From: Paraburkholderia sp. PGU19
Lineage (GTDB): Bacteria > Pseudomonadota > Gammaproteobacteria > Burkholderiales > Burkholderiaceae
DNA: 64,000 nucleotides
Assembly: GCF_013426915.1 (NCBI RefSeq)
Contig: NZ_AP023180.1
Location: 1,488,001-1,552,000, forward strand
Direction of reading: 5' to 3'
The notes under the pieces were generated by a model that was not told the DNA's origin, searched no databases, and saw only the letters and a program-made list of their open reading frames with translations. The stretch's first letter is position 1. The number at the start of each line of letters is the position of its first letter. Shown here piece by piece: positions 1 through 64,000 of this stretch. The translations under genes and the position numbers were made by a program.

Positions 1-972
1 GGTTGTCGGCTGCATCGAATTGGACTTCGCACGGAAGGTCTTGAGTGCTTCTTCCGATTTGCGCAGGTCGGCAAGCAGGCGCGGCAATTCGCCCTTGATG
101 AAGTTCAGTGTCTGCGTGTCGTTCAATTGACGGCCGGCGATCGCCGCCGCGAGGTACTGCTGCCCCAGTGCGTTCGCGACTTCAGCGGCCTTTGAAGGAC
201 TCTTGTCCGCGTATTCGATCTCGATGAGGCCGGAGTCCTTCACCTTGTCCGTGATCTTCACGACATCCATGAAGCGTTTGGTCGCATCCACCGAGTTCCA
301 GCGGGTCACCTCGAAGTGCGTGCCTGACCGTGCGGCGAGCTGATTGACCAGCATCGAAATGCCGTTGCCTTCGGCTGGCTTGCCGACCGTGCCCTTGACC
401 AGAAATTCGCCCGACGGACCCAGCAGTTCATATGCGCCGTCGCCGAGCGCAATGAGACTCAGCTTCTCTTCCTCGAGATTCTGCGGAACGTTCAGGTAAC
501 CGACCTTGACGACCTCGCCACCCCATGCAAATGACTTCAGACCGAGCCATGCACCATTCGGCTCGCCGGGCGTCGAGAACTTGTCCGCAATGTCGCCGAT
601 GATCGGGATGCGCCGGGGCTTGATCGAAACGTCGAAGCGATATCGGTCGATCACGGGGTCGAGCACCGTACGGCTGCGCATAACGCCCATTTCGGTGCTG
701 GGCGACGGCGCGGGCGGCGGGAGCGCCTCCTGGGTCTGCAGCGCGAGGCCGAGCGCGTTCGGCTCGGGCGGATCGACGCGCACGAGCACATCCGCCGAAT
801 ACACGGGCGTTGCGATGAGCTGATACGCGACGGCGAGCAGAAACACCGCGACGGTGGCCGCCACGATTTCCCAGATATGGTCCCGCATCAGGTTGAGCAT
901 CTCTCGAGCGGTGAGCTGCCCACGCTCAACCTCAGGGGCAACAGGAAGCGAGTTCGAGGGGTAATAATCCAC
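1..972 (-). CDS. Wzc/EpsB-type polysaccharide chain-length determinant (N-terminal part, runs off the left edge)
   Basis: Inner-membrane protein expected to control chain length and export of a surface polysaccharide, possibly a tyrosine autokinase further on. The visible 324 residues show a short cytosolic N-terminus, a membrane segment at about 35-53, a Wzz-like periplasmic start (PVYSADVLVRVDPPEP), and a coiled-coil-prone stretch near the edge (LPRLLADLRKSEEALKTF). I chose GTG at 972 because AAGGA lies 8 nt upstream. An in-frame ATG at 981 has that AAGGA directly against it, so it is less likely. The kinase domain, if present, is outside the window, so wzz-only versus wzc-type is undecided. 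The exopolysaccharide role is supported by the glycosyltransferase and glycosidases nearby. Confidence 0.8.
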   Translation of the reverse strand, partial: MDYYPSNSLPVAPEVERGQLTAREMLNLMRDHIWEIVAATVAVFLLAVAYQLIATPVYSADVLVRVDPPEPNALGLALQTQEALPPPAPSPSTEMGVMRSRTVLDPVIDRYRFDVSIKPRRIPIIGDIADKFSTPGEPNGAWLGLKSFAWGGEVVKVGYLNVPQNLEEEKLSLIALGDGAYELLGPSGEFLVKGTVGKPAEGNGISMLVNQLAARSGTHFEVTRWNSVDATKRFMDVVKITDKVKDSGLIEIEYADKSPSKAAEVANALGQQYLAAAIAGRQLNDTQTLNFIKGELPRLLADLRKSEEALKTFRAKSNSMQPTT

Positions 973-1952
973 GGGAATCATCCTTTGAAATGCGGTTGGT
1001 CGAGCAGGCTGCAAGCACGTGAGTACCCGTCGAATGCACGGCGCGATGGCGGCCTGAGGCCGCCTGACGGGACGCAACAGAAGCTCGATCAGCCGTGCTC
1101 GGGCCGACGATGAATGACAGGAACGGCTGGCCAGATGGCCATGACGGCAGCTGACGGGGAGTGAGATAACCGCAACTCCCCGATGCCGTATCAGAACTTC
1201 AGGACGAGAAGAGCAAGATGCCTGCGTATTTCACTCATGCGTATCCCCTTTTCCGACACCGGCGGCACTGACAATGGCGAAAAGCCCGTCGTGTCTGCGC
1301 TGATGCGAAGACCTGTCGGCGTGCGCAGCGAAAGCTTCGATCGCCACGACCGCGTGAGGCGAGTGGCACGTCATGCACGCTCTCGACGGAGCAATTCGTT
1401 TGGAAAAAGCTTCTGGCTGATTTCATGAATTGACTTTCAATCCGCGAAATCGCCCTTCCATTGATGTTGCGTTAGAGCATAGACGCGCAGAATTCGAATT
1501 AGTACAAACCCGGCTTAAATTCGGGTGCTAATGGCCGATATCGTGGAACACGTTACATCGACTGCCTGGCAGAGAAAGAGTTGTTGCGATCTGAAATTCG
1601 TGTAACAGAGTGATACGCGACGCGGAAAATCACGTAATACAACGGTAGTGACAGGATGCTATTACGGCGATTCGCTTACGAAATCCTTCACCATTCTGTG
1701 TCCCTTATACGCCAAGCCTCGGCGGCAAATGAACCGGCTTTGACTCAACAAAATCGGACATTTTCGGTCAGAAAATCTTTCCGTGATCAGAAGAAACACC
1801 TGGAACCTCAAGCGCATATTTAAGTAAGAATTTCCCACATCCGAACGATTTCGCCACATCAATCGCGCCAATCGGACAGGTGTCGCATGGCTCATGTCCC
1901 TACTGTATTCTGATTTGGTCGAATTGTTGTGCATTAATTGGGAGAGCTAACG
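973..1952. other. Long divergent intergenic region between the polysaccharide gene and an AraC-type regulator
   Basis: About 980 bases with no convincing gene. Short open frames on both strands have low-complexity Arg/Ser-rich translations and no good ribosome sites. Base composition drops toward AT-rich from about 1430 to 1940, as expected for promoters of the leftward polysaccharide operon and the rightward regulator. I cannot place a -35/-10 pair with confidence. Confidence 0.4.
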
Positions 1953-2987
1953 GTGAATGGGATTTATCAACCGCATCCGTTGTGTGCCGATGAACGGCTC
2001 GAGGAATCGAAGTTTGAAAAGCATATCGGTCTGCTGATCGCGCCGCATTGCTCGATGGCGGCTGCGGGCGCGGTTGGCGACGCCTTTTGTCTTGCCAACA
2101 AGCTCGAAGCGGACGTCGGCGTCGAGCCGCCGTACCGCTTCTCGGTGCTGTCTCAGACGGGCGGATTCGTCACGGGCGGCGCCAGCTTTCCGATCTGGAC
2201 GCAGAAGCTCGAACGGTTTCAACTGGCCGACTTTCACGCCTTCTTCGTTGCTTGCAGCGCCGATCCGGTGACCGAGTCGAGCGAGCAGCTCGTCTCCTGG
2301 CTATCGCGCCAGGGACCGGGCACGCCGTCCTGCATGCGGCAGAAAACCGATCTGTCGAGCTGCCCGGCGCAGTCCGCCGTGCCCGTGTTCGTGCTGGACG
2401 ACGGTCTTTCGGAGATGCGGCCCGCCAGTGCGACGCCGACTGAAATGGCCCTCGTGCAGATCGAGCGCGATCTCAACCCGGAGACGGCACGCCGGATCGC
2501 GCATACGCTGCAGCCGCAACCCCGTCAGCGCATGCGACCCGACGCAGATGATGCGGGGATCGCGACCACGTCCGAGAAAATCCGCGAGTCGGCGCACTGG
2601 ATCAGAGAAAACTTTAGCGAGCCCATTTCCGTCAGCCAGGCTGCCGAGTCCGCGGCGATGAGCAAGCGCAACTATCAACGCCGCTTCAAGGTCGAGTTCG
2701 GCATGACGCCGCTCGAATATCTGCTGCGCACGCGCTTCGAGGTGGTCTGCGCGATGCTGATGGACACCGAGCTTCCTATCGACAAGATTGCAAGGCGTTG
2801 CGGCATGGGCGACGGCAACCGGCTGGGGCGCATCTTCAAGGTGCGTTACGGCATGTCGCCAACGCGTTTTCGCGCGTTGCGTCATCTCGGCAACGGCAGT
2901 CACGCTCAAACGCTGTCGCCTGCAGCGGCAGACCCGGTCGTCCAATCGGCCGCAGCAACGGATTTGCTTATGAAGCCCGTTTTCTAG
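1953..2987 (+). CDS. GlxA-type transcriptional regulator (DJ-1/PfpI-like domain plus AraC HTH), copy 1
   Basis: DNA-binding regulator. Residues about 24-200 resemble the DJ-1/PfpI-like sensor half of GlxA regulators (HIGLLIAPHCS start). The last ~110 residues form an AraC-type double HTH (ISVSQAAESAAMSKRNYQRR, then LPIDKIARRCGMGDGNRLGR). The start is GTG at 1953 with GGGAG at 1940-1944; a TTG at 1938 is in frame but has no site. A second regulator of the same design lies at 6441-7451, with glycosidase and sugar-transfer genes around both, so control of exopolysaccharide genes is a reasonable inference. The ligand is unknown. The second HTH (GMGDGNRLGR) departs from the usual AraC F-x-S-x-S-x-F pattern in the same way in both copies. 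Confidence 0.85.
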   Translation: MNGIYQPHPLCADERLEESKFEKHIGLLIAPHCSMAAAGAVGDAFCLANKLEADVGVEPPYRFSVLSQTGGFVTGGASFPIWTQKLERFQLADFHAFFVACSADPVTESSEQLVSWLSRQGPGTPSCMRQKTDLSSCPAQSAVPVFVLDDGLSEMRPASATPTEMALVQIERDLNPETARRIAHTLQPQPRQRMRPDADDAGIATTSEKIRESAHWIRENFSEPISVSQAAESAAMSKRNYQRRFKVEFGMTPLEYLLRTRFEVVCAMLMDTELPIDKIARRCGMGDGNRLGRIFKVRYGMSPTRFRALRHLGNGSHAQTLSPAAADPVVQSAAATDLLMKPVF

Positions 2988-3009
2988 CGGGACGCAGGGA
3001 GCGCGAAAA

Positions 3010-4026
3010 ATGCCAATAACCAAGTATGCGCAGGCCCGCGAAGAGAGGGACGCGTCTGCCACGAGAAAGGGGACGCCCGCATCGTCCGAAAAGGTCGAGG
3101 CGCGCCCGCTGCTGCATGACCATGTTTTGGGAGACCCGATCCCATCGCAGTCAGCGATCCGGAGAATGAAAGAGAAGGCGAAGTCGATATTGCCCGATAC
3201 GCTATTCCTGAGCCTGTTGCACCGGAAATGTATCGGGCGATATCCACGACTCGCACGTCCCGCCACATTCAACGAAAAGATCCTGCAACGCAATCTTCGT
3301 CCGGACCCGCGCTACGTACGCTTGACCGATAAGCTCGAAGTTCGGGAATATGTTGCCGACAAGCTCGGCGAGGCGCATCTTGTTCCGCTTATCGCCGCGC
3401 CTGAGGTATTCACGCGTGCGGTCTTCGACAGTCTGCCCGAAGCGTTCGTGATGAAGGCGAATCACGGCAGCACGTTCGTCGAAATCGTGCGGGACAAGTC
3501 GGAGACCACGTTCGAAAGGCTGCAGGAGTTGTCGGAACGGTGGCTATCGACGTCGTTCTATTGGGTGGCACGCGAACGGCACTACAGGAAAATCAAGCCG
3601 CGCATCTTTTTCGAGCAGCTTCTTCTGGACCGCAACGGGCGCGTTCCGGCTGATTTCAAGGTGCATTGCTTCGGCGGGCACGCCGGACCACCGCTCATGT
3701 ACATTCTTCTGATCACGGACCGGTTCGGCAATAACACCCATGGAGACGTGTTCGACGCGCATTGGCGGCATATGGACGTCATGATCGGCCCCTACACACG
3801 CAGTGCCGAGCCGCCGCCTCGGCCTGACAATCTCGAATCGGTGCTGAAAGCCGCGACGATCATGGCCGAAGATTTCGACTATGTTCGCGTCGATCTCTAT
3901 GCCCCCGACAACCGTGTCTATTTCGGTGAATTGACGTTCACGCCAGGCGCGGGTGTACTGCCCTTCACGCCCGACCATATCGATTATGAATGGGGACGAC
4001 TGCTGGAAGTGAGCGGCGGTCTGTGA
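3010..4026 (+). CDS. TupA-like ATP-grasp protein
   Basis: Cytosolic ATP-grasp protein of the TupA-like family, often found in teichuronic-acid, capsule and O-antigen clusters, where it is thought to add an amino acid or similar group to a sugar polymer. Family signs are the region from about residue 60 (PDTLFLSLLHRKCIGRYPRL, FNEKI), the core VMKANHGS, the charged IFFEQLL and ADFKVHCFGG segments, and the metal/ATP end around YVRVDLYAPDNRVYFGELTFTPGAG. 338 residues. GGGAG lies about 8-12 nt before ATG 3010. It starts 22 nt after the upstream regulator's stop, so the two may be cotranscribed. The substrate is unknown. The first ~55 residues are polar and probably disordered. Confidence 0.82.
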   Translation: MPITKYAQAREERDASATRKGTPASSEKVEARPLLHDHVLGDPIPSQSAIRRMKEKAKSILPDTLFLSLLHRKCIGRYPRLARPATFNEKILQRNLRPDPRYVRLTDKLEVREYVADKLGEAHLVPLIAAPEVFTRAVFDSLPEAFVMKANHGSTFVEIVRDKSETTFERLQELSERWLSTSFYWVARERHYRKIKPRIFFEQLLLDRNGRVPADFKVHCFGGHAGPPLMYILLITDRFGNNTHGDVFDAHWRHMDVMIGPYTRSAEPPPRPDNLESVLKAATIMAEDFDYVRVDLYAPDNRVYFGELTFTPGAGVLPFTPDHIDYEWGRLLEVSGGL

Positions 4027-4032
4027 GGCCGC

Positions 4033-4058
4033 GCTTCCCCGCTGGGATGCGGGGAAGC
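4033..4058. terminator. Strong hairpin between convergent genes
   Basis: Perfect 10-bp inverted repeat (GCTTCCCCGC / GCGGGGAAGC) with a 6-nt loop, between the stop of the ATP-grasp gene and the stop of the leftward lipoprotein gene. It has no T-run on either side, so a bidirectional terminator or an RNA 3' end stabiliser are both possible. Confidence 0.55.
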
Positions 4059-4088
4059 ATTCGTGGAGCGCGCGGCGCCCGCTGCGGA

Positions 4089-5639
4089 TCAGGAATCCGC
4101 GTTGCCCGACACGAAACTCGTGAACGCGCTATACGGCGGATTGAGCGCTACACCGTTGGTCATAATGCCGTACGTGTTGTTGCCGCTATCGAGCACGTAA
4201 TACATGACGGACTGGATATTGTGGGTCTTGCGCGCCTGATAGAACTTGCCGAGCGTAGTCGTGATATAGCTGGCTCGATATGCCTGCGTCTGCTCGGGCC
4301 CCGTGTTCCATTCGGTGATGATGAACGGCACACCATAGCGGGCCTTGCAATACGTCGGCAGATCGAATCCTGGCCCCGAGCCGTCGATACCGATGTTGAA
4401 GATGTCGCCGTACACTTCGTAGTTATGCCACGTCGTGATGTCCCAGCGCACTTTCGGATAACCGCCCGAGCCGTCCGGCTGCAGGCCGTCCCAGAGGGCA
4501 TCCGCTGCGCCAATATCCGCGACGCAGAAATTGATGCCGCACTTTGCCGTGGGTTGAACCGACTTCACGCCGTCGATCATGCCGCGCATCGCGCCGCGCA
4601 TGGCGGGCCAGTTCTTGTTGTTGAAGTCGACGGCTTTGGTGCCGGCGTTGGTAAAGTCCAGTATCGTGGCGTTCTGCCGCGTCAACTCGTTTCCGCACTC
4701 ATAAAGGGTCACGCCGTATGCCTTGAGTGCATTCGCGACAGCCATCGCAGCCTGCAAGCCGCGATTGTATGCGGCCGACTCGCTGGTGAAGACGTTGCCG
4801 TTCGAGTCGTACACGCCCTGGTTGATCAGCACGAGCAGCGAGATTCCCGCCGACTGAAAGGCTTGCGCGAGCTTGGCGACTGCATTCAACTGATTCGGGT
4901 CGTCGGTGCAACCTACGCGGTAGCTCGTGCAGCCCATGCCTTTCAGGATCGATACGAGCTGCGCCGGCGTATAGCTGTAGTCGTAGTGGCCGTTGACGCC
5001 GTAGAACATCCCTGCCGTGGCCGCCGTAGCGATGCGCGGATCGTTGCAAGGCAGCCAGCCGCCAACATCCGTGCAGACATAGAACTGCCCGCCCGTTCCC
5101 TTGTGCCAGATCTTTCCGCCGTACCACAGCAGCAGCGACACGTTGTACGTGTTGCCGACTGTCTTGCCATTCTTGTAGATGACGCCGTTTACGACGGTCC
5201 ACATCGCACCCGTCTTGTCGATGATGTACGACGCGGGGGGAATTGCCGTGCCATCGGCCGACGTGCCGCCGAGGCGCGGGTCGTTACAGGCAATCCATGT
5301 CGATCCATTCCACGAATAGAACTGACCGCCCGTCCCCTGGTGATAGATCACGCCACCATAAAACAGCACGAGCGCGACGTTGTAGTTGTTGCCCGCTTTC
5401 ACACCGTTCCGGTAGACGGAACCGCCCGACAAGGTCCATGTGGCACCGGAGTTGTCGACGATCGATGTGGCCGATGGAATGGTCGTGCCGCTAGCCGACG
5501 CCGCCGCGCGGGCCGTGGCTTTCGCCACCGCGTCGCCGGAAACATCGCTGATACTGCCCGCGCCTCCACCGCACGCGGTGAGGACATAACTGCCACCGAG
5601 AGCCGTCAGGCGGCCTAGAAATTGACGTCGTTTATTCAT
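4089..5639 (-). CDS. Tat-exported lipoprotein with two beta-modules and a GH-A-like glycosidase barrel, copy 1
   Basis: Predicted surface or periplasmic glycoside hydrolase of 516 residues. The N-terminus has a twin-arginine motif (KRRQFLG) and a lipobox ending at Cys23 (VLTAC), so it should be Tat-exported and lipidated. Residues about 51-122 and 129-202 are two copies of one module (WTL..G.VY.NG, then LWYGG..WH.GTGGQFY, ending CNDPR). The barrel follows from about 210. A Cys-Gly-Asn-Glu-Leu motif (Glu318) and Thr-Glu-Trp-Asn (Glu443) match the acid/base and nucleophile of clan GH-A enzymes. A paralogue lies at 8902-10584. Polysaccharide turnover in the neighbouring exopolysaccharide system is inferred; family and substrate are not determined. 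Confidence 0.8.
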   Translation of the reverse strand: MNKRRQFLGRLTALGGSYVLTACGGGAGSISDVSGDAVAKATARAAASASGTTIPSATSIVDNSGATWTLSGGSVYRNGVKAGNNYNVALVLFYGGVIYHQGTGGQFYSWNGSTWIACNDPRLGGTSADGTAIPPASYIIDKTGAMWTVVNGVIYKNGKTVGNTYNVSLLLWYGGKIWHKGTGGQFYVCTDVGGWLPCNDPRIATAATAGMFYGVNGHYDYSYTPAQLVSILKGMGCTSYRVGCTDDPNQLNAVAKLAQAFQSAGISLLVLINQGVYDSNGNVFTSESAAYNRGLQAAMAVANALKAYGVTLYECGNELTRQNATILDFTNAGTKAVDFNNKNWPAMRGAMRGMIDGVKSVQPTAKCGINFCVADIGAADALWDGLQPDGSGGYPKVRWDITTWHNYEVYGDIFNIGIDGSGPGFDLPTYCKARYGVPFIITEWNTGPEQTQAYRASYITTTLGKFYQARKTHNIQSVMYYVLDSGNNTYGIMTNGVALNPPYSAFTSFVSGNADS

Positions 5640-6440
5640 GGCAAGCGCATCCCTGTCGAGAAAGTTCTCGAATAAAGTCCAAAGAGTTGACGACTGGATT
5701 TCGGACCAGGATGGCGGCGCGAGCGACTCCGCATTGCTCAGTAATCCTGACTGGCAATCGCGATTTGTTGCCCGAGTTTCAAACAGGGAGAAGATGAATG
5801 AACCGCCTGCCGAGGCGTGCTTCCTGTCGCCCAGCAGGTGCCGACGATTCCCCTAACGTGTTGCCAATACTACCAACCGTCCTTGTGCACTGCGCAAACG
5901 CCTCACCTTTCAGGCGTGAATGACGTCCGGCAATTTGTTCGCACATGTCCTTTCGATCGGCGTAAATAATACCCAAGACATGTGGTAAATCACACCCAAA
6001 AATAACTTCATCGGACAATTAGCAGAATTCTTCCGACTATAACTTTGTGGAAAGGAAATTCGCCCTTTGGATTTCCTGTGAGTGAATTTCGCGCCGGGGT
6101 TTCGGACAATATGACCCTATGAGGTATTTTTGTGGTCCTTATTGTTTTGCGCATTACGGGTATTGCTGTATTGGAAATCGACGGACAGACGAGCGATGGC
6201 GTCGCTTTTACCGAAGAGTCACAATTACCGAAAGAAAAATGCGTAGCGAATGGCGCAATTTTCGTCACATTGAGAATTTTTTTTCTGTATCGACCCTGGA
6301 TGTTTTCGACGAAATGGGATTCGGCGTGAAATGACGCCTGGCTAACCATCCAATAAATGCGTAGAAAAATGCGGCAGCGCGCAATCGAAAGTCACGCACT
6401 GCCGTTTGAATCAACTGGCGCTAACCGCGCGCACGGCGCG
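5640..6440. other. Upstream region of the first glycosidase lipoprotein
   Basis: About 800 bases, AT-rich between 5930 and 6310, with no supported gene. Overlapping short frames on both strands (around 6008-6349) lack ribosome sites and family resemblance. It should contain the promoter of the leftward lipoprotein gene and the 3' end of the regulator mRNA. Confidence 0.4.
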
Positions 6441-7451
6441 TCATTCATCACACGTCGCGAGTGCCAGTTGTTGATGGGCGCTGCACATCGTCTCGCCCTT
6501 CGATCCATTTGCATCGGCATTGCCACGCGTCCACGCACGGTACTCGATTGGAGACTTGCCCACGCACCGGCGAAACAGCTTGCCTAGTCTGTCGCCGTTG
6601 GTCAGCCCAACGCGTCGCGCCACTTTGTCCGCGGGCAGCGAAGTCTCCGCGAGCAACTGGCACGCACGCTCGAGCCTGACTCGCTGCAAATACTCGGATG
6701 GCGACGCGCCTATGTACGTCTGAAAGTTGCGCAGCAGTGTTCGCTGGCTCATCGCGCAGGCTTCGGCAGCGTCGTTCACGCTGACGGCGCGATGACAGTT
6801 GTCCTGCAGCCACCGTGCCGCTGCGCGGATTCGATCTCCCGCAGTGTTGGCTGCGTCCACGGACGGCGAAAGCCATTCGCTCGAATCGACGAACGATGTG
6901 CGGCGCAGCGCTTCCTGCGCGATCGATTCGCCGAAATCCGCGCGGATCACTTCGAATGCCGCTTTGACGGCACTCCCCAGTTGCGCCCTTCGGCGGCGCG
7001 CCTGTTCGTATCCGCTGACCGGGCCTTTGTCGTGGGTCCCATTCGATGCTTCGAAGCCCGCCGTGAAGAGTTTGACGCGCGCACCATTGGCCCTCATCCG
7101 TTGCAGCCAACCGCTCAGCAAGGGCGTGTCGCAGGCCGCTCTCGATAGCGTCCCACCGGCGACGAACACATGCGCAAATCGTTCGTCGCCCGTCTTCGGC
7201 AATTCGTCTGTTGAAACGAACAGCGAGCGATCGCATTTGACATGTCCACCGCCTTCGGACAGAAATCGCATCTCGTACTTTCTCGAAGTCTCCCCCGTCG
7301 CCAGCGAACACGCACATTCAAGCGCCTCGGCGATGGCGCCTATCCCGAGCAGGTCGCACGATTCCGTCAGTACAAAAGCGATACGTTGTGTGGTTGACGC
7401 TGCGCTGATCTGCTGGTGTGGTATCCATTGCAAGTTATTCCCGACGAACAT
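6441..7451 (-). CDS. GlxA-type transcriptional regulator (DJ-1/PfpI-like domain plus AraC HTH), copy 2
   Basis: Regulator with the same layout as the gene at 1953-2987: a sensor half starting around TQRIAFVLTESCDLLGIGAI and a C-terminal AraC pair of HTHs (VSVNDAAEACAMSQRTLLRN; LPADKVARRVGLTNGDRLGK). Start chosen at ATG 7451 (MFVGNN), which has GGGAG 5 nt upstream and makes the N-terminus as long as in copy 1. Upstream ATGs at 7481 and 7550 lack a good site. It lies between the first glycosidase and the glycosyltransferase-like gene, all on the minus strand, so local control of these genes is likely but not shown. Confidence 0.85.
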   Translation of the reverse strand: MFVGNNLQWIPHQQISAASTTQRIAFVLTESCDLLGIGAIAEALECACSLATGETSRKYEMRFLSEGGGHVKCDRSLFVSTDELPKTGDERFAHVFVAGGTLSRAACDTPLLSGWLQRMRANGARVKLFTAGFEASNGTHDKGPVSGYEQARRRRAQLGSAVKAAFEVIRADFGESIAQEALRRTSFVDSSEWLSPSVDAANTAGDRIRAAARWLQDNCHRAVSVNDAAEACAMSQRTLLRNFQTYIGASPSEYLQRVRLERACQLLAETSLPADKVARRVGLTNGDRLGKLFRRCVGKSPIEYRAWTRGNADANGSKGETMCSAHQQLALATCDE

Positions 7452-7568
7452 GGTCGCTCCCGCGTGCTGTGTGATTGACATGCCTGCGCATGCAATGACT
7501 TCTAAGACGATCGTTAAGGCCTTCGCTTGAACTTGAACGCGAATGGACAATCGACGTACGACTGCTTT

Positions 7569-8603
7569 CTACCTGTGCCCGAACGGAGGCCGCACCCGCG
7601 AGCGCACCCAGCGCCTGAGCGGCCACACCGGTCGATTAAGTTCGTGCCTCACAACCAGACTCCGCCACACATGGGCTGCGCTGAAGACGGGACGACGCGC
7701 CTGACGTTCCAGCAAGCGCTTGCATCCGGGCAGATGCAACAACGAACATCCTTTGAACCAGCGAAGGTCACGGTGCGTGTTGCCCGACCAGTGGCGTCCG
7801 ACCACGCGGTTCGCGCCGAGATCGATGATCTGATGGCCGTCGTCGGCAAGCAGATTGAGCGCGGCGGAAATGAATGCCTCGTCCCCGTTGTGATTCAACT
7901 CGTTGATGACGCGCCGATATCGCTCGAAGCATGCGTGCGCGCACGGCACCAGTTCCCTGACGAATCCAGCGGAAGCGAGCAGTACCTCACCGCCGAACCA
8001 TCGCGGGTTTTGAAGGCGCACGCCCGCCACCGTTTCGAGATCGTCGATGACACGACCGTCGCCATAGGCCGAGAACTCCTGATCGGAGATGTCGAACGCG
8101 CCCACACCTGTCGTCTGACAGCGCTGCAGCAATTCTTCATTTACGGCTCGAAGTGCGAGCATGTCGGTGTCGAGCACCATCAGCAACTCGCCTTCGTGCA
8201 GCATCGCACCCAGCTGCTCCACCATGTCGAGCTTGAAATGCGCGCCATAGAAGCGGGTACTCCTTGGTAGCGTCAATTTCGACGGCGCCAGTTGCAACAC
8301 ATTGGGACGTGCATCGGCATCGACCTTCTCGATGTAGCGCGTCACGTCGTCAGCGACATTCGTCGCTACCGTCAATCTCGGCAAGCCGACTGCTTTCATG
8401 CTGCGGTTGAGCGTGATGGCCTGCTCGACGTAGCAGAATGGATCGGCGCTTTTGCAATTCGGGCTTCCCGTGCTGTCGGTCTCCACGTACACGAGCGCGC
8501 AGGGCAAGACACCGATGCCCGCGCGAGCACCGCCCATCGCGGAAGAATCCATCTGTCTGAAGGTTGGTGCGAGGTCATTGCGCAGGAACGCTGCGTCGAA
8601 CAT
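7569..8603 (-). CDS. Putative glycosyltransferase with a DXD motif
   Basis: Predicted nucleotide-diphospho-sugar transferase of 344 residues. It shows an N-terminal ALVYVETDSTGS segment, a central LLMVLDTDMLAL stretch whose Asp-Thr-Asp is a typical DXD metal/nucleotide-sugar motif, and later WFGGEVLLASAGFV and GDEAFISAALN segments as in GT-A enzymes. No signal peptide or membrane span is evident. Start ATG 8603 has GGAGG 8 nt upstream; the ATG at 8699 has no site. It sits between glycosidase and regulator genes. I cannot assign a GT family; it may act in the same polysaccharide pathway. Confidence 0.65.
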   Translation of the reverse strand: MFDAAFLRNDLAPTFRQMDSSAMGGARAGIGVLPCALVYVETDSTGSPNCKSADPFCYVEQAITLNRSMKAVGLPRLTVATNVADDVTRYIEKVDADARPNVLQLAPSKLTLPRSTRFYGAHFKLDMVEQLGAMLHEGELLMVLDTDMLALRAVNEELLQRCQTTGVGAFDISDQEFSAYGDGRVIDDLETVAGVRLQNPRWFGGEVLLASAGFVRELVPCAHACFERYRRVINELNHNGDEAFISAALNLLADDGHQIIDLGANRVVGRHWSGNTHRDLRWFKGCSLLHLPGCKRLLERQARRPVFSAAHVWRSLVVRHELNRPVWPLRRWVRSRVRPPFGHR

Positions 8604-8624
8604 CGTCGTCGCCTCCGGGCTAAT

Positions 8625-8646
8625 GGTTGTAGTGCGGTTGTAGTGC
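8625..8646. repeat. 11-bp perfect tandem duplication
   Basis: GGTTGTAGTGC occurs twice head to tail just upstream of the glycosyltransferase-like gene. It may be a replication-slippage duplication or lie in the 5' leader. Confidence 0.7.
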
Positions 8647-8901
8647 GGCGTGTCGTCCCCGACCCATCGGTTTGACGTGCTTATGACAACCCTTCGCAAC
8701 GGGTATCAATGCATGACGCATTGAAATAGCAGCATCCATGCCACTCGGATAAATGGCATGGAATCGGGGGTTTTTGAAAATGAAGTGAGCAGCGTTTTGA
8801 AAATTTGTCTTGTAGATCGTGCAAATTCGCGGAATACGAAGTGTCAAATCGGCAAGTTTTTCATTGGATGCGAGAGCATTGCATTTACCCGCAACTCTTT
8901 C

Positions 8902-10584
8902 TCAATTGTCTGGATGACTCGCGATAAAGCTCACAAACGCGTTGTAGGGAAGATTCAGCGTAACGCCGTCGATCATCACGCCATAGGTGGCATCACCGCT
9001 ATCGAGCACGTAGTACATGGCGGACTGGATGTTCTTCGTCTTTCTCGCCTGATAATAGCTTGCGTACTGCGAGCTGATGTAGTTCGCACGATACGCCTGG
9101 CTCTTCTCCGGCCCGGTGTTCCACTCGGTAAGCAGAAACGGCACGCCATAGCGCGCGTTGCAATAGGCCGGCAGATCGAACCCGGGGCCTGCGCCGTCCG
9201 TGCCGATGTCGAAGATGTCGCCGTACACCTCGTAGTTATGCCACGTCGTCATGTCCCATCGCACGGTGGGATAGCCGCTCGTACCGTCGGGCTGCTTGCC
9301 GTCCCACAGCGCGTCGGCGGCACCGATATCGGCCACACAAAAGTTGATCCCGCATTTCGCAGCCGGTTGAGCCGACTTCACACCGTCGATCATCCCGCGC
9401 ATCGCGCCACGCATGATGGGCCAGTTCGCGTTGCTAAAGTCGGCCGCCTTGGTGCCGGCGTTGGTCGCGTCGAGAATGATTGCGTTGTCGCGTGTCAGTT
9501 CGTTTCCGCACTCATACATCACGACGCCGTACGGAGCGAGCGACGCCGCGACCGTCGCGCCACATGAGCGCCCGCGATTGTAGGCAACGGTTTCGCTCGC
9601 GAACAGCACGCCGTTCAGATCGCGCACGCCGATATTGATGAGCACGAACAGCGTCAGTCCCGCTGCCTGAAACGCCTGCGCGAGACGGGTGACGGCGGTG
9701 AGTTGCACGGGATCATCCGTGCAGCCGACACGATACGTCGAGCAGCCCATGTTCATCATGATCTGCACGACCTGGGCAGCCGTGTAGCGATAGTCGTAAT
9801 GGCCGTTGATGCCGTGGAAAGACCCACGCGGCGCGGCGACAGCGATACGCGGATCGCTGCACGGCAACCATTGATCGAGGTCGGTGCACACGTAGAACTG
9901 TCCGCCCGTCGACCGGTACCATATCTTCCCGCCGTACCACAGCAGCAGCGACACGCTGGAGGTCAGACCCACGTAAGCGTTGTTGCGCAGAACCCTGCCA
10001 TTGGAAACCGTCCACACGGCGCCGACCTTGTCGATGATGTATGACGCCTGCGGGATGGTCGTGCCGTCGGCAGACGTGCCGCCAAGGCGCGGATCGTTGC
10101 AGGCGAGCCAGGTCGTGCCATTCCATCCATAGAACTGTCCGCCCGTGCCCTGGTGATATATACCGTTGCCGTACCACAGCAGCAGCGTCACGTTATAGGT
10201 ATTGCCCGCCATCACGCCGTTGCGATAGACCGAGCCGTTGACGAGTGTCCAGAGTGCGGCCTGATTGTCGGTGATGGAAGCGGCGGGTGGAATGGCTGTG
10301 CCGTTTGCCGAGGCTAGCGTGCCGCTGTTCGATGAGCCCGTATCCGTCTGCGTCTGGTTCGACGAGCCCGAAGTCGCGCCATTCGAAGTCGCTGAGGTTG
10401 CGCCGTTCGCAGCTGTTGTCGTAGTCGAGCCGGATATCGCGCTGCTGATCGTTGCGCCGGCACCGGATGCGTTGCCCTGATCGCCGCCCGAACCGCCTCC
10501 CCCGCCGCCACATGCGGTCAGCACATAGCTTCCGCTGACAGCGGTCACCAAACCAAGAAATTGCCGACGTTTAACCATGACCAT
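8902..10584 (-). CDS. Tat-exported lipoprotein with two beta-modules and a GH-A-like glycosidase barrel, copy 2
   Basis: Paralogue of the gene at 4089-5639, 560 residues. Twin-arginine motif KRRQFLG and lipobox Cys25 predict Tat export and lipidation. A Gly/Ser/Thr/Asn-rich linker covers about residues 26-95 and is far longer than in copy 1. The two repeat modules lie at about 95-167 and 173-246, then the barrel. Predicted acid/base Glu362 (CGNELT) and nucleophile Glu487 (LTEWNTG). The second module has lost some consensus residues (SNGRVLRNNAYVG). An ATG two codons further in is an alternative start. Function as an exopolysaccharide glycosidase is inferred from fold motifs and neighbourhood only. 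Confidence 0.8.
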   Translation of the reverse strand: MVMVKRRQFLGLVTAVSGSYVLTACGGGGGGSGGDQGNASGAGATISSAISGSTTTTAANGATSATSNGATSGSSNQTQTDTGSSNSGTLASANGTAIPPAASITDNQAALWTLVNGSVYRNGVMAGNTYNVTLLLWYGNGIYHQGTGGQFYGWNGTTWLACNDPRLGGTSADGTTIPQASYIIDKVGAVWTVSNGRVLRNNAYVGLTSSVSLLLWYGGKIWYRSTGGQFYVCTDLDQWLPCSDPRIAVAAPRGSFHGINGHYDYRYTAAQVVQIMMNMGCSTYRVGCTDDPVQLTAVTRLAQAFQAAGLTLFVLINIGVRDLNGVLFASETVAYNRGRSCGATVAASLAPYGVVMYECGNELTRDNAIILDATNAGTKAADFSNANWPIMRGAMRGMIDGVKSAQPAAKCGINFCVADIGAADALWDGKQPDGTSGYPTVRWDMTTWHNYEVYGDIFDIGTDGAGPGFDLPAYCNARYGVPFLLTEWNTGPEKSQAYRANYISSQYASYYQARKTKNIQSAMYYVLDSGDATYGVMIDGVTLNLPYNAFVSFIASHPDN

Positions 10585-10648
10585 TCAATCCACTGCCGGG
10601 CCGCGCCCGAAGAAAACACCTCGATAGGGAATGGCGGCGAGCGGATTG

Positions 10649-10671
10649 GCGAAAGGTGTTGAGCCTTTCGC
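10649..10671. repeat. Inverted repeat upstream of glycosidase copy 2
   Basis: GCGAAAGG and CCTTTCGC flank a 7-nt loop, 65-87 nt before the leftward start. Could be an operator or a leader hairpin. Confidence 0.55.
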
Positions 10672-10802
10672 ATTCGATTCGCGATCCTTATCAATTGATG
10701 CTGATCGCTATCGGATGGCGGTAAATATTCCCGCCTTGAGTCCGCATCGCGCAGCTAGTGAATGGTTGTCGGCAGCAAAGGCTTGTCGGCGTAGGTTATT
10801 GG

Positions 10803-10823
10803 CGAAATAACGGATTTATTTCG
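10803..10823. repeat. AT-rich inverted repeat
   Basis: CGAAATAA and TTATTTCG around a 5-nt spacer: a perfect 8-bp palindrome with operator-like size, about 220 nt before the leftward gene and 370 nt before the rightward one. Confidence 0.5.
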
Positions 10824-11189
10824 GTATCGGGAAATGATGGAAAAGATTTGCCCTTCTGCAGGTCATGCCATTTTTACCGAATTTCGCTTCCACGTGCGTT
10901 GAATCCCCGATAACAATACGAATACGCGCAAAATCAATGCGCAGCCGAAAAAGAATAAACCCCTCCTTTATTCCCTTTGATCGATTTATTAGTGCCACGT
11001 CCCTTAGTCTGATTTCGGATGAAACGGCAATTTTTCCCGCCACTCAAAAAACACGCATCCGGCGTCACAACGACACACGCGGCTTATCCCTGCCCGCCAT
11101 GGTGCCTTCGTTGCCGACCCATGCCCGCGTCTGTATCGTGAGACCGTGCATTGGCACACGCGACACTCATCGACCCGCGAGGACCACCC

Positions 11190-12245
11190 ATGACCACTCC
11201 GGCAGACACGCCGCCCGCTTCACCCCTCAGCACCGACGTGCTGATCATCGGCGCGGGACCCGTGGGGCTATTCGCCGCGTTCGAGGCAGGCGTGATTGGC
11301 CTGTCGAGCCAGATCGTCGACAACATCGAGCGTGTGGGCGGCCAATGCATCGAGCTATATCCGGACAAACCCATCTACGATATTCCGGCAGTGCCCGTAT
11401 GCACCGCGCGCGAACTGGTGGACCGGCTCGTCGAGCAATGCCGGCCCTTCGCCCCGCCGCTGCATCTCGGCCATCGTGTCGAAACGGTCGAGCGGCTCGA
11501 CAACGGGCACTGGCTCGCCCGCACGGATAAAGGACTGACATTCGAAGCAGCGGCTATCCTCGTCGCGGGCGGCAACGGGTCGTTCGTTCCGCAACGTTTG
11601 CTGCTCGACGAGGCCGCGTCGCTCGAAGGCCGTCACGTTCACTACAGCGTCCCCAAACTCGACGACTTCGCCGGCAAGAAAGTGATCGTGGCGGGCGGCG
11701 GCGATTCCGCGCTCGACTGGGCATTGGCGCTGCGCACGGTTGCACAGCACGTCACGCTCGTGCATCGTCGCAATGGCTTTAGCGCAGCGGACTCCAGCGT
11801 CGCCAACATGCGCCGCGCAGTCGAAGCACGCGAAATGGATTTTGCGGTCGGCACGATCGCGAGCCTGAGCGCACCCAATGGGCAACTCCAATCCGTTGAA
11901 ATCCGGCAGGCCGAGGGCTCCGCACATCTCGAGGCCGATCATTTGCTGGTGTTGTTCGGTCTCGTGGCCGATCTCGGTCCGATAGCGAAGTGGGGAATCG
12001 AAGTACAAGGCGGACGCATCACGGTCGACACGTCGAACTACGAAAGCACGTGTCCCGGCATCTTTGCGGCGGGTGATATCGCGGGCTATCCGAACAAGCA
12101 GAAGCTGATTCTTTCGGGCTTTCACGAGGCTTCGCTTGCGCTTCGAAAGGCATACAACTATGCCTTTCCCGATAAGAAACGCGTGCACATCCATTCGAGC
12201 TACGACGCGAAGCTGGCAGAGCGCGTCGCCGCGTCTCACGCATAA
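11190..12245 (+). CDS. Ferredoxin/flavodoxin-NADP(+) reductase, thioredoxin-reductase-like type
   Basis: FAD enzyme passing electrons between NADPH and ferredoxin or flavodoxin. The FAD Rossmann motif GAGPVG lies near residue 21, followed by VGGQCIELYPDKPIYDIP, typical of the type 2 FNR family. The NADP Rossmann motif GGGDSALDWA lies near residue 170, and the C-terminal FAD-binding GIFAAGDIAGYPNKQKLI near 290. The CxxC of true thioredoxin reductases is absent. 351 residues, normal for the family. ATG 11190 has GAGGA 8 nt upstream; a TTG at 11151 is in frame but less likely. Confidence 0.92.
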   Translation: MTTPADTPPASPLSTDVLIIGAGPVGLFAAFEAGVIGLSSQIVDNIERVGGQCIELYPDKPIYDIPAVPVCTARELVDRLVEQCRPFAPPLHLGHRVETVERLDNGHWLARTDKGLTFEAAAILVAGGNGSFVPQRLLLDEAASLEGRHVHYSVPKLDDFAGKKVIVAGGGDSALDWALALRTVAQHVTLVHRRNGFSAADSSVANMRRAVEAREMDFAVGTIASLSAPNGQLQSVEIRQAEGSAHLEADHLLVLFGLVADLGPIAKWGIEVQGGRITVDTSNYESTCPGIFAAGDIAGYPNKQKLILSGFHEASLALRKAYNYAFPDKKRVHIHSSYDAKLAERVAASHA

Positions 12246-12326
12246 TGAACAGGTCGCCTTTGCCGTGACGGGATGCGCGTCGCGCTTCGTGTATAAAGGA
12301 GAAAGCCAGAACCAACGGAGCGCTCC

Positions 12327-13592
12327 GTGTCCGAAACGCCGCCGTCAAGCACCAACCCAAACACAGAAGACTTGCGTTCACCCACGTGGCGCCGCGCCAC
12401 ACCGTGGGCCATCGGCGCCGCCGTCGTCCTGTTGCTCATCATCCTGTTCGCCGTGTTCAGTACGTCGCGCAAAAGCCCGGACGAACGGGCGCTGGGCGAA
12501 CTGGGATTCATCAAGGCCACCTGCAGCAACAGCGACGGTTCTGCCGCGCCACCCGACTCCACCTGCCTGGCCTTGCGGGCAAAGCCGACGCTGACGGCAT
12601 CCGAAGTCGCGGCCGCTATTCCGCACCTGAAGGATTCGGACCGAAAGATCGAACTGAACCTCGCCAATACGCAAATCGACAACCTCGAGCCGCTGAAAGA
12701 ACTGGATACGCTGGATTCGCTCGACCTGACGGGCACGCCCGTCTGGAACATCGATGCACTCAAGGACATGCATTCGCTGAAGCGGCTCGTACTCCATCGC
12801 ACGGATGTAGAGAACATCGCCGCGCTTAAAGGGCTGACCGGTCTGCAATCGCTCACCCTCTGGGATACGCGGGTCTCGAATCTCGATGCGCTGAAGAGTC
12901 TGACCGACCTTCGGCAACTCGACCTGCGCGACACCCAGGTTCGGGATCTCGATCCGCTCGAAGACCTGCCTCATCTGGAAACACTGAAACTCGGCGGCGC
13001 ACGGAATGTGCGTGACATCGATGCGCTCGGCCAGCTCACTGCCCTCAAAGCACTCGACCTCAACGAGACACAGATCGACAGCATCGCTGCGTTGAAGAAG
13101 CTGCGCGACATGCAAGCGCTTTACCTTGCGAACACGCCGCTGCGCGACATCGACGTGATAAAGGGTATGCCGTCGCTGAAAACGCTCGTGCTGGACGGCT
13201 CCAAGGTCGACGATATCGACGCGGTGCGCGGCTTGCACCAGCTGGATACGCTCGTGCTCGCCCGTACACAGGTCACCAGCATCGACGCGTTGAAGGAGCT
13301 GACCGCGCTGCAGAGGCTGAATCTCGCCGACACCCGCGTCGAGAACATCGACGCGCTGAAAGACCTGAAGAACCTGCGGATGCTCAACCTTTTCCGCACG
13401 AGAGTTCGCAATATCGATTCCCTGAAAAGTTTGACGAATTTGCAGGAGCTGTATCTCGCGAACACCCCCGTCGAAGATATCGACGTGCTGAAGGGCCTCA
13501 CCGGATTGCGCGAACTCGTTCTCTACGGAACCAAGGCCAGGAACGTCGACGAACTCAAGGCGGCGCTGCCGAAAACGCGCATCGTGTGGTGA
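12327..13592 (+). CDS. Membrane-anchored leucine-rich-repeat protein
   Basis: 421 residues. A short cytosolic N-terminus and one membrane helix at about 28-44 are followed by a linker with two cysteines. From about residue 108 there are some fourteen SDS22-like repeats of 22 residues (one of 23), with consensus L-x-x-L-x-L-x-x-T-x-V-x-x-I-D-A-L-K-x-L. They should form a curved solenoid in the periplasm, a protein-binding shape. GTG 12327 has CGGAG 7 nt upstream. Partner and role are unknown. The repeats are regular and uninterrupted, which suggests selection for the fold. Confidence 0.85.
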   Translation: MSETPPSSTNPNTEDLRSPTWRRATPWAIGAAVVLLLIILFAVFSTSRKSPDERALGELGFIKATCSNSDGSAAPPDSTCLALRAKPTLTASEVAAAIPHLKDSDRKIELNLANTQIDNLEPLKELDTLDSLDLTGTPVWNIDALKDMHSLKRLVLHRTDVENIAALKGLTGLQSLTLWDTRVSNLDALKSLTDLRQLDLRDTQVRDLDPLEDLPHLETLKLGGARNVRDIDALGQLTALKALDLNETQIDSIAALKKLRDMQALYLANTPLRDIDVIKGMPSLKTLVLDGSKVDDIDAVRGLHQLDTLVLARTQVTSIDALKELTALQRLNLADTRVENIDALKDLKNLRMLNLFRTRVRNIDSLKSLTNLQELYLANTPVEDIDVLKGLTGLRELVLYGTKARNVDELKAALPKTRIVW

Positions 13593-13737
13593 GCATTCGA
13601 CATTTTCGCAACAGGTGCGCAAGGTCACACAGTAGCAGCCTGGTTTTTGATAGTCTTTATCCGACAGCACGCGTGACGGTTAAACGCGCGCTGGCAGAGA
13701 AATTCGACCAGGTGTTTGAGTACCGGAGGGTACGCTC

Positions 13738-14013
13738 ATGCTTAACTGGCTTGCAAACCTGATTTCCCATCACGCCCCGACTCCAGAAAAGCAGGCCGAG
13801 CGGGCCTTGAGCGAGCTTCGAATGGGTCTTTTCCAGGCGGAGCAACGGGTACTGGACGCGCAGTTGCAAGCCGACTATTACCGATCCCGCATCGCGTTCT
13901 GCGAACAGGTCGCAAAAGCGGGCATCGAGCTGGTATCGGACCGCCGCAAAATCCCGCAGGAAGTCGCTCTCGACAGTTCGCGGCCAAGCCTGAAACTCAC
14001 CGCCGCGCAATAG
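13738..14013 (+). CDS. Small conserved-looking protein of unknown function
   Basis: 91 residues, soluble, mostly alpha-helical by composition (QAERALSELRMGLFQAEQRV), with the feel of a short coiled coil. A good ribosome site (CCGGAGGG) precedes ATG 13738. I do not recognise a family. It stands alone between the LRR gene and the convergent cupin gene. Confidence 0.65.
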   Translation: MLNWLANLISHHAPTPEKQAERALSELRMGLFQAEQRVLDAQLQADYYRSRIAFCEQVAKAGIELVSDRRKIPQEVALDSSRPSLKLTAAQ

Positions 14014-14081
14014 CGGCGGCGGGTGTACACGGTTGTGCGGTTGCGCCGCTGCGCGCGCCGCCGTCATTCGCATGACGAGCA

Positions 14082-14537
14082 TCAGGAATACGGCGTGCCG
14101 TCCTTGTGCAGGAAACGGCCGTCGCTGCTGGGGCTCATCATGTCGATGTCGGAGCAGGTGATGACATCCGTGGCCGAACGCGAACCGACTTCGAGGTAAA
14201 GGGCCGTCACCTTCGACCTGTTGATCAGGTGATGGCCGTTTCCGGAGTTCTTCGGAAAGGCCGCGCAATCGCCCGCGCGCAATACCGTTTCGCCGCCACC
14301 TTCGATCAGCGTCAGCTCGCCTTCGAGCACGAAGACGAACTCGTCTTCGGCCGAGTGCCAATGGCGCTGGCTCGACCAGTTGCCCGGCGGCAGGCGCATG
14401 AGGTTCACGCCAAAATCGACCAGTCCGCCTGCGTCGCCCAACCGCTGGCGAACGCGTTCGGCGCTGTGCGCGGCATACGGCTGCGGATATCCCGTGCCTT
14501 GAAGTTCCGGTACGCCGGCAATGTCGATTTTGGGCAT
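14082..14537 (-). CDS. Cupin-domain protein
   Basis: 151-residue single-cupin protein. Cupin motif 1 is visible as QRHWHSAEDEFVFVLEGEL (two His and a Glu that can bind metal). The second motif follows at GDCAAFPKNSGNGHHLIN. Such proteins can be small dioxygenases, isomerases or sugar sensors; the substrate cannot be read here. Start ATG 14537 (MPKIDIAG) has CGGAG 6 nt upstream; the ATG at 14600 is not supported. Divergent from the MFS gene at 14700, so the pair may share regulation. Confidence 0.85.
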   Translation of the reverse strand: MPKIDIAGVPELQGTGYPQPYAAHSAERVRQRLGDAGGLVDFGVNLMRLPPGNWSSQRHWHSAEDEFVFVLEGELTLIEGGGETVLRAGDCAAFPKNSGNGHHLINRSKVTALYLEVGSRSATDVITCSDIDMMSPSSDGRFLHKDGTPYS

Positions 14538-14699
14538 GCAAGACTCCGTCGATCCACGCGAACCGTCCATTTGTACACGACTCCCGATTCGTTGTGGCAT
14601 GGTTCGCTGTCAGCCCGTCAGCGCGAAAGCCCTCTTTTGCAGAATGCGCGCGGTCATCGTACGATCGCGTACCGCTGCGCACGCACTCCCACCCGACTC

Positions 14700-16121
14700 A
14701 TGAAAGACTCGCCCTCACGCTCAGGTTCACTCGGGCCGCTGCCTTATGTCGTAGCCGCGACCTTCTTCATGGAGTATCTGGACACGACGATCATCGCCAC
14801 TGCCCTGCCGGCGATGGCGCACTCGTTCGGCACCAGCCCCAACGCGCTCAGCCTCGGCATGAGCGCCTATATGATCGCGCTCGCGATCTTCATTCCGGCA
14901 AGCGGCTGGGTCGCGGACCGCTTCGGCTCCCGCAGCGTGTTCTTCTCGGCGATCGTCACGTTCACGCTCGCTTCGCTGCTGTGCGGCATTTCGCAGAACG
15001 TGGTCGAATTTACCGCTGCACGTGTGCTGCAGGGTGTCGGCGGCGCGCTGATGGTGCCCGTGGGACGGCTGACCGTGGTGCGCAGCATCGACCGGAAGCA
15101 ACTGATGCAGGCAATTTCAACGATCACCTGGCCGGGCATCGTCGCGCCCGTGGTCGGGCCGCCCGTAGGCGGTTTCATCACGACTTATGCGTCGTGGCGC
15201 TGGATCTTCCTGCTCAACCTGCCCGTCTGCCTCGTCGTGCTCGTCGCCGTGCTCAAGTGGGTGCCGAATCTGCGCAGCGCCGAACGCCGTCCCTTCGACG
15301 CACTCGGCCTCGTGCTGAGCGGCGCGGCGTTGACGGCCATTCTGTACGGCGCCGATGTGGCCAGCCAGCCGGACATGAATCCCCTCGTCGGACTCGGCAT
15401 CATCGCCCTCGGGCTCGCAATCGGCACTATTGCGTTCTATCAGGCGCGCCGCCAGCGGCATCCGTTGATCGACGTCACCACGCTGCGCATCCCGACATTC
15501 TCCGTCACCGTCGTCACAGGAACACTGACGCGCATCGGCATTGGCGCGGTGCCGTATCTGATGCCCTTGCTGTTCCAGATCGGCTTTGGATTGTCGGCGT
15601 TCAAATCGGGGTTGCTGCTCCTTGTCAGCGCAACCGGTAATCTCGGCATGAAAGCGCTCACGACGCGCATCCTGCGGCGCTACGGTTTCAGGCGCGTTGC
15701 GATAGCCGGCAGCGCGGTATGCGGCGTGTTCACCATCGCGTGTGGCGTGCTGACGCCTGCGTCGCCGCTCGCGTGGGTACTGGTGGTCGTGTTCATCTAC
15801 GGGCTCGCGCGTTCGCTACAGTTTTCCACGCTGGCCACGCTCGCTTACGCGGACGTGCCCTCCGAACAAACGAGCGCGGCCAATACATTGTGGAATGCGG
15901 CGGCGCAGATGAGCATCGGTCTCGGAATCGCCTTCGGCGCGCTGGCGCTGCGCGCGGCAGCGGCCGTCAACGGCTCGGGCGGTGGTCAGGGACACGCGTT
16001 CACGCTCGACGATTTCCGCTTCGCGTTCCTGTGCGCGGGCGCGTTGACGATCGCATCGGTATACGGATATGTAAGGCTTGCCCGCGATGCGGGGCACAGG
16101 CTGAGTGCCGCGTCGCGTTAG
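14700..16121 (+). CDS. MFS multidrug transporter, DHA2 (EmrB-like) family
   Basis: Inner-membrane drug:H+ antiporter, 473 residues with about 14 predicted helices. The DHA2 signature LDTTIIATALPAM is in helix 1, the loop 2-3 motif is GWVADRFGSR, and RVLQGVGGALMVPVGRL follows in helices 4-5. No membrane-fusion partner is adjacent, so it may work alone or with a distant EmrA. The start is taken at ATG 14700, where homology should begin; the open frame extends far upstream without support. No clear ribosome site is visible. Confidence 0.9.
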   Translation: MKDSPSRSGSLGPLPYVVAATFFMEYLDTTIIATALPAMAHSFGTSPNALSLGMSAYMIALAIFIPASGWVADRFGSRSVFFSAIVTFTLASLLCGISQNVVEFTAARVLQGVGGALMVPVGRLTVVRSIDRKQLMQAISTITWPGIVAPVVGPPVGGFITTYASWRWIFLLNLPVCLVVLVAVLKWVPNLRSAERRPFDALGLVLSGAALTAILYGADVASQPDMNPLVGLGIIALGLAIGTIAFYQARRQRHPLIDVTTLRIPTFSVTVVTGTLTRIGIGAVPYLMPLLFQIGFGLSAFKSGLLLLVSATGNLGMKALTTRILRRYGFRRVAIAGSAVCGVFTIACGVLTPASPLAWVLVVVFIYGLARSLQFSTLATLAYADVPSEQTSAANTLWNAAAQMSIGLGIAFGALALRAAAAVNGSGGGQGHAFTLDDFRFAFLCAGALTIASVYGYVRLARDAGHRLSAASR

Positions 16122-16205
16122 AGACCTGCCTCAGTTTCAGCACACATCGCGCATAAAGCGGATTTTTATGCTCAAGGTTGAATTGCAATCGCCGATATCC
16201 GGTGC

Positions 16206-16454
16206 ATGAATGCAAATGAACTTGACAAGCACGTCCCGGATGACCCCATGTGGCGTGTTGCGCAGGCAGTCGAAGGGGGCGTCCGCACCATTCGCAAGGC
16301 CCGCGGAAAATTGAACCCGGAAGACTGCACGCCCGGAACACTCGAATACGAAGTCGTCACGATGGAGTTTCTCGACGACTGCATCCGATCGTTAGGCGGC
16401 GACCCTGACGCCGACGATGAAGACGATAACTTCTGCGCCGGAGCGACGGGCTGA
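16206..16454 (+). CDS. Small acidic hypothetical protein
   Basis: 82 residues with an acidic tail (DPDADDEDD) and a central segment LNPEDCTPGTLEYEVVTMEFLDDCI. No family recognised; composition is protein-like and no better frame overlaps. Probably cytosolic. Confidence 0.55.
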   Translation: MNANELDKHVPDDPMWRVAQAVEGGVRTIRKARGKLNPEDCTPGTLEYEVVTMEFLDDCIRSLGGDPDADDEDDNFCAGATG

Positions 16455-16675
16455 GCGTCTGCGCTTAAGTGTCGAACATCAGCGGTTTCTGGTGTGTCGC
16501 GCGTCGATTTTTGTCTGAAACAGAAGTATGAATTTCGCGCCATGCATTAATGGTGCCAGTATACTTCGCAGAGGTCGCGCACTTCGCGCAGCCCGCGCCC
16601 CAGCGATCAATCTGGGATCCTTTCCCCGGTGCAGCGACGTTCGATGCGTGCCGGCTGGCAGACCAAGGAGATCGC

Positions 16676-16834
16676 GTGAAGAAACGGTTGGCCTCGCTGA
16701 CGGCCGAGATCATCTGGCTCTTGTGCTTTCTGGTGCTGGTGGCATTGGCACCGACGCTCTTCGCGAAGATCGTGTTGCTTGTCATCTGCGCGCTATTGGT
16801 CTGGCTATATCTGCCCCATAAAAACGGCAGCTAG
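16676..16834 (+). CDS. Small two-helix membrane protein
   Basis: 52 residues: a short basic N-terminus, then two hydrophobic segments (IIWLLCFLVLVALAP and FAKIVLLVICALLVWLYL). GTG 16676 has AAGGAG 5 nt upstream, which decides the start over the longer frame from 16550. Function unknown. Confidence 0.6.
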   Translation: MKKRLASLTAEIIWLLCFLVLVALAPTLFAKIVLLVICALLVWLYLPHKNGS

Positions 16835-16853
16835 GCAGAGAAGCCCCAACTCC

Positions 16854-17054
16854 CTACCGCAGGTCACGTTCCTGTCGGACTTCCAGCGGCGCTCCGCCTG
16901 TCACGATCGCCGCCATGCCGCCAGACCACCTGGCGTCGCCGCTTACGGCATTCTCCAGATACACCGCGTCACACTCCCAAGCCGGTTTTGTCAGCCATTG
17001 CATTCGACGCCGTTCTATTGCGCCGTACACGCGTCGGGTTCGGTGCTTGCTCAT
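16854..17054 (-). CDS. Possible small hypothetical protein
   Basis: 66 residues starting MSKHRTRRVYGAIERRRMQW. The middle (ECDAVYLENAV, ARWSGGMAAIVTGG) looks more protein-like than the overlapping frames, but there is only a weak ribosome site and no family. It fills an otherwise empty 300-base gap. Low certainty. Confidence 0.3.
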   Translation of the reverse strand: MSKHRTRRVYGAIERRRMQWLTKPAWECDAVYLENAVSGDARWSGGMAAIVTGGAPLEVRQERDLR

Positions 17055-17139
17055 CACTCATCGCAGGCGGTGCGCCGATGCTGCACCGTCCCGTCGTCGA
17101 CATGGCGGTTTATCAGATCGTGCTCAACTGGAGTGACAA

Positions 17140-17406
17140 ATGGAAACGACCAAGACGGAAGGTACCCTTCGCGAAGCTGTGGGCAATGTGAAGGAAACAA
17201 TCGGCTCGCTCGCAGGCGACGTCGGAATGCAGATCGAAGGCAAAGCAACTGAGTTGCACGGCAAGGCGCAACAACTCTGCGCCGACGCATCCGATCTCGC
17301 GCGCGACGCCATGTCGTCCCGTCCACTCGCCGTGCTGGCGGGCGCGACTGCAATCGGCTTCGTGATAGGCGCGCTGTGGTCAGCAAGGCGTGACACGGGC
17401 GACTAA
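17140..17406 (+). CDS. CsbD-like / YqjD-like (DUF883-type) membrane-anchored stress protein
   Basis: 88 residues. The N-terminal half (EGTLREAVGNVKETIGSLAGD) resembles CsbD stress proteins. The C-terminus has a single anchor (RPLAVLAGATAIGFVIGALW) followed by Arg residues, as in ElaB/YqjD ribosome-associated membrane proteins. It is followed by YqjE- and YqjK-like genes, the usual arrangement in beta- and gamma-proteobacteria. Role: probably stationary-phase or osmotic stress. Confidence 0.75.
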   Translation: METTKTEGTLREAVGNVKETIGSLAGDVGMQIEGKATELHGKAQQLCADASDLARDAMSSRPLAVLAGATAIGFVIGALWSARRDTGD

Positions 17407-17454
17407 CCCAACACAGAGACAACGCAGGCCACCCTTCTTTCAGGAAGCCGTGAG

Positions 17455-17829
17455 ATGTCGATCCAATCCAAAGTGAACCAGTGGAGCACCGTGAGCCGGT
17501 TCTGCATGGACCGGATGGCAGACTACGGCGAACTCATTTCCATCGAACTGGCGCAGGCGCGCGCCCAGCTCGCTCGCGAAGTGATTGCGCTCGTGGCGCT
17601 GGCGGTCGCGGGATTGTTTGCGCTGTCGTTCTTCTGCATCGCGATCATCGCTACGGCATTGTCCACCCCGTACTTCGTTCAGGTGGCCTGGGCGATCGCG
17701 GCGGCGTGGCTGCTGCTGTGCGTGATTTCCTTCATCGTCGTTCGTGCACAAAAGCCGGTGCGCTCGTTCCGCGTGCTTCAGGATGAAATTCACCACGACC
17801 TGCGCGCGGTCAAGGAGGCGTTGAAATGA
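17455..17829 (+). CDS. YqjE-like phage-holin-superfamily membrane protein
   Basis: 124-residue inner-membrane protein with two hydrophobic helices (about residues 43-65 and 72-98) and amphipathic flanks. The N-terminal region YGELISIELAQARAQLAREV is characteristic of YqjE. The family name includes 'holin' but these are chromosomal genes with no lysis cassette here. Its stop overlaps the next start (ATGA at 17826), so it is cotranslated with the YqjK-like gene. Confidence 0.82.
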   Translation: MSIQSKVNQWSTVSRFCMDRMADYGELISIELAQARAQLAREVIALVALAVAGLFALSFFCIAIIATALSTPYFVQVAWAIAAAWLLLCVISFIVVRAQKPVRSFRVLQDEIHHDLRAVKEALK

Positions 17830-18125
17830 CTTCGCGACTGGCGGCGCTTGCCGCGGCTGAATCCGATGTGCGGGCGCGAATGGCCGTATCGCGTGCGAAC
17901 CTGGTCGCCGCGCGGGACGCAGCGCGCCTGCTTCCGGGCGCCACCAGGCCTTCACTGACGATGCGCGCGCGAGAGCTGGTATCGATCGCGCCGAACGTCA
18001 CGCTGCTCGCGGCGGTGCTTGTCGGATCGCTGGTGCTAGGGCCGCGCAGGATCGTGGGCGTCGTCGTGCGCAACGGGCTCGTTGCGTGGATCGCGAGGAC
18101 GGTGCGGCGTGTCGCGGGAAACTGA
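17826..18125 (+). CDS. YqjK-like small protein
   Basis: 99 residues: a helical, Arg/Ala-rich N-terminal half (SRLAALAAAESDVRARMAVS) and a C-terminal hydrophobic stretch around 57-72. It overlaps the upstream YqjE-like gene by 4 nt. Position and layout rather than sequence support the YqjK label. Function unknown. Confidence 0.7.
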   Translation: MTSRLAALAAAESDVRARMAVSRANLVAARDAARLLPGATRPSLTMRARELVSIAPNVTLLAAVLVGSLVLGPRRIVGVVVRNGLVAWIARTVRRVAGN

Positions 18126-18202
18126 GCGCCGCGATTCGCCGCCGCGTAGAAGCGTTCAAGGTGGCGACGCAACTGTCCGTCTCTGCGCGACGGTGGGACG
18201 TG

Positions 18203-18994
18203 TCAGATTGCACGTCTGACCGCTCGTCCGCCAATTTGCACTGCTCCGTCCGCGTATCGCGCCATGAGCGTACACGGCTGGCCGAGCGCGTCGCCTTGCA
18301 GCAGCGTAATGCTTCGCTCCAGCGACAAGGCCAGCGCGCCAGCCGCCACCCCCGTCGCAGCATCTTCGAAGCGCGGGTCTAGATGATTGAAGTTCCGCCC
18401 CGCGTACACATCGTCATGAAGGCGGCAATAGACGTACATGCCTGAAACGCCGTGAGTTCGGCTCCATTCAGCAATACCCGTCAGATCGGGACGCAAGGCG
18501 GCCAGCACCGATTGATCCGCCACCTCTACCAGCAGCTTTGCGCTCCCCACCGATGCGAGTCCAGGTGTACCAACCAGGTTGGTCGGTTCGACGCGAAGCA
18601 ACCGCGCCGTCTCCGCGACATGACGGGTCAACGCCGGGCAAGACTGCGCCTTCACGCCGACGAAGATTCCCCCATCAACGCGCTCGACCTCGAGCACCTG
18701 CCGATGCACGCTCGTGACGAACCGAACGCGATCGACGTCAGGGTACCGCTCGAAGAAAACCGAGCTCGCCGCGAGCGTCGCATGCAGGCAAAGGGGGCTG
18801 CGGGCATGCGGGTAGTAGTAGTCAAGCTGCATGTCACCGGCCGCATCCGCTTCCACGAATACCGTAGCGCTTGCGTCTTGCTGCTGGGCGAACTTCAGTC
18901 GTTCCGGTTCAGCCAACGCTGAGTCCTCTACGACGATCGCCGTGTTGCCACTTTCGTCAGTGCGGCCGAAGCAAAGCATGCGATGGATATTCAT
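18203..18994 (-). CDS. PhzF-family isomerase-like protein with altered active site
   Basis: 263 residues, two-lobed PhzF fold: DESGNTAIVVEDSALA near the start, ATLAASSVFF in lobe 1, and FNHLDPRFEDAATGVAAGAL in lobe 2, the family's C-terminal signature. The usual catalytic Glu (pattern S-E-T, near residue 45 in PhzF) reads Ser-Ala-Thr here (Ala43). The usual Gly before His-Ala-Thr is Leu (CLHATLAA). The protein is probably folded, but isomerase activity of the classical kind is doubtful. Divergent from the DeoR/MFS pair. Confidence 0.85.
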   Translation of the reverse strand: MNIHRMLCFGRTDESGNTAIVVEDSALAEPERLKFAQQQDASATVFVEADAAGDMQLDYYYPHARSPLCLHATLAASSVFFERYPDVDRVRFVTSVHRQVLEVERVDGGIFVGVKAQSCPALTRHVAETARLLRVEPTNLVGTPGLASVGSAKLLVEVADQSVLAALRPDLTGIAEWSRTHGVSGMYVYCRLHDDVYAGRNFNHLDPRFEDAATGVAAGALALSLERSITLLQGDALGQPCTLMARYADGAVQIGGRAVRRAI

Positions 18995-19207
18995 TGTGGG
19001 TCGTGTCGCTGTCGAATTGCGTGCGGGTGGAAATTATCGCGCAATCCATCTCTCGCAGGCGCTGGCTGGATCGACCGCCTCGACGTCTCCTGTCCGCTGC
19101 TGCCGACGAACTGATCGCACGTGGCCCTTTTTCATTGCGAAGCCTTGAACCAACCGTGCACGTTTGTGCACGTTTACATTCTTGTTTATGCACGATATGA
19201 TGCAGAC

Positions 19208-19992
19208 ATGAATGACGACATCCCCTCGCACGACGCGATGAGATCGCGAACAGGCTCGCCCAAGGGCAGCCTGTCGTCGCGGCCTCGCTCGCTGCTGAAT
19301 TCAATATTTCGGAAGACGCGATCCGTCGCGACCTCCGCGCGCTGGCAACGGAAGGCCGCTGCCGCAGGGTTTACGGCGGCGCGTTGCCCATCACGCCCGC
19401 GTCCGCACCGATGGCGGCCCGCATGGACCTGGCGCGGGAGCGCAAGTCGGCGCTGGCTCGTTCAGCCGTGCCGCTGATTCAACCAGGCGAACTCCTGTTT
19501 CTCGACAGCGGCAGCACCAATCTCGCGCTCGTCGACGTGTTGCCAGAGGAAAGCGAACTCACCGTGGCGACCAATTCCATCGACATCGCCGCTGCCGTGC
19601 TTCGCCGCTCCGATCTGCATCTCATCATGATCGGTGGATCGGTCGATCCGGCCGTGGGCGGATGCGTCGATGCGAGCGCGGTGGAGGCCATCGCCCAGTT
19701 GAATATCGATCGATGCTTCATCGGCTCGTGTGCGATATCGCCGAAGAGCGGGATCAGCGCGTTCGGTCTCGCCGACGCGACGTTCAAACGCGCGGTCCTC
19801 GCGGCCAGCGAGCACAGCGTGGTACTCGCGCTCACCGACAAGTTCAACGCCCGCGCGCCCCATCGGGTCGCCACGCTCAAGGCGATCGAATGCGTGATCG
19901 TCGAACACGACCTGCCGCGCGCGGAGCGTACGGCTCTGTCGAAATCCGGCCCATCGGTTGTTGTAAAGGCCGAACTGCCCGCCAGCCTGTGA
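19208..19992 (+). pseudogene. DeoR/GlpR-family regulator, frameshifted near the N-terminus
   Basis: Sugar-responsive repressor family. An ATG at 19208 begins MNDDIPS, but the HTH continues in another frame from about 19228 (RRDEIANRLAQGQPVV, then ISEDAIRRDLRAL). That frame runs to 19992 through a normal DeoR sensor domain (LLFLDSGSTNLALVDVLP, GGSVDPAVGG, ALTDKFN). Adding one C to the CCCC run at 19222-19225 would join both parts cleanly into about 260 residues. No ATG, GTG or TTG exists in the HTH frame after the preceding stop at 19213, so as written only a truncated TTG start at 19384 is available. Either a real inactivating deletion or a sequencing error. The MFS gene downstream is its likely target. 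Confidence 0.75.
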
Positions 19993-20024
19993 GCGCGGCC
20001 AACCCATTCAGGACACCCGTGACA

Positions 20025-21176
20025 ATGACGTTCGACCGACCCGCGGCACGACTCGCGACCCGCCTTGCCTTCCTCGTGGCCGGATTCGGTGTCGCGTGCT
20101 GGGCGCCGCTCGTGCCCTTCGCCAAGCAGCGGCTTGGCGTCGACGACGGCGTGCTCGGCCTGTTGCTGCTCTGCCTCGGCCTCGGATCGGTTATCGCGAT
20201 GGTGATCACGGGCGCGCTCAGCGCGCGATATGGCAGCAAGCCGATCATCGCCGTGGCAGGGTTCGGGCTGGCCGTGATCCTGCCGTTTCTGACTGTTGTC
20301 AGCACGCCGCTCACGCTGGGTATTGCCTTGCTCGCGTTCGGCGCGTCGCTCGGTTCGCTCGATGTCGCGATGAATATCCACGCAATCGATGTCGAGCGGG
20401 CGGAGGGCCGGCCCTTGATGTCGGGGTTTCATGCACTGTTCAGCATCGGTGGCTTTGCTGGATCGATGGCGATGACCTTTCTTCTTTCGATGCACATCGG
20501 CCCGCTCGAAAGCACATTGCTATGCGCCGTACTGATGCTCGGCGCGATTGCCGTTGCGCGGTCACGGCTGATCGAAACGGCTCACGCGAAAGAAGGTCCG
20601 CTATTCGTCGCGCCACGCGGCATCGTGCTGGTGCTTGCCGGCCTCACGGCGATTACGTTTCTTGTCGAAGGTGCACTGCTCGACTGGAGCGCGCTGCTGA
20701 TCACGGGCGCTGGACTGGTGGCTGCCGCGCAGGGCGGAGTGGGCTACATGGTTTTCTCGGTTGCGATGACGGCTGGCCGCCTGGGCGGCGACGCGGTGAC
20801 CGCACGCGTCGGAGACCGCGCGATGGTGTTCTGGGGCGGATGGGTCGCAATGGGCGGCTTTGTCGTTCTGTTGACCGCACCGGGCGCTGCGATTGCGATG
20901 GCAGGCTTTCTGTTGATCGGCCTTGGCGCATCGAACGTGGTGCCCGTGCTGTTCCGTCAGGCAGGCTCGCAACGCGCGATGCCATCGGCGCTCGCCGTCG
21001 TCGCGATCACGACGACGGGTTACGCGGGGAATCTCGTCGGCCCGGCGGGTGTGGGGTTTGTTGCGAATGGAGTGGGACTGCCGGGGGCGTTCTGGATGTT
21101 GGCGGCATTGCTCTGTCTTGTGCCGTGTTGTGCCCGGCTGGTTACGGCGAAGCAGGCGCAAGTGGACATGTCGTGA
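20025..21176 (+). CDS. MFS transporter, YbjJ-like
   Basis: 383-residue, 12-helix inner-membrane transporter. N-terminal helix 1 is LAFLVAGFGVACWAPLVPFA; loop 2-3 has GALSARYGSKPIIAV; FGASLGSLDVAMNIHAIDVE in helices 4-5 is typical of the YbjJ group of sugar or metabolite exporters. ATG 20025 is chosen; GTG 20019 has a better-spaced AGGA (5 nt) and may be the true start. It follows the DeoR gene by about 30 nt, as sugar transporters often do. Confidence 0.85.
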   Translation: MTFDRPAARLATRLAFLVAGFGVACWAPLVPFAKQRLGVDDGVLGLLLLCLGLGSVIAMVITGALSARYGSKPIIAVAGFGLAVILPFLTVVSTPLTLGIALLAFGASLGSLDVAMNIHAIDVERAEGRPLMSGFHALFSIGGFAGSMAMTFLLSMHIGPLESTLLCAVLMLGAIAVARSRLIETAHAKEGPLFVAPRGIVLVLAGLTAITFLVEGALLDWSALLITGAGLVAAAQGGVGYMVFSVAMTAGRLGGDAVTARVGDRAMVFWGGWVAMGGFVVLLTAPGAAIAMAGFLLIGLGASNVVPVLFRQAGSQRAMPSALAVVAITTTGYAGNLVGPAGVGFVANGVGLPGAFWMLAALLCLVPCCARLVTAKQAQVDMS

Positions 21177-21291
21177 ACTTCGGTGACGGTGATGTCCTGA
21201 GACTGTTTACCTCGGTTGTCGTCTGCAGCGCTTCCGGGCGGACAGACGCCCGAATGCCCGCATCCAGTCGCTTGCGAAGGTAGCCCGTGAA

Positions 21292-22044
21292 TTATCGGCC
21301 CAGGGCGGCCTGGGCCCGTTGCAGCCACTCGCTGTTATGTTCGCGGGCGTGGCGTGGCCAATGCCTGGCATCGTGCACGATCTCAGCGTAAAGTTCGCGC
21401 GCACGCTGGCGGTCGGCCTCGTCGGGCTGCGCCGCTAGCCAATCGGCGTACAGGCAACGTGGTGCGGCGTCGCTTGCGCTCGCGAGCGCGATCTCGAACG
21501 CGGCGCGTGTGCCTGGCGCGCCAATCGCGGCCAGAGCCCGTGCGTACAGCAACGCGGGCTCCGGCTGCCGGCGGCTGAGAGGATTGGCGGCGAACAGTTT
21601 TTCCAGCGCATCCTGCGTAGCCGAAGCATTGCCGTTGGCAAACTGCGCACGCGCCAGCCCCTGGAGTAAAGCCGGATCGGATGAGAACGGCCCGCTGGCC
21701 GCTGCCTGGTAATGCTCCAGGGCTTCGGCGGCATTTCCTGCATCGAGCAGCGCTGCAGCCAGCCGCATGCGATGCTCGACGGTCGGCGCGCGATCGAAAT
21801 ACGTGCGCGCCTCGCGTACCGCCCGGTTGGGATCGACAAGCTGCGAAATGGCCCTCGTTGCCGCCCTTGCCCCACGCGACTGGCGCAGAGAGGGCAAGTA
21901 AATGACAAAGAAGTAGACCGCACTGCCCAGGCCGGGGAAAAGAAACAGGATCAGCAGCCAGTACATGTTCTGCTGGGTGCGCACGGCATGCACCGCAAAG
22001 AACACGGCGATGATGACGTAAAGGCTGATTCCAAAGATGCGCAT
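21292..22044 (-). CDS. Membrane-anchored TPR protein
   Basis: 250 residues. Two N-terminal hydrophobic segments (ISLYVIIAVFFAVHAV and MYWLLILFLFPGLGSAVYFF) resemble the PLDc_N-type double helix. Then come several helical TPR-like repeats (MRLAAALLDAGNAAEALEHY; LLQGLARAQFANGNASATQD; ARALAAIGAPGTRAAFEIAL). Likely a scaffold facing the cytosol or periplasm. Convergent with the MFS gene; no operon partner. Function unknown. Confidence 0.8.
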   Translation of the reverse strand: MRIFGISLYVIIAVFFAVHAVRTQQNMYWLLILFLFPGLGSAVYFFVIYLPSLRQSRGARAATRAISQLVDPNRAVREARTYFDRAPTVEHRMRLAAALLDAGNAAEALEHYQAAASGPFSSDPALLQGLARAQFANGNASATQDALEKLFAANPLSRRQPEPALLYARALAAIGAPGTRAAFEIALASASDAAPRCLYADWLAAQPDEADRQRARELYAEIVHDARHWPRHAREHNSEWLQRAQAALGR

Positions 22045-22858
22045 TGACGAGAAGGTCAGTTGTGGGGCGTTGCCGATGGTACGTCAACGAAACGGCCGAG
22101 CGTTATTGTGACAGAAGCGCGCTGACATGCCTGGTAGCTCGGCGGGCTCCTTCGCGCACCACGCCTTGGTGAGCCAGCTACAGACCCGTCCTGCGCCCCC
22201 GAAAGCGACCCTGTATGCGTAGAACGTCGCGATGATCCTTTGCCTCTGGCGGCAGCGTTTTGGGCGGCGTTCATCGATAGGCGCTCAGGCTGACCCGCTT
22301 GAACAACGAGCGCGGCCACGTCCACATGGCATGGCTTCGCACAAGCCACCCGCTTGCACCGCTATAATAGAAGGTTGGAGCCGCGGTGGCAGAAGGCATC
22401 TGGAACGGCAGGTCGCCGGTCGAATTTCCACGGAATTTGCCGGGCGCCCGGGCAGGTCAGGGTTTGCGCGGTGCGTCGGCGTCTATGAGACACACGGTTT
22501 CGGCGTCCAGGCTTGCACCAGCTTCATCGCCTTCCGGGTTGGCAATGGGCAGGACCGTTCGATGGACAGGCTGGCCCCTTTCATGCGCCCCTGGTCATCG
22601 TACGATCCCGTTGCGCGCTTGTCTGGTGATGACTTCGGGGCGGAACGACCTTCCCCGCACATGCTCGCTTCAGTTGCTCATCGTGAAGTTGCTTGAGTTG
22701 TCCGGTCTGGTCAGTTTGCAGCCCCGCGTACAGCTTTTTCCGCCGATGGAAGGTCTGCATCCGGGATGCTCACGTAGCGAACAACGCCGCCACCAGCATG
22801 CCGGTCTCCACCTGTTTCAACACCGCCACGATTCCGTGGTGATCACATTTCAGTACTC
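22045..22858. other. 814-base gap with no recognised gene
   Basis: No convincing protein-coding frame: short frames have poor composition and no ribosome sites. A perfect TATAAT at 22363-22368 on the plus strand suggests a promoter about 490 nt before the FAD dehydrogenase. The GC-rich stretch after it (22370-22850) could be a long leader or a small RNA. I compared it by eye with 6S, RNase P, tmRNA and SRP RNA features and saw no match. Confidence 0.4.
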
Positions 22859-24484
22859 ATGCTACGTCTAAGCGAAGTCAAACTCCCGCTCGACCATCCC
22901 GAGAGCGATCTCGAAGCCGCGATTCGCGCGCGCCTCGCGGATCTCGGCGTGCCGGCAGACGGGCTCATCCGTTACACCGTGTTCCGCCGTGCGCACGACG
23001 CACGCAAGCGCTCAGACATCAAGCTGACCTATATCGTCGATGTCGAACTCAGGGACGAAGCGGCCGCGCTCAAGCGGATGGCCGGCAAGCCGCATTGCGG
23101 ACCGACGCCGGACATGGCGTACCACTTTGTCGCGAAGGCTCCCGAGCACACAGATTCCTTGCGCCCCGTCGTAATCGGCATGGGGCCGTGCGGCCTGTTC
23201 GCAGGACTAATCCTCGCGCAGATGGGGTTCCGTCCGATCATCCTCGAACGCGGCAAAGCCGTGCGCGAGCGCACCAAGGACACCTTTGGCCTGTGGCGCA
23301 AGTCCGTACTGAACCCGGAATCCAATGTGCAGTTCGGCGAAGGCGGGGCCGGAACGTTTTCCGACGGCAAGCTCTACAGCCAGATCAAGGATCCGAACCA
23401 CTACGGCCGCAAGGTGCTGGAGGAATTCGTCAAGGCGGGCGCACCGGAAGACATCCTGTATCTGAGCCGGCCGCACATCGGCACTTTCCGCCTCGTCAGC
23501 ATGGTGGAAAAAATGCGCGCCAATATCGAGGAACTGGGGGGCGAAGTGCGCTTCGAAACCAGGGTCGAGGACATCGAAATCGATCAGGGCAAGGTGCGCG
23601 CGCTCAAGCTGTCGAACGGCGAAACGTTGCGGTGCGATCACGTGGTGCTGGCCGTGGGCCACAGCGCGCGCGACACCTTCCAGATGCTGCACGATCGCGG
23701 CGTTTATATGGAAGCCAAGCCTTTTTCACTCGGGTTTCGCATCGAGCATCCGCAGGGGCTGATCGATCGCAGCCGCTTTGGCAAGTTTGCGGGCCACAAG
23801 CAACTCGGCGCGGCCGACTACAAGGTGGTCCATCACTGCAGCAATGGACGGGCCGTCTACAGCTTTTGCATGTGCCCTGGCGGCACGGTGGTCGCGGCCA
23901 CCTCCGAGCCGGGCCGCGTGGTCACCAATGGCATGAGCCAGTATTCCCGGGCCGAGCGCAATGCGAATGCGGGTATCGTCGTCGGCATCACGCCGGAAGA
24001 AGACTATCCCGGCGGTCCGCTGGCCGGCATTGCGTTCCAGCGCAAATGGGAAGAGCGCGCATTCGAACTCGGCGGCGGCGATTACCACGCGCCGGGTCAA
24101 CTGGTCGGAGACTTCATCGCCGGCCGGCCGTCGACGTCGCTTGGTTCCGTGGTGCCGTCGTACAAGCCGGGCGTGCGCCCGACCGATCTCAGCACCGCAC
24201 TCCCAGACTACGTGATCGAAGCAATCCGTGAAGCACTACCCCAGATCGACAAGAAGATCTCAGGCTTCGCGATGCACGATGCAGTGCTCACCGGCGTAGA
24301 GACGCGCACGTCGTCACCGCTGCGGATTCGACGCAAAGACGACTACCAAAGCATGAACGTCGACGGTCTGTATCCGGCCGGCGAAGGCGCGGGGTATGCG
24401 GGTGGTATCTATTCGGCCGCCATCGACGGCATCGAAGTGGCGCAAGCGTTGGCACTCAATCTGACGTCGGCGCCCATGCGCTGA
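22859..24484 (+). CDS. FAD-dependent dehydrogenase (COG2509-like)
   Basis: 541-residue flavoprotein of the uncharacterised FAD-dehydrogenase group. It has a ~95-residue N-terminal domain (DLEAAIRARLADLGVPADGL, RRAHDARKRSDIKLTYIVD), then the Rossmann motif VVIGMGPCGLFAGL near residue 103. NVQFGEGGAGTFSDGKLYS follows, the hallmark of this group, and a C-terminal FAD contact at NVDGLYPAGEGAGYAGGI. The electron acceptor and substrate are unknown for the family. ATG 22859 has no obvious ribosome site. Stands alone. Confidence 0.88.
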   Translation: MLRLSEVKLPLDHPESDLEAAIRARLADLGVPADGLIRYTVFRRAHDARKRSDIKLTYIVDVELRDEAAALKRMAGKPHCGPTPDMAYHFVAKAPEHTDSLRPVVIGMGPCGLFAGLILAQMGFRPIILERGKAVRERTKDTFGLWRKSVLNPESNVQFGEGGAGTFSDGKLYSQIKDPNHYGRKVLEEFVKAGAPEDILYLSRPHIGTFRLVSMVEKMRANIEELGGEVRFETRVEDIEIDQGKVRALKLSNGETLRCDHVVLAVGHSARDTFQMLHDRGVYMEAKPFSLGFRIEHPQGLIDRSRFGKFAGHKQLGAADYKVVHHCSNGRAVYSFCMCPGGTVVAATSEPGRVVTNGMSQYSRAERNANAGIVVGITPEEDYPGGPLAGIAFQRKWEERAFELGGGDYHAPGQLVGDFIAGRPSTSLGSVVPSYKPGVRPTDLSTALPDYVIEAIREALPQIDKKISGFAMHDAVLTGVETRTSSPLRIRRKDDYQSMNVDGLYPAGEGAGYAGGIYSAAIDGIEVAQALALNLTSAPMR

Positions 24485-24668
24485 TGTGCCGGACAGGATC
24501 GGCGCGCGAAGGTCCGTTAGCTCGGTGAAGTCGACGTTCAAATCAACGTGAAAACCCGGGGGGCCGGCGCTCCCGCGCCGGCGGTTTGACAGGCGCGAGA
24601 CGGGCGGCGGATACTGGATCGCGCGGTCGCCCGCTTGTGCCCGGCGCCGCGCGTTCCGGGGGAGCGCC

Positions 24669-26912
24669 GTGAAGCCAGGTGCCACAGGTTCCGCGTCCGA
24701 GTCTGCGTCTGAAAGCGCTGCCGCACCGCGCATGACGACCGTCGGCCTGCTCGGCGACCTGACGGCGGGCGCCGTCTCGACGCTCGTCATGCTCTGCTAC
24801 GCAATGAGCCTGGGCACGCTGATCTTCAGCGCGGACCTCGCGCGCTACGCCGAACTCGGCGTGCCTACCGCGCTGGTCAGCTGCATCGTCACGGCGCTGG
24901 TGATCGCGCTGACCAGTTCGATGCGCCTGAATATCGCCGGGCCGGACAGCAATGCGACTGCATTTCTCGCAGGCGTGGCGGCGGGCGTCGCGAGCAGCGT
25001 GCGTGCCGACGGCGGCTCGCCGCAAACCATTCTTCTGACTGTACTGATCGCCATCGCGCTGTGTTCGGTAATGACGGGCATCGTGCTGTACGCGATCGGT
25101 TCGTCGAAGCGCAGCCGTTCATTGCAGTTCCTGCCGTATCCCGTAGTCGGCGGGTTTCTGGCGGGCACCGGTTATCTGCTGCTGGCGGGCGCATTCCGCG
25201 TGGCGACGGGCGAGTCCCCGCAGTGGCACACCCTGCCTCTGCTCACGCATCTGCACTGGCTCGCGTGGATGCCGGCGCTGTTCATCGGTGTGCTCACAAC
25301 CGCTCTCACGCGCGGCCGGCAGCACATTGCCGCGCTGCCGTTCGTGCTCGCGTGCGGGATCGTGCTGTTCTATCTGTCGCTGCACTTCGCCGGACTGTCT
25401 ATCGACGATGCGCGCAATATGGGCTTGCTGCTGCCTCATGTGAAGCTGCACTTCTTCCCGGATCTGCACGTATCCGCGCCGCTCGCCAATGGCGCCATCG
25501 ACTGGGCCGCGATCGCGGCGCATCTTCCGGAGACACTCGTCGTGACGTCTGCGTCGGCAATCACGATCCTGATGAACTCGACGGCCATCGGCGCGGCAAC
25601 AGGCGAGGACGTCGACCTGAACCGCGAAATGCGCGCGGCGGGCCTTGCCAACATCGCGAGTGGTCTGCTCGGCGGGATGGTCGGCTACCAGTCGTACAAC
25701 CGCTCGATGCTCAATGCGCGCACCGGCGCGACGAGCCGCATGGCAGGCGTATTCGCAGCGCTCGCGTGCCTTGTCGCGCTCATGGTATCGCCTGATCTGG
25801 TGGCGCTCTTTCCCGTCCCCGTGCTGGTCGGGCTGCAGCTCTTCATGGGGCTGCGGCTGCTGATGCAATGGTTGGTCGGCGCGTATGCAAGGCTCAACTG
25901 GTACGAGTACGCGCTCGTGCCCGGCATGCTTGCCGTCGTGGCGCTCTATGGCGTCGTTGCGGGCGTGATCGCGGGCGTCATTGCCGCGTGCGTGATGTTC
26001 ACGCTGCTGTATGGACGCGTGAGCTGCGTGCGCATGGCATTCGATGCGACCATGCGCACCTCGACAGTCGAGCGCAGTATCGAGGATGCCGCGCGTCTGC
26101 GCGAACTCGGCACGCAGCTATGCGGGATGTGCCTTCAGGGCTTTCTGTTTTTCGGCACCGCGAATTCGATTCTGCAACGCGTGCGCGAACGGCTCGAAAC
26201 AAAAGATGCCGTACCTGTGCGCTATATCGTGCTCGACTTCGCGTCGACCAACGGCATGGATGCGTCGGTATCGATCGCCTTCGTGAAGCTGCGGCAACTG
26301 TGCGCGTCATCGGGTGCCGACCTCGTGCTCACCGCGTTGCCCGCGCGCTCACGCAGTCTGCTCGTGAGGACGGGTACGCTGAACTTGCGGATACACGAGT
26401 TCGCCACGCTCGATGCGGGTCTCGAATGGATCGAAGACACACTGCTCGGATCGGGTTCCGCGATGCAGCCATCGGGGGAACAGCATTTCCGTGCGACACT
26501 CGCTCCGCATTTCACGCCGCCTGCGCTGGAAAGGCTATGTGAGTGCCTCGAAGTACGCGATCTCGATGCAGGTCAGCACCTGTTTTCGCGCGGCGAGCCG
26601 GGCGACGCGCTTTATATCGTCGAGCGCGGACGCGTCGCCGTTTCGCTGCCGCTGCCCGACGGCCGGCTGGTGCGGCTGCGCTCGTTCGGCCCCGGCACGG
26701 TGGTCGGCGAAATGGCCGTGTACACGCAGACCACGCGAAGCGCCGATGTGATCGCCGAAACGCCGACGCGCGTTCACCGTCTGTCGGTGCCCACACTGCT
26801 CGCGCTCGAACGTGAAGACCCCGTCACCGCACAGCAGTTTCACCGCTTTCTGATCAAGACGATTGCGTCGCGGCTCGCTGTTGCCGATGAAGCACTGCGT
26901 GCCGCGTATTGA
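24669..26912 (+). CDS. SulP-family anion transporter fused to STAS and cyclic-nucleotide-binding domains
   Basis: 747 residues in three blocks. About 22-450 is the SulP membrane domain (MRLNIAGPDSNATAFLAG, LQFLPYPVVGGFLAGTGYLL, GLANIASGLLGGMVGYQSYN). About 455-575 is a STAS domain (VLDFASTNGMDASVSIAF). About 605-740 is a CRP-like cNMP-binding fold (GQHLFSRGEPGDALYIVERG, FGPGTVVGEMAVY, TRSADVIAE). Likely an inner-membrane uptake system for sulfate, bicarbonate or another anion gated by a cyclic nucleotide. The phosphate-binding-cassette positions FGPGTVVGEMAVYTQTTRSA look intact. An internal ATG (MTTVGLLG) is an alternative start. Confidence 0.9.
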   Translation: MKPGATGSASESASESAAAPRMTTVGLLGDLTAGAVSTLVMLCYAMSLGTLIFSADLARYAELGVPTALVSCIVTALVIALTSSMRLNIAGPDSNATAFLAGVAAGVASSVRADGGSPQTILLTVLIAIALCSVMTGIVLYAIGSSKRSRSLQFLPYPVVGGFLAGTGYLLLAGAFRVATGESPQWHTLPLLTHLHWLAWMPALFIGVLTTALTRGRQHIAALPFVLACGIVLFYLSLHFAGLSIDDARNMGLLLPHVKLHFFPDLHVSAPLANGAIDWAAIAAHLPETLVVTSASAITILMNSTAIGAATGEDVDLNREMRAAGLANIASGLLGGMVGYQSYNRSMLNARTGATSRMAGVFAALACLVALMVSPDLVALFPVPVLVGLQLFMGLRLLMQWLVGAYARLNWYEYALVPGMLAVVALYGVVAGVIAGVIAACVMFTLLYGRVSCVRMAFDATMRTSTVERSIEDAARLRELGTQLCGMCLQGFLFFGTANSILQRVRERLETKDAVPVRYIVLDFASTNGMDASVSIAFVKLRQLCASSGADLVLTALPARSRSLLVRTGTLNLRIHEFATLDAGLEWIEDTLLGSGSAMQPSGEQHFRATLAPHFTPPALERLCECLEVRDLDAGQHLFSRGEPGDALYIVERGRVAVSLPLPDGRLVRLRSFGPGTVVGEMAVYTQTTRSADVIAETPTRVHRLSVPTLLALEREDPVTAQQFHRFLIKTIASRLAVADEALRAAY

Positions 26913-27040
26913 GCGCGTTGGGTGTTGAAGGCGTGCTAGCTCCGGTCAGCTGGATCGTTCTCGACGAAAGCCGTTAGCGACAATGGCCATGAAGCTTGAC
27001 GGTTGCATTGATGCTTGCAGTGCAACCGGCAACGCACAGC

Positions 27041-27883
27041 CTACGAAAAATCAGTTGATCGCGTGACGTCTTCCCACGCGTCGATAGCCGTTTGCATCGT
27101 CGCAAGCTTTCGTCGTACGACACTCAACGCATCGCTACCAAGCAGAAGATGGACGGGCGGATCGGGATGTTCGACGAGATCCAGCAGCACGCGCGCAGCC
27201 TTGTCCGGGTCGCCCGCCTGTCTGCCGTCCTTTGCATGGCGGGCCTGGCGAACGGGATCGAACACCGCGTCGTAGTCCGCAATACTCCGTTCGCTGCGCA
27301 CCATCGAGCGGCCCGCCCAATCGGTGCGAAACGAGCCCGGCGCAACGGCCGTCACGCTGATGCCGAAACCGCGCACTTCCTGGGCCAGCGACTCGGACAT
27401 CCCTTCGAGGGCGAACTTGCTGCCGCTGTAGTACGAGATGCCGGGAAAGGTCGTGAGGCCCGCCATCGACGTCATGTTGATGATGTGACCGGTTCGGCGC
27501 ATGCGCATGGACGGCAAGACAGCCTTGATCATTGCAACGGCGCCAAATACGTTCACGTTGAACTGATGCAGCAGTTCATCGAGCGAAGACTCTTCGAGCG
27601 TGCCCTCGTGGCCATACCCCGCATTGTTGACGAGTACATCGACCGGCCCGGTTCGTTCAGTCACGGATGCAACGGCCGCGTCGATTCTGGCGAAATCGGT
27701 CACGTCGAGCACCACACCGCGAGCACGGTCCGGCTGCAGTTGCTCGAACGCATCCTTCGCCGCTTCGCTCCTGACCGTGCCGATAACGACGTATCCGGCC
27801 GACAGCGCAGCTTGCGCGAAAGCGCGCCCAAACCCAGAACTCGCCCCCGTAATCAGGAATACCCGTTGCCGAGATTTGCTCAT
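27041..27883 (-). CDS. Short-chain dehydrogenase/reductase (classical SDR)
   Basis: 280 residues. NAD(P) motif TGASSGFG near residue 13, NNAG near 89, and catalytic Ser-Tyr-Lys as INMTSMAG...YYSGSKFALEG. The C-terminal extension is typical of the oxidoreductase group acting on diverse alcohols or ketones. ATG 27883 has AAGG 8 nt upstream. A perfect 8-bp palindrome lies 36-56 nt upstream and may be its operator. Substrate unknown. Confidence 0.9.
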   Translation of the reverse strand: MSKSRQRVFLITGASSGFGRAFAQAALSAGYVVIGTVRSEAAKDAFEQLQPDRARGVVLDVTDFARIDAAVASVTERTGPVDVLVNNAGYGHEGTLEESSLDELLHQFNVNVFGAVAMIKAVLPSMRMRRTGHIINMTSMAGLTTFPGISYYSGSKFALEGMSESLAQEVRGFGISVTAVAPGSFRTDWAGRSMVRSERSIADYDAVFDPVRQARHAKDGRQAGDPDKAARVLLDLVEHPDPPVHLLLGSDALSVVRRKLATMQTAIDAWEDVTRSTDFS

Positions 27884-27918
27884 GGTAACGACCTTGCCAA
27901 TGCGTGATTGTCGATAGG

Positions 27919-27939
27919 ACCGGGTATCGCTTACCCGGT
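27919..27939. promoter_or_regulatory. Palindrome upstream of the SDR gene
   Basis: ACCGGGTA and TACCCGGT separated by 5 nt, located 36-56 nt upstream of the SDR start: size and place of a repressor operator. Confidence 0.45.
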
Positions 27940-28037
27940 GACGACACTGTACTTGCGCCAGGCTGGCCGTTGCATCGAATAGCGCTCAAATCAGTTTTTC
28001 GCGTGGGGAACAACTTCGCACAATGACGTCTGAAGGT

Positions 28038-28298
28038 TCAACGCCCTGCTTCGCGAAGGAACGCAAAAAGATCCACGTTGACGCGCTCACGATCGGTCAT
28101 GCCGATGGCGTGGCCGCTTCCTTCGTATTCGATGTAGCGCGCGTCTGCAATCAGGCGCGCGGCGATGTGCGCGGTGATCTCCGGCGGCACATTGACATCC
28201 GAACTGCCGTACAGAATCAGCGTCGGAACGGTCATTCTGGCGAGATCGCCACGAAAGTCCGTGTCGGCCCATGCGCGAGCGCACTCGATGGTGGGGTA
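28038..28298 (-). pseudogene. C-terminal remnant of an alpha/beta hydrolase
   Basis: The frame gives CARAWADTDFRGDLARM, then TVPTLILYGSSDVNVPPE and ends YIEYEGSGHAIGMTDRERVN...AFLREAGR. This is the typical last third of an alpha/beta hydrolase, with the Asp (SSDVNVP) and His (SGHAIG) of the triad. A TAG at 28299-28301 closes the frame upstream, and the nucleophile-bearing N-terminal part is absent; the neighbouring bases belong to an unrelated small gene. An internal ATG could give a 65-residue peptide, but an active enzyme is not possible. Confidence 0.75.
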
Positions 28299-28379
28299 CT
28301 ACCTTGGCCTGCTCGCGAATTGAGCCGGCGCGCGACGTGGTTCGCAAGCGATCGCTCTTTGGCTTGCTGCCGGCTCACA

Positions 28380-28604
28380 TCAACCGCGTGTGTCGATCCA
28401 GTGGCATGCCCAGCTTCGCGCGTAATCGACCGCGTCGGCCTCGTCGACGAAATAGTCGAGCGAAAAGAATTCGTATTGATTCGGTGAGCGTCGGGCGCCA
28501 TCGCGCTCGAGCAGCAAATTTGCGGAAAACAGACCATCAGGCAGGCAATGTGCTGACGGACGTACGGTATAGCCCCCGTACTGCTGGGTTGTTGAATTTT
28601 GCAT
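28380..28604 (-). CDS. Small hypothetical protein
   Basis: 74 residues, soluble, ending YFVDEADAVDYARSWACHWI. The start MQNSTTQQYGGYTVRPSAH is polar and the composition is protein-like. I do not recognise a family by sequence. It lies between the hydrolase remnant and cspA, same strand. Confidence 0.55.
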   Translation of the reverse strand: MQNSTTQQYGGYTVRPSAHCLPDGLFSANLLLERDGARRSPNQYEFFSLDYFVDEADAVDYARSWACHWIDTRG

Positions 28605-28749
28605 TTGTCTTTGATGTTTTGAATTGTATTAGTCACGCCTGGAAAGCATATGCCGCTGAGACGGCAACCAGCATGACAGAGGCGGCTTCGCGCCGTTTAA
28701 GATGCGACTGGCAAGCGCCAGTGCGAGAGACGTGGAGCGTGGACTTCGG

Positions 28750-28783
28750 GGAGAAAACGAATCGGGGCCGTGTTCCGGCCCCG
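28750..28783 (-). terminator. Rho-independent terminator of cspA
   Basis: Perfect 8-bp stem (CGGGGCCG / CGGCCCCG) with a 5-nt loop at 28763-28783, followed on the minus strand by a T-rich run (ATTCGTTTTC), 13 nt after the cspA stop. Confidence 0.8.
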
Positions 28784-28795
28784 CACTGCTACGCC

Positions 28796-28999
28796 TTAGA
28801 CCGGCGTGATGTTTGCAGCTTGCACGCCCTTCGGGCCGCGCTTCGTTTCGAAGCTGACCTTCTGGCCTTCAGCGAGGCTCTTGAAACCATCGCCGCGAAT
28901 CTCCGAGAAGTGCGCGAACAGGTCGTCACCGCCGTTATCCGGGGAGATGAAGCCGAAGCCCTTTGCGTCGTTAAACCATTTGACAGTACCGGTATCCAT
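28796..28999 (-). CDS. cspA: Cold-shock protein CspA
   Basis: 67-residue single OB-fold RNA chaperone. RNP1 appears as KGFGFISPD and RNP2 as DLFAHFSEI; the start [18 protein letters not shown] is the standard family start. AAGGA sits 6 nt upstream of ATG 28999. A leader of about 135 nt separates a good promoter from the gene, as in cold-inducible csp genes where the leader controls stability and translation. A terminator follows directly, so it is monocistronic. Confidence 0.97.
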
Positions 29000-29143
29000 A
29001 CGAATCCTTGAAACAGAAAAATTGAAGAGATTATCGCTCCAGAGTTTGGAGCCAAAGGATCAAGGAGGGAGAGGACAACGAATACCGCCGAGGGGCAACG
29101 GAACTATTGATGAACAGCAATCGAACTTCTTGAACTTCGGGGC

Positions 29144-29172
29144 ACAGTAACACCTGTGCGCCACAATTGCAA
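29144..29172 (-). promoter_or_regulatory. Sigma-70-type promoter of cspA
   Basis: On the minus strand TTGCAA (29167-29172) and TACTGT (29144-29149) are separated by exactly 17 nt, placing transcription start near 29137 and giving a leader of about 137 nt. Confidence 0.6.
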
Positions 29173-29301
29173 GGTTTCAATCAACTGGCCCGGGTAATTT
29201 TCGACCCGGCGCCAGTTAACGTCATCGAAACGAGCCGCTCCGCTGAACCGCCACTCGCCGGACAAGCGCCTCAGAAGCCGCACGGAGATTGACGACGCGG
29301 C

Positions 29302-29607
29302 TCAATACAGCTTCCTTGGCGGCAGCGCGCGGCGAATCTGTTTGCGCAACCGGGCCACGGCGGCGGCTTTCTTGCGTTTGCGCTCCGTGGTGGGCTTCTC
29401 ATACGCCGTGCGCGCACGCAACTCCGCGATCAGTCCGTTATTCTGGATTGCACGGCGAAAACGTCGAAGCGCAACTTCGACGGGCTCATTGGGTTTGGGG
29501 ATGACGGTAGTCAGATCGTTCCTTGAAGTCTTGATTCGATTGATGAAAAGCCGCGCATAGCGAGCGCGTCGTCCGATGCAGACGGCAAAAGACACTTCAC
29601 TGTACAC
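29302..29607 (-). CDS. rpsU: 30S ribosomal protein S21
   Basis: The conserved S21 body ([20 protein letters not shown], then [19 protein letters not shown]) is clear. Canonical S21 is about 70 residues and would begin Met-Thr-Thr-Val, but that first codon is CTG (29512-29514), with AAGGA 5 nt upstream. The nearest standard start in frame is GTG at 29607, with GGAG 7 nt upstream, which gives a 31-residue extension and 101 residues in all. I give the GTG frame; the mature family-length protein from the CTG is a real alternative. Role: small-subunit protein near the anti-Shine-Dalgarno site. Confidence 0.85.
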
Positions 29608-29732
29608 GCGAAATCTCCAGACCGTCTGGTAATTTGCACGGTCTTCGCTGAGAACGAGGCAGTGGGAGCCCCACCGCGTGGACCCGGCGCAGTGAGTTCT
29701 TGCGACAAAGTTTGTCGTTGCAGCCCGCCTCG

Positions 29733-30863
29733 TCAGAACGAATGCCGCACACCGACAATCGCGCCGAGCTGGGCGACGCCCGCTGCGGGCGTCGTGCCGC
29801 CGCCGCCTGCGCTGACGGAATAGCGCGCGTGCGCGCTATTCCACAGGTACGCAACATTGCCGTAAACAGCCGTTCGCTTCGACAGGAAGTAGGTGGCGCG
29901 CAGGCTCGCCAGCGTTGCGCGCGCGTCCTGCTGCTGCACGACGACGCGGTAGGCTTCCCCATCGACGGCGAACGCGGGCGTCACATAGTATTGCGCGCCA
30001 AGGTAAAACAGATTCGAGCGCACGTCGCCGCCCGGTCCGTTCGATTCGACGCGGCGGCCGATCCATCCACCGCCCAGCTTCACGCCCGCGACGTTCACAT
30101 AGCCGTTCGCCTGCAGACGCGCATCCTTGTCGCCGCTGTCGTGAATCGCAAACGGCGTGACGCCATCGAAGAAGTTTGCCGCTGCATTCGTGCCACCGCG
30201 TTGTTCGTCGTACGCTGTGGCCACGCCGAAGTAGGTGCCGTCGTACTTCAGCATCGCACTCCATTCGCGGCATTGATTCACATCGCCGGGCACCTGTCCC
30301 GCGCAGGTCCCCTGCCCTGGAGAATTGCCCGTCCCCGCGCCGTCGCGTCCAAACGACCAGGACGCGCCGAACGTGAATCCATAGAACTTGCCTTTATAGA
30401 CGGCCGTGTTGTCGCTTCTCGCATTCGGCAAGAACGCGTCCAGCGCGCCAATGCCGTAGATGTCCGGCCCGAGAATATCGGCATCCGACATCGCCCAATA
30501 GGACATCGTGTATTGACGGCCAAACGTGAGCGAACCCCACGGCCCTTCGAGTCCCACGAGCGACTGTCGCCCGAACAGCCGTCCGCCCTGCCCCGAGTCG
30601 CCTCCGCGCAGGTTGAATCCGCTTTCGAGAATGAATACGGCCTTGAGTCCGCCGCCAAGATCTTCGGCGCCACGTATCCCCCAGCGTGAAGGCAGTTCGC
30701 CCGTGATGCCCGGCATACGGATCACATGATCGCCTGCGGCATTTGCATGGGAAACATACTCGATGCCCGTGTCCAGCACGCCGTACAGCGTGACGCTGCT
30801 TTGCGCAAATGCGGACGCGCTGAAAAGCCCTGCTGCCAATGCCACAACCCTGCCGTATTTCAT
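29733..30863 (-). CDS. Gram-negative general porin (OmpC-like, Burkholderia type)
   Basis: 376-residue outer-membrane trimeric porin. Cleavable signal peptide ([20 protein letters not shown]), then the classical mature start [18 protein letters not shown]. Loop 3 region follows [20 protein letters not shown]. The C-terminus ends in Phe (VGVRHSF), required for BAM insertion. Start ATG 30863 has AAGGAG 5 nt upstream; the longer frame to 30989 is not needed. Monocistronic. Confidence 0.95.
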
Positions 30864-31210
30864 GAAGTCTCCTTGACCACCAATCATTATTTCGGATGAC
30901 GAATTTAAACGTCTCCGCATGAGTGCATGCCAGGCGAGCTTAGGGTTGGACAATAAAAGCAACAACGGGGAAAACCTCAACGCCTCCATGCAGATCGAAG
31001 CGGCGAGGAAAAAGCGGAAGGATTTTGCTACTCCAATTCGATTCGAGCGGTTGGCAATTCTTCTGTCGACAGCGCGATACGTGGGACAAATCTACTGATA
31101 CGGAGATGATGCGCACACGTAGCGCGATGAAAAATCCGAACGTGAAATGTATTCAATCCAATCTTGAACGCCCTGAATCGGCGAGCTCGACTCGTCGAAG
31201 CTGTCGCATG
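30864..31210. other. Intergenic region upstream of the porin
   Basis: About 350 bases without a supported gene. It holds the porin leader and promoter on the minus strand and the 3' side of the methyltransferase gene. No clear repeat or terminator seen. Confidence 0.35.
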
Positions 31211-31819
31211 TCAAATCCAGCGTCTGACTCGCGAACAGTAGTCGGCGTACCGTTGCGCGTGCAACCTGAACATGTGCGCTTCTTCGAACCTGACCTGAAT
31301 CTGGACGAGCAACTCGGACATCGCCCAGATCACCAGCACGGGCCATGTTCCCACCACCAGCAATTGGCCCAGTATCGTTACGCGGATGCCGAGGTAGATG
31401 GGATTGCGCGACAGCGCGAACGGGCCTGCCGTGATCAGTTCGGTTCGCGTGCGCGTATCGACGCCCATTCGCCACGCGGTTCCCATCGTGGCCTGTGCGC
31501 AAACCACCCATATCAGCGCTACAACCATGCACGCGACGCCAATCCACCGTGTCCATTCCTGATCGAACCATTGCGCGACGAGTTGTCCGTGTTCGCCAGT
31601 GATGCCGTAGAACATCAGAAAGACGCCGTCGACGACGGGCAGCCAGAAATAGAAGCATCGCGCGACAAAGTCGTGCGCCGATTCGCCGCGCGAGAACGAC
31701 ACGGCGTCGTGTCGGTTCGTTCGCGCAATCAACATGCGCCCGACAACAGCCGTTGCGCCAAACACACCTGCGTGAACGAGAGGAAGGAATCGCCAGAAAT
31801 CGGAACCGGTGAAGTGCAT
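31211..31819 (-). CDS. Isoprenylcysteine-carboxyl-methyltransferase-like membrane protein
   Basis: About 202 residues with four or five hydrophobic helices. The C-terminal third carries the ICMT/PEMT-type SAM site: TAGPFALSRNPIYLGIRVTI and RFEEAHMFRLHAQRYADYC. Bacterial members methylate small lipophilic or unknown substrates. Start uncertain: ATG 31819 (MHFTGSDFW) matches the first helix, while ATG 31852 and 31942 lack support. Divergent from the DUF4863 gene. Confidence 0.8.
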   Translation of the reverse strand: MHFTGSDFWRFLPLVHAGVFGATAVVGRMLIARTNRHDAVSFSRGESAHDFVARCFYFWLPVVDGVFLMFYGITGEHGQLVAQWFDQEWTRWIGVACMVVALIWVVCAQATMGTAWRMGVDTRTRTELITAGPFALSRNPIYLGIRVTILGQLLVVGTWPVLVIWAMSELLVQIQVRFEEAHMFRLHAQRYADYCSRVRRWI

Positions 31820-32076
31820 AGTGTGGATGCAGTGACCATTGTGGACCGGCATGTTCTCACAACGCGCAAAGGAACACCGGGCGGGCGCACGGTCCATCTC
31901 GCGCCGTTCAAGATGAACGACCGCACTATGAATAACGTGCATTGTGGACTTGCAATAGTTTCGCTTCTTCGAGTGATGCGGCTATGGCATCTTGAAACCG
32001 CCATCACGCACATCGAAAGCGCGCATCGCCGCGGCGGAGAAGACGTGCAAGGCACTCAATCCACGGAGGAAACGCA

Positions 32077-32628
32077 ATGTCTCAAACCCCCACTACCAGC
32101 ACCAAGGATCAGCTCGTAGCACGTTGTCTGCCGTTTCTCGAAGAAGTGAGAGACATGACCACAGGCGTCGAAGTCGAGCAATGGCTGAACACGAAATACG
32201 GCGTCGATAGCGAGCTGTACAAGGATCTCGCCCGCCTCATTACGCTCGGCGTAGAAGAAGGCTGGGCGGCCGACGTCGAGATTTCTGGACCGAAGTACCG
32301 GCGTGCGCGGCTCGTCGCGCCTTCTGCGGAAACGTTCTTTTTCAGCATCACGGCGGTGCTGATGGACAGCACCGACAATGCGCAGAACAACCCTGAAAAC
32401 GCGTTTCGCGGCGACTACCACTCGCATCCGTATGGCGAGTTCAATCTCGTCGTGCCGCTCAACGAAGGCGCCGCGCTCGCTGGCCCAAGCGGATGGTGCT
32501 ACGGCGGCTGGACCGCGCCCGCGCCAGGCAGCCATCATTTTCCCGAGGCAAAAGGCGGTGCGGTGATCGCGCTGTTCTTCCTGCCCTCGGGACGCATTGC
32601 ATACGAGATCACGCCGCCCGCGAAGTGA
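32077..32628 (+). CDS. DUF4863 protein, likely 4-hydroxylaminobenzoate lyase-like (PnbB-type)
   Basis: 183-residue soluble protein with a helical N-terminal part (residues about 8-65) and a cupin-like C-terminal part (DYHSHPYGEFNLVVPLNEGA, APGSHHFPEAKGG) with several His residues. Members of this family include the lyase that turns 4-hydroxylaminobenzoate into protocatechuate and ammonia. A nitroreductase gene lies 9 kb away (41835), which would supply such a substrate. GGAGG lies 7 nt before ATG 32077. The family call is fairly sure, the reaction less so. Confidence 0.72.
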   Translation: MSQTPTTSTKDQLVARCLPFLEEVRDMTTGVEVEQWLNTKYGVDSELYKDLARLITLGVEEGWAADVEISGPKYRRARLVAPSAETFFFSITAVLMDSTDNAQNNPENAFRGDYHSHPYGEFNLVVPLNEGAALAGPSGWCYGGWTAPAPGSHHFPEAKGGAVIALFFLPSGRIAYEITPPAK

Positions 32629-32698
32629 ACTGCACAAGAAGTACTGCGAGCCTCAACAGAGGCTCGCAGTAATCGCATCCAGCTTCAACAGTTCACCG

Positions 32699-34060
32699 CT
32701 AGTGCGCGAGCGATTCGCCCTCCGCGACATCCTCCACGCCTGCGCTCGAACACGTCGCCTGCTTGATCAGCAGGGCCACGCACGCGACCCCGCCCGATAC
32801 CGCAACGACCGTGAAAATGCCCGGCAGACTGACCTGCTGCCGCGACAACTCCGCGACGAGAAACGAACCCGCGATTCCGCCGAAGCGCCCGACGCCAAGC
32901 ATCCACGCGACACCCGTGCCGCGTCCCGCCGTTGGATAGAATGCAGCCGCGAGAGCGGGCATCGACGCCTGCGCGGTGTTCACCAGCACACCGGCGATAA
33001 ACACCGCGCACATCAGCAGGCCGATATCACCGACTGCCTGGCCAATGGCATACACGCTGATCGCACCGAACGCGTAAGCGGCCGCCACGACGCGATTGGG
33101 ATTGAAGCGATCCATCAGCATGCCGCACAGCACCGTCCCCACGCCGCCCAGCGGAAACAGCGCGGACACGAGCGCGGCGCGTTGCGGGCTTAGTCCCGCA
33201 TCCTTGAGAAGGACGGGCATCCAGTTGACCAGTCCGTAGAAGATGACGAGACCCATGAAGTAGCACAGCCAGAGCATCACGGAGCCGAGAATGAATGAAC
33301 GCGACAACACGATACGAATGCCGCCGCTCCCCGGTGCATGCCTGACGGATTCCTGCATGACGAAAGCATGCGCAAAGCGCGCGTCCGCACTGATGCGAAC
33401 CATCACGTTGCGAATCTTCTCGACCGGCTGCTGTCGCGCGACCATGTAACGGATCGACTCCGGCAGCCTGAATGCGAGCACGATGGCGAGCAGCAACGGC
33501 ACTGCGCCGCCGAGCAGCAGAACGCTGCGCCAGCCCAACTGCGGAATCATCCACGCAGCGAGAAATCCGCCCAGGGCGGCGCCCAAAGGGAATCCGCAGA
33601 ACATCAGATTGACGATCGTGGCGCGCCGGCCGTCGGGACAGTATTCGCTCATCAGCGTGACGGCGTTCGGCATCGCGGCGCCGAGTCCGACGCCCGTGAC
33701 GAAACGCAGCGTCGTCAACGCGGTCAGATCCTGCGCGTAAGCCGAAGCGAAACACGCCACGCCGAACAGCAGCACGGACAAGGTCAGCACGAGGCGTCGC
33801 CCGCACCTGTCCGACAGAGGTCCCGAAAGCAAGGCGCCGCACGCGAGCCCAAAGAGCGCGGCACTCAGCACAGGCGCAAGCGCCGCCTTGCCGATATGCC
33901 ACTCCGACAGCAGCGAAGGCGCGATAAAGCCGATCGCGGCCGTATCGAAGCCATCCATCAGCACGATGACGAAGCACATCGCAAATACGAGCCACTGAAA
34001 GCGGGAGAAAGGGTGCTCGTTGATGAGCGCTTGTATATCGACAGTCCGGGTCTCTTCCAT
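32699..34060 (-). CDS. MFS aromatic-acid:H+ symporter (AAHS family)
   Basis: 453-residue, 12-helix importer of the PcaK/BenK/GalT group. Family signatures are FVIVLMDGFDTAAIGFIAP in helix 1 (the essential DGxD) and LSGPLSDRCGRR in loop 2-3. TGVGLGAAMPNAVTLMSEY is in helix 4. GAGGA precedes ATG 34060. It is on the same strand as, and last in line after, the Rieske oxygenase/ligase genes, so it probably brings in their aromatic acid substrate. Confidence 0.9.
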   Translation of the reverse strand: MEETRTVDIQALINEHPFSRFQWLVFAMCFVIVLMDGFDTAAIGFIAPSLLSEWHIGKAALAPVLSAALFGLACGALLSGPLSDRCGRRLVLTLSVLLFGVACFASAYAQDLTALTTLRFVTGVGLGAAMPNAVTLMSEYCPDGRRATIVNLMFCGFPLGAALGGFLAAWMIPQLGWRSVLLLGGAVPLLLAIVLAFRLPESIRYMVARQQPVEKIRNVMVRISADARFAHAFVMQESVRHAPGSGGIRIVLSRSFILGSVMLWLCYFMGLVIFYGLVNWMPVLLKDAGLSPQRAALVSALFPLGGVGTVLCGMLMDRFNPNRVVAAAYAFGAISVYAIGQAVGDIGLLMCAVFIAGVLVNTAQASMPALAAAFYPTAGRGTGVAWMLGVGRFGGIAGSFLVAELSRQQVSLPGIFTVVAVSGGVACVALLIKQATCSSAGVEDVAEGESLAH

Positions 34061-34352
34061 TGCATCCTCACTGATGGGATTGAATTGTCGGCATCGCCAC
34101 GTCAGCGCTTGCTGCGTGCCTCGCCGATCTATCGGGGGCCAAGATTAAGAGCGCCAGATATGGCCAACAACCCGGCGAAGCACGCACGCGGCGCGCACAT
34201 GCCCCTCGTGCGGCGTGGCAAGCATCGCGCGATGCATCCGGGTTGAATCGAGAAGACCTATGTTTTCAGGCCGTTTCGACGACGTTGACGAGATTGCGCA
34301 CCATGGCGCGCGCGCAGTGAATTGTTTGCATACCGATCTTGCACAGTCCGGA

Positions 34353-35336
34353 TCAACAGCTGCGAACCTGCCGTGCGACGTCGGCGAGCTGGTGCCGCAG
34401 CCATTGCAGCGCCGGGTCGGTGTCGTTGCGTTCGTGCCAGACGGCGCGCACGGCAGCGTTGTGACACTCGTAGGGTGTCGCGCACATTTTCAGTTCGCCG
34501 TAGCGCTCCAGTTCACGGCCAAGCGATGACGGCACGAGCGCGAGCATGTCGCTGTGACGAAGCAGCGCGGGAATGGCAAGCGAATGCGCGACCGACATAC
34601 GCATGCGCGGCACGTCGGTACCGTCGGCGAATGCGCGGTTGAGCGCGTCGCGATTGAACATCTCCGATTGCCGCGCGAGTCCGCGCTCGACGATGAAGCC
34701 GCTCACCGCGCCCTCTTCCTCGCCGCCCTGCGAAACCGCAACGAGCGGATAAGCGAGCAGATCGTCACGCGTAATGGACGGGTCGGCGCGCCCGGCGACG
34801 GGGTGGTCCCGATGAAGCAGCACCACATCCGTCTGCTCCCACAACTGCGCCGACCGCAAGCGCGTCGGCACGTCCGCGAATATGCCGATCGCCACATCGA
34901 TCCGGCCGACGTCGATCTGGCCGGCGAGATCGAGCCGCGTCGACGGACGGATCACCAGGTCCACGAGCGGCGCTTCCGCGCGCAGCCGTTGACTGAGCCG
35001 CCCAAGCACCAGCAACGTGATGTAGTCGTTCGCCGCGACGACGAACTTGCGTTGCGCGACGCGCGGATCGAACGCATCCACGCCCAGCGCCGCCCTGATC
35101 TGCGCCAGCGCGCCGCGCACCTGCGCCGCCATGCCGACAGCGCGCACCGTTGGCTCCATGCCCTTGCCCGTGCGCACGAAAAGGTCGTCGCCGAGCATCT
35201 GGCGCATGCGCCCAAGCGCATGACTGATCGCCGATTGACTGAGGTTCAGGCGCTTGCCCGCCAGGGCGAGATTGCGGTCTTCGAAGATCGCGTCGAATAC
35301 GCGCAGCAGGTTCAGGTCGATGCGATCCGCGGACAT
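34353..35336 (-). CDS. LysR-family transcriptional regulator
   Basis: 327 residues. N-terminal winged HTH (DLNLLRVFDAIFEDRNLALA, LNLSQSAISHALGRMRQML) of the NodD/NahR/LinR-like subgroup, then a periplasmic-binding-like effector domain. Start ATG 35336 lies 4 nt after the stop of the gamma-glutamyl hydrolase gene, so it is probably the last gene of that run rather than a separate unit. Presumed effector: the aromatic substrate of the pathway. Confidence 0.9.
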   Translation of the reverse strand: MSADRIDLNLLRVFDAIFEDRNLALAGKRLNLSQSAISHALGRMRQMLGDDLFVRTGKGMEPTVRAVGMAAQVRGALAQIRAALGVDAFDPRVAQRKFVVAANDYITLLVLGRLSQRLRAEAPLVDLVIRPSTRLDLAGQIDVGRIDVAIGIFADVPTRLRSAQLWEQTDVVLLHRDHPVAGRADPSITRDDLLAYPLVAVSQGGEEEGAVSGFIVERGLARQSEMFNRDALNRAFADGTDVPRMRMSVAHSLAIPALLRHSDMLALVPSSLGRELERYGELKMCATPYECHNAAVRAVWHERNDTDPALQWLRHQLADVARQVRSC

Positions 35337-35340
35337 GGTC

Positions 35341-36126
35341 CTAACCCTCATGATGATCGGTTGCGGGCTGTGCCGCATGACGATACCGGCGACAACTCGC
35401 ACCGAATGCTTCGAAGATCGAACGCGACAGCGCGTCGTGTTGCGTCATGACTTCCGGATGCCACTGCACGCCGAGCGCGAAGTCGTGTCCGTTCAGCCGA
35501 TACGCTTCGATCAGGCCGTCGGGAGCGCGAGCTTCAACGACAAGCGGCGGCGCAAGCGCGGCAACGCCCTGCCGATGCAGCGAATTCACGCGCACGCATT
35601 GCGCATCGGCGAGCGCCGACAGCATGCCAGCAGGCGTGAGTTCGACGTCGTGGCGGTATCGATAGCGGGTGGGCAGATCCTCTGCGAGGTCTTCGAGATG
35701 GTCTTCTGAATGACCGGACGCGTGGATATCCGTGTGAAGCGTGCCGCCAAAAGCAACATTCATTTCCTGGAAGCCACGGCAGATCGCGAGAATGGGCATG
35801 CCGCGCGCCGCCGCGCCGCGCATCAGTTTCAACGCGACGTGATCGCGATCGGGATCGGCGAGCGCGTCGCGATTTACTTCGCCGCCATATCTGTGCGCCT
35901 CCACGTTCGAGGCGCCACCTGGAAACAGCAACCCGCTCACGCCGTCGAGATATGCCTCCACCGATTCGATCTCGCGCGATGCCGGAATCAGCACGGGACT
36001 GACATTCGCGCCCGATATCAGCGCGCGGACATAACTGTGCTTCGCGGCATGTTGATCGTGTTCACCGATGAAGAAGCGGTCGCACACCACTCCGACGAGC
36101 GGACGGCCGTGTTGTTCAGCGCTCAT
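35341..36126 (-). CDS. Class I glutamine-amidotransferase-like gamma-glutamyl hydrolase (PuuD-like)
   Basis: 261 residues, peptidase C26 fold. Nucleophile Cys116 in ILAICRGFQEMN, oxyanion/strand motif LLFPGGASN, and catalytic His223 and Glu225 in GVQWHPE: all triad residues present. PuuD releases GABA from gamma-glutamyl-GABA, and a similar protein accompanies the glutamine-synthetase-like ligase in aniline dioxygenase clusters. Here it overlaps the reductase gene by 4 nt (ATGA). Inferred role: removing a gamma-glutamyl group put on by the ligase at 37737, or clearing excess conjugate. Confidence 0.88.
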   Translation of the reverse strand: MSAEQHGRPLVGVVCDRFFIGEHDQHAAKHSYVRALISGANVSPVLIPASREIESVEAYLDGVSGLLFPGGASNVEAHRYGGEVNRDALADPDRDHVALKLMRGAAARGMPILAICRGFQEMNVAFGGTLHTDIHASGHSEDHLEDLAEDLPTRYRYRHDVELTPAGMLSALADAQCVRVNSLHRQGVAALAPPLVVEARAPDGLIEAYRLNGHDFALGVQWHPEVMTQHDALSRSIFEAFGASCRRYRHAAQPATDHHEG

Positions 36127-37382
36127 TGGGGGACTCCCCGTGGCGCATGCACGTCGCGGCTCGCGAGCGTTTTCAGATCGAATGCGGGATCGCGCACCGC
36201 GTCCGGCGTAACGCGTGCACCGTTCGATAGCAGCTTGCGCGCGAACATGTGATCCTGCGGCCGGTTGATGCTATCGACGGCGATCAGCTTGTCGTCGCGA
36301 AAGTAGAACAGCGAGAGACGTTTGTCTTCGACGGAACCGCGCATCGCGTAGTCGGTAAAGCCTGCGTTCACGCCGGCCATCTGCAGCTTCAGGTCGTATT
36401 GGTCGGACCAGAACCAGGGCAGCGCGCGATACGGCTCCGGCCGCCCGACAGTCGTTGCCGCTGCCGTTTTTGCCATATCGTTGGCGTTCTGCACGGATTC
36501 GATGCGGCATGCGCGCGTGCCCGGTGGCGCCCAATGAGGGACGAACGAAGCGCAATCGCCGGCGGCGACGATCGACGGGTCGCTGGTGCGCGCGCAGGCG
36601 TCCACCATCACGCCGCCCGCCACGTTCAGTCCGCAGTCGGCGGCGAGTTCGGTATTCGGGACCACGCCAATGCCAACCACGACGAGTTCGCAATCGAGCC
36701 GCAGCCCATCATCGAGTTCGACCGATACGCTCCCATCCGCGTCGTGTAGCGCCACCACCTTGCGTCCGAATTCGAACGCGACGCCATGCTCCGTGTGAGC
36801 ACGCAGCATGAAGCCGGACAGCCACGGCGACGCGACGCGTGCCAGCAGACGCGACTCCGTCTCCACCACCGTCACTTCGAGTCCCTGCTGACGCAGCGAC
36901 GCCGCCGCTTCAAGACCGATATAGCCGCCGCCGATCACGACCGCGCGCCGCGCCGTGCGCGTCGTCTGCGCAAGACGCCTTGCGTCGCACAGATCGCGGA
37001 GATAGTGAACGGCATCGAGCGTGGCGCCAGGACAATCGAGCTTGCGCACCCGCGCCCCCGTCGTCAGCGCAAGGTGGTGATATGTGATGCGCGAGCCGTC
37101 GTGCAGCCCGATCTCGCGACGCTCGCGGTCGATGTGCGTGGCGCGCATCGACGGCATCCATTCGATCTTCTCTTCGTCGAAAAACGCCTGAGAACGCAGC
37201 GGTAAACGCTGCTCCGCAAAGCTGCCCGTCAAAAAGCCCTTCGACAGCGGCGGACGCTGGTAAGGCGCATCGGGCTCGTCGCCGAGCAGCACGATACGGC
37301 CGTCAAAGCCGAGTTCGCGCGCCGACGCCGCGAGCTGCACGCCCGCATACGACGCGCCGACAACCACAAGCGTGCTGTTCAT
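36123..37382 (-). CDS. Ferredoxin reductase, putidaredoxin-reductase type
   Basis: 419-residue FAD/NADH enzyme that reduces the 2Fe-2S ferredoxin encoded just upstream. FAD motif VVVGASYAGVQLA near residue 5, PYQRPPLSKGFL near 43, NAD motif AVVIGGGYIGLEAAASLR near 145, and C-terminal FAD contact SIVAAGDCASF near 270: the BphA4/CamA layout. ATG 37382 has AAGGG 7 nt upstream. It is the electron entry point of the Rieske system; only 4 nt separate it from the ferredoxin stop. Confidence 0.92.
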   Translation of the reverse strand: MNSTLVVVGASYAGVQLAASARELGFDGRIVLLGDEPDAPYQRPPLSKGFLTGSFAEQRLPLRSQAFFDEEKIEWMPSMRATHIDRERREIGLHDGSRITYHHLALTTGARVRKLDCPGATLDAVHYLRDLCDARRLAQTTRTARRAVVIGGGYIGLEAAASLRQQGLEVTVVETESRLLARVASPWLSGFMLRAHTEHGVAFEFGRKVVALHDADGSVSVELDDGLRLDCELVVVGIGVVPNTELAADCGLNVAGGVMVDACARTSDPSIVAAGDCASFVPHWAPPGTRACRIESVQNANDMAKTAAATTVGRPEPYRALPWFWSDQYDLKLQMAGVNAGFTDYAMRGSVEDKRLSLFYFRDDKLIAVDSINRPQDHMFARKLLSNGARVTPDAVRDPAFDLKTLASRDVHAPRGVPQ

Positions 37383-37386
37383 GATG

Positions 37387-37710
37387 TCACCCTTGCCTCG
37401 GCGGAATGCGGACGACAAGCCCGTCCATCGCAGCCATCATGACGAGCTGGCAGCTCAGCCGGCTTTCGGGACGCCGCTCGGCGGCGACGCCGTCGAGCAG
37501 TTCCAGTTCGGAGTCGTCGGGCAACGGCAGGTCCGCCGTCGATGAGGCGTCGATATAAACATGGCATGTCGCACACGACAGGCAGCCGCCGCATTCGGCA
37601 TCGATGCCGCGCACGTTGCCGTGAATCGCGGCCTCCATCACGCTGGTGCCAGCGGGTACGTCGATCTCGCGGCGATCACCGTCGCGCAGAATATAGGTGA
37701 CGATAGGCAT
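37387..37710 (-). CDS. Adrenodoxin-type 2Fe-2S ferredoxin
   Basis: 107 residues. Cluster ligands follow the adrenodoxin pattern C-x5-C-x2-C in ECGGCLSCATCHVYID, with the last Cys in SRLSCQLVM. An additional Cys sits inside the first loop (CGGC). It carries electrons from the reductase to the Rieske oxygenase. Ribosome site GAGGAG before ATG 37710. Confidence 0.93.
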   Translation of the reverse strand: MPIVTYILRDGDRREIDVPAGTSVMEAAIHGNVRGIDAECGGCLSCATCHVYIDASSTADLPLPDDSELELLDGVAAERRPESRLSCQLVMMAAMDGLVVRIPPRQG

Positions 37711-37736
37711 GACTTCTCTCCTCGATGGGAACGCCA

Positions 37737-39173
37737 TCAGAACGTTTCGAAATACTCGCGGTGTTCCCACTCGGTGACTTCCAGATTGAAGCGGTTGATT
37801 TCCGCTTCCTTCAGCTTGCAGAAGTAGTCGATGAAGGCGCTGCCGAATCCTTCGCGCAGCGATTCGTTCGCATGCAGCGCGGCGATCGCATCACTCAACG
37901 TGCGGGGCAATGCGTCGGCCTGCGTTTCGTAGGGCGTATCCGCAGAGGGAGGCAGTTCGCGTTTGCGTCTGAGTCCGTCCAGCCCAGAGAGCACCTGCGA
38001 GCCGAAGTACAGATACGGATTCGCGGCCGGTTCGCCGACGCGGTTTTCGATGCGCGTCGCGGGATCGTTCTGTCCGCCCAGCACGCGCAGCATCACACCG
38101 CGGTTGTCGCATCCCCAGTTCGCGCGATCGGGTGCATTCGAATACGGCCGATAACGGCGATATCCGTTGATGGTCGGCGTCGATAGTGCGGCTGCGCCCT
38201 GCGCGTGCGCGAGCAAGCCGGCGAGATACCGCTGCCCGACTGTCGAGAGCGGCGCGTCCGGATTCGTCGGCATGAACGCGTTGCTGCCGTCCGCGCGATG
38301 CACGAGCGACTGATGCAGATGCCATCCACTCGACACGACATTCGGAATGCGCGGGCGGCACATGAATGTCGCGTGATAACCGTTGCGCTGACAGATCTGC
38401 TTGACCGCGCTGCGAAACAGAATCATGTCGTCGGCACTCTTGATGCCTCGGGTCGGCGCGAACGTGAACTCGAACTGGCTCGGACCGTATTCGACTTCGA
38501 GCGAGCGCACAGGCAACGCGAGCCCGTCGATGCCGCGCCTGAGCATTTCCATCACGTTATCGACGGCGTCGTAGCGCAGTTCCGTCAGATACTGATAACC
38601 GTGCGACAGCAGCTCGACATCGGGCGGAATGCCTGGCTGGCCCGAATGCTCGGGCTTCATGTTCGTATCAGTGACCTTGAAGACATGAAACTCGACTTCG
38701 AGACCGGACACGAATTCGAACCCATGATTGCCGAGCTGTTCGAGCGCATGGCGAAACAGATGGCGCGTGCCGAACGGCACGGGCCTGCCGTTCGGAAAGT
38801 ACACGTCGCACAGCACCCAGCCCGTATGCGGCGCCCACGGCAGAACGCGGAAGGTTTCGGGATCGGCGACCATCAAGGTATCACAGGCGCCCTGCATTTC
38901 AGGCATGTCGAAGCCGCCGCCTGCCGTGAACACGGGGAACACCGTGCGGTGCGACGTATCTTTGGCGAGCAGCGTGCTCGTCAGCGTGACGCCGGACTTG
39001 AATGCGCTGATCGCCTCGTCGACGACGAGCGTCTTGCCGCGCAGCAGTCCGTGCTGATCGGGAAACGAAAAACGGACCACTTGCACGTCGCTCTTTTTGA
39101 GCCGTTCGAGCAGCTCGGCGTACGCAGCGTGCTGGGCGTCCGTCCACAAACCATGGTTTTCAACAAAAGACAT
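37737..39173 (-). CDS. Glutamine-synthetase-like gamma-glutamyl-amine ligase
   Basis: 478 residues, GS fold. Beta-grasp N-domain with RFSFPDQHGLLRGKTL; first metal-site acids in SGLEVEFHVF (Glu159, Glu161); ATP/metal region SSGWHLHQSL; and NRVGEPAANPYLYFGSQVL, typical of GS-like ligases (PuuA, GlnT, IpuC, the aniline AtdA1/TdnQ type). The adenylylation Tyr region of true GlnA is not evident. It probably joins glutamate to an amine at ATP cost. It sits between the Rieske oxygenase and its ferredoxin, which ties it to oxygenase substrate handling. Confidence 0.88.
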   Translation of the reverse strand: MSFVENHGLWTDAQHAAYAELLERLKKSDVQVVRFSFPDQHGLLRGKTLVVDEAISAFKSGVTLTSTLLAKDTSHRTVFPVFTAGGGFDMPEMQGACDTLMVADPETFRVLPWAPHTGWVLCDVYFPNGRPVPFGTRHLFRHALEQLGNHGFEFVSGLEVEFHVFKVTDTNMKPEHSGQPGIPPDVELLSHGYQYLTELRYDAVDNVMEMLRRGIDGLALPVRSLEVEYGPSQFEFTFAPTRGIKSADDMILFRSAVKQICQRNGYHATFMCRPRIPNVVSSGWHLHQSLVHRADGSNAFMPTNPDAPLSTVGQRYLAGLLAHAQGAAALSTPTINGYRRYRPYSNAPDRANWGCDNRGVMLRVLGGQNDPATRIENRVGEPAANPYLYFGSQVLSGLDGLRRKRELPPSADTPYETQADALPRTLSDAIAALHANESLREGFGSAFIDYFCKLKEAEINRFNLEVTEWEHREYFETF

Positions 39174-39231
39174 CGTGCTTCACGCGGCAGTTGAACGGCC
39201 GCGCGCTCCATTGTGATTGCGGAAACCGTCC

Positions 39232-40548
39232 TCAAGCCTTCGGCGCGGGCCACGGCGCGGCATCGCGACGTTTGACGTCGGATGCCTTCCAGTAGTCGTC
39301 CCAGCCGTCGGCGGGCCCGATGCCGTCGATCGATGCCGGTCCCGTCAGATGCGCCGCCTGCTGTTCGTCGATCATCATCAGCGTCTTCTCGCCGGCGCGC
39401 GTCTTCTCGATCGCATCGACGAGCAGACGACGGTAGGCGATGATGCCCTTGTCGGTCGTGCCCAGATGCTCGCGCGTGCGGTCCTGGATCGCGCCCTGCG
39501 ATTCGACGGCCCACTGGTCGTGGACATTGATGTCGAAGCCCATGCCCGTGTAGGTCTGGGTCTGTTGCTCGTCGATATCGAAGCCGTAGTGGTTGCGTTT
39601 GTTCTTGCGCGATGTGTAGTCGGGCAGCTCATACAGTTCGAGCCGTTGCGCGCGCATCTGCGCCTTGTCGGTCGGCGCGCCGAAGCTCGTGAAGATCGAG
39701 TACCAGTAACAGTTCTCGTCGTCGACGGGCACGTGCCATTGCGTGATCGTCATCTCCGCGCTCATCGGAATCACGAACGCCTGCGGAAACACGACGTTGG
39801 TCACGCGCACGTGCGTCTGGGTGTCGTCGAGTGGACGCTTCGCGATCAGCCGAAGCCCATAGTCGGCCGGACTGACGAGAATCTCGGGCGACTCGTATTC
39901 GCGCAGCACCTTCGTGATCGGCATATCCGAATCCGCTGACGCGCCGCGAAACTGCTTGCCGTAGCTGTCGCTCACGTCCTCGTCTTCGAAGAAGCGATGC
40001 AGGAACGATGCGTGGGCGGGATCGATGCCGACTTCGAGCGCCTGCAGCCAGTTGCATTCGAACAGCCCTTTGAAGGCGAACGTGTATTCGCCCGGCGCGG
40101 CGAAGCAGTCGAAGTTCGGAAACGCTGGCGGCTCGCCGCCGCCGATGTAGGCGAACAGGATGCCGCTGCGCTCGACCACGGGATACGCGCTCTGGCGGAC
40201 CTTGTTGCAGAGCGTGCTGCCGATGGGTTCGCCGGGCGTCGACAGACAGCTTCCGTTGACATCGAAGAGCCAGCCGTGAAACGCGCAGCGCAGGCCGCCT
40301 GCCTCCAGACGGCCCGCCGCCAGATCCGCGCCGCGATGCGGGCAGTCGCGATCGAGCATGCCGTAGCGGCCCTGCTCGTCCTTGAATACGACGAAGTCCT
40401 GACCCATCAGCCGCACCGCGCGGACGGGGCGCTGCGCGGGCAACTCCTCCACGAGCGCCACGGGCTGCCAGTAGTTGCGCAGTAGCTGGCCGGCGGGTGT
40501 GCCTTTGCCGACGCGCGTGATTGTGTCGTTTTGCTGGGAACTCATCAT
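39232..40548 (-). CDS. Rieske non-heme iron oxygenase, phthalate-dioxygenase-like (alpha only)
   Basis: 438 residues. Rieske cluster ligands Cys69, His71, Cys88 and His91 (CPHRGADL...CAFHGWLFD). Mononuclear iron His179 and His184, with Asp176 in the bridging GIDPAHASFLH segment. The C-terminal AIQDRTREHLGTTDKGIIAY is characteristic of the phthalate 4,5-dioxygenase / phenoxybenzoate dioxygenase group, which has no beta subunit. No small-subunit gene is present, consistent with this. GGAG precedes the start; a second ATG follows directly. First gene of the run: oxygenase, ligase, ferredoxin, reductase, hydrolase, LysR. Substrate not known. Confidence 0.92.
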   Translation of the reverse strand: MMSSQQNDTITRVGKGTPAGQLLRNYWQPVALVEELPAQRPVRAVRLMGQDFVVFKDEQGRYGMLDRDCPHRGADLAAGRLEAGGLRCAFHGWLFDVNGSCLSTPGEPIGSTLCNKVRQSAYPVVERSGILFAYIGGGEPPAFPNFDCFAAPGEYTFAFKGLFECNWLQALEVGIDPAHASFLHRFFEDEDVSDSYGKQFRGASADSDMPITKVLREYESPEILVSPADYGLRLIAKRPLDDTQTHVRVTNVVFPQAFVIPMSAEMTITQWHVPVDDENCYWYSIFTSFGAPTDKAQMRAQRLELYELPDYTSRKNKRNHYGFDIDEQQTQTYTGMGFDINVHDQWAVESQGAIQDRTREHLGTTDKGIIAYRRLLVDAIEKTRAGEKTLMMIDEQQAAHLTGPASIDGIGPADGWDDYWKASDVKRRDAAPWPAPKA

Positions 40549-40933
40549 GGCGTGTCTCCGGTTGACTTGAATGCATGAGGCGGGTTGCTGTATGCAATGA
40601 CGCCTTCGATGAGCACGAAGAATAGAACTAAGAATTCATAAACTCAATCTCTGCATACACAACCCATCAGACGCGATCTCAAATTTTTCGTCAAAATCAT
40701 CGGGAACAGCGACCCATATCGTTGATATATATATGTATTTTGTCGATCACTAGGACTTTCCCTGGAAAACACTCTCGAAGCCAGAAAATTACGATTCAGC
40801 GGCTATTGCATACAATGCAGAACATCCATTCATCTGCTTCCGCATTTTTCGGCCCCGCGTCACCTCGCATGCCCTACAATCAGACGCACGAAGTCCGCCG
40901 CGCCTAACCCGGCAAAGAGCACCGGAGAATGAA
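40549..40933. other. Divergent promoter region, Rieske operon / GntR
   Basis: 385 bases, AT-rich between 40620 and 40830, with no gene. It carries three TGCATACA-type boxes (see next entry) and a run of alternating AT at 40724-40737 that may be part of a core promoter. Confidence 0.5.
40589..40816. promoter_or_regulatory. Three probable GntR operator boxes
   Basis: TGTATGCA at 40589-40596, TGCATACA at 40652-40659 and TGCATACA at 40807-40814. The last lies inside the near-palindrome ATTGCATACAAT (40805-40816), the size and symmetry seen for FadR-subfamily GntR operators. The adjacent GntR gene is the obvious binder. Confidence 0.6.
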
Positions 40934-41665
40934 ATGGAATCCCAGCAAGAACGTGTATTGGTGTATCTGCGCGACCTGATCCTGAAGGGCGAATTCGCCC
41001 CCGGCGAGCGCCTCGGCGAAGTCGCGCTCGCTGAGCGTCTGCAGGCATCGCGCACGCCCGTCCGGCTCGCGCTCACCACGCTCGAACAGGAAGGCCTGGT
41101 CGAACCGTCTCCGGCGGGCGGCTATGTGATGCGGCGCATCACCGCCGCGGAAATCGCCGATGCCATCGCGGTGCGCGGGCATCTCGAAGGCATGGCTGCG
41201 CGCCTCGTCGCCGAACATGGCGTGCCGCGCCAGTTGTCGAACGCGCTGAACGAATGTCTGCGCGGCGGCGACCGTCTGCTCGCGAAGTCCGAACTGGACC
41301 TCGACGACTACGCCGCGTACACGGACATGAATAGCCGGTTTCACAAGCTGATCGTCGAAGGCTCGGGCAACGCGGCGCTGATCCGCGCAATCGAGATGAA
41401 CAACCGTCTGCCGTTTGCCGCCGCAAGCGCGATGTTGCCGATGCAATCCGCCATCGACGAAGGCCGTCAATGGCTTTTCATGGCGCATCAGCAGCATCAC
41501 AGTCTCGTGCAGGCGATGGAACGCGGCGAAGGCACGCGCGCGCAGTCGCTGGCGACGGAGCACGTGCAGATCGCGCAACGAAATCTGACCTATGCGCTCG
41601 AACGTCCGGAGGTTTATCTGAAGCTCGCGCCTGCTTTGCAGCTTGTCGCGGAGGCGGTTTTATAA
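40934..41665 (+). CDS. GntR-family (FCD domain) transcriptional regulator
   Basis: 243 residues. Winged HTH at about 5-70 (VYLRDLILKGEFAPGERLGE, ERLQASRTPVRLAL) and a C-terminal all-helical FCD effector domain (ITAAEIADAIAVRGHLEGMA, DYAAYTDMNSRFHKLIVEGS) whose Asp/His residues usually bind metal and carboxylate ligand. GGAG precedes ATG 40934. Divergent from the Rieske operon, so the likely regulator of it and of itself. Confidence 0.93.
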   Translation: MESQQERVLVYLRDLILKGEFAPGERLGEVALAERLQASRTPVRLALTTLEQEGLVEPSPAGGYVMRRITAAEIADAIAVRGHLEGMAARLVAEHGVPRQLSNALNECLRGGDRLLAKSELDLDDYAAYTDMNSRFHKLIVEGSGNAALIRAIEMNNRLPFAAASAMLPMQSAIDEGRQWLFMAHQQHHSLVQAMERGEGTRAQSLATEHVQIAQRNLTYALERPEVYLKLAPALQLVAEAVL

Positions 41666-41834
41666 GCGCAGTGACGGTACGCGTGCCGACTGTATGGCGT
41701 TGCAACCCGCTTTAGAAGCTGGCTGGCAAATCCCATCTGCTGCAAGTTGAACTTGCAGCTTTTTCACCGCAGTCCGCGCTTCGCCTGTGTCATCATTGGC
41801 TCGACATTTTCAAAGCCGTGGAGACCGGTCGTAA

Positions 41835-42518
41835 ATGAATTCGGATGCCTATATTGTCGACTCCATCATCCGATCGCGGAAAGCGGTTCGGGTCTTTCGT
41901 CCAGACGCAGTTTCGAAAGAGGACGTCATTGCCATTCTCGATGTCGCACGTACTGCGCCCAGCAATTCGAACACGCAACCGTGGCACGTTCACGTGCTGG
42001 GCGGCCAGATCAAACAGCAATTCAGCGCCGCGCTAGCGCGTGCTCACACGGATGAAACGCATCCGCCGCTGCAACACATGCCGGAACGTTTACCCGACTC
42101 ATTCCGCTCGCGGCAGGAAGACTTCGGCGTGCGCTATTACGGCGCATTGGGCATCGACAAATCGGACGTCGATGCGCGTTCCCAGGCAACCGGCAGAAAC
42201 TTCAATTTTTTCGGCGCCCCCGTCGGCATGATTTTCACGATCGATGCCAGCCTGAAGAAGCACAGCTGGCTCGACTATGGGCTGTTCCTTCAAACCGTCA
42301 TGATCGCGGCTCGCTCTCGCGGACTCCATACGTGCCCGCAGGTCTCGTTCGCGCGTTACCAGTCAGTCATCGCCAGTCAACTTGCGCTTGAACCGGGCCA
42401 CGAAGTGGTCTGCGGGATGTCTCTCGGCTACGCGGATGAGGATTCCATCGTGAACCGACTCCAGATGCCGCGTGAGTCGGTCGACCATTTCGCACAGTTC
42501 GTCGGACTCGACGAATAG
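41835..42518 (+). CDS. Nitroreductase family protein (4-nitrobenzoate reductase-like)
   Basis: 227-residue FMN enzyme. N-terminal FMN contact IIRSRKAVRVF, TAPSNSNTQPWHVHV, and C-terminal GMSLGYADEDSIVNRL. The length and SNSNTQPW motif fit the group containing PnbA, which reduces 4-nitrobenzoate to the hydroxylamino compound; other nitroarenes are equally possible. Followed by an FMN reductase-like gene and the gallate pathway, consistent with an aromatic feed. Confidence 0.85.
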   Translation: MNSDAYIVDSIIRSRKAVRVFRPDAVSKEDVIAILDVARTAPSNSNTQPWHVHVLGGQIKQQFSAALARAHTDETHPPLQHMPERLPDSFRSRQEDFGVRYYGALGIDKSDVDARSQATGRNFNFFGAPVGMIFTIDASLKKHSWLDYGLFLQTVMIAARSRGLHTCPQVSFARYQSVIASQLALEPGHEVVCGMSLGYADEDSIVNRLQMPRESVDHFAQFVGLDE

Positions 42519-42661
42519 CACTGACGCACGTATTGCAAGCACGCCCGCAAACGCGATGCGTGCGCGTGATCGCAAGGGTCCATCGAGCCCATCGGACCAT
42601 GGGCCGCGTCACGCAACCGAAATCTTTCCCTCGCTGTTCTCAACATCTTCTCCTCAGAATC

Positions 42662-43243
42662 ATGACCATCAAAGTTCTTGCCCTATGCGGAAGCGGCCGC
42701 CGCGATTCATTGAATCGCAAACTTCTGGACATCGCGGCGCGCGGCGCGCATGAGGCCGGCGGCGAGATTACCTTTATCTCGTCGGCGGACTACCGGTTGC
42801 CACTGTATGAGGGCGACTTCGAAAACGAGCACGGCGTGCCTGACAGCGCGAGAAATCTGCAGCGACTGTTTGCGGAACACACCGCGCTTCTGGTTGCATC
42901 GCCGGAGCACAACGGCGGTTACACAGCGTCGCTCAAGAACACGATCGACTGGGTCAGTCGACCTCTCGATAGCGGTGAACCCGGGATTCGGCTGATCGCA
43001 ACGAAAGTGGCCGCCGTGGTATCCGCATCGCCAGGACCGATGGGAGGTGTTCGTTCGATGCTCGGCATGCGAGGGGTACTTGAAAAGCTGGGCGCCATCG
43101 TTATTCCGCAAGGATTTTCACTTGGCGCCGCGCATCTGGCATTCACCGAAGCAGGTCGTCTCTCCGACGAAAAGGCGGACGCCGAGGTCCGACTGGTCGG
43201 CGCCCGTTTAGTTGAAACGACACGGCAACTCTCCCGGCAGTAA
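42662..43243 (+). CDS. NADPH-dependent FMN reductase (flavodoxin-like)
   Basis: 193 residues. Flavin phosphate loop CGSGRRDSLNRKL at residue 8, the second contact SPEHNGGYTASLKNTIDWVS near 79, and ASPGPMGGVRSMLGMRGVL near 120. Family members reduce FMN, quinones or azo dyes. It lies 144 nt after the nitroreductase gene on the same strand and may provide flavin or act on the same compounds. No clear ribosome site. Confidence 0.88.
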   Translation: MTIKVLALCGSGRRDSLNRKLLDIAARGAHEAGGEITFISSADYRLPLYEGDFENEHGVPDSARNLQRLFAEHTALLVASPEHNGGYTASLKNTIDWVSRPLDSGEPGIRLIATKVAAVVSASPGPMGGVRSMLGMRGVLEKLGAIVIPQGFSLGAAHLAFTEAGRLSDEKADAEVRLVGARLVETTRQLSRQ

Positions 43244-43557
43244 GAACGAAGGGGGTGCGTAGCGCACAGGCCCAGATCCGCTGATCGAGTCCGATGCGCA
43301 ACTGGCGCGCCCTACTCGTTGCTTTTAAGCAGGTTGGGTATCTAAAATATTTATCGGTAAGAAATTTTCGATGGTCGGCAGAGCGCTTTGCCGACCGTGC
43401 TTCGCGCCAGTTGCCCCGCCTGAAGACATCATAGCTGGCCGTACAACCGTGGTTGACACACCTGAGACCGCTGTTATCTCATGCGTTTATTCAATGCGGG
43501 ATTTGCTTCGATGACAGACCGTCTTGCGAAGCGACGCATGTCACGGGACTTACGGCT
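43244..43557. other. Upstream region of the ring-cleavage operon
   Basis: About 310 bases with no gene; a short AT-rich patch at 43335-43370 (CTAAAATATTTATCGGT) probably belongs to the promoter of the dioxygenase operon. Confidence 0.4.
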
Positions 43558-44858
43558 ATGGCAAAAATCATCGGCGGGCTTGCCGCATCACATACTCCGA
43601 CGATCGGCTTCGCGTTCGACAAGAACAAGCGTGACGACCCGGTCTGGGCACCAATCTTCGAGAATTTCGCGCCGCTGGCAGACTGGCTCGCCGAGAAGCG
43701 CCCCGACGTGCTGGTCACGATCTATAACGACCACGTTACCTCGTTCTTCTTCGATCACTATTCGGCGTTCGCGCTCGGCGTCGGCGAGCAATGGCAGGTC
43801 GCGGACGAAGGCGGCGGCGCACGCGATTTGCCCGCCATCAAGGGGCATCCGGAATTCGCGGCGCACATCGGCAAGTCGCTGATGACGGACGAGTTCGACA
43901 TGTCCTTCTTTCAGAACAAGGCGCTCGATCACGGCTGCTTCTCGCCCCTGTCGATGCTGTGCCCGCACAAGCCCGAGTGGCCCGTCAAACTCGTGCCCCT
44001 GCAGATGGGCGTTCTGCAACTTCCCGTGCCCAGCGCGCGGCGCTTCTACAAGCTCGGTCAGGCGCTGCGCCGCGCGATCGAAAGCTATCCGGAAGACATG
44101 AAGGTCGCGATTCTCGCGACGGGCGGCCTCTCCCACCAGGTGCACGGCGAACGCGCCGGCTTCAATAACACCGAATGGGATCAGCGTTTCCTGGACCTGT
44201 TCGAGCGCGACCCGAGCAGCTCGCAAACATGACGATCGCCGAATATGCGGAACTCGGCGGCTACGAAGGCGCGGAAGTCGTCATGTGGCTCACGATGCGC
44301 GGCGCGCTGTCGTCGAACGTGGTCTGCAAGCACCGCAGCTACTACCTGCCGTCGATGGCGGGCATCGCGACGGCGATTTACGAAGGCGAAGACAGCGAGC
44401 CCAGTCCCGCCATCGTCGAGCGGCATCGTCAGAAGATGGCGGTTGAGCTGACCAATGTCGAGAAGCTCGACGGCACGTATCCGTTCTCGATCGAGATGGC
44501 CGTGCGCGCGTATCGGATCAACGATTACCTGCATCGCATGGTCGAACCGGAGCATCGCGAAGCGTTCAAGCGCGACGAAGAGGCGAGCTTTGAGGCGGCA
44601 GGCCTGACCGAACAGGAACGCGACCTGATCCGCCGGCGCGACTGGCGCGGACTGCTCCACTATGGCGTCATCTTCTTCATGCTGGAGAAGCTCGGCGCCG
44701 TCACCGGCGTGTCGAATCTGCACATCTACGCCGCCATGCGCGGCGAAACACTCGAAGCATTCCAGAAGACCCGCAACGCGCCCGGTGCGCTTTATTCGGT
44801 AGCCGGCAAGGGCAGTCAAAACCTTTCGTGGGACAAGTCCGGGTCGCCCAAGCAGTAG
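43558..44858 (+). pseudogene. Gallate/protocatechuate-type extradiol dioxygenase (fused LigB-LigA), frameshifted
   Basis: Ring-cleaving Fe(II) enzyme in which a LigB-like catalytic part is followed by a LigA-like part, as in GalA gallate dioxygenase. First frame from ATG 43558: iron ligands His12 (AASHTPTIG) and His59 (IYNDHV), and active-site His193 (GGLSHQVHG). It ends early at 44232 (FERDPSSSQT). The other frame continues EQLANMTIAEYAELGGYEGA through GVSNLHIYAAMRGETLEAFQ to 44858. One base added to the CCC at about 44209-44211 restores a protein of about 433 residues. No dehydrogenase or PDC hydrolase gene is nearby, which favours gallate over protocatechuate as substrate. Real mutation or sequencing error cannot be decided here. 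Confidence 0.8.
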
Positions 44859-44901
44859 ACCGCACGGACGCCCAGCCATTGCACTGACAGAGACAGCAAC
44901 G

Positions 44902-45927
44902 ATGATCATCGACATTCACGGTCACTACACCACTGCACCGAAAGCGCTGGAAGCCTGGCGCAACCGCCAGATCGCGGGCATCAAGAATCCGGCTGAGATG
45001 CCGCACGCGTCCGAACTGCACATTAGCGACGATGAATTGCGCGATTCCATTGAGAGCAACCAGCTTCGGCTCATGCGTGAGCGCGGCCTCGATCTGACCA
45101 TTTTCAGTCCGCGTGCGAGCTTCATGGCGCATCACATTGGGGACTTCGAAGTCTCGAGCACGTGGGCGGCCATCTGCAATGAACTGTGCTTTCGCGTGAG
45201 CGAGCTGTTCCCGGACAACTTCATTCCGGCGGCGATGCTGCCGCAAAGTCCCGGCGTCGATGTCAAGACCTGCATCCCTGAACTGGTGAAGTGCGTCGAG
45301 CAGTATGGCAATGTCGCCATCAACCTGAACCCGGACCCGTCGGGTGGTCACTGGACCAGCCCGTCACTGTCGGACCGGTACTGGTATCCCATCTACGAGA
45401 AGATGGTCGAATACGACATCCCGGCGATGATTCACGTCAGCACGAGTTGCAATGCGTGCTTTCACACTACGGGTGCGCATTATCTGAACGCGGATACGAC
45501 CGCGTTCATGCAATGCCTCACCTCAGACCTGTTCCAGGATTTCCCGACGCTGCGCTTTGTCATCCCGCACGGCGGCGGCGCCGTGCCTTATCACTGGGGG
45601 CGCTTCCGTGGGCTTGCGCAGGAGCTGAAGAAGCCGCTGCTCAAAGACCATCTGCTGAACAACGTGTTCTTCGATACCTGCGTCTATCACCAGCCGGGCA
45701 TCGATCTGCTGACGCGCGTGATCCCCGTCGAGAACATCCTCTTCGCGAGCGAGATGATCGGCGCCGTGCGAGGCTTCGACCCTGAGACGGGCTTCAATTA
45801 CGACGACACGAAGCGCTATGTCGAGGCAGCCGCCATCGACGCGGAGGACCGTTACAAGATCTACGAGGGCAACGCGCGGCGTGTCTATCCGCGTCTGGAC
45901 GCAGCCCTCAAGGCAAAGGGAGTTTGA
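44902..45927 (+). CDS. ligJ: 4-oxalomesaconate hydratase (LigJ-type amidohydrolase)
   Basis: 341-residue metal-dependent hydratase, ring-fission pathway step 2: 4-oxalomesaconate to 4-carboxy-4-hydroxy-2-oxoadipate. Amidohydrolase metal motif DIHGHYTT at the start, [20 protein letters not shown] in the middle, and [20 protein letters not shown] near 220. Same strand, 43 nt after the dioxygenase and 2 nt before the aldolase start. The gallate-pathway GalB is a different fold, so this is a LigJ-like solution. Confidence 0.9.
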
Positions 45928-45929
45928 CT

Positions 45930-46613
45930 ATGTATGAAATGGGCGTTGTCTACCGCAACATCAAACGCGCGGACAAGGAAGTCGCCAGCAAGCTTGGCGC
46001 CTTGGGTTCCGCCACCGTTCATGAGGCAATGGGCCGTACTGGCCTGCTCAAGCCGTACATGCGGCCTATCTACCCTCACGCCCAGGCGAGCGGTACAGCC
46101 GTCACGGTCCTGCTGCATCCCGGCGACAACTGGATGATGCACGTCGCCGCCGAACAGATTCAACCCGGCGACATCGTCGTTGCGGCCATCACGGCGGACT
46201 GCACCGATGGCTACTTTGGCGACCTGCTGGCGACCAGCTTCAAGGCGCGCGGCGCCACAGGTCTCATCATCGATGCCGGTGTGCGCGACGTAAGAGTTCT
46301 CGAGGAGATGGGTTTCCCCGTCTGGAGCAAGGCAATTTCTTCGAAGGGCACCATCAAGGCCACGGTGGGCTCAGTCAATATCCCGGTGGTTTGCGCTGGC
46401 GCACTCGTTTCACCTGGCGATGTGATTGTCGCGGATTTCGACGGCGTGGTCGCCGTGCCTGCTTCTGCCGCCGCCGCGGTACTCGACAAGGCGAGCGCGC
46501 GGGAAGCGCTGGAAGCGGAAAAACGCGCGAAGCTCGCGTCCGGTGTTCTTGGACTCGACATGTACAACATGCGAGAGCCGCTGAAGCAGGCGGGCCTGCG
46601 TTATATCGACTGA
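45930..46613 (+). CDS. ligK: 4-carboxy-4-hydroxy-2-oxoadipate (CHA) aldolase, LigK/GalC-type
   Basis: 227 residues, RraA/HMG-aldolase fold. Splits CHA to pyruvate and oxaloacetate. The metal/substrate motif appears as [12 protein letters not shown] and, about 20 residues on, [12 protein letters not shown] (Gly-x20-Arg-Asp). ATG 45930 has GGGAG 7 nt upstream; a TTG at 45924 overlaps the LigJ stop. Tightly coupled to the hydratase gene. Confidence 0.93.
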
Positions 46614-46624
46614 TTGAGACGGGT

Positions 46625-47317
46625 ATGTCGACTGATTCATTGACCGTCATATCGTCGATGGCTACGCGTCATGTTTTGACGCAGCTCGCGCAAGCGTACG
46701 AGGCTGTGTCTGGGCAGCACGTTTCGATTGTGTCGGTTGGCGGCGTTGAAGCGGCCCGACGCATTCAGGAAGGCGAGCGTTTCGATGTTGTCGTTCTTGC
46801 GTCCGATGCGATCGATCGACTGGAGCGCAACGGTCACATCATCTCTGGAAGCCGCGTCGGTGTTGCGCGCTCGGAAGTGGCTGTCGCCATCAAGCACGGG
46901 GAGCCGCGTCCGGACGTCAGTTCTGAATCCGCAGTACGCGATGCCGTGTTGCGCGCCCGGACCATCGGGTATTCGACGGGACCTAGCGGCACGCATATCA
47001 TCAATCTGCTTCGGCGATGGGGCATTGGTGACGTCATCGCGAATCGTATTGTCGAGGCACGGCCCGGCGTGCCCGTTGGCAGTCTCGTCGCCAAAGGAAA
47101 GGTCGAACTCGGCTTCCAGCAGCTCAGCGAACTTGTCCACGAACCCGGCATCGACATAATCGGCATGCTTCCAGCAGCGATCCAGGCTGCTACGGTGTTT
47201 TCAGCGGCAATCTGCGCAACGTCGGAACGACAGGAAGCCGCCAAGGCTTTCCTGAACCATCTCGCTTCCGCGGACGGCGATCAGGTGAAAATCGCGCACG
47301 GAATGGCGCCTGTCTGA
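46625..47317 (+). CDS. ModA-like substrate-binding-fold protein without signal peptide
   Basis: 230 residues with the class II binding-protein fold of molybdate-binding ModA: LTVISSMATRHVLTQLAQAY, GERFDVVVLASDAIDRL, TIGYSTGPSGTHIINLL, KVELGFQQLSELVHEPGIDI. The N-terminus (MSTDSL) has no export signal or lipobox, and no ABC permease or ATPase is next to it, so it is probably cytosolic. It starts 12 nt after the aldolase stop, so it is part of the ring-cleavage operon. Real function unknown: ligand sensor, carrier or enzyme. Confidence 0.8.
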   Translation: MSTDSLTVISSMATRHVLTQLAQAYEAVSGQHVSIVSVGGVEAARRIQEGERFDVVVLASDAIDRLERNGHIISGSRVGVARSEVAVAIKHGEPRPDVSSESAVRDAVLRARTIGYSTGPSGTHIINLLRRWGIGDVIANRIVEARPGVPVGSLVAKGKVELGFQQLSELVHEPGIDIIGMLPAAIQAATVFSAAICATSERQEAAKAFLNHLASADGDQVKIAHGMAPV

Positions 47318-47433
47318 CTTTTGTGTCGATCCGCGAAAAGCCAGAAGATTGCCGGAGACTGCGGTGACGGCCGTGCCTTCACCGCAGTCGGTCAGGTTTC
47401 GCGTCCGAATCGCTTCAAACGAAACTAACGCAT

Positions 47434-47865
47434 TCACCCTTCGCTCGGATCATACGGCGAAGCGCAGTTCTCAAGCTTCCATTTCTTCTCGGCGTCCGTA
47501 TCAGGCCGAGGCGGTCGAATGCCGTCGATCAACCACAGTTCTCGCGGCGTTTCGCCGACGTGCAACTCGTAGTGGTAGCCCCGCTCCTGGACAAATGGCG
47601 CTATCGCTGCATTCGCCTTGCGCAGCCAGGACTCCGTCCACACGACGTCCTTGGCGATGTGTCTGGCGAACTGGTCCAGTCTGATTCTCACAAAGTCGTC
47701 TCGTGACACGCCTCCCATGTAGAAGGACTCCTTCGGCTGTTCATGAAACAGGACGCCTACGTAGAAGCGAGGAATGATGTAAATGTCGGCGATACGGTTG
47801 GCCATCTCCTGCTTGTCATCTGCCGTGTAGGCGCCGACGGGATGATAGATATTCCACAAAGGCAT
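47434..47865 (-). CDS. cis-CaaD-like tautomerase superfamily protein
   Basis: 143 residues. ATG 47865 (GGAG 6 nt upstream) places Pro directly after Met (MPLWNIYHPVGAYTADDKQE), the catalytic N-terminal Pro of the superfamily. The tandem beta-alpha-beta layout, FHEQPKESFYMGGVSRDDFV and an RIR pair resemble cis-3-chloroacrylic acid dehalogenase relatives. Likely a keto-enol tautomerase or hydratase. Convergent with the ring-cleavage operon and could serve its 4-oxalomesaconate keto/enol step. Confidence 0.82.
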   Translation of the reverse strand: MPLWNIYHPVGAYTADDKQEMANRIADIYIIPRFYVGVLFHEQPKESFYMGGVSRDDFVRIRLDQFARHIAKDVVWTESWLRKANAAIAPFVQERGYHYELHVGETPRELWLIDGIRPPRPDTDAEKKWKLENCASPYDPSEG

Positions 47866-48040
47866 TTTTGTCTCCATGCATCAATAGATGCCGCGTTCCT
47901 TATGTCAGAGCATCCGGGTCTCTTGCGAGAAAGGATGAACTTGACATGAGTGAGGCGGCGGTATGGGTAGACCAAGGATAGGCTACCGGTGAAAACCAGT
48001 GCGCTTCGCAACGCAGCGTTATCAGGGAAAGCAATCCGCT

Positions 48041-48925
48041 CTATTGGCGACGTGCAAGGCCAAGTATGCCGCGAGCCTCCTCGGGCGTTGCCACCTCTGC
48101 GCCGATGCTTTTGATGATATTCACCGCACGCTTAACCAGCGCTGCGTTGCCTGGCGCCAGTTCCCCTTTGGCAAGGTATAGATTGTCCTCGAGGCCTACG
48201 CGGACATGGCCGCCAAGAATCACACTTTGCGCCACGATCGGAAACTGGGCGCGCGAGATGCCGAACGCCGACCAATGCGCGCCCTCGGGCAGATACCGCT
48301 TCATCTGAAGCAGGCTCTCGGTATCGGCGGACGCGCCCCATGGCACGCCAAGGCACAACTGGAACAGCGGAGCCTGCAGAATGCCTTGCGTTTCGATCAG
48401 GTGGCGCGCGAGGCGCACGTGCCCGAGATCGAATACCTCGATCTCCGGCTTCACGCCTGCTTCCTCGACCAAGGTTGCCATCTTGATCAGATGGTCGGGC
48501 ACGTTCACGAATGCGCGCGTTCCGAAGTTCATCGTCGCTACGTCGAGCGTGCAGATTTCCGGACGCAATTCGAGCACATGCTGCACGCGCGCCTCAGGCG
48601 TCATCATCGTACTCAGCTCACTGCCCCGGTTCGGGTCTTCGTCGCTGGGAACGAAACGTGCACCCGGGCCCGTCGTCAGGTTGATCAATATCGGGCACCC
48701 GCTATCGCGGATACGCGAAACGACTTCTCCGTAGAGCGACAGATCTGTGCTCGGAGCGCCAGTCCTGGGGTCACGAACGTGAATGTGAGCGATGCTCGCA
48801 CCGGCTTCACATGCAGCAATGGCTTCATCGGCAATTTGCTTGGGCGTAACGGGCACGGCAGGGTTCAGCCGCGGCGTATCGTCGCTTCCAGTGAGTGCGC
48901 AACTGATAATCGTCTTGCTTGTCAT
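48041..48925 (-). CDS. Beta-keto acid cleavage enzyme (BKACE, DUF849)
   Basis: 294-residue Zn-dependent TIM-barrel enzyme that condenses a beta-keto acid with acetyl-CoA to give acetoacetate and a CoA ester. Zn/substrate motif ASIAHIHVRDPRTGAPS near residue 43, ISCALTGSDDTPRLNPAVPV at the start, and CLGVPWGASADTESLL near 192. Substrate type cannot be told. No ribosome site evident at ATG 48925. Probably functions with the neighbouring aldehyde dehydrogenase and CoA genes. Confidence 0.9.
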   Translation of the reverse strand: MTSKTIISCALTGSDDTPRLNPAVPVTPKQIADEAIAACEAGASIAHIHVRDPRTGAPSTDLSLYGEVVSRIRDSGCPILINLTTGPGARFVPSDEDPNRGSELSTMMTPEARVQHVLELRPEICTLDVATMNFGTRAFVNVPDHLIKMATLVEEAGVKPEIEVFDLGHVRLARHLIETQGILQAPLFQLCLGVPWGASADTESLLQMKRYLPEGAHWSAFGISRAQFPIVAQSVILGGHVRVGLEDNLYLAKGELAPGNAALVKRAVNIIKSIGAEVATPEEARGILGLARRQ

Positions 48926-48989
48926 AGTGTTCGTTCAAAGGGAATGTGAATGAAGCGCCACAATCGGGCGCTTTGCCATGGGCGCAGCG

Positions 48990-50396
48990 TCAGGCTGCTC
49001 GCGCGGGGCCGAACGGTGCCACCCCGACGGGCGCAACCTTGATCAGCTTCTTGTTGACGAACTCGTCGAAGCCAAGCTGAGAAAGCTCTCGGCCAAAACC
49101 CGAACGCTTGACGCCACCGAACGGCAATTCCGCCGACGTGCCGAAAGGCTGATTCACGAACACCATGCCGCTGTCGATCTGCGCGGCGACCCGCTCGCCG
49201 CGTTCGGTATCCGCGGTGAACACCGACGCGCCAAGACCGAACGGCGTGCCATTGGCGAGCGCAATCGCGGCGGCTTCGTCCTGGACGACGTGGAAAGCGG
49301 CGACCGGGCCGAACAGTTCTTCGGCGAAGACGGGATTTTGCGGCGTGATGTCGGTGAGAATAGTCGGTTGCATGTAGAAGCCCGGGCGCTCGACGCGCTT
49401 GCCGCCACACACGATGCGCGCACCGTGCGAAGTCGCGCGCTCGATCTGCTCGAGCAGCAGGTTGAGTGCGCGCTCGGACGACACGGGGGCGACGGCGGTC
49501 GCTGGATCGGTGGGATCGCCGGTCTCTAGCGCGGCCATACGCGTTGCGAAACCATCGAGGAATGCTTCGCCACGTGCCTTGCCGACCACGATGATGCGTT
49601 TGGAACTGACGCATAGCTGGCCTGAATTGAACATGCGACCCGCGACGGCGCTTTGGATGGCCCAGTCGAGTGGCGCATCCTCCAGCACGATGAACGGATC
49701 GCTGCCGCCCAGTTCGAGCACGACTTTCTTCAGATTGCGGCCGGCACGCTCGGCAACTGCGGCACCGGCGCGCTCGCTGCCCGTCAGCGTCACACCCTGG
49801 ACACGCGGGTCGTCGATGACGCGCCCGGCCTGTTCGATCGAGATGAACAGATTCGTATAGACGCCATCGGGTGCACCCGCTTCCTCGAACAGCCGCGCGA
49901 AGGCCAACGCCGATTGCGGCACGTTTTCGGCGTGCTTGAGCAGCAGGACGTTGCCCACCATCAGTTGCGGGCCAGCCACGCGCGCAATCTGGTAGTACGG
50001 CAAATTCCACGGCTCGATGCCGAGCAGCACGCCGACGGGCTCGATGTGCACTGCAGCGCCAGGCGCTTCTGCAAGCGGACGGGGCTGCAGCCAGGCGTGC
50101 GCGTGCTTCGCGTAGTAGTCGAGGATGCTGGCCGCCGATTCCACTTCCCTTAGCGCTTCCCCGCTGCGCTTGCCCATCTCCAGCGTCAGATAACCAGCGT
50201 ATTCGACCGCCTTTTCCCGCAGCAGCGCCGCCGCGCGCGACACGATGCGTGCCCGATTGCTGACGGGACGGCGGCGCCAGTCGGTTTCAAAAGCGCGATG
50301 CGCCGCGGCAAGCTTCGTTTCGAGCAACGCGTCGGATATATCGTCGTAGGTGGCGAGTAGTTCGCCGGTGGCAGGATTGATGGTGGTGTACGGCAT
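48990..50396 (-). CDS. NAD(P)-dependent aldehyde dehydrogenase, succinate-semialdehyde type
   Basis: 468 residues. Glu in VVLELGGSDPFIV and nucleophile Cys in NSGQLCVSSKRIIV are both present; EPWNLPYYQIAR and FGPVAAFHVV motifs place it in the succinate-semialdehyde/aldehyde group. GGAG precedes ATG 50396. A TGTTAACGGTGTTA-type site lies 50 nt upstream. Same strand as the BKACE gene 64 nt further on, probably an operon. Confidence 0.92.
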   Translation of the reverse strand: MPYTTINPATGELLATYDDISDALLETKLAAAHRAFETDWRRRPVSNRARIVSRAAALLREKAVEYAGYLTLEMGKRSGEALREVESAASILDYYAKHAHAWLQPRPLAEAPGAAVHIEPVGVLLGIEPWNLPYYQIARVAGPQLMVGNVLLLKHAENVPQSALAFARLFEEAGAPDGVYTNLFISIEQAGRVIDDPRVQGVTLTGSERAGAAVAERAGRNLKKVVLELGGSDPFIVLEDAPLDWAIQSAVAGRMFNSGQLCVSSKRIIVVGKARGEAFLDGFATRMAALETGDPTDPATAVAPVSSERALNLLLEQIERATSHGARIVCGGKRVERPGFYMQPTILTDITPQNPVFAEELFGPVAAFHVVQDEAAAIALANGTPFGLGASVFTADTERGERVAAQIDSGMVFVNQPFGTSAELPFGGVKRSGFGRELSQLGFDEFVNKKLIKVAPVGVAPFGPARAA

Positions 50397-50445
50397 GAAG
50401 TTCTCCGTGAAAAGGATGGCATCGAGTCATCGCATGACTTTATGC

Positions 50446-50523
50446 TAACACCGTTAACACCAACTTTGCATACGCTTTTGAGGCCAGGAATAACCCTCAT
50501 GGAACTTTATGTTAACGGTGTTA
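50446..50523. promoter_or_regulatory. Pair of inverted 14-bp operator sites
   Basis: TAACACCGTTAACA (50446-50459) is the exact reverse complement of TGTTAACGGTGTTA (50510-50523). The two lie between the divergent aldehyde dehydrogenase and DUF1330 genes, each with a TAAC-N3-GTTA core. This looks like a shared operator for a dimeric repressor, plausibly one of the two TetR proteins at 55-56 kb. Confidence 0.65.
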
Positions 50524-50558
50524 CTATGCTTGGACATTCTTTCAACTGAGGAAGCGAA

Positions 50559-50855
50559 ATGGCAAAGGGATATTGGGTGGCGGCGTATCGGGCAGTCCAT
50601 GACGCAAGCAAGCTCGCGGCATACGGCGTCCTCGCGACAGAGGTGGTGAAAGCGGCGGGCGGCAAGTTTCTGGTGCGAGGCGGAGAGGTCGTTGCGTTTC
50701 AAGCGGGTCTGAAGGAACGGACGGTTGTGGTCGAATTCCCGAGCTTCGAACAGGCCCTTGCCACGTTTCAGAGTCAGCCTTATCAGGAAGCGTTGACCGT
50801 ACTGGGGGACGGAGCCGAAAGGGACGCGCGCGTCGTCGAGGGCGTCGACTACTGA
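50559..50855 (+). CDS. DUF1330 protein (dimeric alpha/beta-barrel)
   Basis: 98 residues. WVAAYRAVHDASKLAAYGVL, GGEVVAFQAGLKERTVVVEF and YQEALTVLGDGAERDARVVE match the DUF1330 ferredoxin-like fold, a family related to small monooxygenases with no assigned reaction. Good site GAGGAA before ATG 50559. Divergent from the aldehyde dehydrogenase and sharing its operators. Confidence 0.9.
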   Translation: MAKGYWVAAYRAVHDASKLAAYGVLATEVVKAAGGKFLVRGGEVVAFQAGLKERTVVVEFPSFEQALATFQSQPYQEALTVLGDGAERDARVVEGVDY

Positions 50856-50957
50856 CGCTCATTGAAGGGTATCGAGGCCGCCCGCACGGTATACAAGCGC
50901 GGGCGCTGTTCACTTTGGAGCAGCCACGATATGACTGTCGACTAATGCGACGCCGGC

Positions 50958-51278
50958 ATGAAGTTCAATCCCAATACGCGGATTTCCCTGCTGCACTGTT
51001 CCAATCGAGGAGTTCCGGAGAAAGTTTTGGCTGATGGACAAATGTCGTTACGCGCCCTGGTCGAGCATTGGCTTGCACCCGGTAGGACGCATCGGGTCAG
51101 AGTCGTCGAGTTTCGAAATAGCAGACTCAGGCAGCAGTGTTATGTACGTGTCGAGGTGTCGAAGACAGACGAGCGCATGGCGATGTTTTTCTTCCGGCAC
51201 CAGGATGGTATATGGCGCGTTTTTCCCCCTGCTCGAGTCCGGCCTGTGATGGGCTGCAGCCGTAGTTTTATGTCTTGA
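50958..51278 (+). CDS. Small hypothetical protein
   Basis: 106 residues. The core MSLRALVEHWLAPGRTHRVR through YVRVEVSKTDERMAMFFF is protein-like and basic. The start may be the inner ATG (MSLRAL) rather than 50958. No family recognised. Possibly nucleic-acid or stress related, but there is no direct evidence. Confidence 0.5.
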   Translation: MKFNPNTRISLLHCSNRGVPEKVLADGQMSLRALVEHWLAPGRTHRVRVVEFRNSRLRQQCYVRVEVSKTDERMAMFFFRHQDGIWRVFPPARVRPVMGCSRSFMS

Positions 51279-51425
51279 ATGGCAAACGTTCGCCGAGTAA
51301 TACATGATGTCTGGCATTTAGTTCGGCATGCTATTTAAACAAACCTTTTCACGCGTTACCTATCGAGCGGATCCGAGTGCGTAGTTGCCAGGGAAAACGC
51401 GACTATCCACACTTCACCCTAATGT

Positions 51426-51441
51426 TATGTTTGTTAACATA
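51426..51441. promoter_or_regulatory. Palindrome upstream of the enoyl-CoA hydratase operon
   Basis: TATGTT-N4-AACATA, a perfect 6-bp inverted repeat 39-54 nt before the start. It contains TGTTAACA, shared with the sites at 50446-50523, suggesting the same regulator. Confidence 0.55.
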
Positions 51442-51479
51442 TAAATCAGAAACACCTGAAACAGACAAATGGAGCACCG

Positions 51480-52256
51480 ATGGACGAAGCAATTGTTCTG
51501 ACAGAACTCAAAGGTCACGTGACGGTTCTTACGATGAACCGCCGCCCACACAACCTGATGGGCCCGACGCTGTATCGCGCGCTACTCGATGAGTTCGACG
51601 CGGCGGTGAAACGCGGCTCGCGCGCGATCCTGCTGCGCAGCGGTCTGCGGCACTTCTCGGCGGGCGCCGAAGTGTCCCTCTTCCCGGATCGCATTGCCAG
51701 GCAAGGCCAGGCGCTCATGGATCCGCTCGAGGTGCTGCGCGGCTTCGAAACACTGCCGATCCCGATCGTTGTCGCGGTGAACGGTACATGCCTTGGCGGT
51801 GGCTTCGAAGTGGCGCTCGCCTGCGATTACAGCGTGGTCGCCGAGTCGGCCAGGATCGGATCAGTCGAGGTCGCGCTTGGCCTGCATCCACTGCTCGGCG
51901 GCATCCAGCGTCAGGTGATGCGTGCCGGCCCGGCGCGTGCAAAAGAACTCGCGATGCTCGGCCGCCGTTACGACGCGGCGACGCTCGAACGCTGGGGCTT
52001 GATCAATCTCGTCGTGCCCGATGACAAGCTCGATGAAGTCGCGCTGTCCGTCGCGCAGGAACTGGCGGCCGGCCCGACCATCGCGCATGCCGCGACCAAG
52101 CAGCTTGTGCGGGTCGCGGTCAACGAGGGTGTCGCTGCCGCCGACGAAGCCATGTTCGAACTGCAAAAGCCAGTCTGGGCGTCGCACGATCTCAAGCGTG
52201 GACTGGAGGCCTTCGATACGGCCGGCCCCGGCACCGCCATTTTCGAGGGAAATTGA
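51480..52256 (+). CDS. Enoyl-CoA hydratase/isomerase family protein
   Basis: 258-residue crotonase-fold enzyme. The first oxyanion-hole segment is RHFSAGAEVSLFPDR, the second NGTCLGGGFEVALACDYSVV, and the acid region IGSVEVALGLHPLLGGIQR with a conserved-position Glu. GGAG lies 5 nt before ATG 51480. One base separates its stop from the CoA-transferase start, so they are one transcript. The CoA substrate is unknown. Confidence 0.92.
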   Translation: MDEAIVLTELKGHVTVLTMNRRPHNLMGPTLYRALLDEFDAAVKRGSRAILLRSGLRHFSAGAEVSLFPDRIARQGQALMDPLEVLRGFETLPIPIVVAVNGTCLGGGFEVALACDYSVVAESARIGSVEVALGLHPLLGGIQRQVMRAGPARAKELAMLGRRYDAATLERWGLINLVVPDDKLDEVALSVAQELAAGPTIAHAATKQLVRVAVNEGVAAADEAMFELQKPVWASHDLKRGLEAFDTAGPGTAIFEGN

Positions 52257-52257
52257 C

Positions 52258-53523
52258 ATGGCCGGACCACTCGAAGGACTCAAGGTCGTCGACTTTTCGC
52301 GGGTGCTGGCAGGCCCGCTGTGCGCCCGCACACTGGCCGATCTCGGTGCCGATGTGATCAAGATCGAGCCGCCGCGGCCCGATGTGTCGCGTGTTGCGTT
52401 CCCGAATCGCGACGGCATGTCGGGCTACTACGCGCAGCAGAATAGCGGCAAGCGCAACGTCAGTATCGATCTGAACGCACCGCACGCGCGCGAGCTCGTG
52501 CTACGACTGTGCGACGAGGCGGACATCATCGTCGAGAATTTTCGGGCCGGCACGCTCAAGGGCTTCGGACTCGACTATGACACGCTCGCGAGGCGCAATC
52601 CGAAGGTCGTCTACGTGTCGATCACCGGCTACGGCCAGCGCGGCCCCTGGGCGTCGCGCATGGCCTACGCGCCGACCGTGCAGGCCGAAACGGGCTTTAC
52701 GCACAACACGCTGCGCCACTTCGACAGCGCGGGCGACGGGCGCAAGTGGACCGATCCGCTGTCGCACGCGGACGTGTATGCGGGCCTGCAGGCGACCATC
52801 GCCGTGCTTGCAGCGGTGCGCAAGCGTGAAGTAACAGGACGCGGCCAATACATCGACGTCGCGATGGCCGCCGTGATGCTGTCGATCAACGAACGCGCTC
52901 ACCTCGATCTCGCCGGTGTCGACACAGGCGCCGAGCCGGGCATCCTCGGCGCCTCAGACGGCCCGCATTTCGTTGGCCCCGGCGGCGAAGAGTTCGTGGC
53001 GGCACAAAGCATCGTCGGCAGCAACACGTTTCCGAATTACTTGCGCGCCATGCGCCGTATGGACCTTGTGCGGGATCCGCGCTTCAGCACCGCTGAGCGC
53101 CGCCTGCAGAACTACAAGGCACTGCATGCAGTGATCCAGACGTGGATGCTGTCATTCCGCGATCTCAGGACGCTCGATGCGCAGCTGGACGAGGCCAAGA
53201 TCGCGATAGGCCAGATCCGCACGCTGAAGGAACTGGCCGAGACCGATTGGGCGAAACAGTGGGGAGCCGTGCACGAGATTCCGGACCGCCGCGGCGGCTC
53301 GTATCTCATCCACGGCTATCCATGGCGCTTCTCCGATGACGAGCTTGGAATGCGCAGCGCGCCCGCGTTTCGCGGCGAGCACAACGAACAGGTGTTCCGC
53401 GAAGCGGGCCTGGCGGATGTCGACATCCGCAATGCGGTCGACACCGGCATTCTGGTCGGCGGGCCGCCACCGTCCGCGAAGCAGATAGACGCGCCTGTTC
53501 TTGCGGAAGCGCAGTCCAGCTAA
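52258..53523 (+). CDS. CaiB/BaiF-type CoA-transferase (class III)
   Basis: 421 residues. N-terminal DFSRVLAGPLCARTLADLGADVIKIE, then NSGKRNVSIDLN and the catalytic Asp region DPLSHADVYAGLQATIAVL near residue 165, all typical of formyl-CoA-transferase-like enzymes that move CoA between carboxylic acids. Together with the hydratase it would activate and process an acid. ATG 52258 is right after the hydratase stop. Confidence 0.93.
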   Translation: MAGPLEGLKVVDFSRVLAGPLCARTLADLGADVIKIEPPRPDVSRVAFPNRDGMSGYYAQQNSGKRNVSIDLNAPHARELVLRLCDEADIIVENFRAGTLKGFGLDYDTLARRNPKVVYVSITGYGQRGPWASRMAYAPTVQAETGFTHNTLRHFDSAGDGRKWTDPLSHADVYAGLQATIAVLAAVRKREVTGRGQYIDVAMAAVMLSINERAHLDLAGVDTGAEPGILGASDGPHFVGPGGEEFVAAQSIVGSNTFPNYLRAMRRMDLVRDPRFSTAERRLQNYKALHAVIQTWMLSFRDLRTLDAQLDEAKIAIGQIRTLKELAETDWAKQWGAVHEIPDRRGGSYLIHGYPWRFSDDELGMRSAPAFRGEHNEQVFREAGLADVDIRNAVDTGILVGGPPPSAKQIDAPVLAEAQSS

Positions 53524-53664
53524 ACGCAACCACATATCGCGGCGCGCCGGCAGCGCTGTAACCCGCGCGCCTTCTCCCGTCGATGCGGGCGCGCGGGTGA
53601 CGGCCTTTGATAGCCGCAGTCCGCCCTGTATTTCCCGTATCAACACAACACGTCGGAGGACCGA

Positions 53665-55029
53665 ATGGAAGTGGCGAAGCAAGCCTGTGTAGACGGATCA
53701 TCGTCAGATGACAACGCCCTCCTGCGGAAGGCCTACGCTTCGGCGCAATGGAGGATACTGCCGATACTGTTCGGCTTATGGATGCTGGCATGGGTCGGTC
53801 GTTCGAACGTTGCTTTTGCGAAGTTGCAGATGGTCGTGGATCTGCGATTCAGCGAAACGGTATATGGATTGGGCGCCGGGCTCTTCTTCGTCGGCTATGT
53901 GCTGTTCGGCGTGCCTACCACGATATTGCAAAAGAAGTTCGGTGCACGCGCCGTGCTTGCCGGTATCGCGGGCGCGTGGGGCGTGACGAGTGTCGCGATG
54001 ACGTTCGTCAATAGCGTGCCGACGTTCTACGCGTTGAGATTCCTGCTCGGCGTGTTCGAAGCCGGTTTCTACCCAGGCGTCGTGTTGTACTTCAATGCAT
54101 GGTTCCCGGGCAAAAGGCGCACTCGCAATTTCAGCATGTTCCACTCTGGGTCGCTCTTCTCGACAGTCGCGATCGGATTGACAGGTGGATTCGTGCTCGA
54201 GCACATGAATGGACTGGCCGGCTTTCAAGGCTGGCGATGGATGTTCTTCACTCAGGCTATCCCAACGGTGGTGTTGGCGTGCGTCGCGTTCGCGGTACTT
54301 CCGGATCTGCCCGGCAGCGCGAAGTGGCTTTCGGCGCGACAGCGCAAGCTCGTCGAGGACGATCTCAGGAAGAATGCCGAAACGATGGACGACGTCGGCG
54401 TAGACGAGCGTGCCCTGTTACGCAACCCGGCTGTCTGGATCCTGAGCGCGGCCTACTTCAGCCTCCTTGCCGCCACCGCCGCACTGTTTTTCTTCTCCCC
54501 GACGATACTTCGTGAGGCGGGATTCGGTGGGTACAAAGAGATCGGCTGGGCAGTTGCTGGTGCCTGCGTTCTGGGTGCACTCGGGAATGTGCTCATCTGT
54601 AGCATCGGGGGCGCCCCGCATCGCCGTCGGCTGTTCTGTGCGCTGGCGGCGGTCTTCACTGCGGCAAGCCTCTCGACGCTGGTCTTTGTCTGGCACAGTA
54701 GCACCATCGCGACTTTCTTCCTGCTTGTTCTTGGCTTCGCGGGAACCGGGGCGGGTATCACGCTCTTCTGGCAGATGTCTGTCGGCCTGCTCAGCGGTAA
54801 GTCGCTGGTGGTTGGCGTGCCATTGATCAGTTCCATCGCCAACGTCGCCGGCTTCGTTACGCCCTTTCTGATCGGATATGTCCGCGACGTAACGGGAACT
54901 TACGCGAGTGGGTTCATCATGATTGCCTGTGTCCAGGCACTTGGCGTCGTAGTCCTTCTGTTCGGCGTGCAGCGGATTGTCGGGAGGCGGTCGCGCGTTG
55001 TCGATATATCGGTTCAAAGCACAACGTGA
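53665..55029 (+). CDS. MFS transporter, anion:cation symporter (ACS/tartrate-like) family
   Basis: 454-residue 12-helix importer. Helix 1-2 has WMLAWVGRSNVAFAKLQM, where ACS members usually carry a YxDRxN pattern. Loop 2-3 region VPTTILQKKFGARAVLAGI; helix 5 region LLGVFEAGFYPGVVLYFNAW is a strong ACS marker. GGAGG before ATG 53665. Probably imports the acid that the CoA-transferase activates; it follows that gene by 141 nt. Confidence 0.9.
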   Translation: MEVAKQACVDGSSSDDNALLRKAYASAQWRILPILFGLWMLAWVGRSNVAFAKLQMVVDLRFSETVYGLGAGLFFVGYVLFGVPTTILQKKFGARAVLAGIAGAWGVTSVAMTFVNSVPTFYALRFLLGVFEAGFYPGVVLYFNAWFPGKRRTRNFSMFHSGSLFSTVAIGLTGGFVLEHMNGLAGFQGWRWMFFTQAIPTVVLACVAFAVLPDLPGSAKWLSARQRKLVEDDLRKNAETMDDVGVDERALLRNPAVWILSAAYFSLLAATAALFFFSPTILREAGFGGYKEIGWAVAGACVLGALGNVLICSIGGAPHRRRLFCALAAVFTAASLSTLVFVWHSSTIATFFLLVLGFAGTGAGITLFWQMSVGLLSGKSLVVGVPLISSIANVAGFVTPFLIGYVRDVTGTYASGFIMIACVQALGVVVLLFGVQRIVGRRSRVVDISVQSTT

Positions 55030-55180
55030 CCAGTCGATGCCGATGCCCAGTCGCGCAACCGAGCCGCTAGAATGCGTGTAGCGACACACGCCTTGTTTGC
55101 CGCGTGATTCGCGATATTGCGTGCCTCTCTGCGCGGAATTTATAATTATTCTCTTGCTTTGCTCCTCGAACGAAGGTCAC

Positions 55181-55894
55181 GTGAGTCCCAAGCCATCTAT
55201 CGCGAAGAATGCGGATTACCACCACGGCAATCTGCGCAATGCGCTCATCGAAGCTGGGCGCAGCGCGCTCATGGAGGTATCGGCGCAAGACCTGAGCCTT
55301 CGTTATCTCGCGCGCATGGTGGGCGTATCAGAAGCCGCGCCCTCGCGGCATTTTGCCGGCATCGACGAACTGCTTGCCACGATCGCGGCAAGCGGTTATC
55401 GCGACCTTGCTGCGCTGCGCGTTGCGATCCGTGACAGCGAGGATACGGCGCTTGCCAAAGCGTACCGGATGATGCGCGTGTACATCGAGTTCGCGCAGCA
55501 CCACAATGGGCTGTTCAGTCTGATGATCGGGCCTCGCATCGCGGCGCATCAGGCGTATCCAGAACTCACCGAGGAAAGTAACCGGTCATTTGGGTTGTTT
55601 TCCGAGACGATCGAGGCGCTGGCTATCGAAAGTGGTTGGGCTCAGTCCGATCTCAAGCTCGTGACCCATGCCGCGTGGAGTATGGAGCATGGTCTCGCCA
55701 CGCTGATCCTGTCGAACCGCGCACCGCGCGCGGACACCAAAGTGGCGATACCCAGGTTGATCGACTTCGTGGTGACGACACTGCTTAGCGCCATCACGGC
55801 GGGCCCGGATCATCTCCAGAGCGTGATAGAGCAATGCGAGCTGGTTCAGAAGCCTGTGGCTACGCGCACAGCTCGAAAGCGGGCCAAAGCGTAG
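55181..55894 (+). CDS. TetR-family regulator (WHG-domain type)
   Basis: 237 residues. HTH at about 8-60 with DYHHGNLRNALIEAGRSALM, LSLRYLARMVGVSEAAPSRH, an unmistakable start of this TetR group. The C-terminal helical ligand domain includes HNGLFSLMIGPRIAAHQAY. GTG 55181 has AAGG 4 nt upstream; the longer frame from 55097 adds an unlikely hydrophobic tail. Candidate binder of the TAAC-N3-GTTA operators upstream of the 50-52 kb genes. Confidence 0.9.
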   Translation: MSPKPSIAKNADYHHGNLRNALIEAGRSALMEVSAQDLSLRYLARMVGVSEAAPSRHFAGIDELLATIAASGYRDLAALRVAIRDSEDTALAKAYRMMRVYIEFAQHHNGLFSLMIGPRIAAHQAYPELTEESNRSFGLFSETIEALAIESGWAQSDLKLVTHAAWSMEHGLATLILSNRAPRADTKVAIPRLIDFVVTTLLSAITAGPDHLQSVIEQCELVQKPVATRTARKRAKA

Positions 55895-56011
55895 CCGTTG
55901 TCGCGGTCGAAAACGAGGCACCGATGACGTGCCCCGGCAGAGAGGCCGGCAACTCCCCACCAAGACCAATCAGGATTATAATAATCCTCTTGATCCGTGG
56001 GAGCCGAAGAC

Positions 56012-56590
56012 GTGGGACATTCGCAAGCTGACAAGATCGCCACCCATCAACGCATCGTCGATGCCGCTGCCAAACGTTTCCGCGAACAAGGGCTGGACGG
56101 CATCAGCATCGCGGACCTGATGAAAGATGCGGGCCTGACCGTAGGGGGTTTTTACCGGCATTTCGCTTCCCGTGACGAACTCATCGCTGAGGCTTTCGAA
56201 CACGCCCTGCGCGACGTCGAGCCCTGGGAAGCGGCGATGGTCACGTCACCCCGGCAAGCGATGCGCATGTACCTCTCTGATACGCATCGTGACGAGGTGT
56301 CGAATAGTTGCCCCGTATCAACGCTCGTGAACGATATGAGCCGCAGCACGGACGATGCGCGCGCGGCCTATACGACCCGTGTCAAACGCATGGCCGAGTT
56401 GATCGCAAAGGCGATACCGACTGAAGACAGCGCGGACAAGCGTGCCGAAGCACATCTCATCATGAGCGCGTGTGTGGGCGCGGTTGCACTGTCGCGTGCC
56501 GTGACGGACCCCAAGCTTTCGAAGCAGATTCTCGATGGCGCGTTGAGCCAGATACTCGAACTGCTGTCGCCGAAACGCGCCGCAAAATAA
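56012..56590 (+). CDS. TetR/AcrR-family regulator
   Basis: 192 residues. HTH ATHQRIVDAAAKRFREQGLD, ISIADLMKDAGLTVGGFYRH; the FYRHFASRDELIAEAF end of helix 3-4 is typical. The C-terminal domain includes NSCPVSTLVNDMSR, seen in AcrR-like repressors that sense small electrophiles or drugs. GTG 56012 has GGGAG 8 nt upstream; GTG 55997 has none. It is next to, and convergent with, the efflux operon, so drug or envelope stress control is possible. Confidence 0.9.
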   Translation: MGHSQADKIATHQRIVDAAAKRFREQGLDGISIADLMKDAGLTVGGFYRHFASRDELIAEAFEHALRDVEPWEAAMVTSPRQAMRMYLSDTHRDEVSNSCPVSTLVNDMSRSTDDARAAYTTRVKRMAELIAKAIPTEDSADKRAEAHLIMSACVGAVALSRAVTDPKLSKQILDGALSQILELLSPKRAAK

Positions 56591-56604
56591 CCGAAAGCGG
56601 AAGA

Positions 56605-56643
56605 AGCGGCGAGCATCACCCAAGGTGCGCTCGCCGCTTTTTT
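56605..56643 (+). terminator. Rho-independent terminator after the TetR gene
   Basis: 10-bp perfect stem AGCGGCGAGC / GCTCGCCGCT with a 14-nt loop, then TTTTT: ends the rightward TetR transcript and faces the efflux operon end. Confidence 0.82.
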
Positions 56644-56716
56644 CATCCAGACCGCCCGCGCTTCACTGTCGCGTGATTGCCCGACAGATTCAGCAGGCGG
56701 CCGGCATGCCCAGGCG

Positions 56717-58237
56717 TTAGTCCACCCGTCCCGTATCAGTGGAACCGACGGTAACGTCCCCACCCCATCCCCCACCCAGCGCGCGAACGAGATTGACGGT
56801 CGCAGTCGCCTGAAGACCGGTGAGCTGCACGGCCGTCGTTTGCGACTGAAGCACCGTGCGTTCGGCGTCGATCACATCGAGATAGTTGACGGCGCCTTCC
56901 CGGTACTGCGTGCGCGAGATCGTCGCCGCCCGCGTCGACGCCTGCACGGCCTCATCCTGCGTCTGGACCTGCTGTTCGAGAATCCGCAAGTCCGACAGGT
57001 TGTCTTCGACCTCCTGGAAAGCCTGTAGCACCTGCTGACGATACTTCGCCACGTCTTCGTCGAATACGGCCCGCGCGTTCGCGAGATTCCCTGCGCGACG
57101 GCCGCCATCGAAGATCGGTACGGTCAACGCGGTGCCCGCCAGCGGTCCGAGAATGAACGCCCGGCTGGACCATTTGAAAAGGTCTGCCAGCGTCGCCGAC
57201 TCGAATCCTGCTGCACCCGTTATGTTCAGCGCAGGGAAATACGCCGCCTTCGCCACGCCGACTCGCGCATTCGCCGCCGCCATGGCCCGCTCGGCGGCCG
57301 CAATATCGGGCCGCCGCTCGAGCAGCGCGGACGGCAAGCCCGGCGGAATGCGGATCTGCACGGGTCGCAACGGGTTCGATGCCATCGAGAACTCGGACGG
57401 CGCTTTGCCCAGAAGAACAGCGAGACTGTGTTCGGCCGTCGCCCGTTGTCGCTCTGCCGTCATCGCATCGGAACGTGCCGTTGCCAGTTCGGCTTTGGCG
57501 CGAGCGACATCGAGTTCAGCGATGTCACCCGCGCCGAACTTCGACTGCACGAGTTTCAGCGCCTGCTCGCGCAGCGACACGTTCTGCGCGTAGACCTGCA
57601 GTTCCGCGTCTAGCTCGCGGACCTTGAAGTAGTTCGCAGCGACATCCGCCTGCAACGAAAGCTGAACCGAGCGCAGCAGTGCCGCCGATTGTTCGCTCTC
57701 TGCGCGACTCGCCCGCACCGCGTCAGACACCCGCCCGAACAGGTCCACTTCATAACTCGCGGTCGCCTGAGCGCGCCACAAGGTCTGCGCCGGAATATTC
57801 CCGCCGTCAGGCTGAAACTGTGAAGCGGGCGAGACCTTTTCCCGGGTGGGTCCAAAGCCTGCGTCGATAGTCGGAAACAGGCCGGCGCGGGTGGCCTGTT
57901 GAAGTGCGCGCGCTTCCTGGAGCCGCGCCGCTGCCGCAGCCAGGTTCTGGTTGGCGGCGAGCGCCTGTTCTTCGAGATCGTTGAGCGCGGGATCATCGAA
58001 AATTACCCACCACTTCCCGCGCGGAATCTGGTCGGACGGTTGCGCGATTTTCCACTCGCCCGCCTGCCCTTCCGCTGCCGCCGTGGCCGTCGTGACGGGC
58101 GCCTCCTTGAACGCCGCAGAGGCCGCCGAAGCAGGCACCTTGTACTCGGGCGCCAGCGAGCAACCCGCCGTCAGAAGGGCCGCGCTCAACAGTGTCAACG
58201 AGCCCCAGAGCGCAACCTTCACTCGATTGTTCGACAT
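56717..58237 (-). CDS. oprC: Outer-membrane efflux lipoprotein (OprM/NodT type; OprC/OpcM)
   Basis: 506-residue outer-membrane channel of the tripartite RND pump. Lipobox LLTAGC gives lipid Cys26. Two repeats of the OEP domain follow, with long coiled helices (LAAAAARLQEARALQQATRA; LANARAVFDEDVAKYRQQVL) and INYLDVIDAERT-type turn motifs. ATG 58237 has GAGGA, which overlaps the end of the pump gene; ATG 58249 is upstream and less likely. Last gene of the operon. Confidence 0.92.
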   Translation of the reverse strand: MSNNRVKVALWGSLTLLSAALLTAGCSLAPEYKVPASAASAAFKEAPVTTATAAAEGQAGEWKIAQPSDQIPRGKWWVIFDDPALNDLEEQALAANQNLAAAAARLQEARALQQATRAGLFPTIDAGFGPTREKVSPASQFQPDGGNIPAQTLWRAQATASYEVDLFGRVSDAVRASRAESEQSAALLRSVQLSLQADVAANYFKVRELDAELQVYAQNVSLREQALKLVQSKFGAGDIAELDVARAKAELATARSDAMTAERQRATAEHSLAVLLGKAPSEFSMASNPLRPVQIRIPPGLPSALLERRPDIAAAERAMAAANARVGVAKAAYFPALNITGAAGFESATLADLFKWSSRAFILGPLAGTALTVPIFDGGRRAGNLANARAVFDEDVAKYRQQVLQAFQEVEDNLSDLRILEQQVQTQDEAVQASTRAATISRTQYREGAVNYLDVIDAERTVLQSQTTAVQLTGLQATATVNLVRALGGGWGGDVTVGSTDTGRVD

Positions 58238-58245
58238 GGTGATCC

Positions 58246-61200
58246 TCACGCTTCGACGGAAGCATCGACACCGCGAACGTGCGGGTGATGTCCGTGTTTG
58301 TCCACGATGTGCTCTTTCCTGTCGAGCTTTCGCAGAACGACATAGAAGACGGGTGTCAGCAGCAAGCCGAACAGCGTGACGCCCAGCATTCCAAAGAACA
58401 CGGCAATACCGATCGCGTGACGCATCTCCGAACCCGCGCCGCTCGACACGACCAGCGGCACCACGCCCATGATGAACGCGAAGGACGTCATCAGGATCGG
58501 GCGCAACCGCAGCCGGCTGGCTTCGATCGCGGCCTGGACGATCGAGCGCCCTTCCATTTCCAGTTCGCGGGCAAATTCGACAATCAGAATCGCGTTCTTC
58601 GCTGACAACCCGACCAGCACCATCAGGCCGATCTGCGTGAAGATGTTGTTGTCGCCGTGAGTCAACCAGACGCCGAGCAGCGCGGACAGCACGCTCATCG
58701 GTACGATCATCAGAATGGCGAGTGGCAACGTGAGGCTTTCATACATTGCTGCCAACACCATGTAGACGAGCAGAACGCTGATCGGGAACACCCAGAGCGC
58801 CGCATTGCCCGCAAGAATCTGCTGATACGTCAGATCGGTCCACTCGAACTTCATCCCTCGCGGCAAGGTCTTGGCGGCGACTTTCTCGATGGCGGCCTGA
58901 GCCTGCCCCGACGAATAGCCCGGCGCAGGACCGCCATTGATATCCGCCGCCGTAAAGCCGTTGTATCGGACCACCGAGTCAGGACCGTAGGTTGGCGTAA
59001 CTTTCACGAGCGTGGACAGCGGCACCATCTCACCCTTGTCGTTACGCGTCTTCAGCAATCCGATGTCGTCCATGTGCGCCCGGAATGGCGCATCCGCCTG
59101 CACGCGCACCTGATAGACACGGCCGAAACGGTTGAAGTCATTCACATAGAACGAACCGAGATAAACCTGCATCGTGGTGAAAATGTCGTTCACCGAGATA
59201 CCCAATTGCTTGGCCTTCACGCGGTCAACGGCGACATTCACTTGCGGCACATTGATCTGGTACGTCGAGAACGCCGGGCCGAGTTCAGGTGTCTTCGCTG
59301 CCTCTTTGAGGAACGACTGGGTCGCGTTGTTGAGCGCGGTATAGCCCTGGGCCTGCTGGTCTTCGATCTGAAGCTTGAAGCCGCCCAGCGTGCCCAGCCC
59401 GAGAACGGGCGGCGGCGGAAACACCGCGACGAACGCTCCCTTGATGCCGGACAGCCGCTTGTTTAGTTCGGCGGCAATGCTCAGTCCGTTCATCGACTTG
59501 CCCTCACGCTCTTCGAAGGGCGTTTCGCCAAAGAAGATGACGGCCGAACTCGACGAGTTGGTAAAGCCGTTGATCGACAAGCCGGGAAACTGCACGGCCG
59601 ATTCGACGCCCGGCGTCTTCAGCGCGATCTCTCCGACTTCGCGCACCACATCTTCCGTGCGGTCGAGCGATGCGCCGTTGGGCAACTGCACGATAGCGAC
59701 CAGGTACTGCTTGTCCTGAACGGGAACGAATCCACCCGGCACGACCTTGCTCATGAGCACGGTCAGCCCCAGCAACACGGCATAGATCGCAAGAATCACG
59801 ACCTTGCGGTTGACGACCTTCGATACGCCGTGGCTATACGACTCGGAGCCGCGGTGAAAGACCTTGTTGAACGCGTTGAAGAACGGTCCGAACACCCGAT
59901 CCATGGCACGCGTGAGCCAATCCTTCGGGTCGTGATGCCCTTTGAGCAACAGCGCCGAAAGAGCGGGCGAAAGTGTCAGCGAATTGAACGCGGAAATGAC
60001 CGTCGAAATGGCGATGGTCATCGCGAACTGCTTGTAGAACTGGCCCGTCAGGCCGTTCATGAAGGCGAGCGGCACGAACACGGCAATCAGCGTCAGGGCA
60101 ATGGCGATAATCGGCCCGCTCACCTCCTGCATCGCCTGATGGGTCGCCTCCTTCGGCGTCAGGCCCGTAGAAATATTGCGCTCGACGTTCTCCACCACCA
60201 CGATCGCGTCGTCGACCACGATGCCGATTGCCAGCACCATGCCGAACAGCGACAGCGCATTGATCGAGAAGCCAAATGCAAGCAACAGTGAGAACGTGCC
60301 GACAATCGAAACAGGCACGGCGAGCAGCGGGATGATCGACGCGCGCCACGTTTGCAGGAACACGATGACCACCAGCACGACCAGCGCGATGGCTTCCAGC
60401 AAGGTGTGAATCACGGCATGAATACTCGAACGCACGAACTGCGTCGGGTCATAGACGATGTCGTACTTCACGCCGTCTGGCATGTCGGCCTGGAGTTGCT
60501 TCATCGCCTCCCGAACGTGTTCCGAAATGTCCAGCGAGTTCGCTCCCGGCAACTCGAAGATCGCCATCGCCACCGCCGACTTGTTATTCAGCAGCGAACG
60601 GCGCGCGTATTCGGACGCCCCCATTTCGACGCGCGCGACGTCCTTGAGTCGCGTCACCGCGCCATCGGGCGATGTCTTCAGGACGATGTCGCGGAATTCG
60701 TCTTCGGTCTCGAGTCTGCCTTGTGCATTTACATTGAGTTGCAGCGGCGCATCGGGCGTCGACGGCGACGCGCCGACCTGGCCAGCGGCCACCTGAAGGT
60801 TCTGGTCGCGGATCGCTGTTACGACATCGTTGGCCGTCATGTTGTGCTCGGCTACCTTCTGCGGATCGAGCCACACGCGCATCGAATAGTCGCCGGAACC
60901 CCACAGCGTGACCTGGCCAACGCCGGGAATACGTTCGAGCCGGTCGCGAACGTTGATCAGCGCATAGTTGCGCAGATACGTGCTGTTGTACTTCTCGCTC
61001 GGGGAAACAAGGTGGACGACCATCGTGAGCGTCGGCGACGACTTGATCGTCGTGACCCCGAGGCGTTGCACGTCCTCGGGCAAGCGCGGCAGCGCCTGGT
61101 TCACACGCGTCTCCACCTGCTGCTGCGCGAGGTCGGGATTGGTGCCGAGCTTGAACGTGATCGTCAAGGTGAGCGTGCCGTCGCTATTTGCCTGCGACTG

Positions 61201-61440
61201 CATGTACAGCATGTTTTCGACACCGTTGATCTGTTCTTCGAGTGGCGAAGCCACCGTTTCGGCAATCACCTTCGGGTTGGCGCCGGGGTATTGCGCCGTC
61301 ACCACGACGGACGGAGGGACCACGCCTGGATATTCGGAGATGGGCAGATTGACCATCGAGATCAGCCCCGCCAGCAAGATCATTGCTGACAGGACAGCCG
61401 CAAATATCGGGCGTTCGATAAAAAACTTGGAGAGGTTCAT
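58246..61440 (-). CDS. bpeF: RND multidrug efflux permease (BpeF/CeoB, MexF-like)
   Basis: 1064-residue inner-membrane drug:H+ antiporter of the HAE1 family. Start NLSKFFIERPIFAAVLSAMI is standard; proton-relay Asp pair in GIVVDDAIVVVENVERN; porter loops include FFPPPPVLGLG-type Pro-rich segment; length is normal. Symmetric second half ends VLVGLSAKNAILIVEFAREL. Within operon llpE-bpeE-bpeF-oprC, known in Burkholderia for export of chloramphenicol, trimethoprim and fluoroquinolones; substrates here are inferred from that. Confidence 0.95.
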   Translation of the reverse strand: MNLSKFFIERPIFAAVLSAMILLAGLISMVNLPISEYPGVVPPSVVVTAQYPGANPKVIAETVASPLEEQINGVENMLYMQSQANSDGTLTLTITFKLGTNPDLAQQQVETRVNQALPRLPEDVQRLGVTTIKSSPTLTMVVHLVSPSEKYNSTYLRNYALINVRDRLERIPGVGQVTLWGSGDYSMRVWLDPQKVAEHNMTANDVVTAIRDQNLQVAAGQVGASPSTPDAPLQLNVNAQGRLETEDEFRDIVLKTSPDGAVTRLKDVARVEMGASEYARRSLLNNKSAVAMAIFELPGANSLDISEHVREAMKQLQADMPDGVKYDIVYDPTQFVRSSIHAVIHTLLEAIALVVLVVIVFLQTWRASIIPLLAVPVSIVGTFSLLLAFGFSINALSLFGMVLAIGIVVDDAIVVVENVERNISTGLTPKEATHQAMQEVSGPIIAIALTLIAVFVPLAFMNGLTGQFYKQFAMTIAISTVISAFNSLTLSPALSALLLKGHHDPKDWLTRAMDRVFGPFFNAFNKVFHRGSESYSHGVSKVVNRKVVILAIYAVLLGLTVLMSKVVPGGFVPVQDKQYLVAIVQLPNGASLDRTEDVVREVGEIALKTPGVESAVQFPGLSINGFTNSSSSAVIFFGETPFEEREGKSMNGLSIAAELNKRLSGIKGAFVAVFPPPPVLGLGTLGGFKLQIEDQQAQGYTALNNATQSFLKEAAKTPELGPAFSTYQINVPQVNVAVDRVKAKQLGISVNDIFTTMQVYLGSFYVNDFNRFGRVYQVRVQADAPFRAHMDDIGLLKTRNDKGEMVPLSTLVKVTPTYGPDSVVRYNGFTAADINGGPAPGYSSGQAQAAIEKVAAKTLPRGMKFEWTDLTYQQILAGNAALWVFPISVLLVYMVLAAMYESLTLPLAILMIVPMSVLSALLGVWLTHGDNNIFTQIGLMVLVGLSAKNAILIVEFARELEMEGRSIVQAAIEASRLRLRPILMTSFAFIMGVVPLVVSSGAGSEMRHAIGIAVFFGMLGVTLFGLLLTPVFYVVLRKLDRKEHIVDKHGHHPHVRGVDASVEA

Positions 61441-61487
61441 GACATTCTCTGGCTAGGCATGAAGGGCAAGGCGCGCGATGCGCGCAC

Positions 61488-62663
61488 TCAGGAAGCCCTT
61501 GTCGTAGAGGCGGTGCCGCCCGACATCTGCACCGGGTTGGGCTTGACGGGATCGCCCGGACGAACGCGCTGGATACCGTTCACGACGACGCGGTCTCCCG
61601 GCTGGAGACCGCCCGTGATGACACGCAAACCCTGATGCTGGTCGCCCAGCTTCACTTCGCGGTATCGGACCTTGTTCTCCGAATCCACCAGCAGCACGAA
61701 CTTCTTGTCCTGATCGGTCTGAATGGCTGCGTCGTCGACCAGCACGGCCTGATGCGGCACACCGCCGCCCACGCGAGCCCGGACGTAAAGGCCCGGGACC
61801 AGCACGCCGTCCTCGTTGTCGAAACGTGCGCGCACGCGAATCGTCCCGGAACTGGTGTCGAGCCGGTTGTCCACGGAATCGATCACGCCCTGCCGCGAAT
61901 AACCTGTCTCGTTAGCGAGTCCGACGGAGACGGGTACAGTCACCTTCGAGTCGCGGCTGAGAAAGCGCAGGTACGTCTGCTCGTCGACGTCGAACGACGC
62001 ATAGATGGGCGACGTCGACACCAACGTTGTCAGCACAGGCGCATTGGCTCCCGGCGAAACGATATTGCCAACCGTCAGTTCCGCGCGGGATACGCGTCCC
62101 GACACGGGCGCCGTGATGGCGGTGTAGCCCAGATTGATCTGCGCCGCTTCGAGCGCGGCTTTCGCCGCCTTCACGGCTGCCACTGCTTCGCGATTGGCGT
62201 TCTGCGCCTGGTCGTAGTCGCGTTTGGCGATGGCGTTGTCCGTCAGCAACCTTTGCGCGCGAGCCCAGTCCGCCGTCGCATAACCGTTGCGGGACTCCGC
62301 CGAAGCGAGTTGCGCGGCGGCCCGGTCGACCTCCGCCTGATACGGACGCGGATCGATCGTGACGAGCAGGTCGCCCTTTCTGACCATCGCTCCGTCGTGG
62401 AAATGGACGGCGACGATCGTTCCGGAAACGAGCGGCCGGATCTCCACGTTGTTGATGGCCTCGATCCGGCCCGAGTAGGCCTGATAGTCGGTGATGGTCT
62501 GCGAGACCACGGGCGCGACATCCACGTCCGCAGCCGGCGGCGCTGCAGCGGCAGCCGCCTCGCTCAGGGGCGCGCTGCCACGCACGTGATACGTCGCGGC
62601 AGTGCCCGCGACAATGACCAGGAAAACCGTGCTGGCGGCAACCAGCCTACGCTTTGACGGCAT
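61488..62663 (-). CDS. bpeE: RND periplasmic adaptor (BpeE/CeoA, MexE-like)
   Basis: 391-residue membrane-fusion protein. N-terminal anchor/signal LVAASTVFLVIVAGTAATYH, lipoyl-like half DGAMVRKGDLLVTIDPRPYQ, helical hairpin LASAESRNGYATADWARAQR, and barrel motifs YTAITAPVSGRVSRAELTVG. No lipobox Cys, so it is held by its N-terminal helix or is soluble. GGGAG lies 8 nt before ATG 62663. Couples the pump to the outer channel. Confidence 0.94.
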   Translation of the reverse strand: MPSKRRLVAASTVFLVIVAGTAATYHVRGSAPLSEAAAAAAPPAADVDVAPVVSQTITDYQAYSGRIEAINNVEIRPLVSGTIVAVHFHDGAMVRKGDLLVTIDPRPYQAEVDRAAAQLASAESRNGYATADWARAQRLLTDNAIAKRDYDQAQNANREAVAAVKAAKAALEAAQINLGYTAITAPVSGRVSRAELTVGNIVSPGANAPVLTTLVSTSPIYASFDVDEQTYLRFLSRDSKVTVPVSVGLANETGYSRQGVIDSVDNRLDTSSGTIRVRARFDNEDGVLVPGLYVRARVGGGVPHQAVLVDDAAIQTDQDKKFVLLVDSENKVRYREVKLGDQHQGLRVITGGLQPGDRVVVNGIQRVRPGDPVKPNPVQMSGGTASTTRAS

Positions 62664-62693
62664 TTTTAAACTCCCATTTACTGGTTACATGAA

Positions 62694-63509
62694 TCAGGAA
62701 CGCTTCGGCGCAGCGCCAAGTTCTTTGCTGAAGAAGGTGGCAACGTCAGCGAGGACTTCCTGTTGTGCCGCCAGTTCGTAGTGCGCGACGCCGCGGTAGC
62801 GTGTGACAGTCGTGGGCACGCCCGCTGCGATCAGCCCGGCGGCGTACCGCTCTGCCTCCACGTGCATCAGGTCGTTTTCCGCGCTTGCGATAAATGCAGC
62901 AGGCAGTCCCGCCAGACGCAGGGACTCGATGGGCGCGGCGTAGGGATGAAGCCTCAGTGACGCCAACGGTAAATAGGCTCGATATCCGGAAGCGCATTCC
63001 TCCGCACACATATCTAGCGTTACCTCATCATCCAGATCAGGAAATCGCGTCATACTTGGATCGAGCAGCGGGGCAAGCAGTGCCTGGGCGGAAAAACGAA
63101 AAGAGGCCCGGTCACGGACCATCGCCGCGAGACCTGTCGCCAGATTGCCGCCCGCGTCGTGCCCGGCAACAGCCATTCGCTTCGCGTCGGCATGAAGCCC
63201 GCGCGCATGGGTGACGACCCACTGTGCAGCGAGGAATCCGTCATGAAGCGCGGTAGGAAACGGAAATGCCGGCGCCAGCGAGTAACCCACCGAGACGACC
63301 AGCGCATGCACCTTGAGCGCGATCTGCGAGCACATCGGATCGGACTGCTCGGGCGTGCCTTTCACGAATCCGCCGCCATGAAAGAAAAATATGACAGGCA
63401 ACACGTCGCGCCTGCCGGGCGGACGATAGGTACGCAAGCGGATGGGCTGCGCGTGGCCGTCCAGATCCACGCTCTGAATTTCGATCGCCTGTTCGACGTT
63501 GATTGACAT
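62694..63509 (-). CDS. llpE: LlpE-like alpha/beta hydrolase of the efflux operon, nucleophile Ser replaced by Asp
   Basis: 271 residues, HSL/esterase family. HGGG oxyanion motif at 44-47 and the C-terminal acid and His (SAENDLMHVEA; GVAHYEL) are present. The nucleophile elbow reads Gly-His-Asp-Ala-Gly-Gly (116-121), with Asp118 where Ser stands in GDSAGG. llpE-type lipase-like genes precede ceoA/bpeE in Burkholderia, matching its place here. Start ATG 63509 (MSINVEQ) fits the family; the longer frame to 63599 is unlikely. Function in drug resistance unknown. Confidence 0.85.
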   Translation of the reverse strand: MSINVEQAIEIQSVDLDGHAQPIRLRTYRPPGRRDVLPVIFFFHGGGFVKGTPEQSDPMCSQIALKVHALVVSVGYSLAPAFPFPTALHDGFLAAQWVVTHARGLHADAKRMAVAGHDAGGNLATGLAAMVRDRASFRFSAQALLAPLLDPSMTRFPDLDDEVTLDMCAEECASGYRAYLPLASLRLHPYAAPIESLRLAGLPAAFIASAENDLMHVEAERYAAGLIAAGVPTTVTRYRGVAHYELAAQQEVLADVATFFSKELGAAPKRS

Positions 63510-63687
63510 AGCCTGCAGGCCTGCGCCTTCCCGGATGTTTCGATGCGAGCAATTCTGTTCGAAGACGCGAATCAGATAAATGGTTATAATCCAGAACACT
63601 ATTCACGGCAGCCGAAGAATCACAGGTATCTCCCGCCCTGCCGCGTCCGAAATCGAGTTGCAGCTGATTTGTGTGAGGTAAGGGAAT

Positions 63688-64000
63688 ATGGACAAGCTCC
63701 TGGCGATGAAGGTCTTCACCAAGGTCGTCGAGATGAACAGCTTCGCTCGCGCGGCGGACGCGCTGGACATTCCGCGTGCGTCGGCCACCACCATCATCAA
63801 GAATCTGGAAGCGAATCTGCACACGCGCCTGATGCAGCGAACCACGCGCCGCCTGAACCTGACGCCCGAAGGCGCGGGATATTACGAACGCTGCGTGCGG
63901 GTGCTCGCCGACATCGACGAGATCGAGGACAGCCTCGCCAATGTCGTCAAAGGTCCTCGGGGCAAACTCAGAGTGGACATGCCCGGTTCGCTGGGGCGCC
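63688..64000 (+). CDS. bpeT: LysR-family regulator, BpeT/CeoR-like (runs off the right edge)
   Basis: First 104 residues visible: winged HTH MDKLLAMKVFTKVVEMNSFA, LDIPRASATTIIKNLEANLH, TRRLNLTPEGAGYYERC, standard LysR. GAGGTAAGGG precedes ATG 63688. Divergent from llpE, 178 nt apart, the position of bpeT/ceoR, which activates the efflux operon in response to salicylate-like compounds in B. cenocepacia. The ligand domain is outside the window. Confidence 0.9.
   Translation, partial: MDKLLAMKVFTKVVEMNSFARAADALDIPRASATTIIKNLEANLHTRLMQRTTRRLNLTPEGAGYYERCVRVLADIDEIEDSLANVVKGPRGKLRVDMPGSLGR

What the first reader, a model, noticed from the sequence alone, without database searches (positions are those of the whole stretch)
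34353..40548. Gamma-glutamylation-linked Rieske oxygenase system resembling aniline dioxygenase logic but built on a phthalate-type oxygenase
Seen: six tightly packed genes (oxygenase, GS-like ligase, ferredoxin, reductase, class I GATase-like hydrolase with intact Cys/His/Glu, LysR). Known: aniline systems (AtdA/TdnQT) pair a GS-like ligase and a GATase-like protein with a two-subunit Rieske oxygenase. Here the oxygenase is of the alpha-only phthalate/phenoxybenzoate group and uses an adrenodoxin-type ferredoxin. Inference: an aromatic amine (perhaps an aminobenzoate or aminophenol-type acid) is glutamylated, oxygenated, then deglutamylated. I know of no described pathway with this exact set.
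Basis: partly seen in the sequence, partly recalled or inferred. Interest (0 to 1): 0.78.

Follow-up and report, generated by a model that had tools for sequence, protein, structure and literature searches.

The report
Likely p-aminobenzoate-degrading oxygenase gene cluster
A soil-type bacterium carries a gene cluster that probably attaches glutamate to a food molecule such as p-aminobenzoate so that an iron enzyme can oxidise it; its core gene pair occurs in many bacteria and resembles a described dye-chemical (sulfanilate) degradation system, so it extends a known kind rather than starting a new one.

Summary
Confirmed: a phthalate-type Rieske oxygenase, arylamine-type glutamine-synthetase-like ligase, ferredoxin, reductase, PuuD-like hydrolase and LysR gene lie together. 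Oxygenase and ligase are inseparable: adjacent in 40 of 40 close loci and 79 of the 80 best named loci (8 loci are shared between the sets; the miss is a contig end). The hydrolase is optional: an ortholog is lacking in 10 of 45 genomes.

The set is not undescribed: the sad operon of sulfanilate degraders is the precedent. I could not align the original Sad proteins; the sulfanilate degrader SA1 carries the same pair.

New: the cluster sits between pnbB- and pnbA-like genes of 4-nitrobenzoate degradation, and linkage to pnbB recurs in Cupriavidus, Xenophilus and Methylobacterium. The ligase position of NpaA1 tunnel residue Phe75 is Lys in 111 of 111 such ligases, 0 of 8 comparators; the oxygenase keeps a carboxylate-binding Arg (117 of 117, but 9 of 9 paralogs too).

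Best reading: p-aminobenzoate is gamma-glutamylated, then 3,4-dioxygenated to protocatechuate. Substrate and chemistry are inferred. If right, this is the unknown natural job of the sad-type pair.

The parts
39232..40548 (-). Rieske oxygenase alpha subunit, phthalate/LigXa type (SadA-like)
   Evidence: PF00355 + PF19301; best PDB matches 7fhr (named phthalate 4,5-dioxygenase alpha), 7fjl and 9ina, E 5e-61 to 1e-58
39805..39807 (-). codon of Arg248, counterpart of a carboxylate-binding Arg of phthalate (R244) and isophthalate (R234) dioxygenase
   Evidence: alignments, residue roles in PMC12445078; Arg in 117 of 117 distinct oxygenases, also in 9 of 9 distant paralogs
37737..39173 (-). glutamine-synthetase-like ligase of the arylamine type (SadB-like), predicted gamma-glutamyl-p-aminobenzoate synthetase
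   Evidence: PF00120; best PDB match 8wwu at 441 bits against 177 for the next; 43.0% identical to the JS3066 plasmid ligase
38961..38963 (-). codon of Lys71, at the position of tunnel-bottleneck Phe75 of NpaA1
   Evidence: Lys in 111 of 111 distinct ligases of this type, 0 of 8 comparators
38574..38576 (-). codon of Arg200, at the position of NpaA1 His206
   Evidence: Arg in 109 of 111, 1 of 8 comparators
37387..37710 (-). [2Fe-2S] ferredoxin (ORF open from 37770; start at 37710 inferred from a 107-aa relative)
   Evidence: PF00111, homolog of 324 bases in Caballeronia insecticola
36123..37382 (-). FAD-dependent ferredoxin reductase (ORF open from TTG 37418; start at ATG 37382 inferred)
   Evidence: PF07992, PF14759; best NCBIfam model AndAa reductase, below cut-off
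35341..36126 (-). Peptidase C26 / PuuD-like gamma-glutamyl hydrolase, optional member
   Evidence: PF07722 215 bits; PDB 7d4r, 6vtv; in 31 of 40 loci and in 35 of 45 genomes at >=56% identity
34353..35402 (-). LysR regulator, in the place of pnbR
   Evidence: PF00126 + PF03466; position against PMC9302171 locus tags
32699..34060 (-). MFS aromatic-acid transporter, PcaK-like
   Evidence: TIGR00895 410 bits (cut-off 418.55) and NF053517 PcaK 487 bits (cut-off 770); full-length in 29 of 40 loci
32077..32628 (+). PnbB-like gene (4-hydroxylaminobenzoate lyase family), locus partner
   Evidence: PF16155 194 bits; at the same locus in 18 of 21 oxygenase-bearing genomes of the genus; full-length in 30 of 40 loci
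40934..41665 (+). GntR/FCD regulator, divergent from the oxygenase, likely its regulator
   Evidence: PF00392 + PF07729; in 39 of 40 loci and 37 of 80
40549..40933 (.). divergent promoter region with three TGCATAC sites (40590, 40652, 40807), candidate GntR operators
   Evidence: at least two copies in 32 of 32 aligned intergenic regions, the window's included; 0 of 2000 mononucleotide shuffles reach three
41835..42518 (+). nitroreductase, in the place of pnbA
   Evidence: PF00881 102 bits; a relative at >=40% identity, aligned over 70% or more, in 21 of 40 loci

Best explanation
This is a sad-type, gamma-glutamylation-dependent arylamine oxygenase system whose most likely substrate is 4-aminobenzoate (PABA). 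Step 1: the ligase joins the gamma-carboxyl of glutamate to the aromatic amino group with ATP (shown for related ligases elsewhere; substrate inferred). Step 2: NADH -> reductase -> ferredoxin -> Rieske oxygenase puts O2 across C3 and C4 (C4 bears the amide); the carboxylate is held by Arg248, and the unstable product loses its nitrogen, probably as glutamine, giving protocatechuate (all inferred, by analogy with the 1-naphthylamine and 4-aminobenzenesulfonate systems). Step 3: protocatechuate enters the ortho pathway (a pcaH-type gene lies elsewhere on the replicon). The PuuD-like hydrolase is read as a safety valve that cleaves surplus conjugate back to amine and glutamate. The pnbB- and pnbA-like neighbours would feed 4-nitrobenzoate to the same product, so the locus would handle both para-nitrogen benzoates.
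For: Oxygenase and ligase are inseparable: same 21 of 144 genomes of the genus (the ligase search also found a 50% ligase in G035, without the oxygenase), same strand and at most about 110 bases apart in 40 of 40 loci, adjacent in 79 of 80 named loci. The ligase is of the arylamine type (8wwu 441 bits, next 177), across a 100/100 branch from seven ligases near alpha-beta oxygenases (loci). Lys71 replaces Phe75 in 111 of 111 and Arg200 replaces His206 in 109 of 111. The pair lies on plasmid pSA3 of the sulfanilate degrader SA1. PnbB: 18 of 21 oxygenase-bearing against 16 of 123 other genomes of the genus (Fisher p 5e-11, not corrected for kinship); linkage recurs in Cupriavidus, Xenophilus and Methylobacterium nodulans. 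Order and number of genes fit the pnbB-pnbR-pnbA locus tags of P. terrae KU-15, which grows on 4-nitrobenzoate. PcaK-like transporter; pcaH gene at 353 bits, cut-off 296, on the same contig. In Palleronia the ligase is followed, one small gene on, by a gene annotated 3-carboxymuconate cycloisomerase, of the protocatechuate ortho pathway.
Against: No reaction was shown. A full-length PnbB is lacking from 10 of 40 close loci (for five of these, L088, L094 and L100-L102, one search places a long-type copy elsewhere in the genome or beyond the stretch). Outside the 8 loci shared with the close set, PnbB is in 1 of 72 named loci and the hydrolase in 0 of 72, so the substrate argument rests on few lineages. 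No pcaH/G homolog was found at E <= 1e-12 in the fetched loci. Lys71 and Arg248 would suit a sulfonate as well, and SA1 has both. Arg248 is also kept in 9 of 9 distant paralogs, so it argues for an acid only weakly. Bradyrhizobium loci look to me like benzoate box-pathway neighbourhoods, which does not point to protocatechuate.
Confidence: 0.6

Rival explanations
1. The substrate is another acidic para-arylamine, above all 4-aminobenzenesulfonate (sulfanilate); PABA is not turned over or only by the way.
For: The closest described system, sad, acts on 4-aminobenzenesulfonate; SA1 has the same pair with the same Lys and Arg.
Against: The pair is in many genera, more than a dye chemical would explain; Gan et al. 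make that argument for Hydrogenophaga and expect a natural look-alike substrate. The PcaK-like transporter and pnb neighbours fit a carboxylate. 4-Sulfocatechol genes were not looked for in this genome.
Confidence: 0.15
2. N-oxidation route: the oxygenase hydroxylates the amide nitrogen of gamma-glutamyl-PABA, the PuuD-like hydrolase frees 4-hydroxylaminobenzoate, and PnbB turns it into protocatechuate and ammonia. This would give every neighbour a productive role.
For: Full-length PnbB in 30 and hydrolase in 31 of 40 loci; PnbB is named 4-hydroxylaminobenzoate lyase in Pfam.
Against: Neither is constant: G023 and G052 (L049, L052) have the hydrolase but no PnbB ortholog at E <= 1e-30, though each has a shorter PF16155 paralog elsewhere; L050 and L053-L056 have PnbB but no hydrolase at the locus, and their genomes hold at best a paralog of 50% or less. 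Related systems oxidise ring carbons.
Confidence: 0.12
3. The ligase serves a different amine (polyamine, ammonia, alkylamine) and sits next to the oxygenase by accident.
For: GS-like ligases include polyamine, isopropylamine and methylamine ligases (PMC11335346).
Against: Adjacency in 79 of 80 and 40 of 40 loci; arylamine-type score gap and tree; NpaA1 Glu232 and Glu234 kept in 121 of 121 rows.
Confidence: 0.03

Closest known systems
sad operon, 4-aminobenzenesulfonate 3,4-dioxygenase of Hydrogenophaga intermedia PBC (PMC5632844)
   Same: Oxygenase SadA, glutamine-synthetase-type SadB, ferredoxin and a further component SadD (that a reductase is among them is recalled); deamination of a para-amino acid arene to a catechol. 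The same pair as in the window is on pSA3 of the sulfanilate degrader N. resinovorum SA1 (oxygenase 68.6%, ligase 59.9% identical).
   Different: PBC proteins were not available for alignment. Here a PuuD-like hydrolase, PcaK-like transporter and pnb-like genes are added; the substrate is probably a carboxylate. Whether PBC has a hydrolase was not checked.
Aniline/chloroaniline/1-naphthylamine dioxygenases (AtdA, TdnQT, DcaQ, NpaA1-A5)
   Same: GS-like arylamine ligase, Rieske oxygenase and a GAT-family protein; gamma-glutamyl arylamide as the oxygenase's direct substrate.
   Different: Alpha-beta oxygenase (7 of 7 comparator loci that have one); one ferredoxin-NADP reductase gene in two of the plasmids, though the Rhodococcus locus has a separate ferredoxin; GAT protein 25.7% identical to NpaA2; ligase across a 100/100 branch, Phe in 6 of 8 at position 75.
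Phthalate and isophthalate dioxygenases (PDO, IPDO of Comamonas testosteroni KF1)
   Same: Closest solved oxygenases; carboxylate Arg kept; in IPDO the carbons facing the iron are C3 and C4, C3 bearing a carboxylate, a comparable attack on a substituted carbon.
   Different: No ligase known to me in those systems (recalled); IPDO His257, which binds the second carboxylate, is Gln270 here in 117 of 117.
pnb genes, 4-nitrobenzoate to protocatechuate (PnbA, PnbB, PnbR)
   Same: Flanking genes in an order and number that fit the pnbB-pnbR-pnbA locus tags of P. terrae KU-15.
   Different: The described nitrobenzoate route uses a nitroreductase and PnbB; here an oxygenase-ligase operon lies between.

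Membership tests
sad-type (4-aminobenzenesulfonate dioxygenase) system | Rieske oxygenase with a GS-like ligase, ferredoxin and reductase | tested here: met
   sad composition from PMC5632844, its reductase and one-subunit oxygenase recalled
sad-type (4-aminobenzenesulfonate dioxygenase) system | sequence kinship with SadA/SadB of Hydrogenophaga PBC | not testable with these tools
sad-type (4-aminobenzenesulfonate dioxygenase) system | turns 4-aminobenzenesulfonate into 4-sulfocatechol | not testable with these tools
   needs enzymes
Aniline dioxygenase (AtdA/TdnQT) family | two-subunit (alpha-beta) oxygenase | tested here: not met
   no beta-subunit gene in the cluster; aniline-type plasmid loci have one
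Aniline dioxygenase (AtdA/TdnQT) family | AtdA2-type GAT protein | tested here: not met
   hydrolase is C26/PuuD-like, 25.7% identical to NpaA2 over 140 residues
GoaS arylamine ligases | motif-15 loop present, Glu232/Glu234 pair, arylamine-type sequence | tested here: met
   the aromatic gate residue Phe75 is replaced by Lys
Rieske non-haem iron oxygenases | CxH...CxxH and 2-His-1-carboxylate | tested here: met
   Cys69, His71, Cys88, His91, His179, His184, Asp356 in the window protein
pnb 4-nitrobenzoate genes | PnbB, PnbA and PnbR | tested here: inconclusive
   PF16155 for PnbB; nitroreductase and LysR only by family and position

The most novel reading that the evidence does not exclude
The oxygenase-ligase pair now known from sulfanilate degraders is in nature a p-aminobenzoate 3,4-dioxygenase: a widespread module of Alpha- and Betaproteobacteria for consuming the folate precursor PABA, in which a Phe-to-Lys change in the ligase's amine tunnel marks the switch from neutral anilines to acidic arylamines, and which was recruited into the 4-nitrobenzoate locus so that nitro- and aminobenzoate converge on protocatechuate.
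Probability: 0.5. Interest if true: 0.62.

Novelty: new member of a known kind. Interest (0 to 1): 0.48.

Why it matters
Gan et al. (PMC5632844) argued that the sad operon is too conserved in Hydrogenophaga for a dye chemical and likely has a natural substrate resembling 4-aminobenzenesulfonate. The gene neighbourhood here names a candidate, p-aminobenzoate, and ligase residue Lys71 makes the change of specificity a one-residue test. If right, many soil and plant-associated bacteria could consume PABA by glutamylation, and hundreds of candidate genes (587 stretches, not each checked), some now named 'phthalate 4,5-dioxygenase' or 'glutamine synthetase family', would get a function.

Tried and rejected
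Considered and rejected: (a) phthalate or phenoxybenzoate dioxygenase, because of the constant ligase partner; (b) membership of the aniline dioxygenase family (no beta subunit, different GAT protein); (c) the adjacent gallate/protocatechuate 4,5-cleavage genes (43453-46613) as part of the system: in 3 of 40 loci; (d) pcaHG next to the pair: none at E <= 1e-12 in the loci searched; (e) an obligatory hydrolase or PnbB step. A first ligase tree with the genome's own distant glutamine synthetases had long branches and split the ligases of this type (three changes of label); it was rebuilt without those five rows, the Streptomyces row and one further row of this type (L166), so the 100/100 branch holds for the 34 rows kept. 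Phthalate dioxygenase Arg207 aligns with Phe200 by way of isophthalate dioxygenase but with Lys213 directly, so nothing is built on it. The first count of PnbB (31 of 40) held a 26-residue fragment in L095; one search gives 30. Paper searches for a published PABA/gamma-glutamyl route listed none that I recognised in the held open-access library; I opened nine papers, most of them for passages only, and subscription papers are mostly not held, so this is no proof of absence.

Led nowhere: look-ups of two subscription papers; one sulfamethoxazole paper without the terms sought; protein searches for Hydrogenophaga SadA.
Full report
OBSERVATION. The genome is 11.2 Mb in five contigs; the window lies on contig C2. 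The genome has seven matches to the glutamine-synthetase catalytic domain; one of them (locus L006) is the cluster's ligase.

WHAT THE LIGASE IS. Against solved structures it scores 441 bits to 8wwu and 177 to the next. I take 8wwu for NpaA1, the 1-naphthylamine ligase of PMC11335346; that is my identification (the PDB title says only glutamine synthetase), in line with 43.0% identity to the ligase on the JS3066 plasmid. In NpaA1 the amine tunnel is lined by a loop of the neighbouring subunit, with Phe75, Phe86 and Trp235 at the bottleneck (PMC11335346, sections 12 and 13 read). In the window ligase Phe75 is Lys71 and His206 is Arg200. I compared 121 ligases that accompany the oxygenase (40 close loci, 74 of the 79 ligases in the named loci, the window and six plasmid rows; 111 distinct): Lys in 111 of 111, Arg in 109 of 111. 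Of eight comparators, six have Phe, one Val, one His at the first position, and one has Arg at the second. Seven of the eight sit near an annotated beta subunit; the eighth, from Streptomyces, shows no annotated oxygenase within 5 kb. In a 34-row tree the two kinds lie on opposite sides of a branch with support 100/100; an earlier tree with distant outgroups did not keep the group together.

WHAT THE OXYGENASE IS. Nearest solved relatives are 7fhr (named phthalate 4,5-dioxygenase alpha), 7fjl and 9ina (both named only 'Rieske domain protein'). I take 7fjl for the phthalate and 9ina for the isophthalate dioxygenase of Comamonas testosteroni KF1, from memory and because the residue numbers of PMC12445078 (passages) fit: R244 directly in 7fjl; R234, F249, H257 and V178 in 9ina with an offset of 23. 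By these alignments Arg248 corresponds to R244 and R234, which bind a carboxylate. It is Arg in 117 of 117 distinct oxygenases, but also in 9 of 9 distant paralogs. Gln270 (117 of 117; paralogs Leu 6, His 2, Asn 1) stands where IPDO has His257. The four Rieske ligands are intact in the window; in the set each is kept in 114 of 117, the others being gaps or, at Cys69, Ala twice. The iron ligand Asp356 is Asn in 4 of 117, SA1 among them.

CO-OCCURRENCE. In 144 genomes of the genus the oxygenase (>=72%) is in 21 and the ligase (>=60%) in the same 21; one more genome, G035, has a 50% ligase only. In the family, 28 of 398 sampled genomes have the oxygenase at E <= 1e-150. In 40 fetched loci (20 from the genus, 20 from 19 further family genomes; five more family genomes with the oxygenase were not fetched) full-length relatives were: ligase 40 (same strand, gap at most 112 bases), ferredoxin 39, reductase 39, GntR 39, LysR 32, hydrolase 31, PnbB 30, MFS 29, porin 28, nitroreductase 21 (identity thresholds 40-55% by gene; three loci, L088, L094, L097, are cut by contig ends). 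L057 has only oxygenase and ligase. Genome-wide, a hydrolase of 56% or more is in 35 of 45 oxygenase-bearing genomes; five have only a paralog of 50% or less and five none at E <= 1e-60. In two genomes (G256, G363) it lies about 16 kb from the oxygenase, outside the fetched stretch. The ligase is adjacent in 79 of 80; L152 ends about 300 bases after the oxygenase. Ferredoxin was seen in 38, GntR in 37, reductase in 28, hydrolase in 8 and PnbB in 7 of 80; all 8 hydrolases and 6 of the 7 PnbB are in the shared loci, so among the other 72 the hydrolase is in 0 and PnbB in 1 (L132). With two further GAT queries and eight plasmid loci added, some GAT-like gene was found in 14 of 88.

SUBSTRATE. Three lines point to 4-aminobenzoate. 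First, a PnbB-family gene (PF16155, 194 bits) is in 18 of the 21 oxygenase-bearing genomes of the genus, at the same locus in all 18, and in 16 of the other 123 (Fisher p 5e-11, relatedness not corrected). It is linked to the pair again in Cupriavidus (L096-L098, of which L096 is Cupriavidus necator by its contig; C. pinatubonensis plasmid, about 10 kb off, annotated DUF4863), in Xenophilus (L132, 65%) and on a Methylobacterium nodulans plasmid next to a nitroreductase (59%). Second, PMC9302171 (passages) reports growth of Paraburkholderia terrae KU-15 on 4-nitrobenzoate and gives pnbB, pnbR and pnbA as locus tags 35480, 35500 and 35570; the window order PnbB, MFS, LysR, six genes (hydrolase, reductase, ferredoxin, ligase, oxygenase, GntR), nitroreductase fits that spacing. 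I did not fetch KU-15, so the match is by count only. Third, the transporter is PcaK-like, under the models' cut-offs, and a pcaH gene (353 bits, cut-off 296) lies on the same contig, about 0.9 Mb away. Against: of the 72 named loci outside the shared set one has PnbB, and no pcaHG was found near the pair, although the Palleronia locus has an annotated 3-carboxymuconate cycloisomerase close to the ligase.

PRECEDENT. PMC5632844 (part 2 of four of the text, and passages; [quoted passage not shown] I recall, without having been able to read it, that the 2012 cloning paper found SadB essential in E. coli and a reductase among the components. Plasmid pSA3 of N. resinovorum SA1, listed as a sulfanilic acid degrader (PMC6167471, passages), carries an oxygenase 68.6% and a ligase 59.9% identical to the window's, with ferredoxin, reductase, a glutaminase and a maleylacetate reductase near by. 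That this SA1 pair is the sulfanilate enzyme is likely but not shown by my calls.

MECHANISM. In the naphthylamine system the ligase, oxygenase subunits and reductase suffice, the conjugate is the oxygenase's direct substrate, and the GAT-like protein is not needed (PMC11335346, Results parts 1 and 2 and Discussion read); a review says the aniline GAT prevents build-up of the toxic conjugate (PMC4539516, passages). I transfer that: ligation, 3,4-dioxygenation, loss of the nitrogen (as glutamine, inferred), protocatechuate. The hydrolase is related to PuuD and is best read as recycling surplus conjugate. An N-hydroxylation route through PnbB would use all neighbours; loci with the hydrolase but without a PnbB ortholog (L049, L052) and the reverse (L050, L053-L056) speak against it as the general mechanism, though the first two genomes keep a shorter PF16155 paralog elsewhere.

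REGULATION. The GntR gene is more constant than the LysR gene. The 385-base divergent region holds three TGCATAC sites; at least two are found in 32 of 32 aligned regions (window and 31 relatives in which the GntR gene is divergent). Over the whole window the looser pattern TTGCATACAA with up to two mismatches is not enriched (33 against 29.4 expected), so the claim rests on local clustering and conservation.

VERDICT. Real, well conserved and functionally readable: a member of the sad kind with a probable new substrate, not a new kind of system.

Noticed in passing
window 43453-44858, + strand: The gallate-dioxygenase gene is split over two frames (positions 1-220 and 217-425 of NF009904 on separate ORFs), while relatives L038, L039 and L041 have one open frame of 470-474 codons; pseudogene or assembly error. 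An amidohydrolase and a LigK-type aldolase follow.
   Followed up: partly
L187:11955-12296, L188:11364-11702, L189:18024-18377: A small 5-carboxymethyl-2-hydroxymuconate-isomerase-like protein lies beside the ligase in these alphaproteobacterial loci; similar proteins, some weak and not adjacent, are in 16 of 88 loci. Possible tautomerase partner of unknown role.
   Followed up: no
L187:17590-18501 (N. resinovorum SA1 pSA3): A glutaminase gene lies next to the ferredoxin and reductase genes, as would suit release of glutamine by the oxygenase step; seen in 1 of 88 loci.
   Followed up: partly
oxygenases of SA1 (L187), L125, L126, L141: The mononuclear-iron carboxylate ligand Asp356 is Asn in 4 of 117 distinct oxygenases.
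   Followed up: partly
L056 (G129:C14): The ligase frame is interrupted by a TAA near its end in one small-genome relative that keeps most of the cluster.
   Followed up: no
Bradyrhizobium loci such as L162, L169, L173: The pair lies near genes that look like benzoate box-pathway genes and branched-chain-type ABC transporters (names given by me from sequence starts, not by a family search).
   Followed up: no
G000:C4:563078-563620 and G000:C1:1330578-1331009: Two more PnbB-family genes in the window's genome: one 73% identical to the window's, one of the shorter type.
   Followed up: no
window 34326-34335: A TTGCATAC site like those in the GntR-oxygenase promoter lies between the MFS and LysR genes, hinting at joint control of the transporter.
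   Followed up: no
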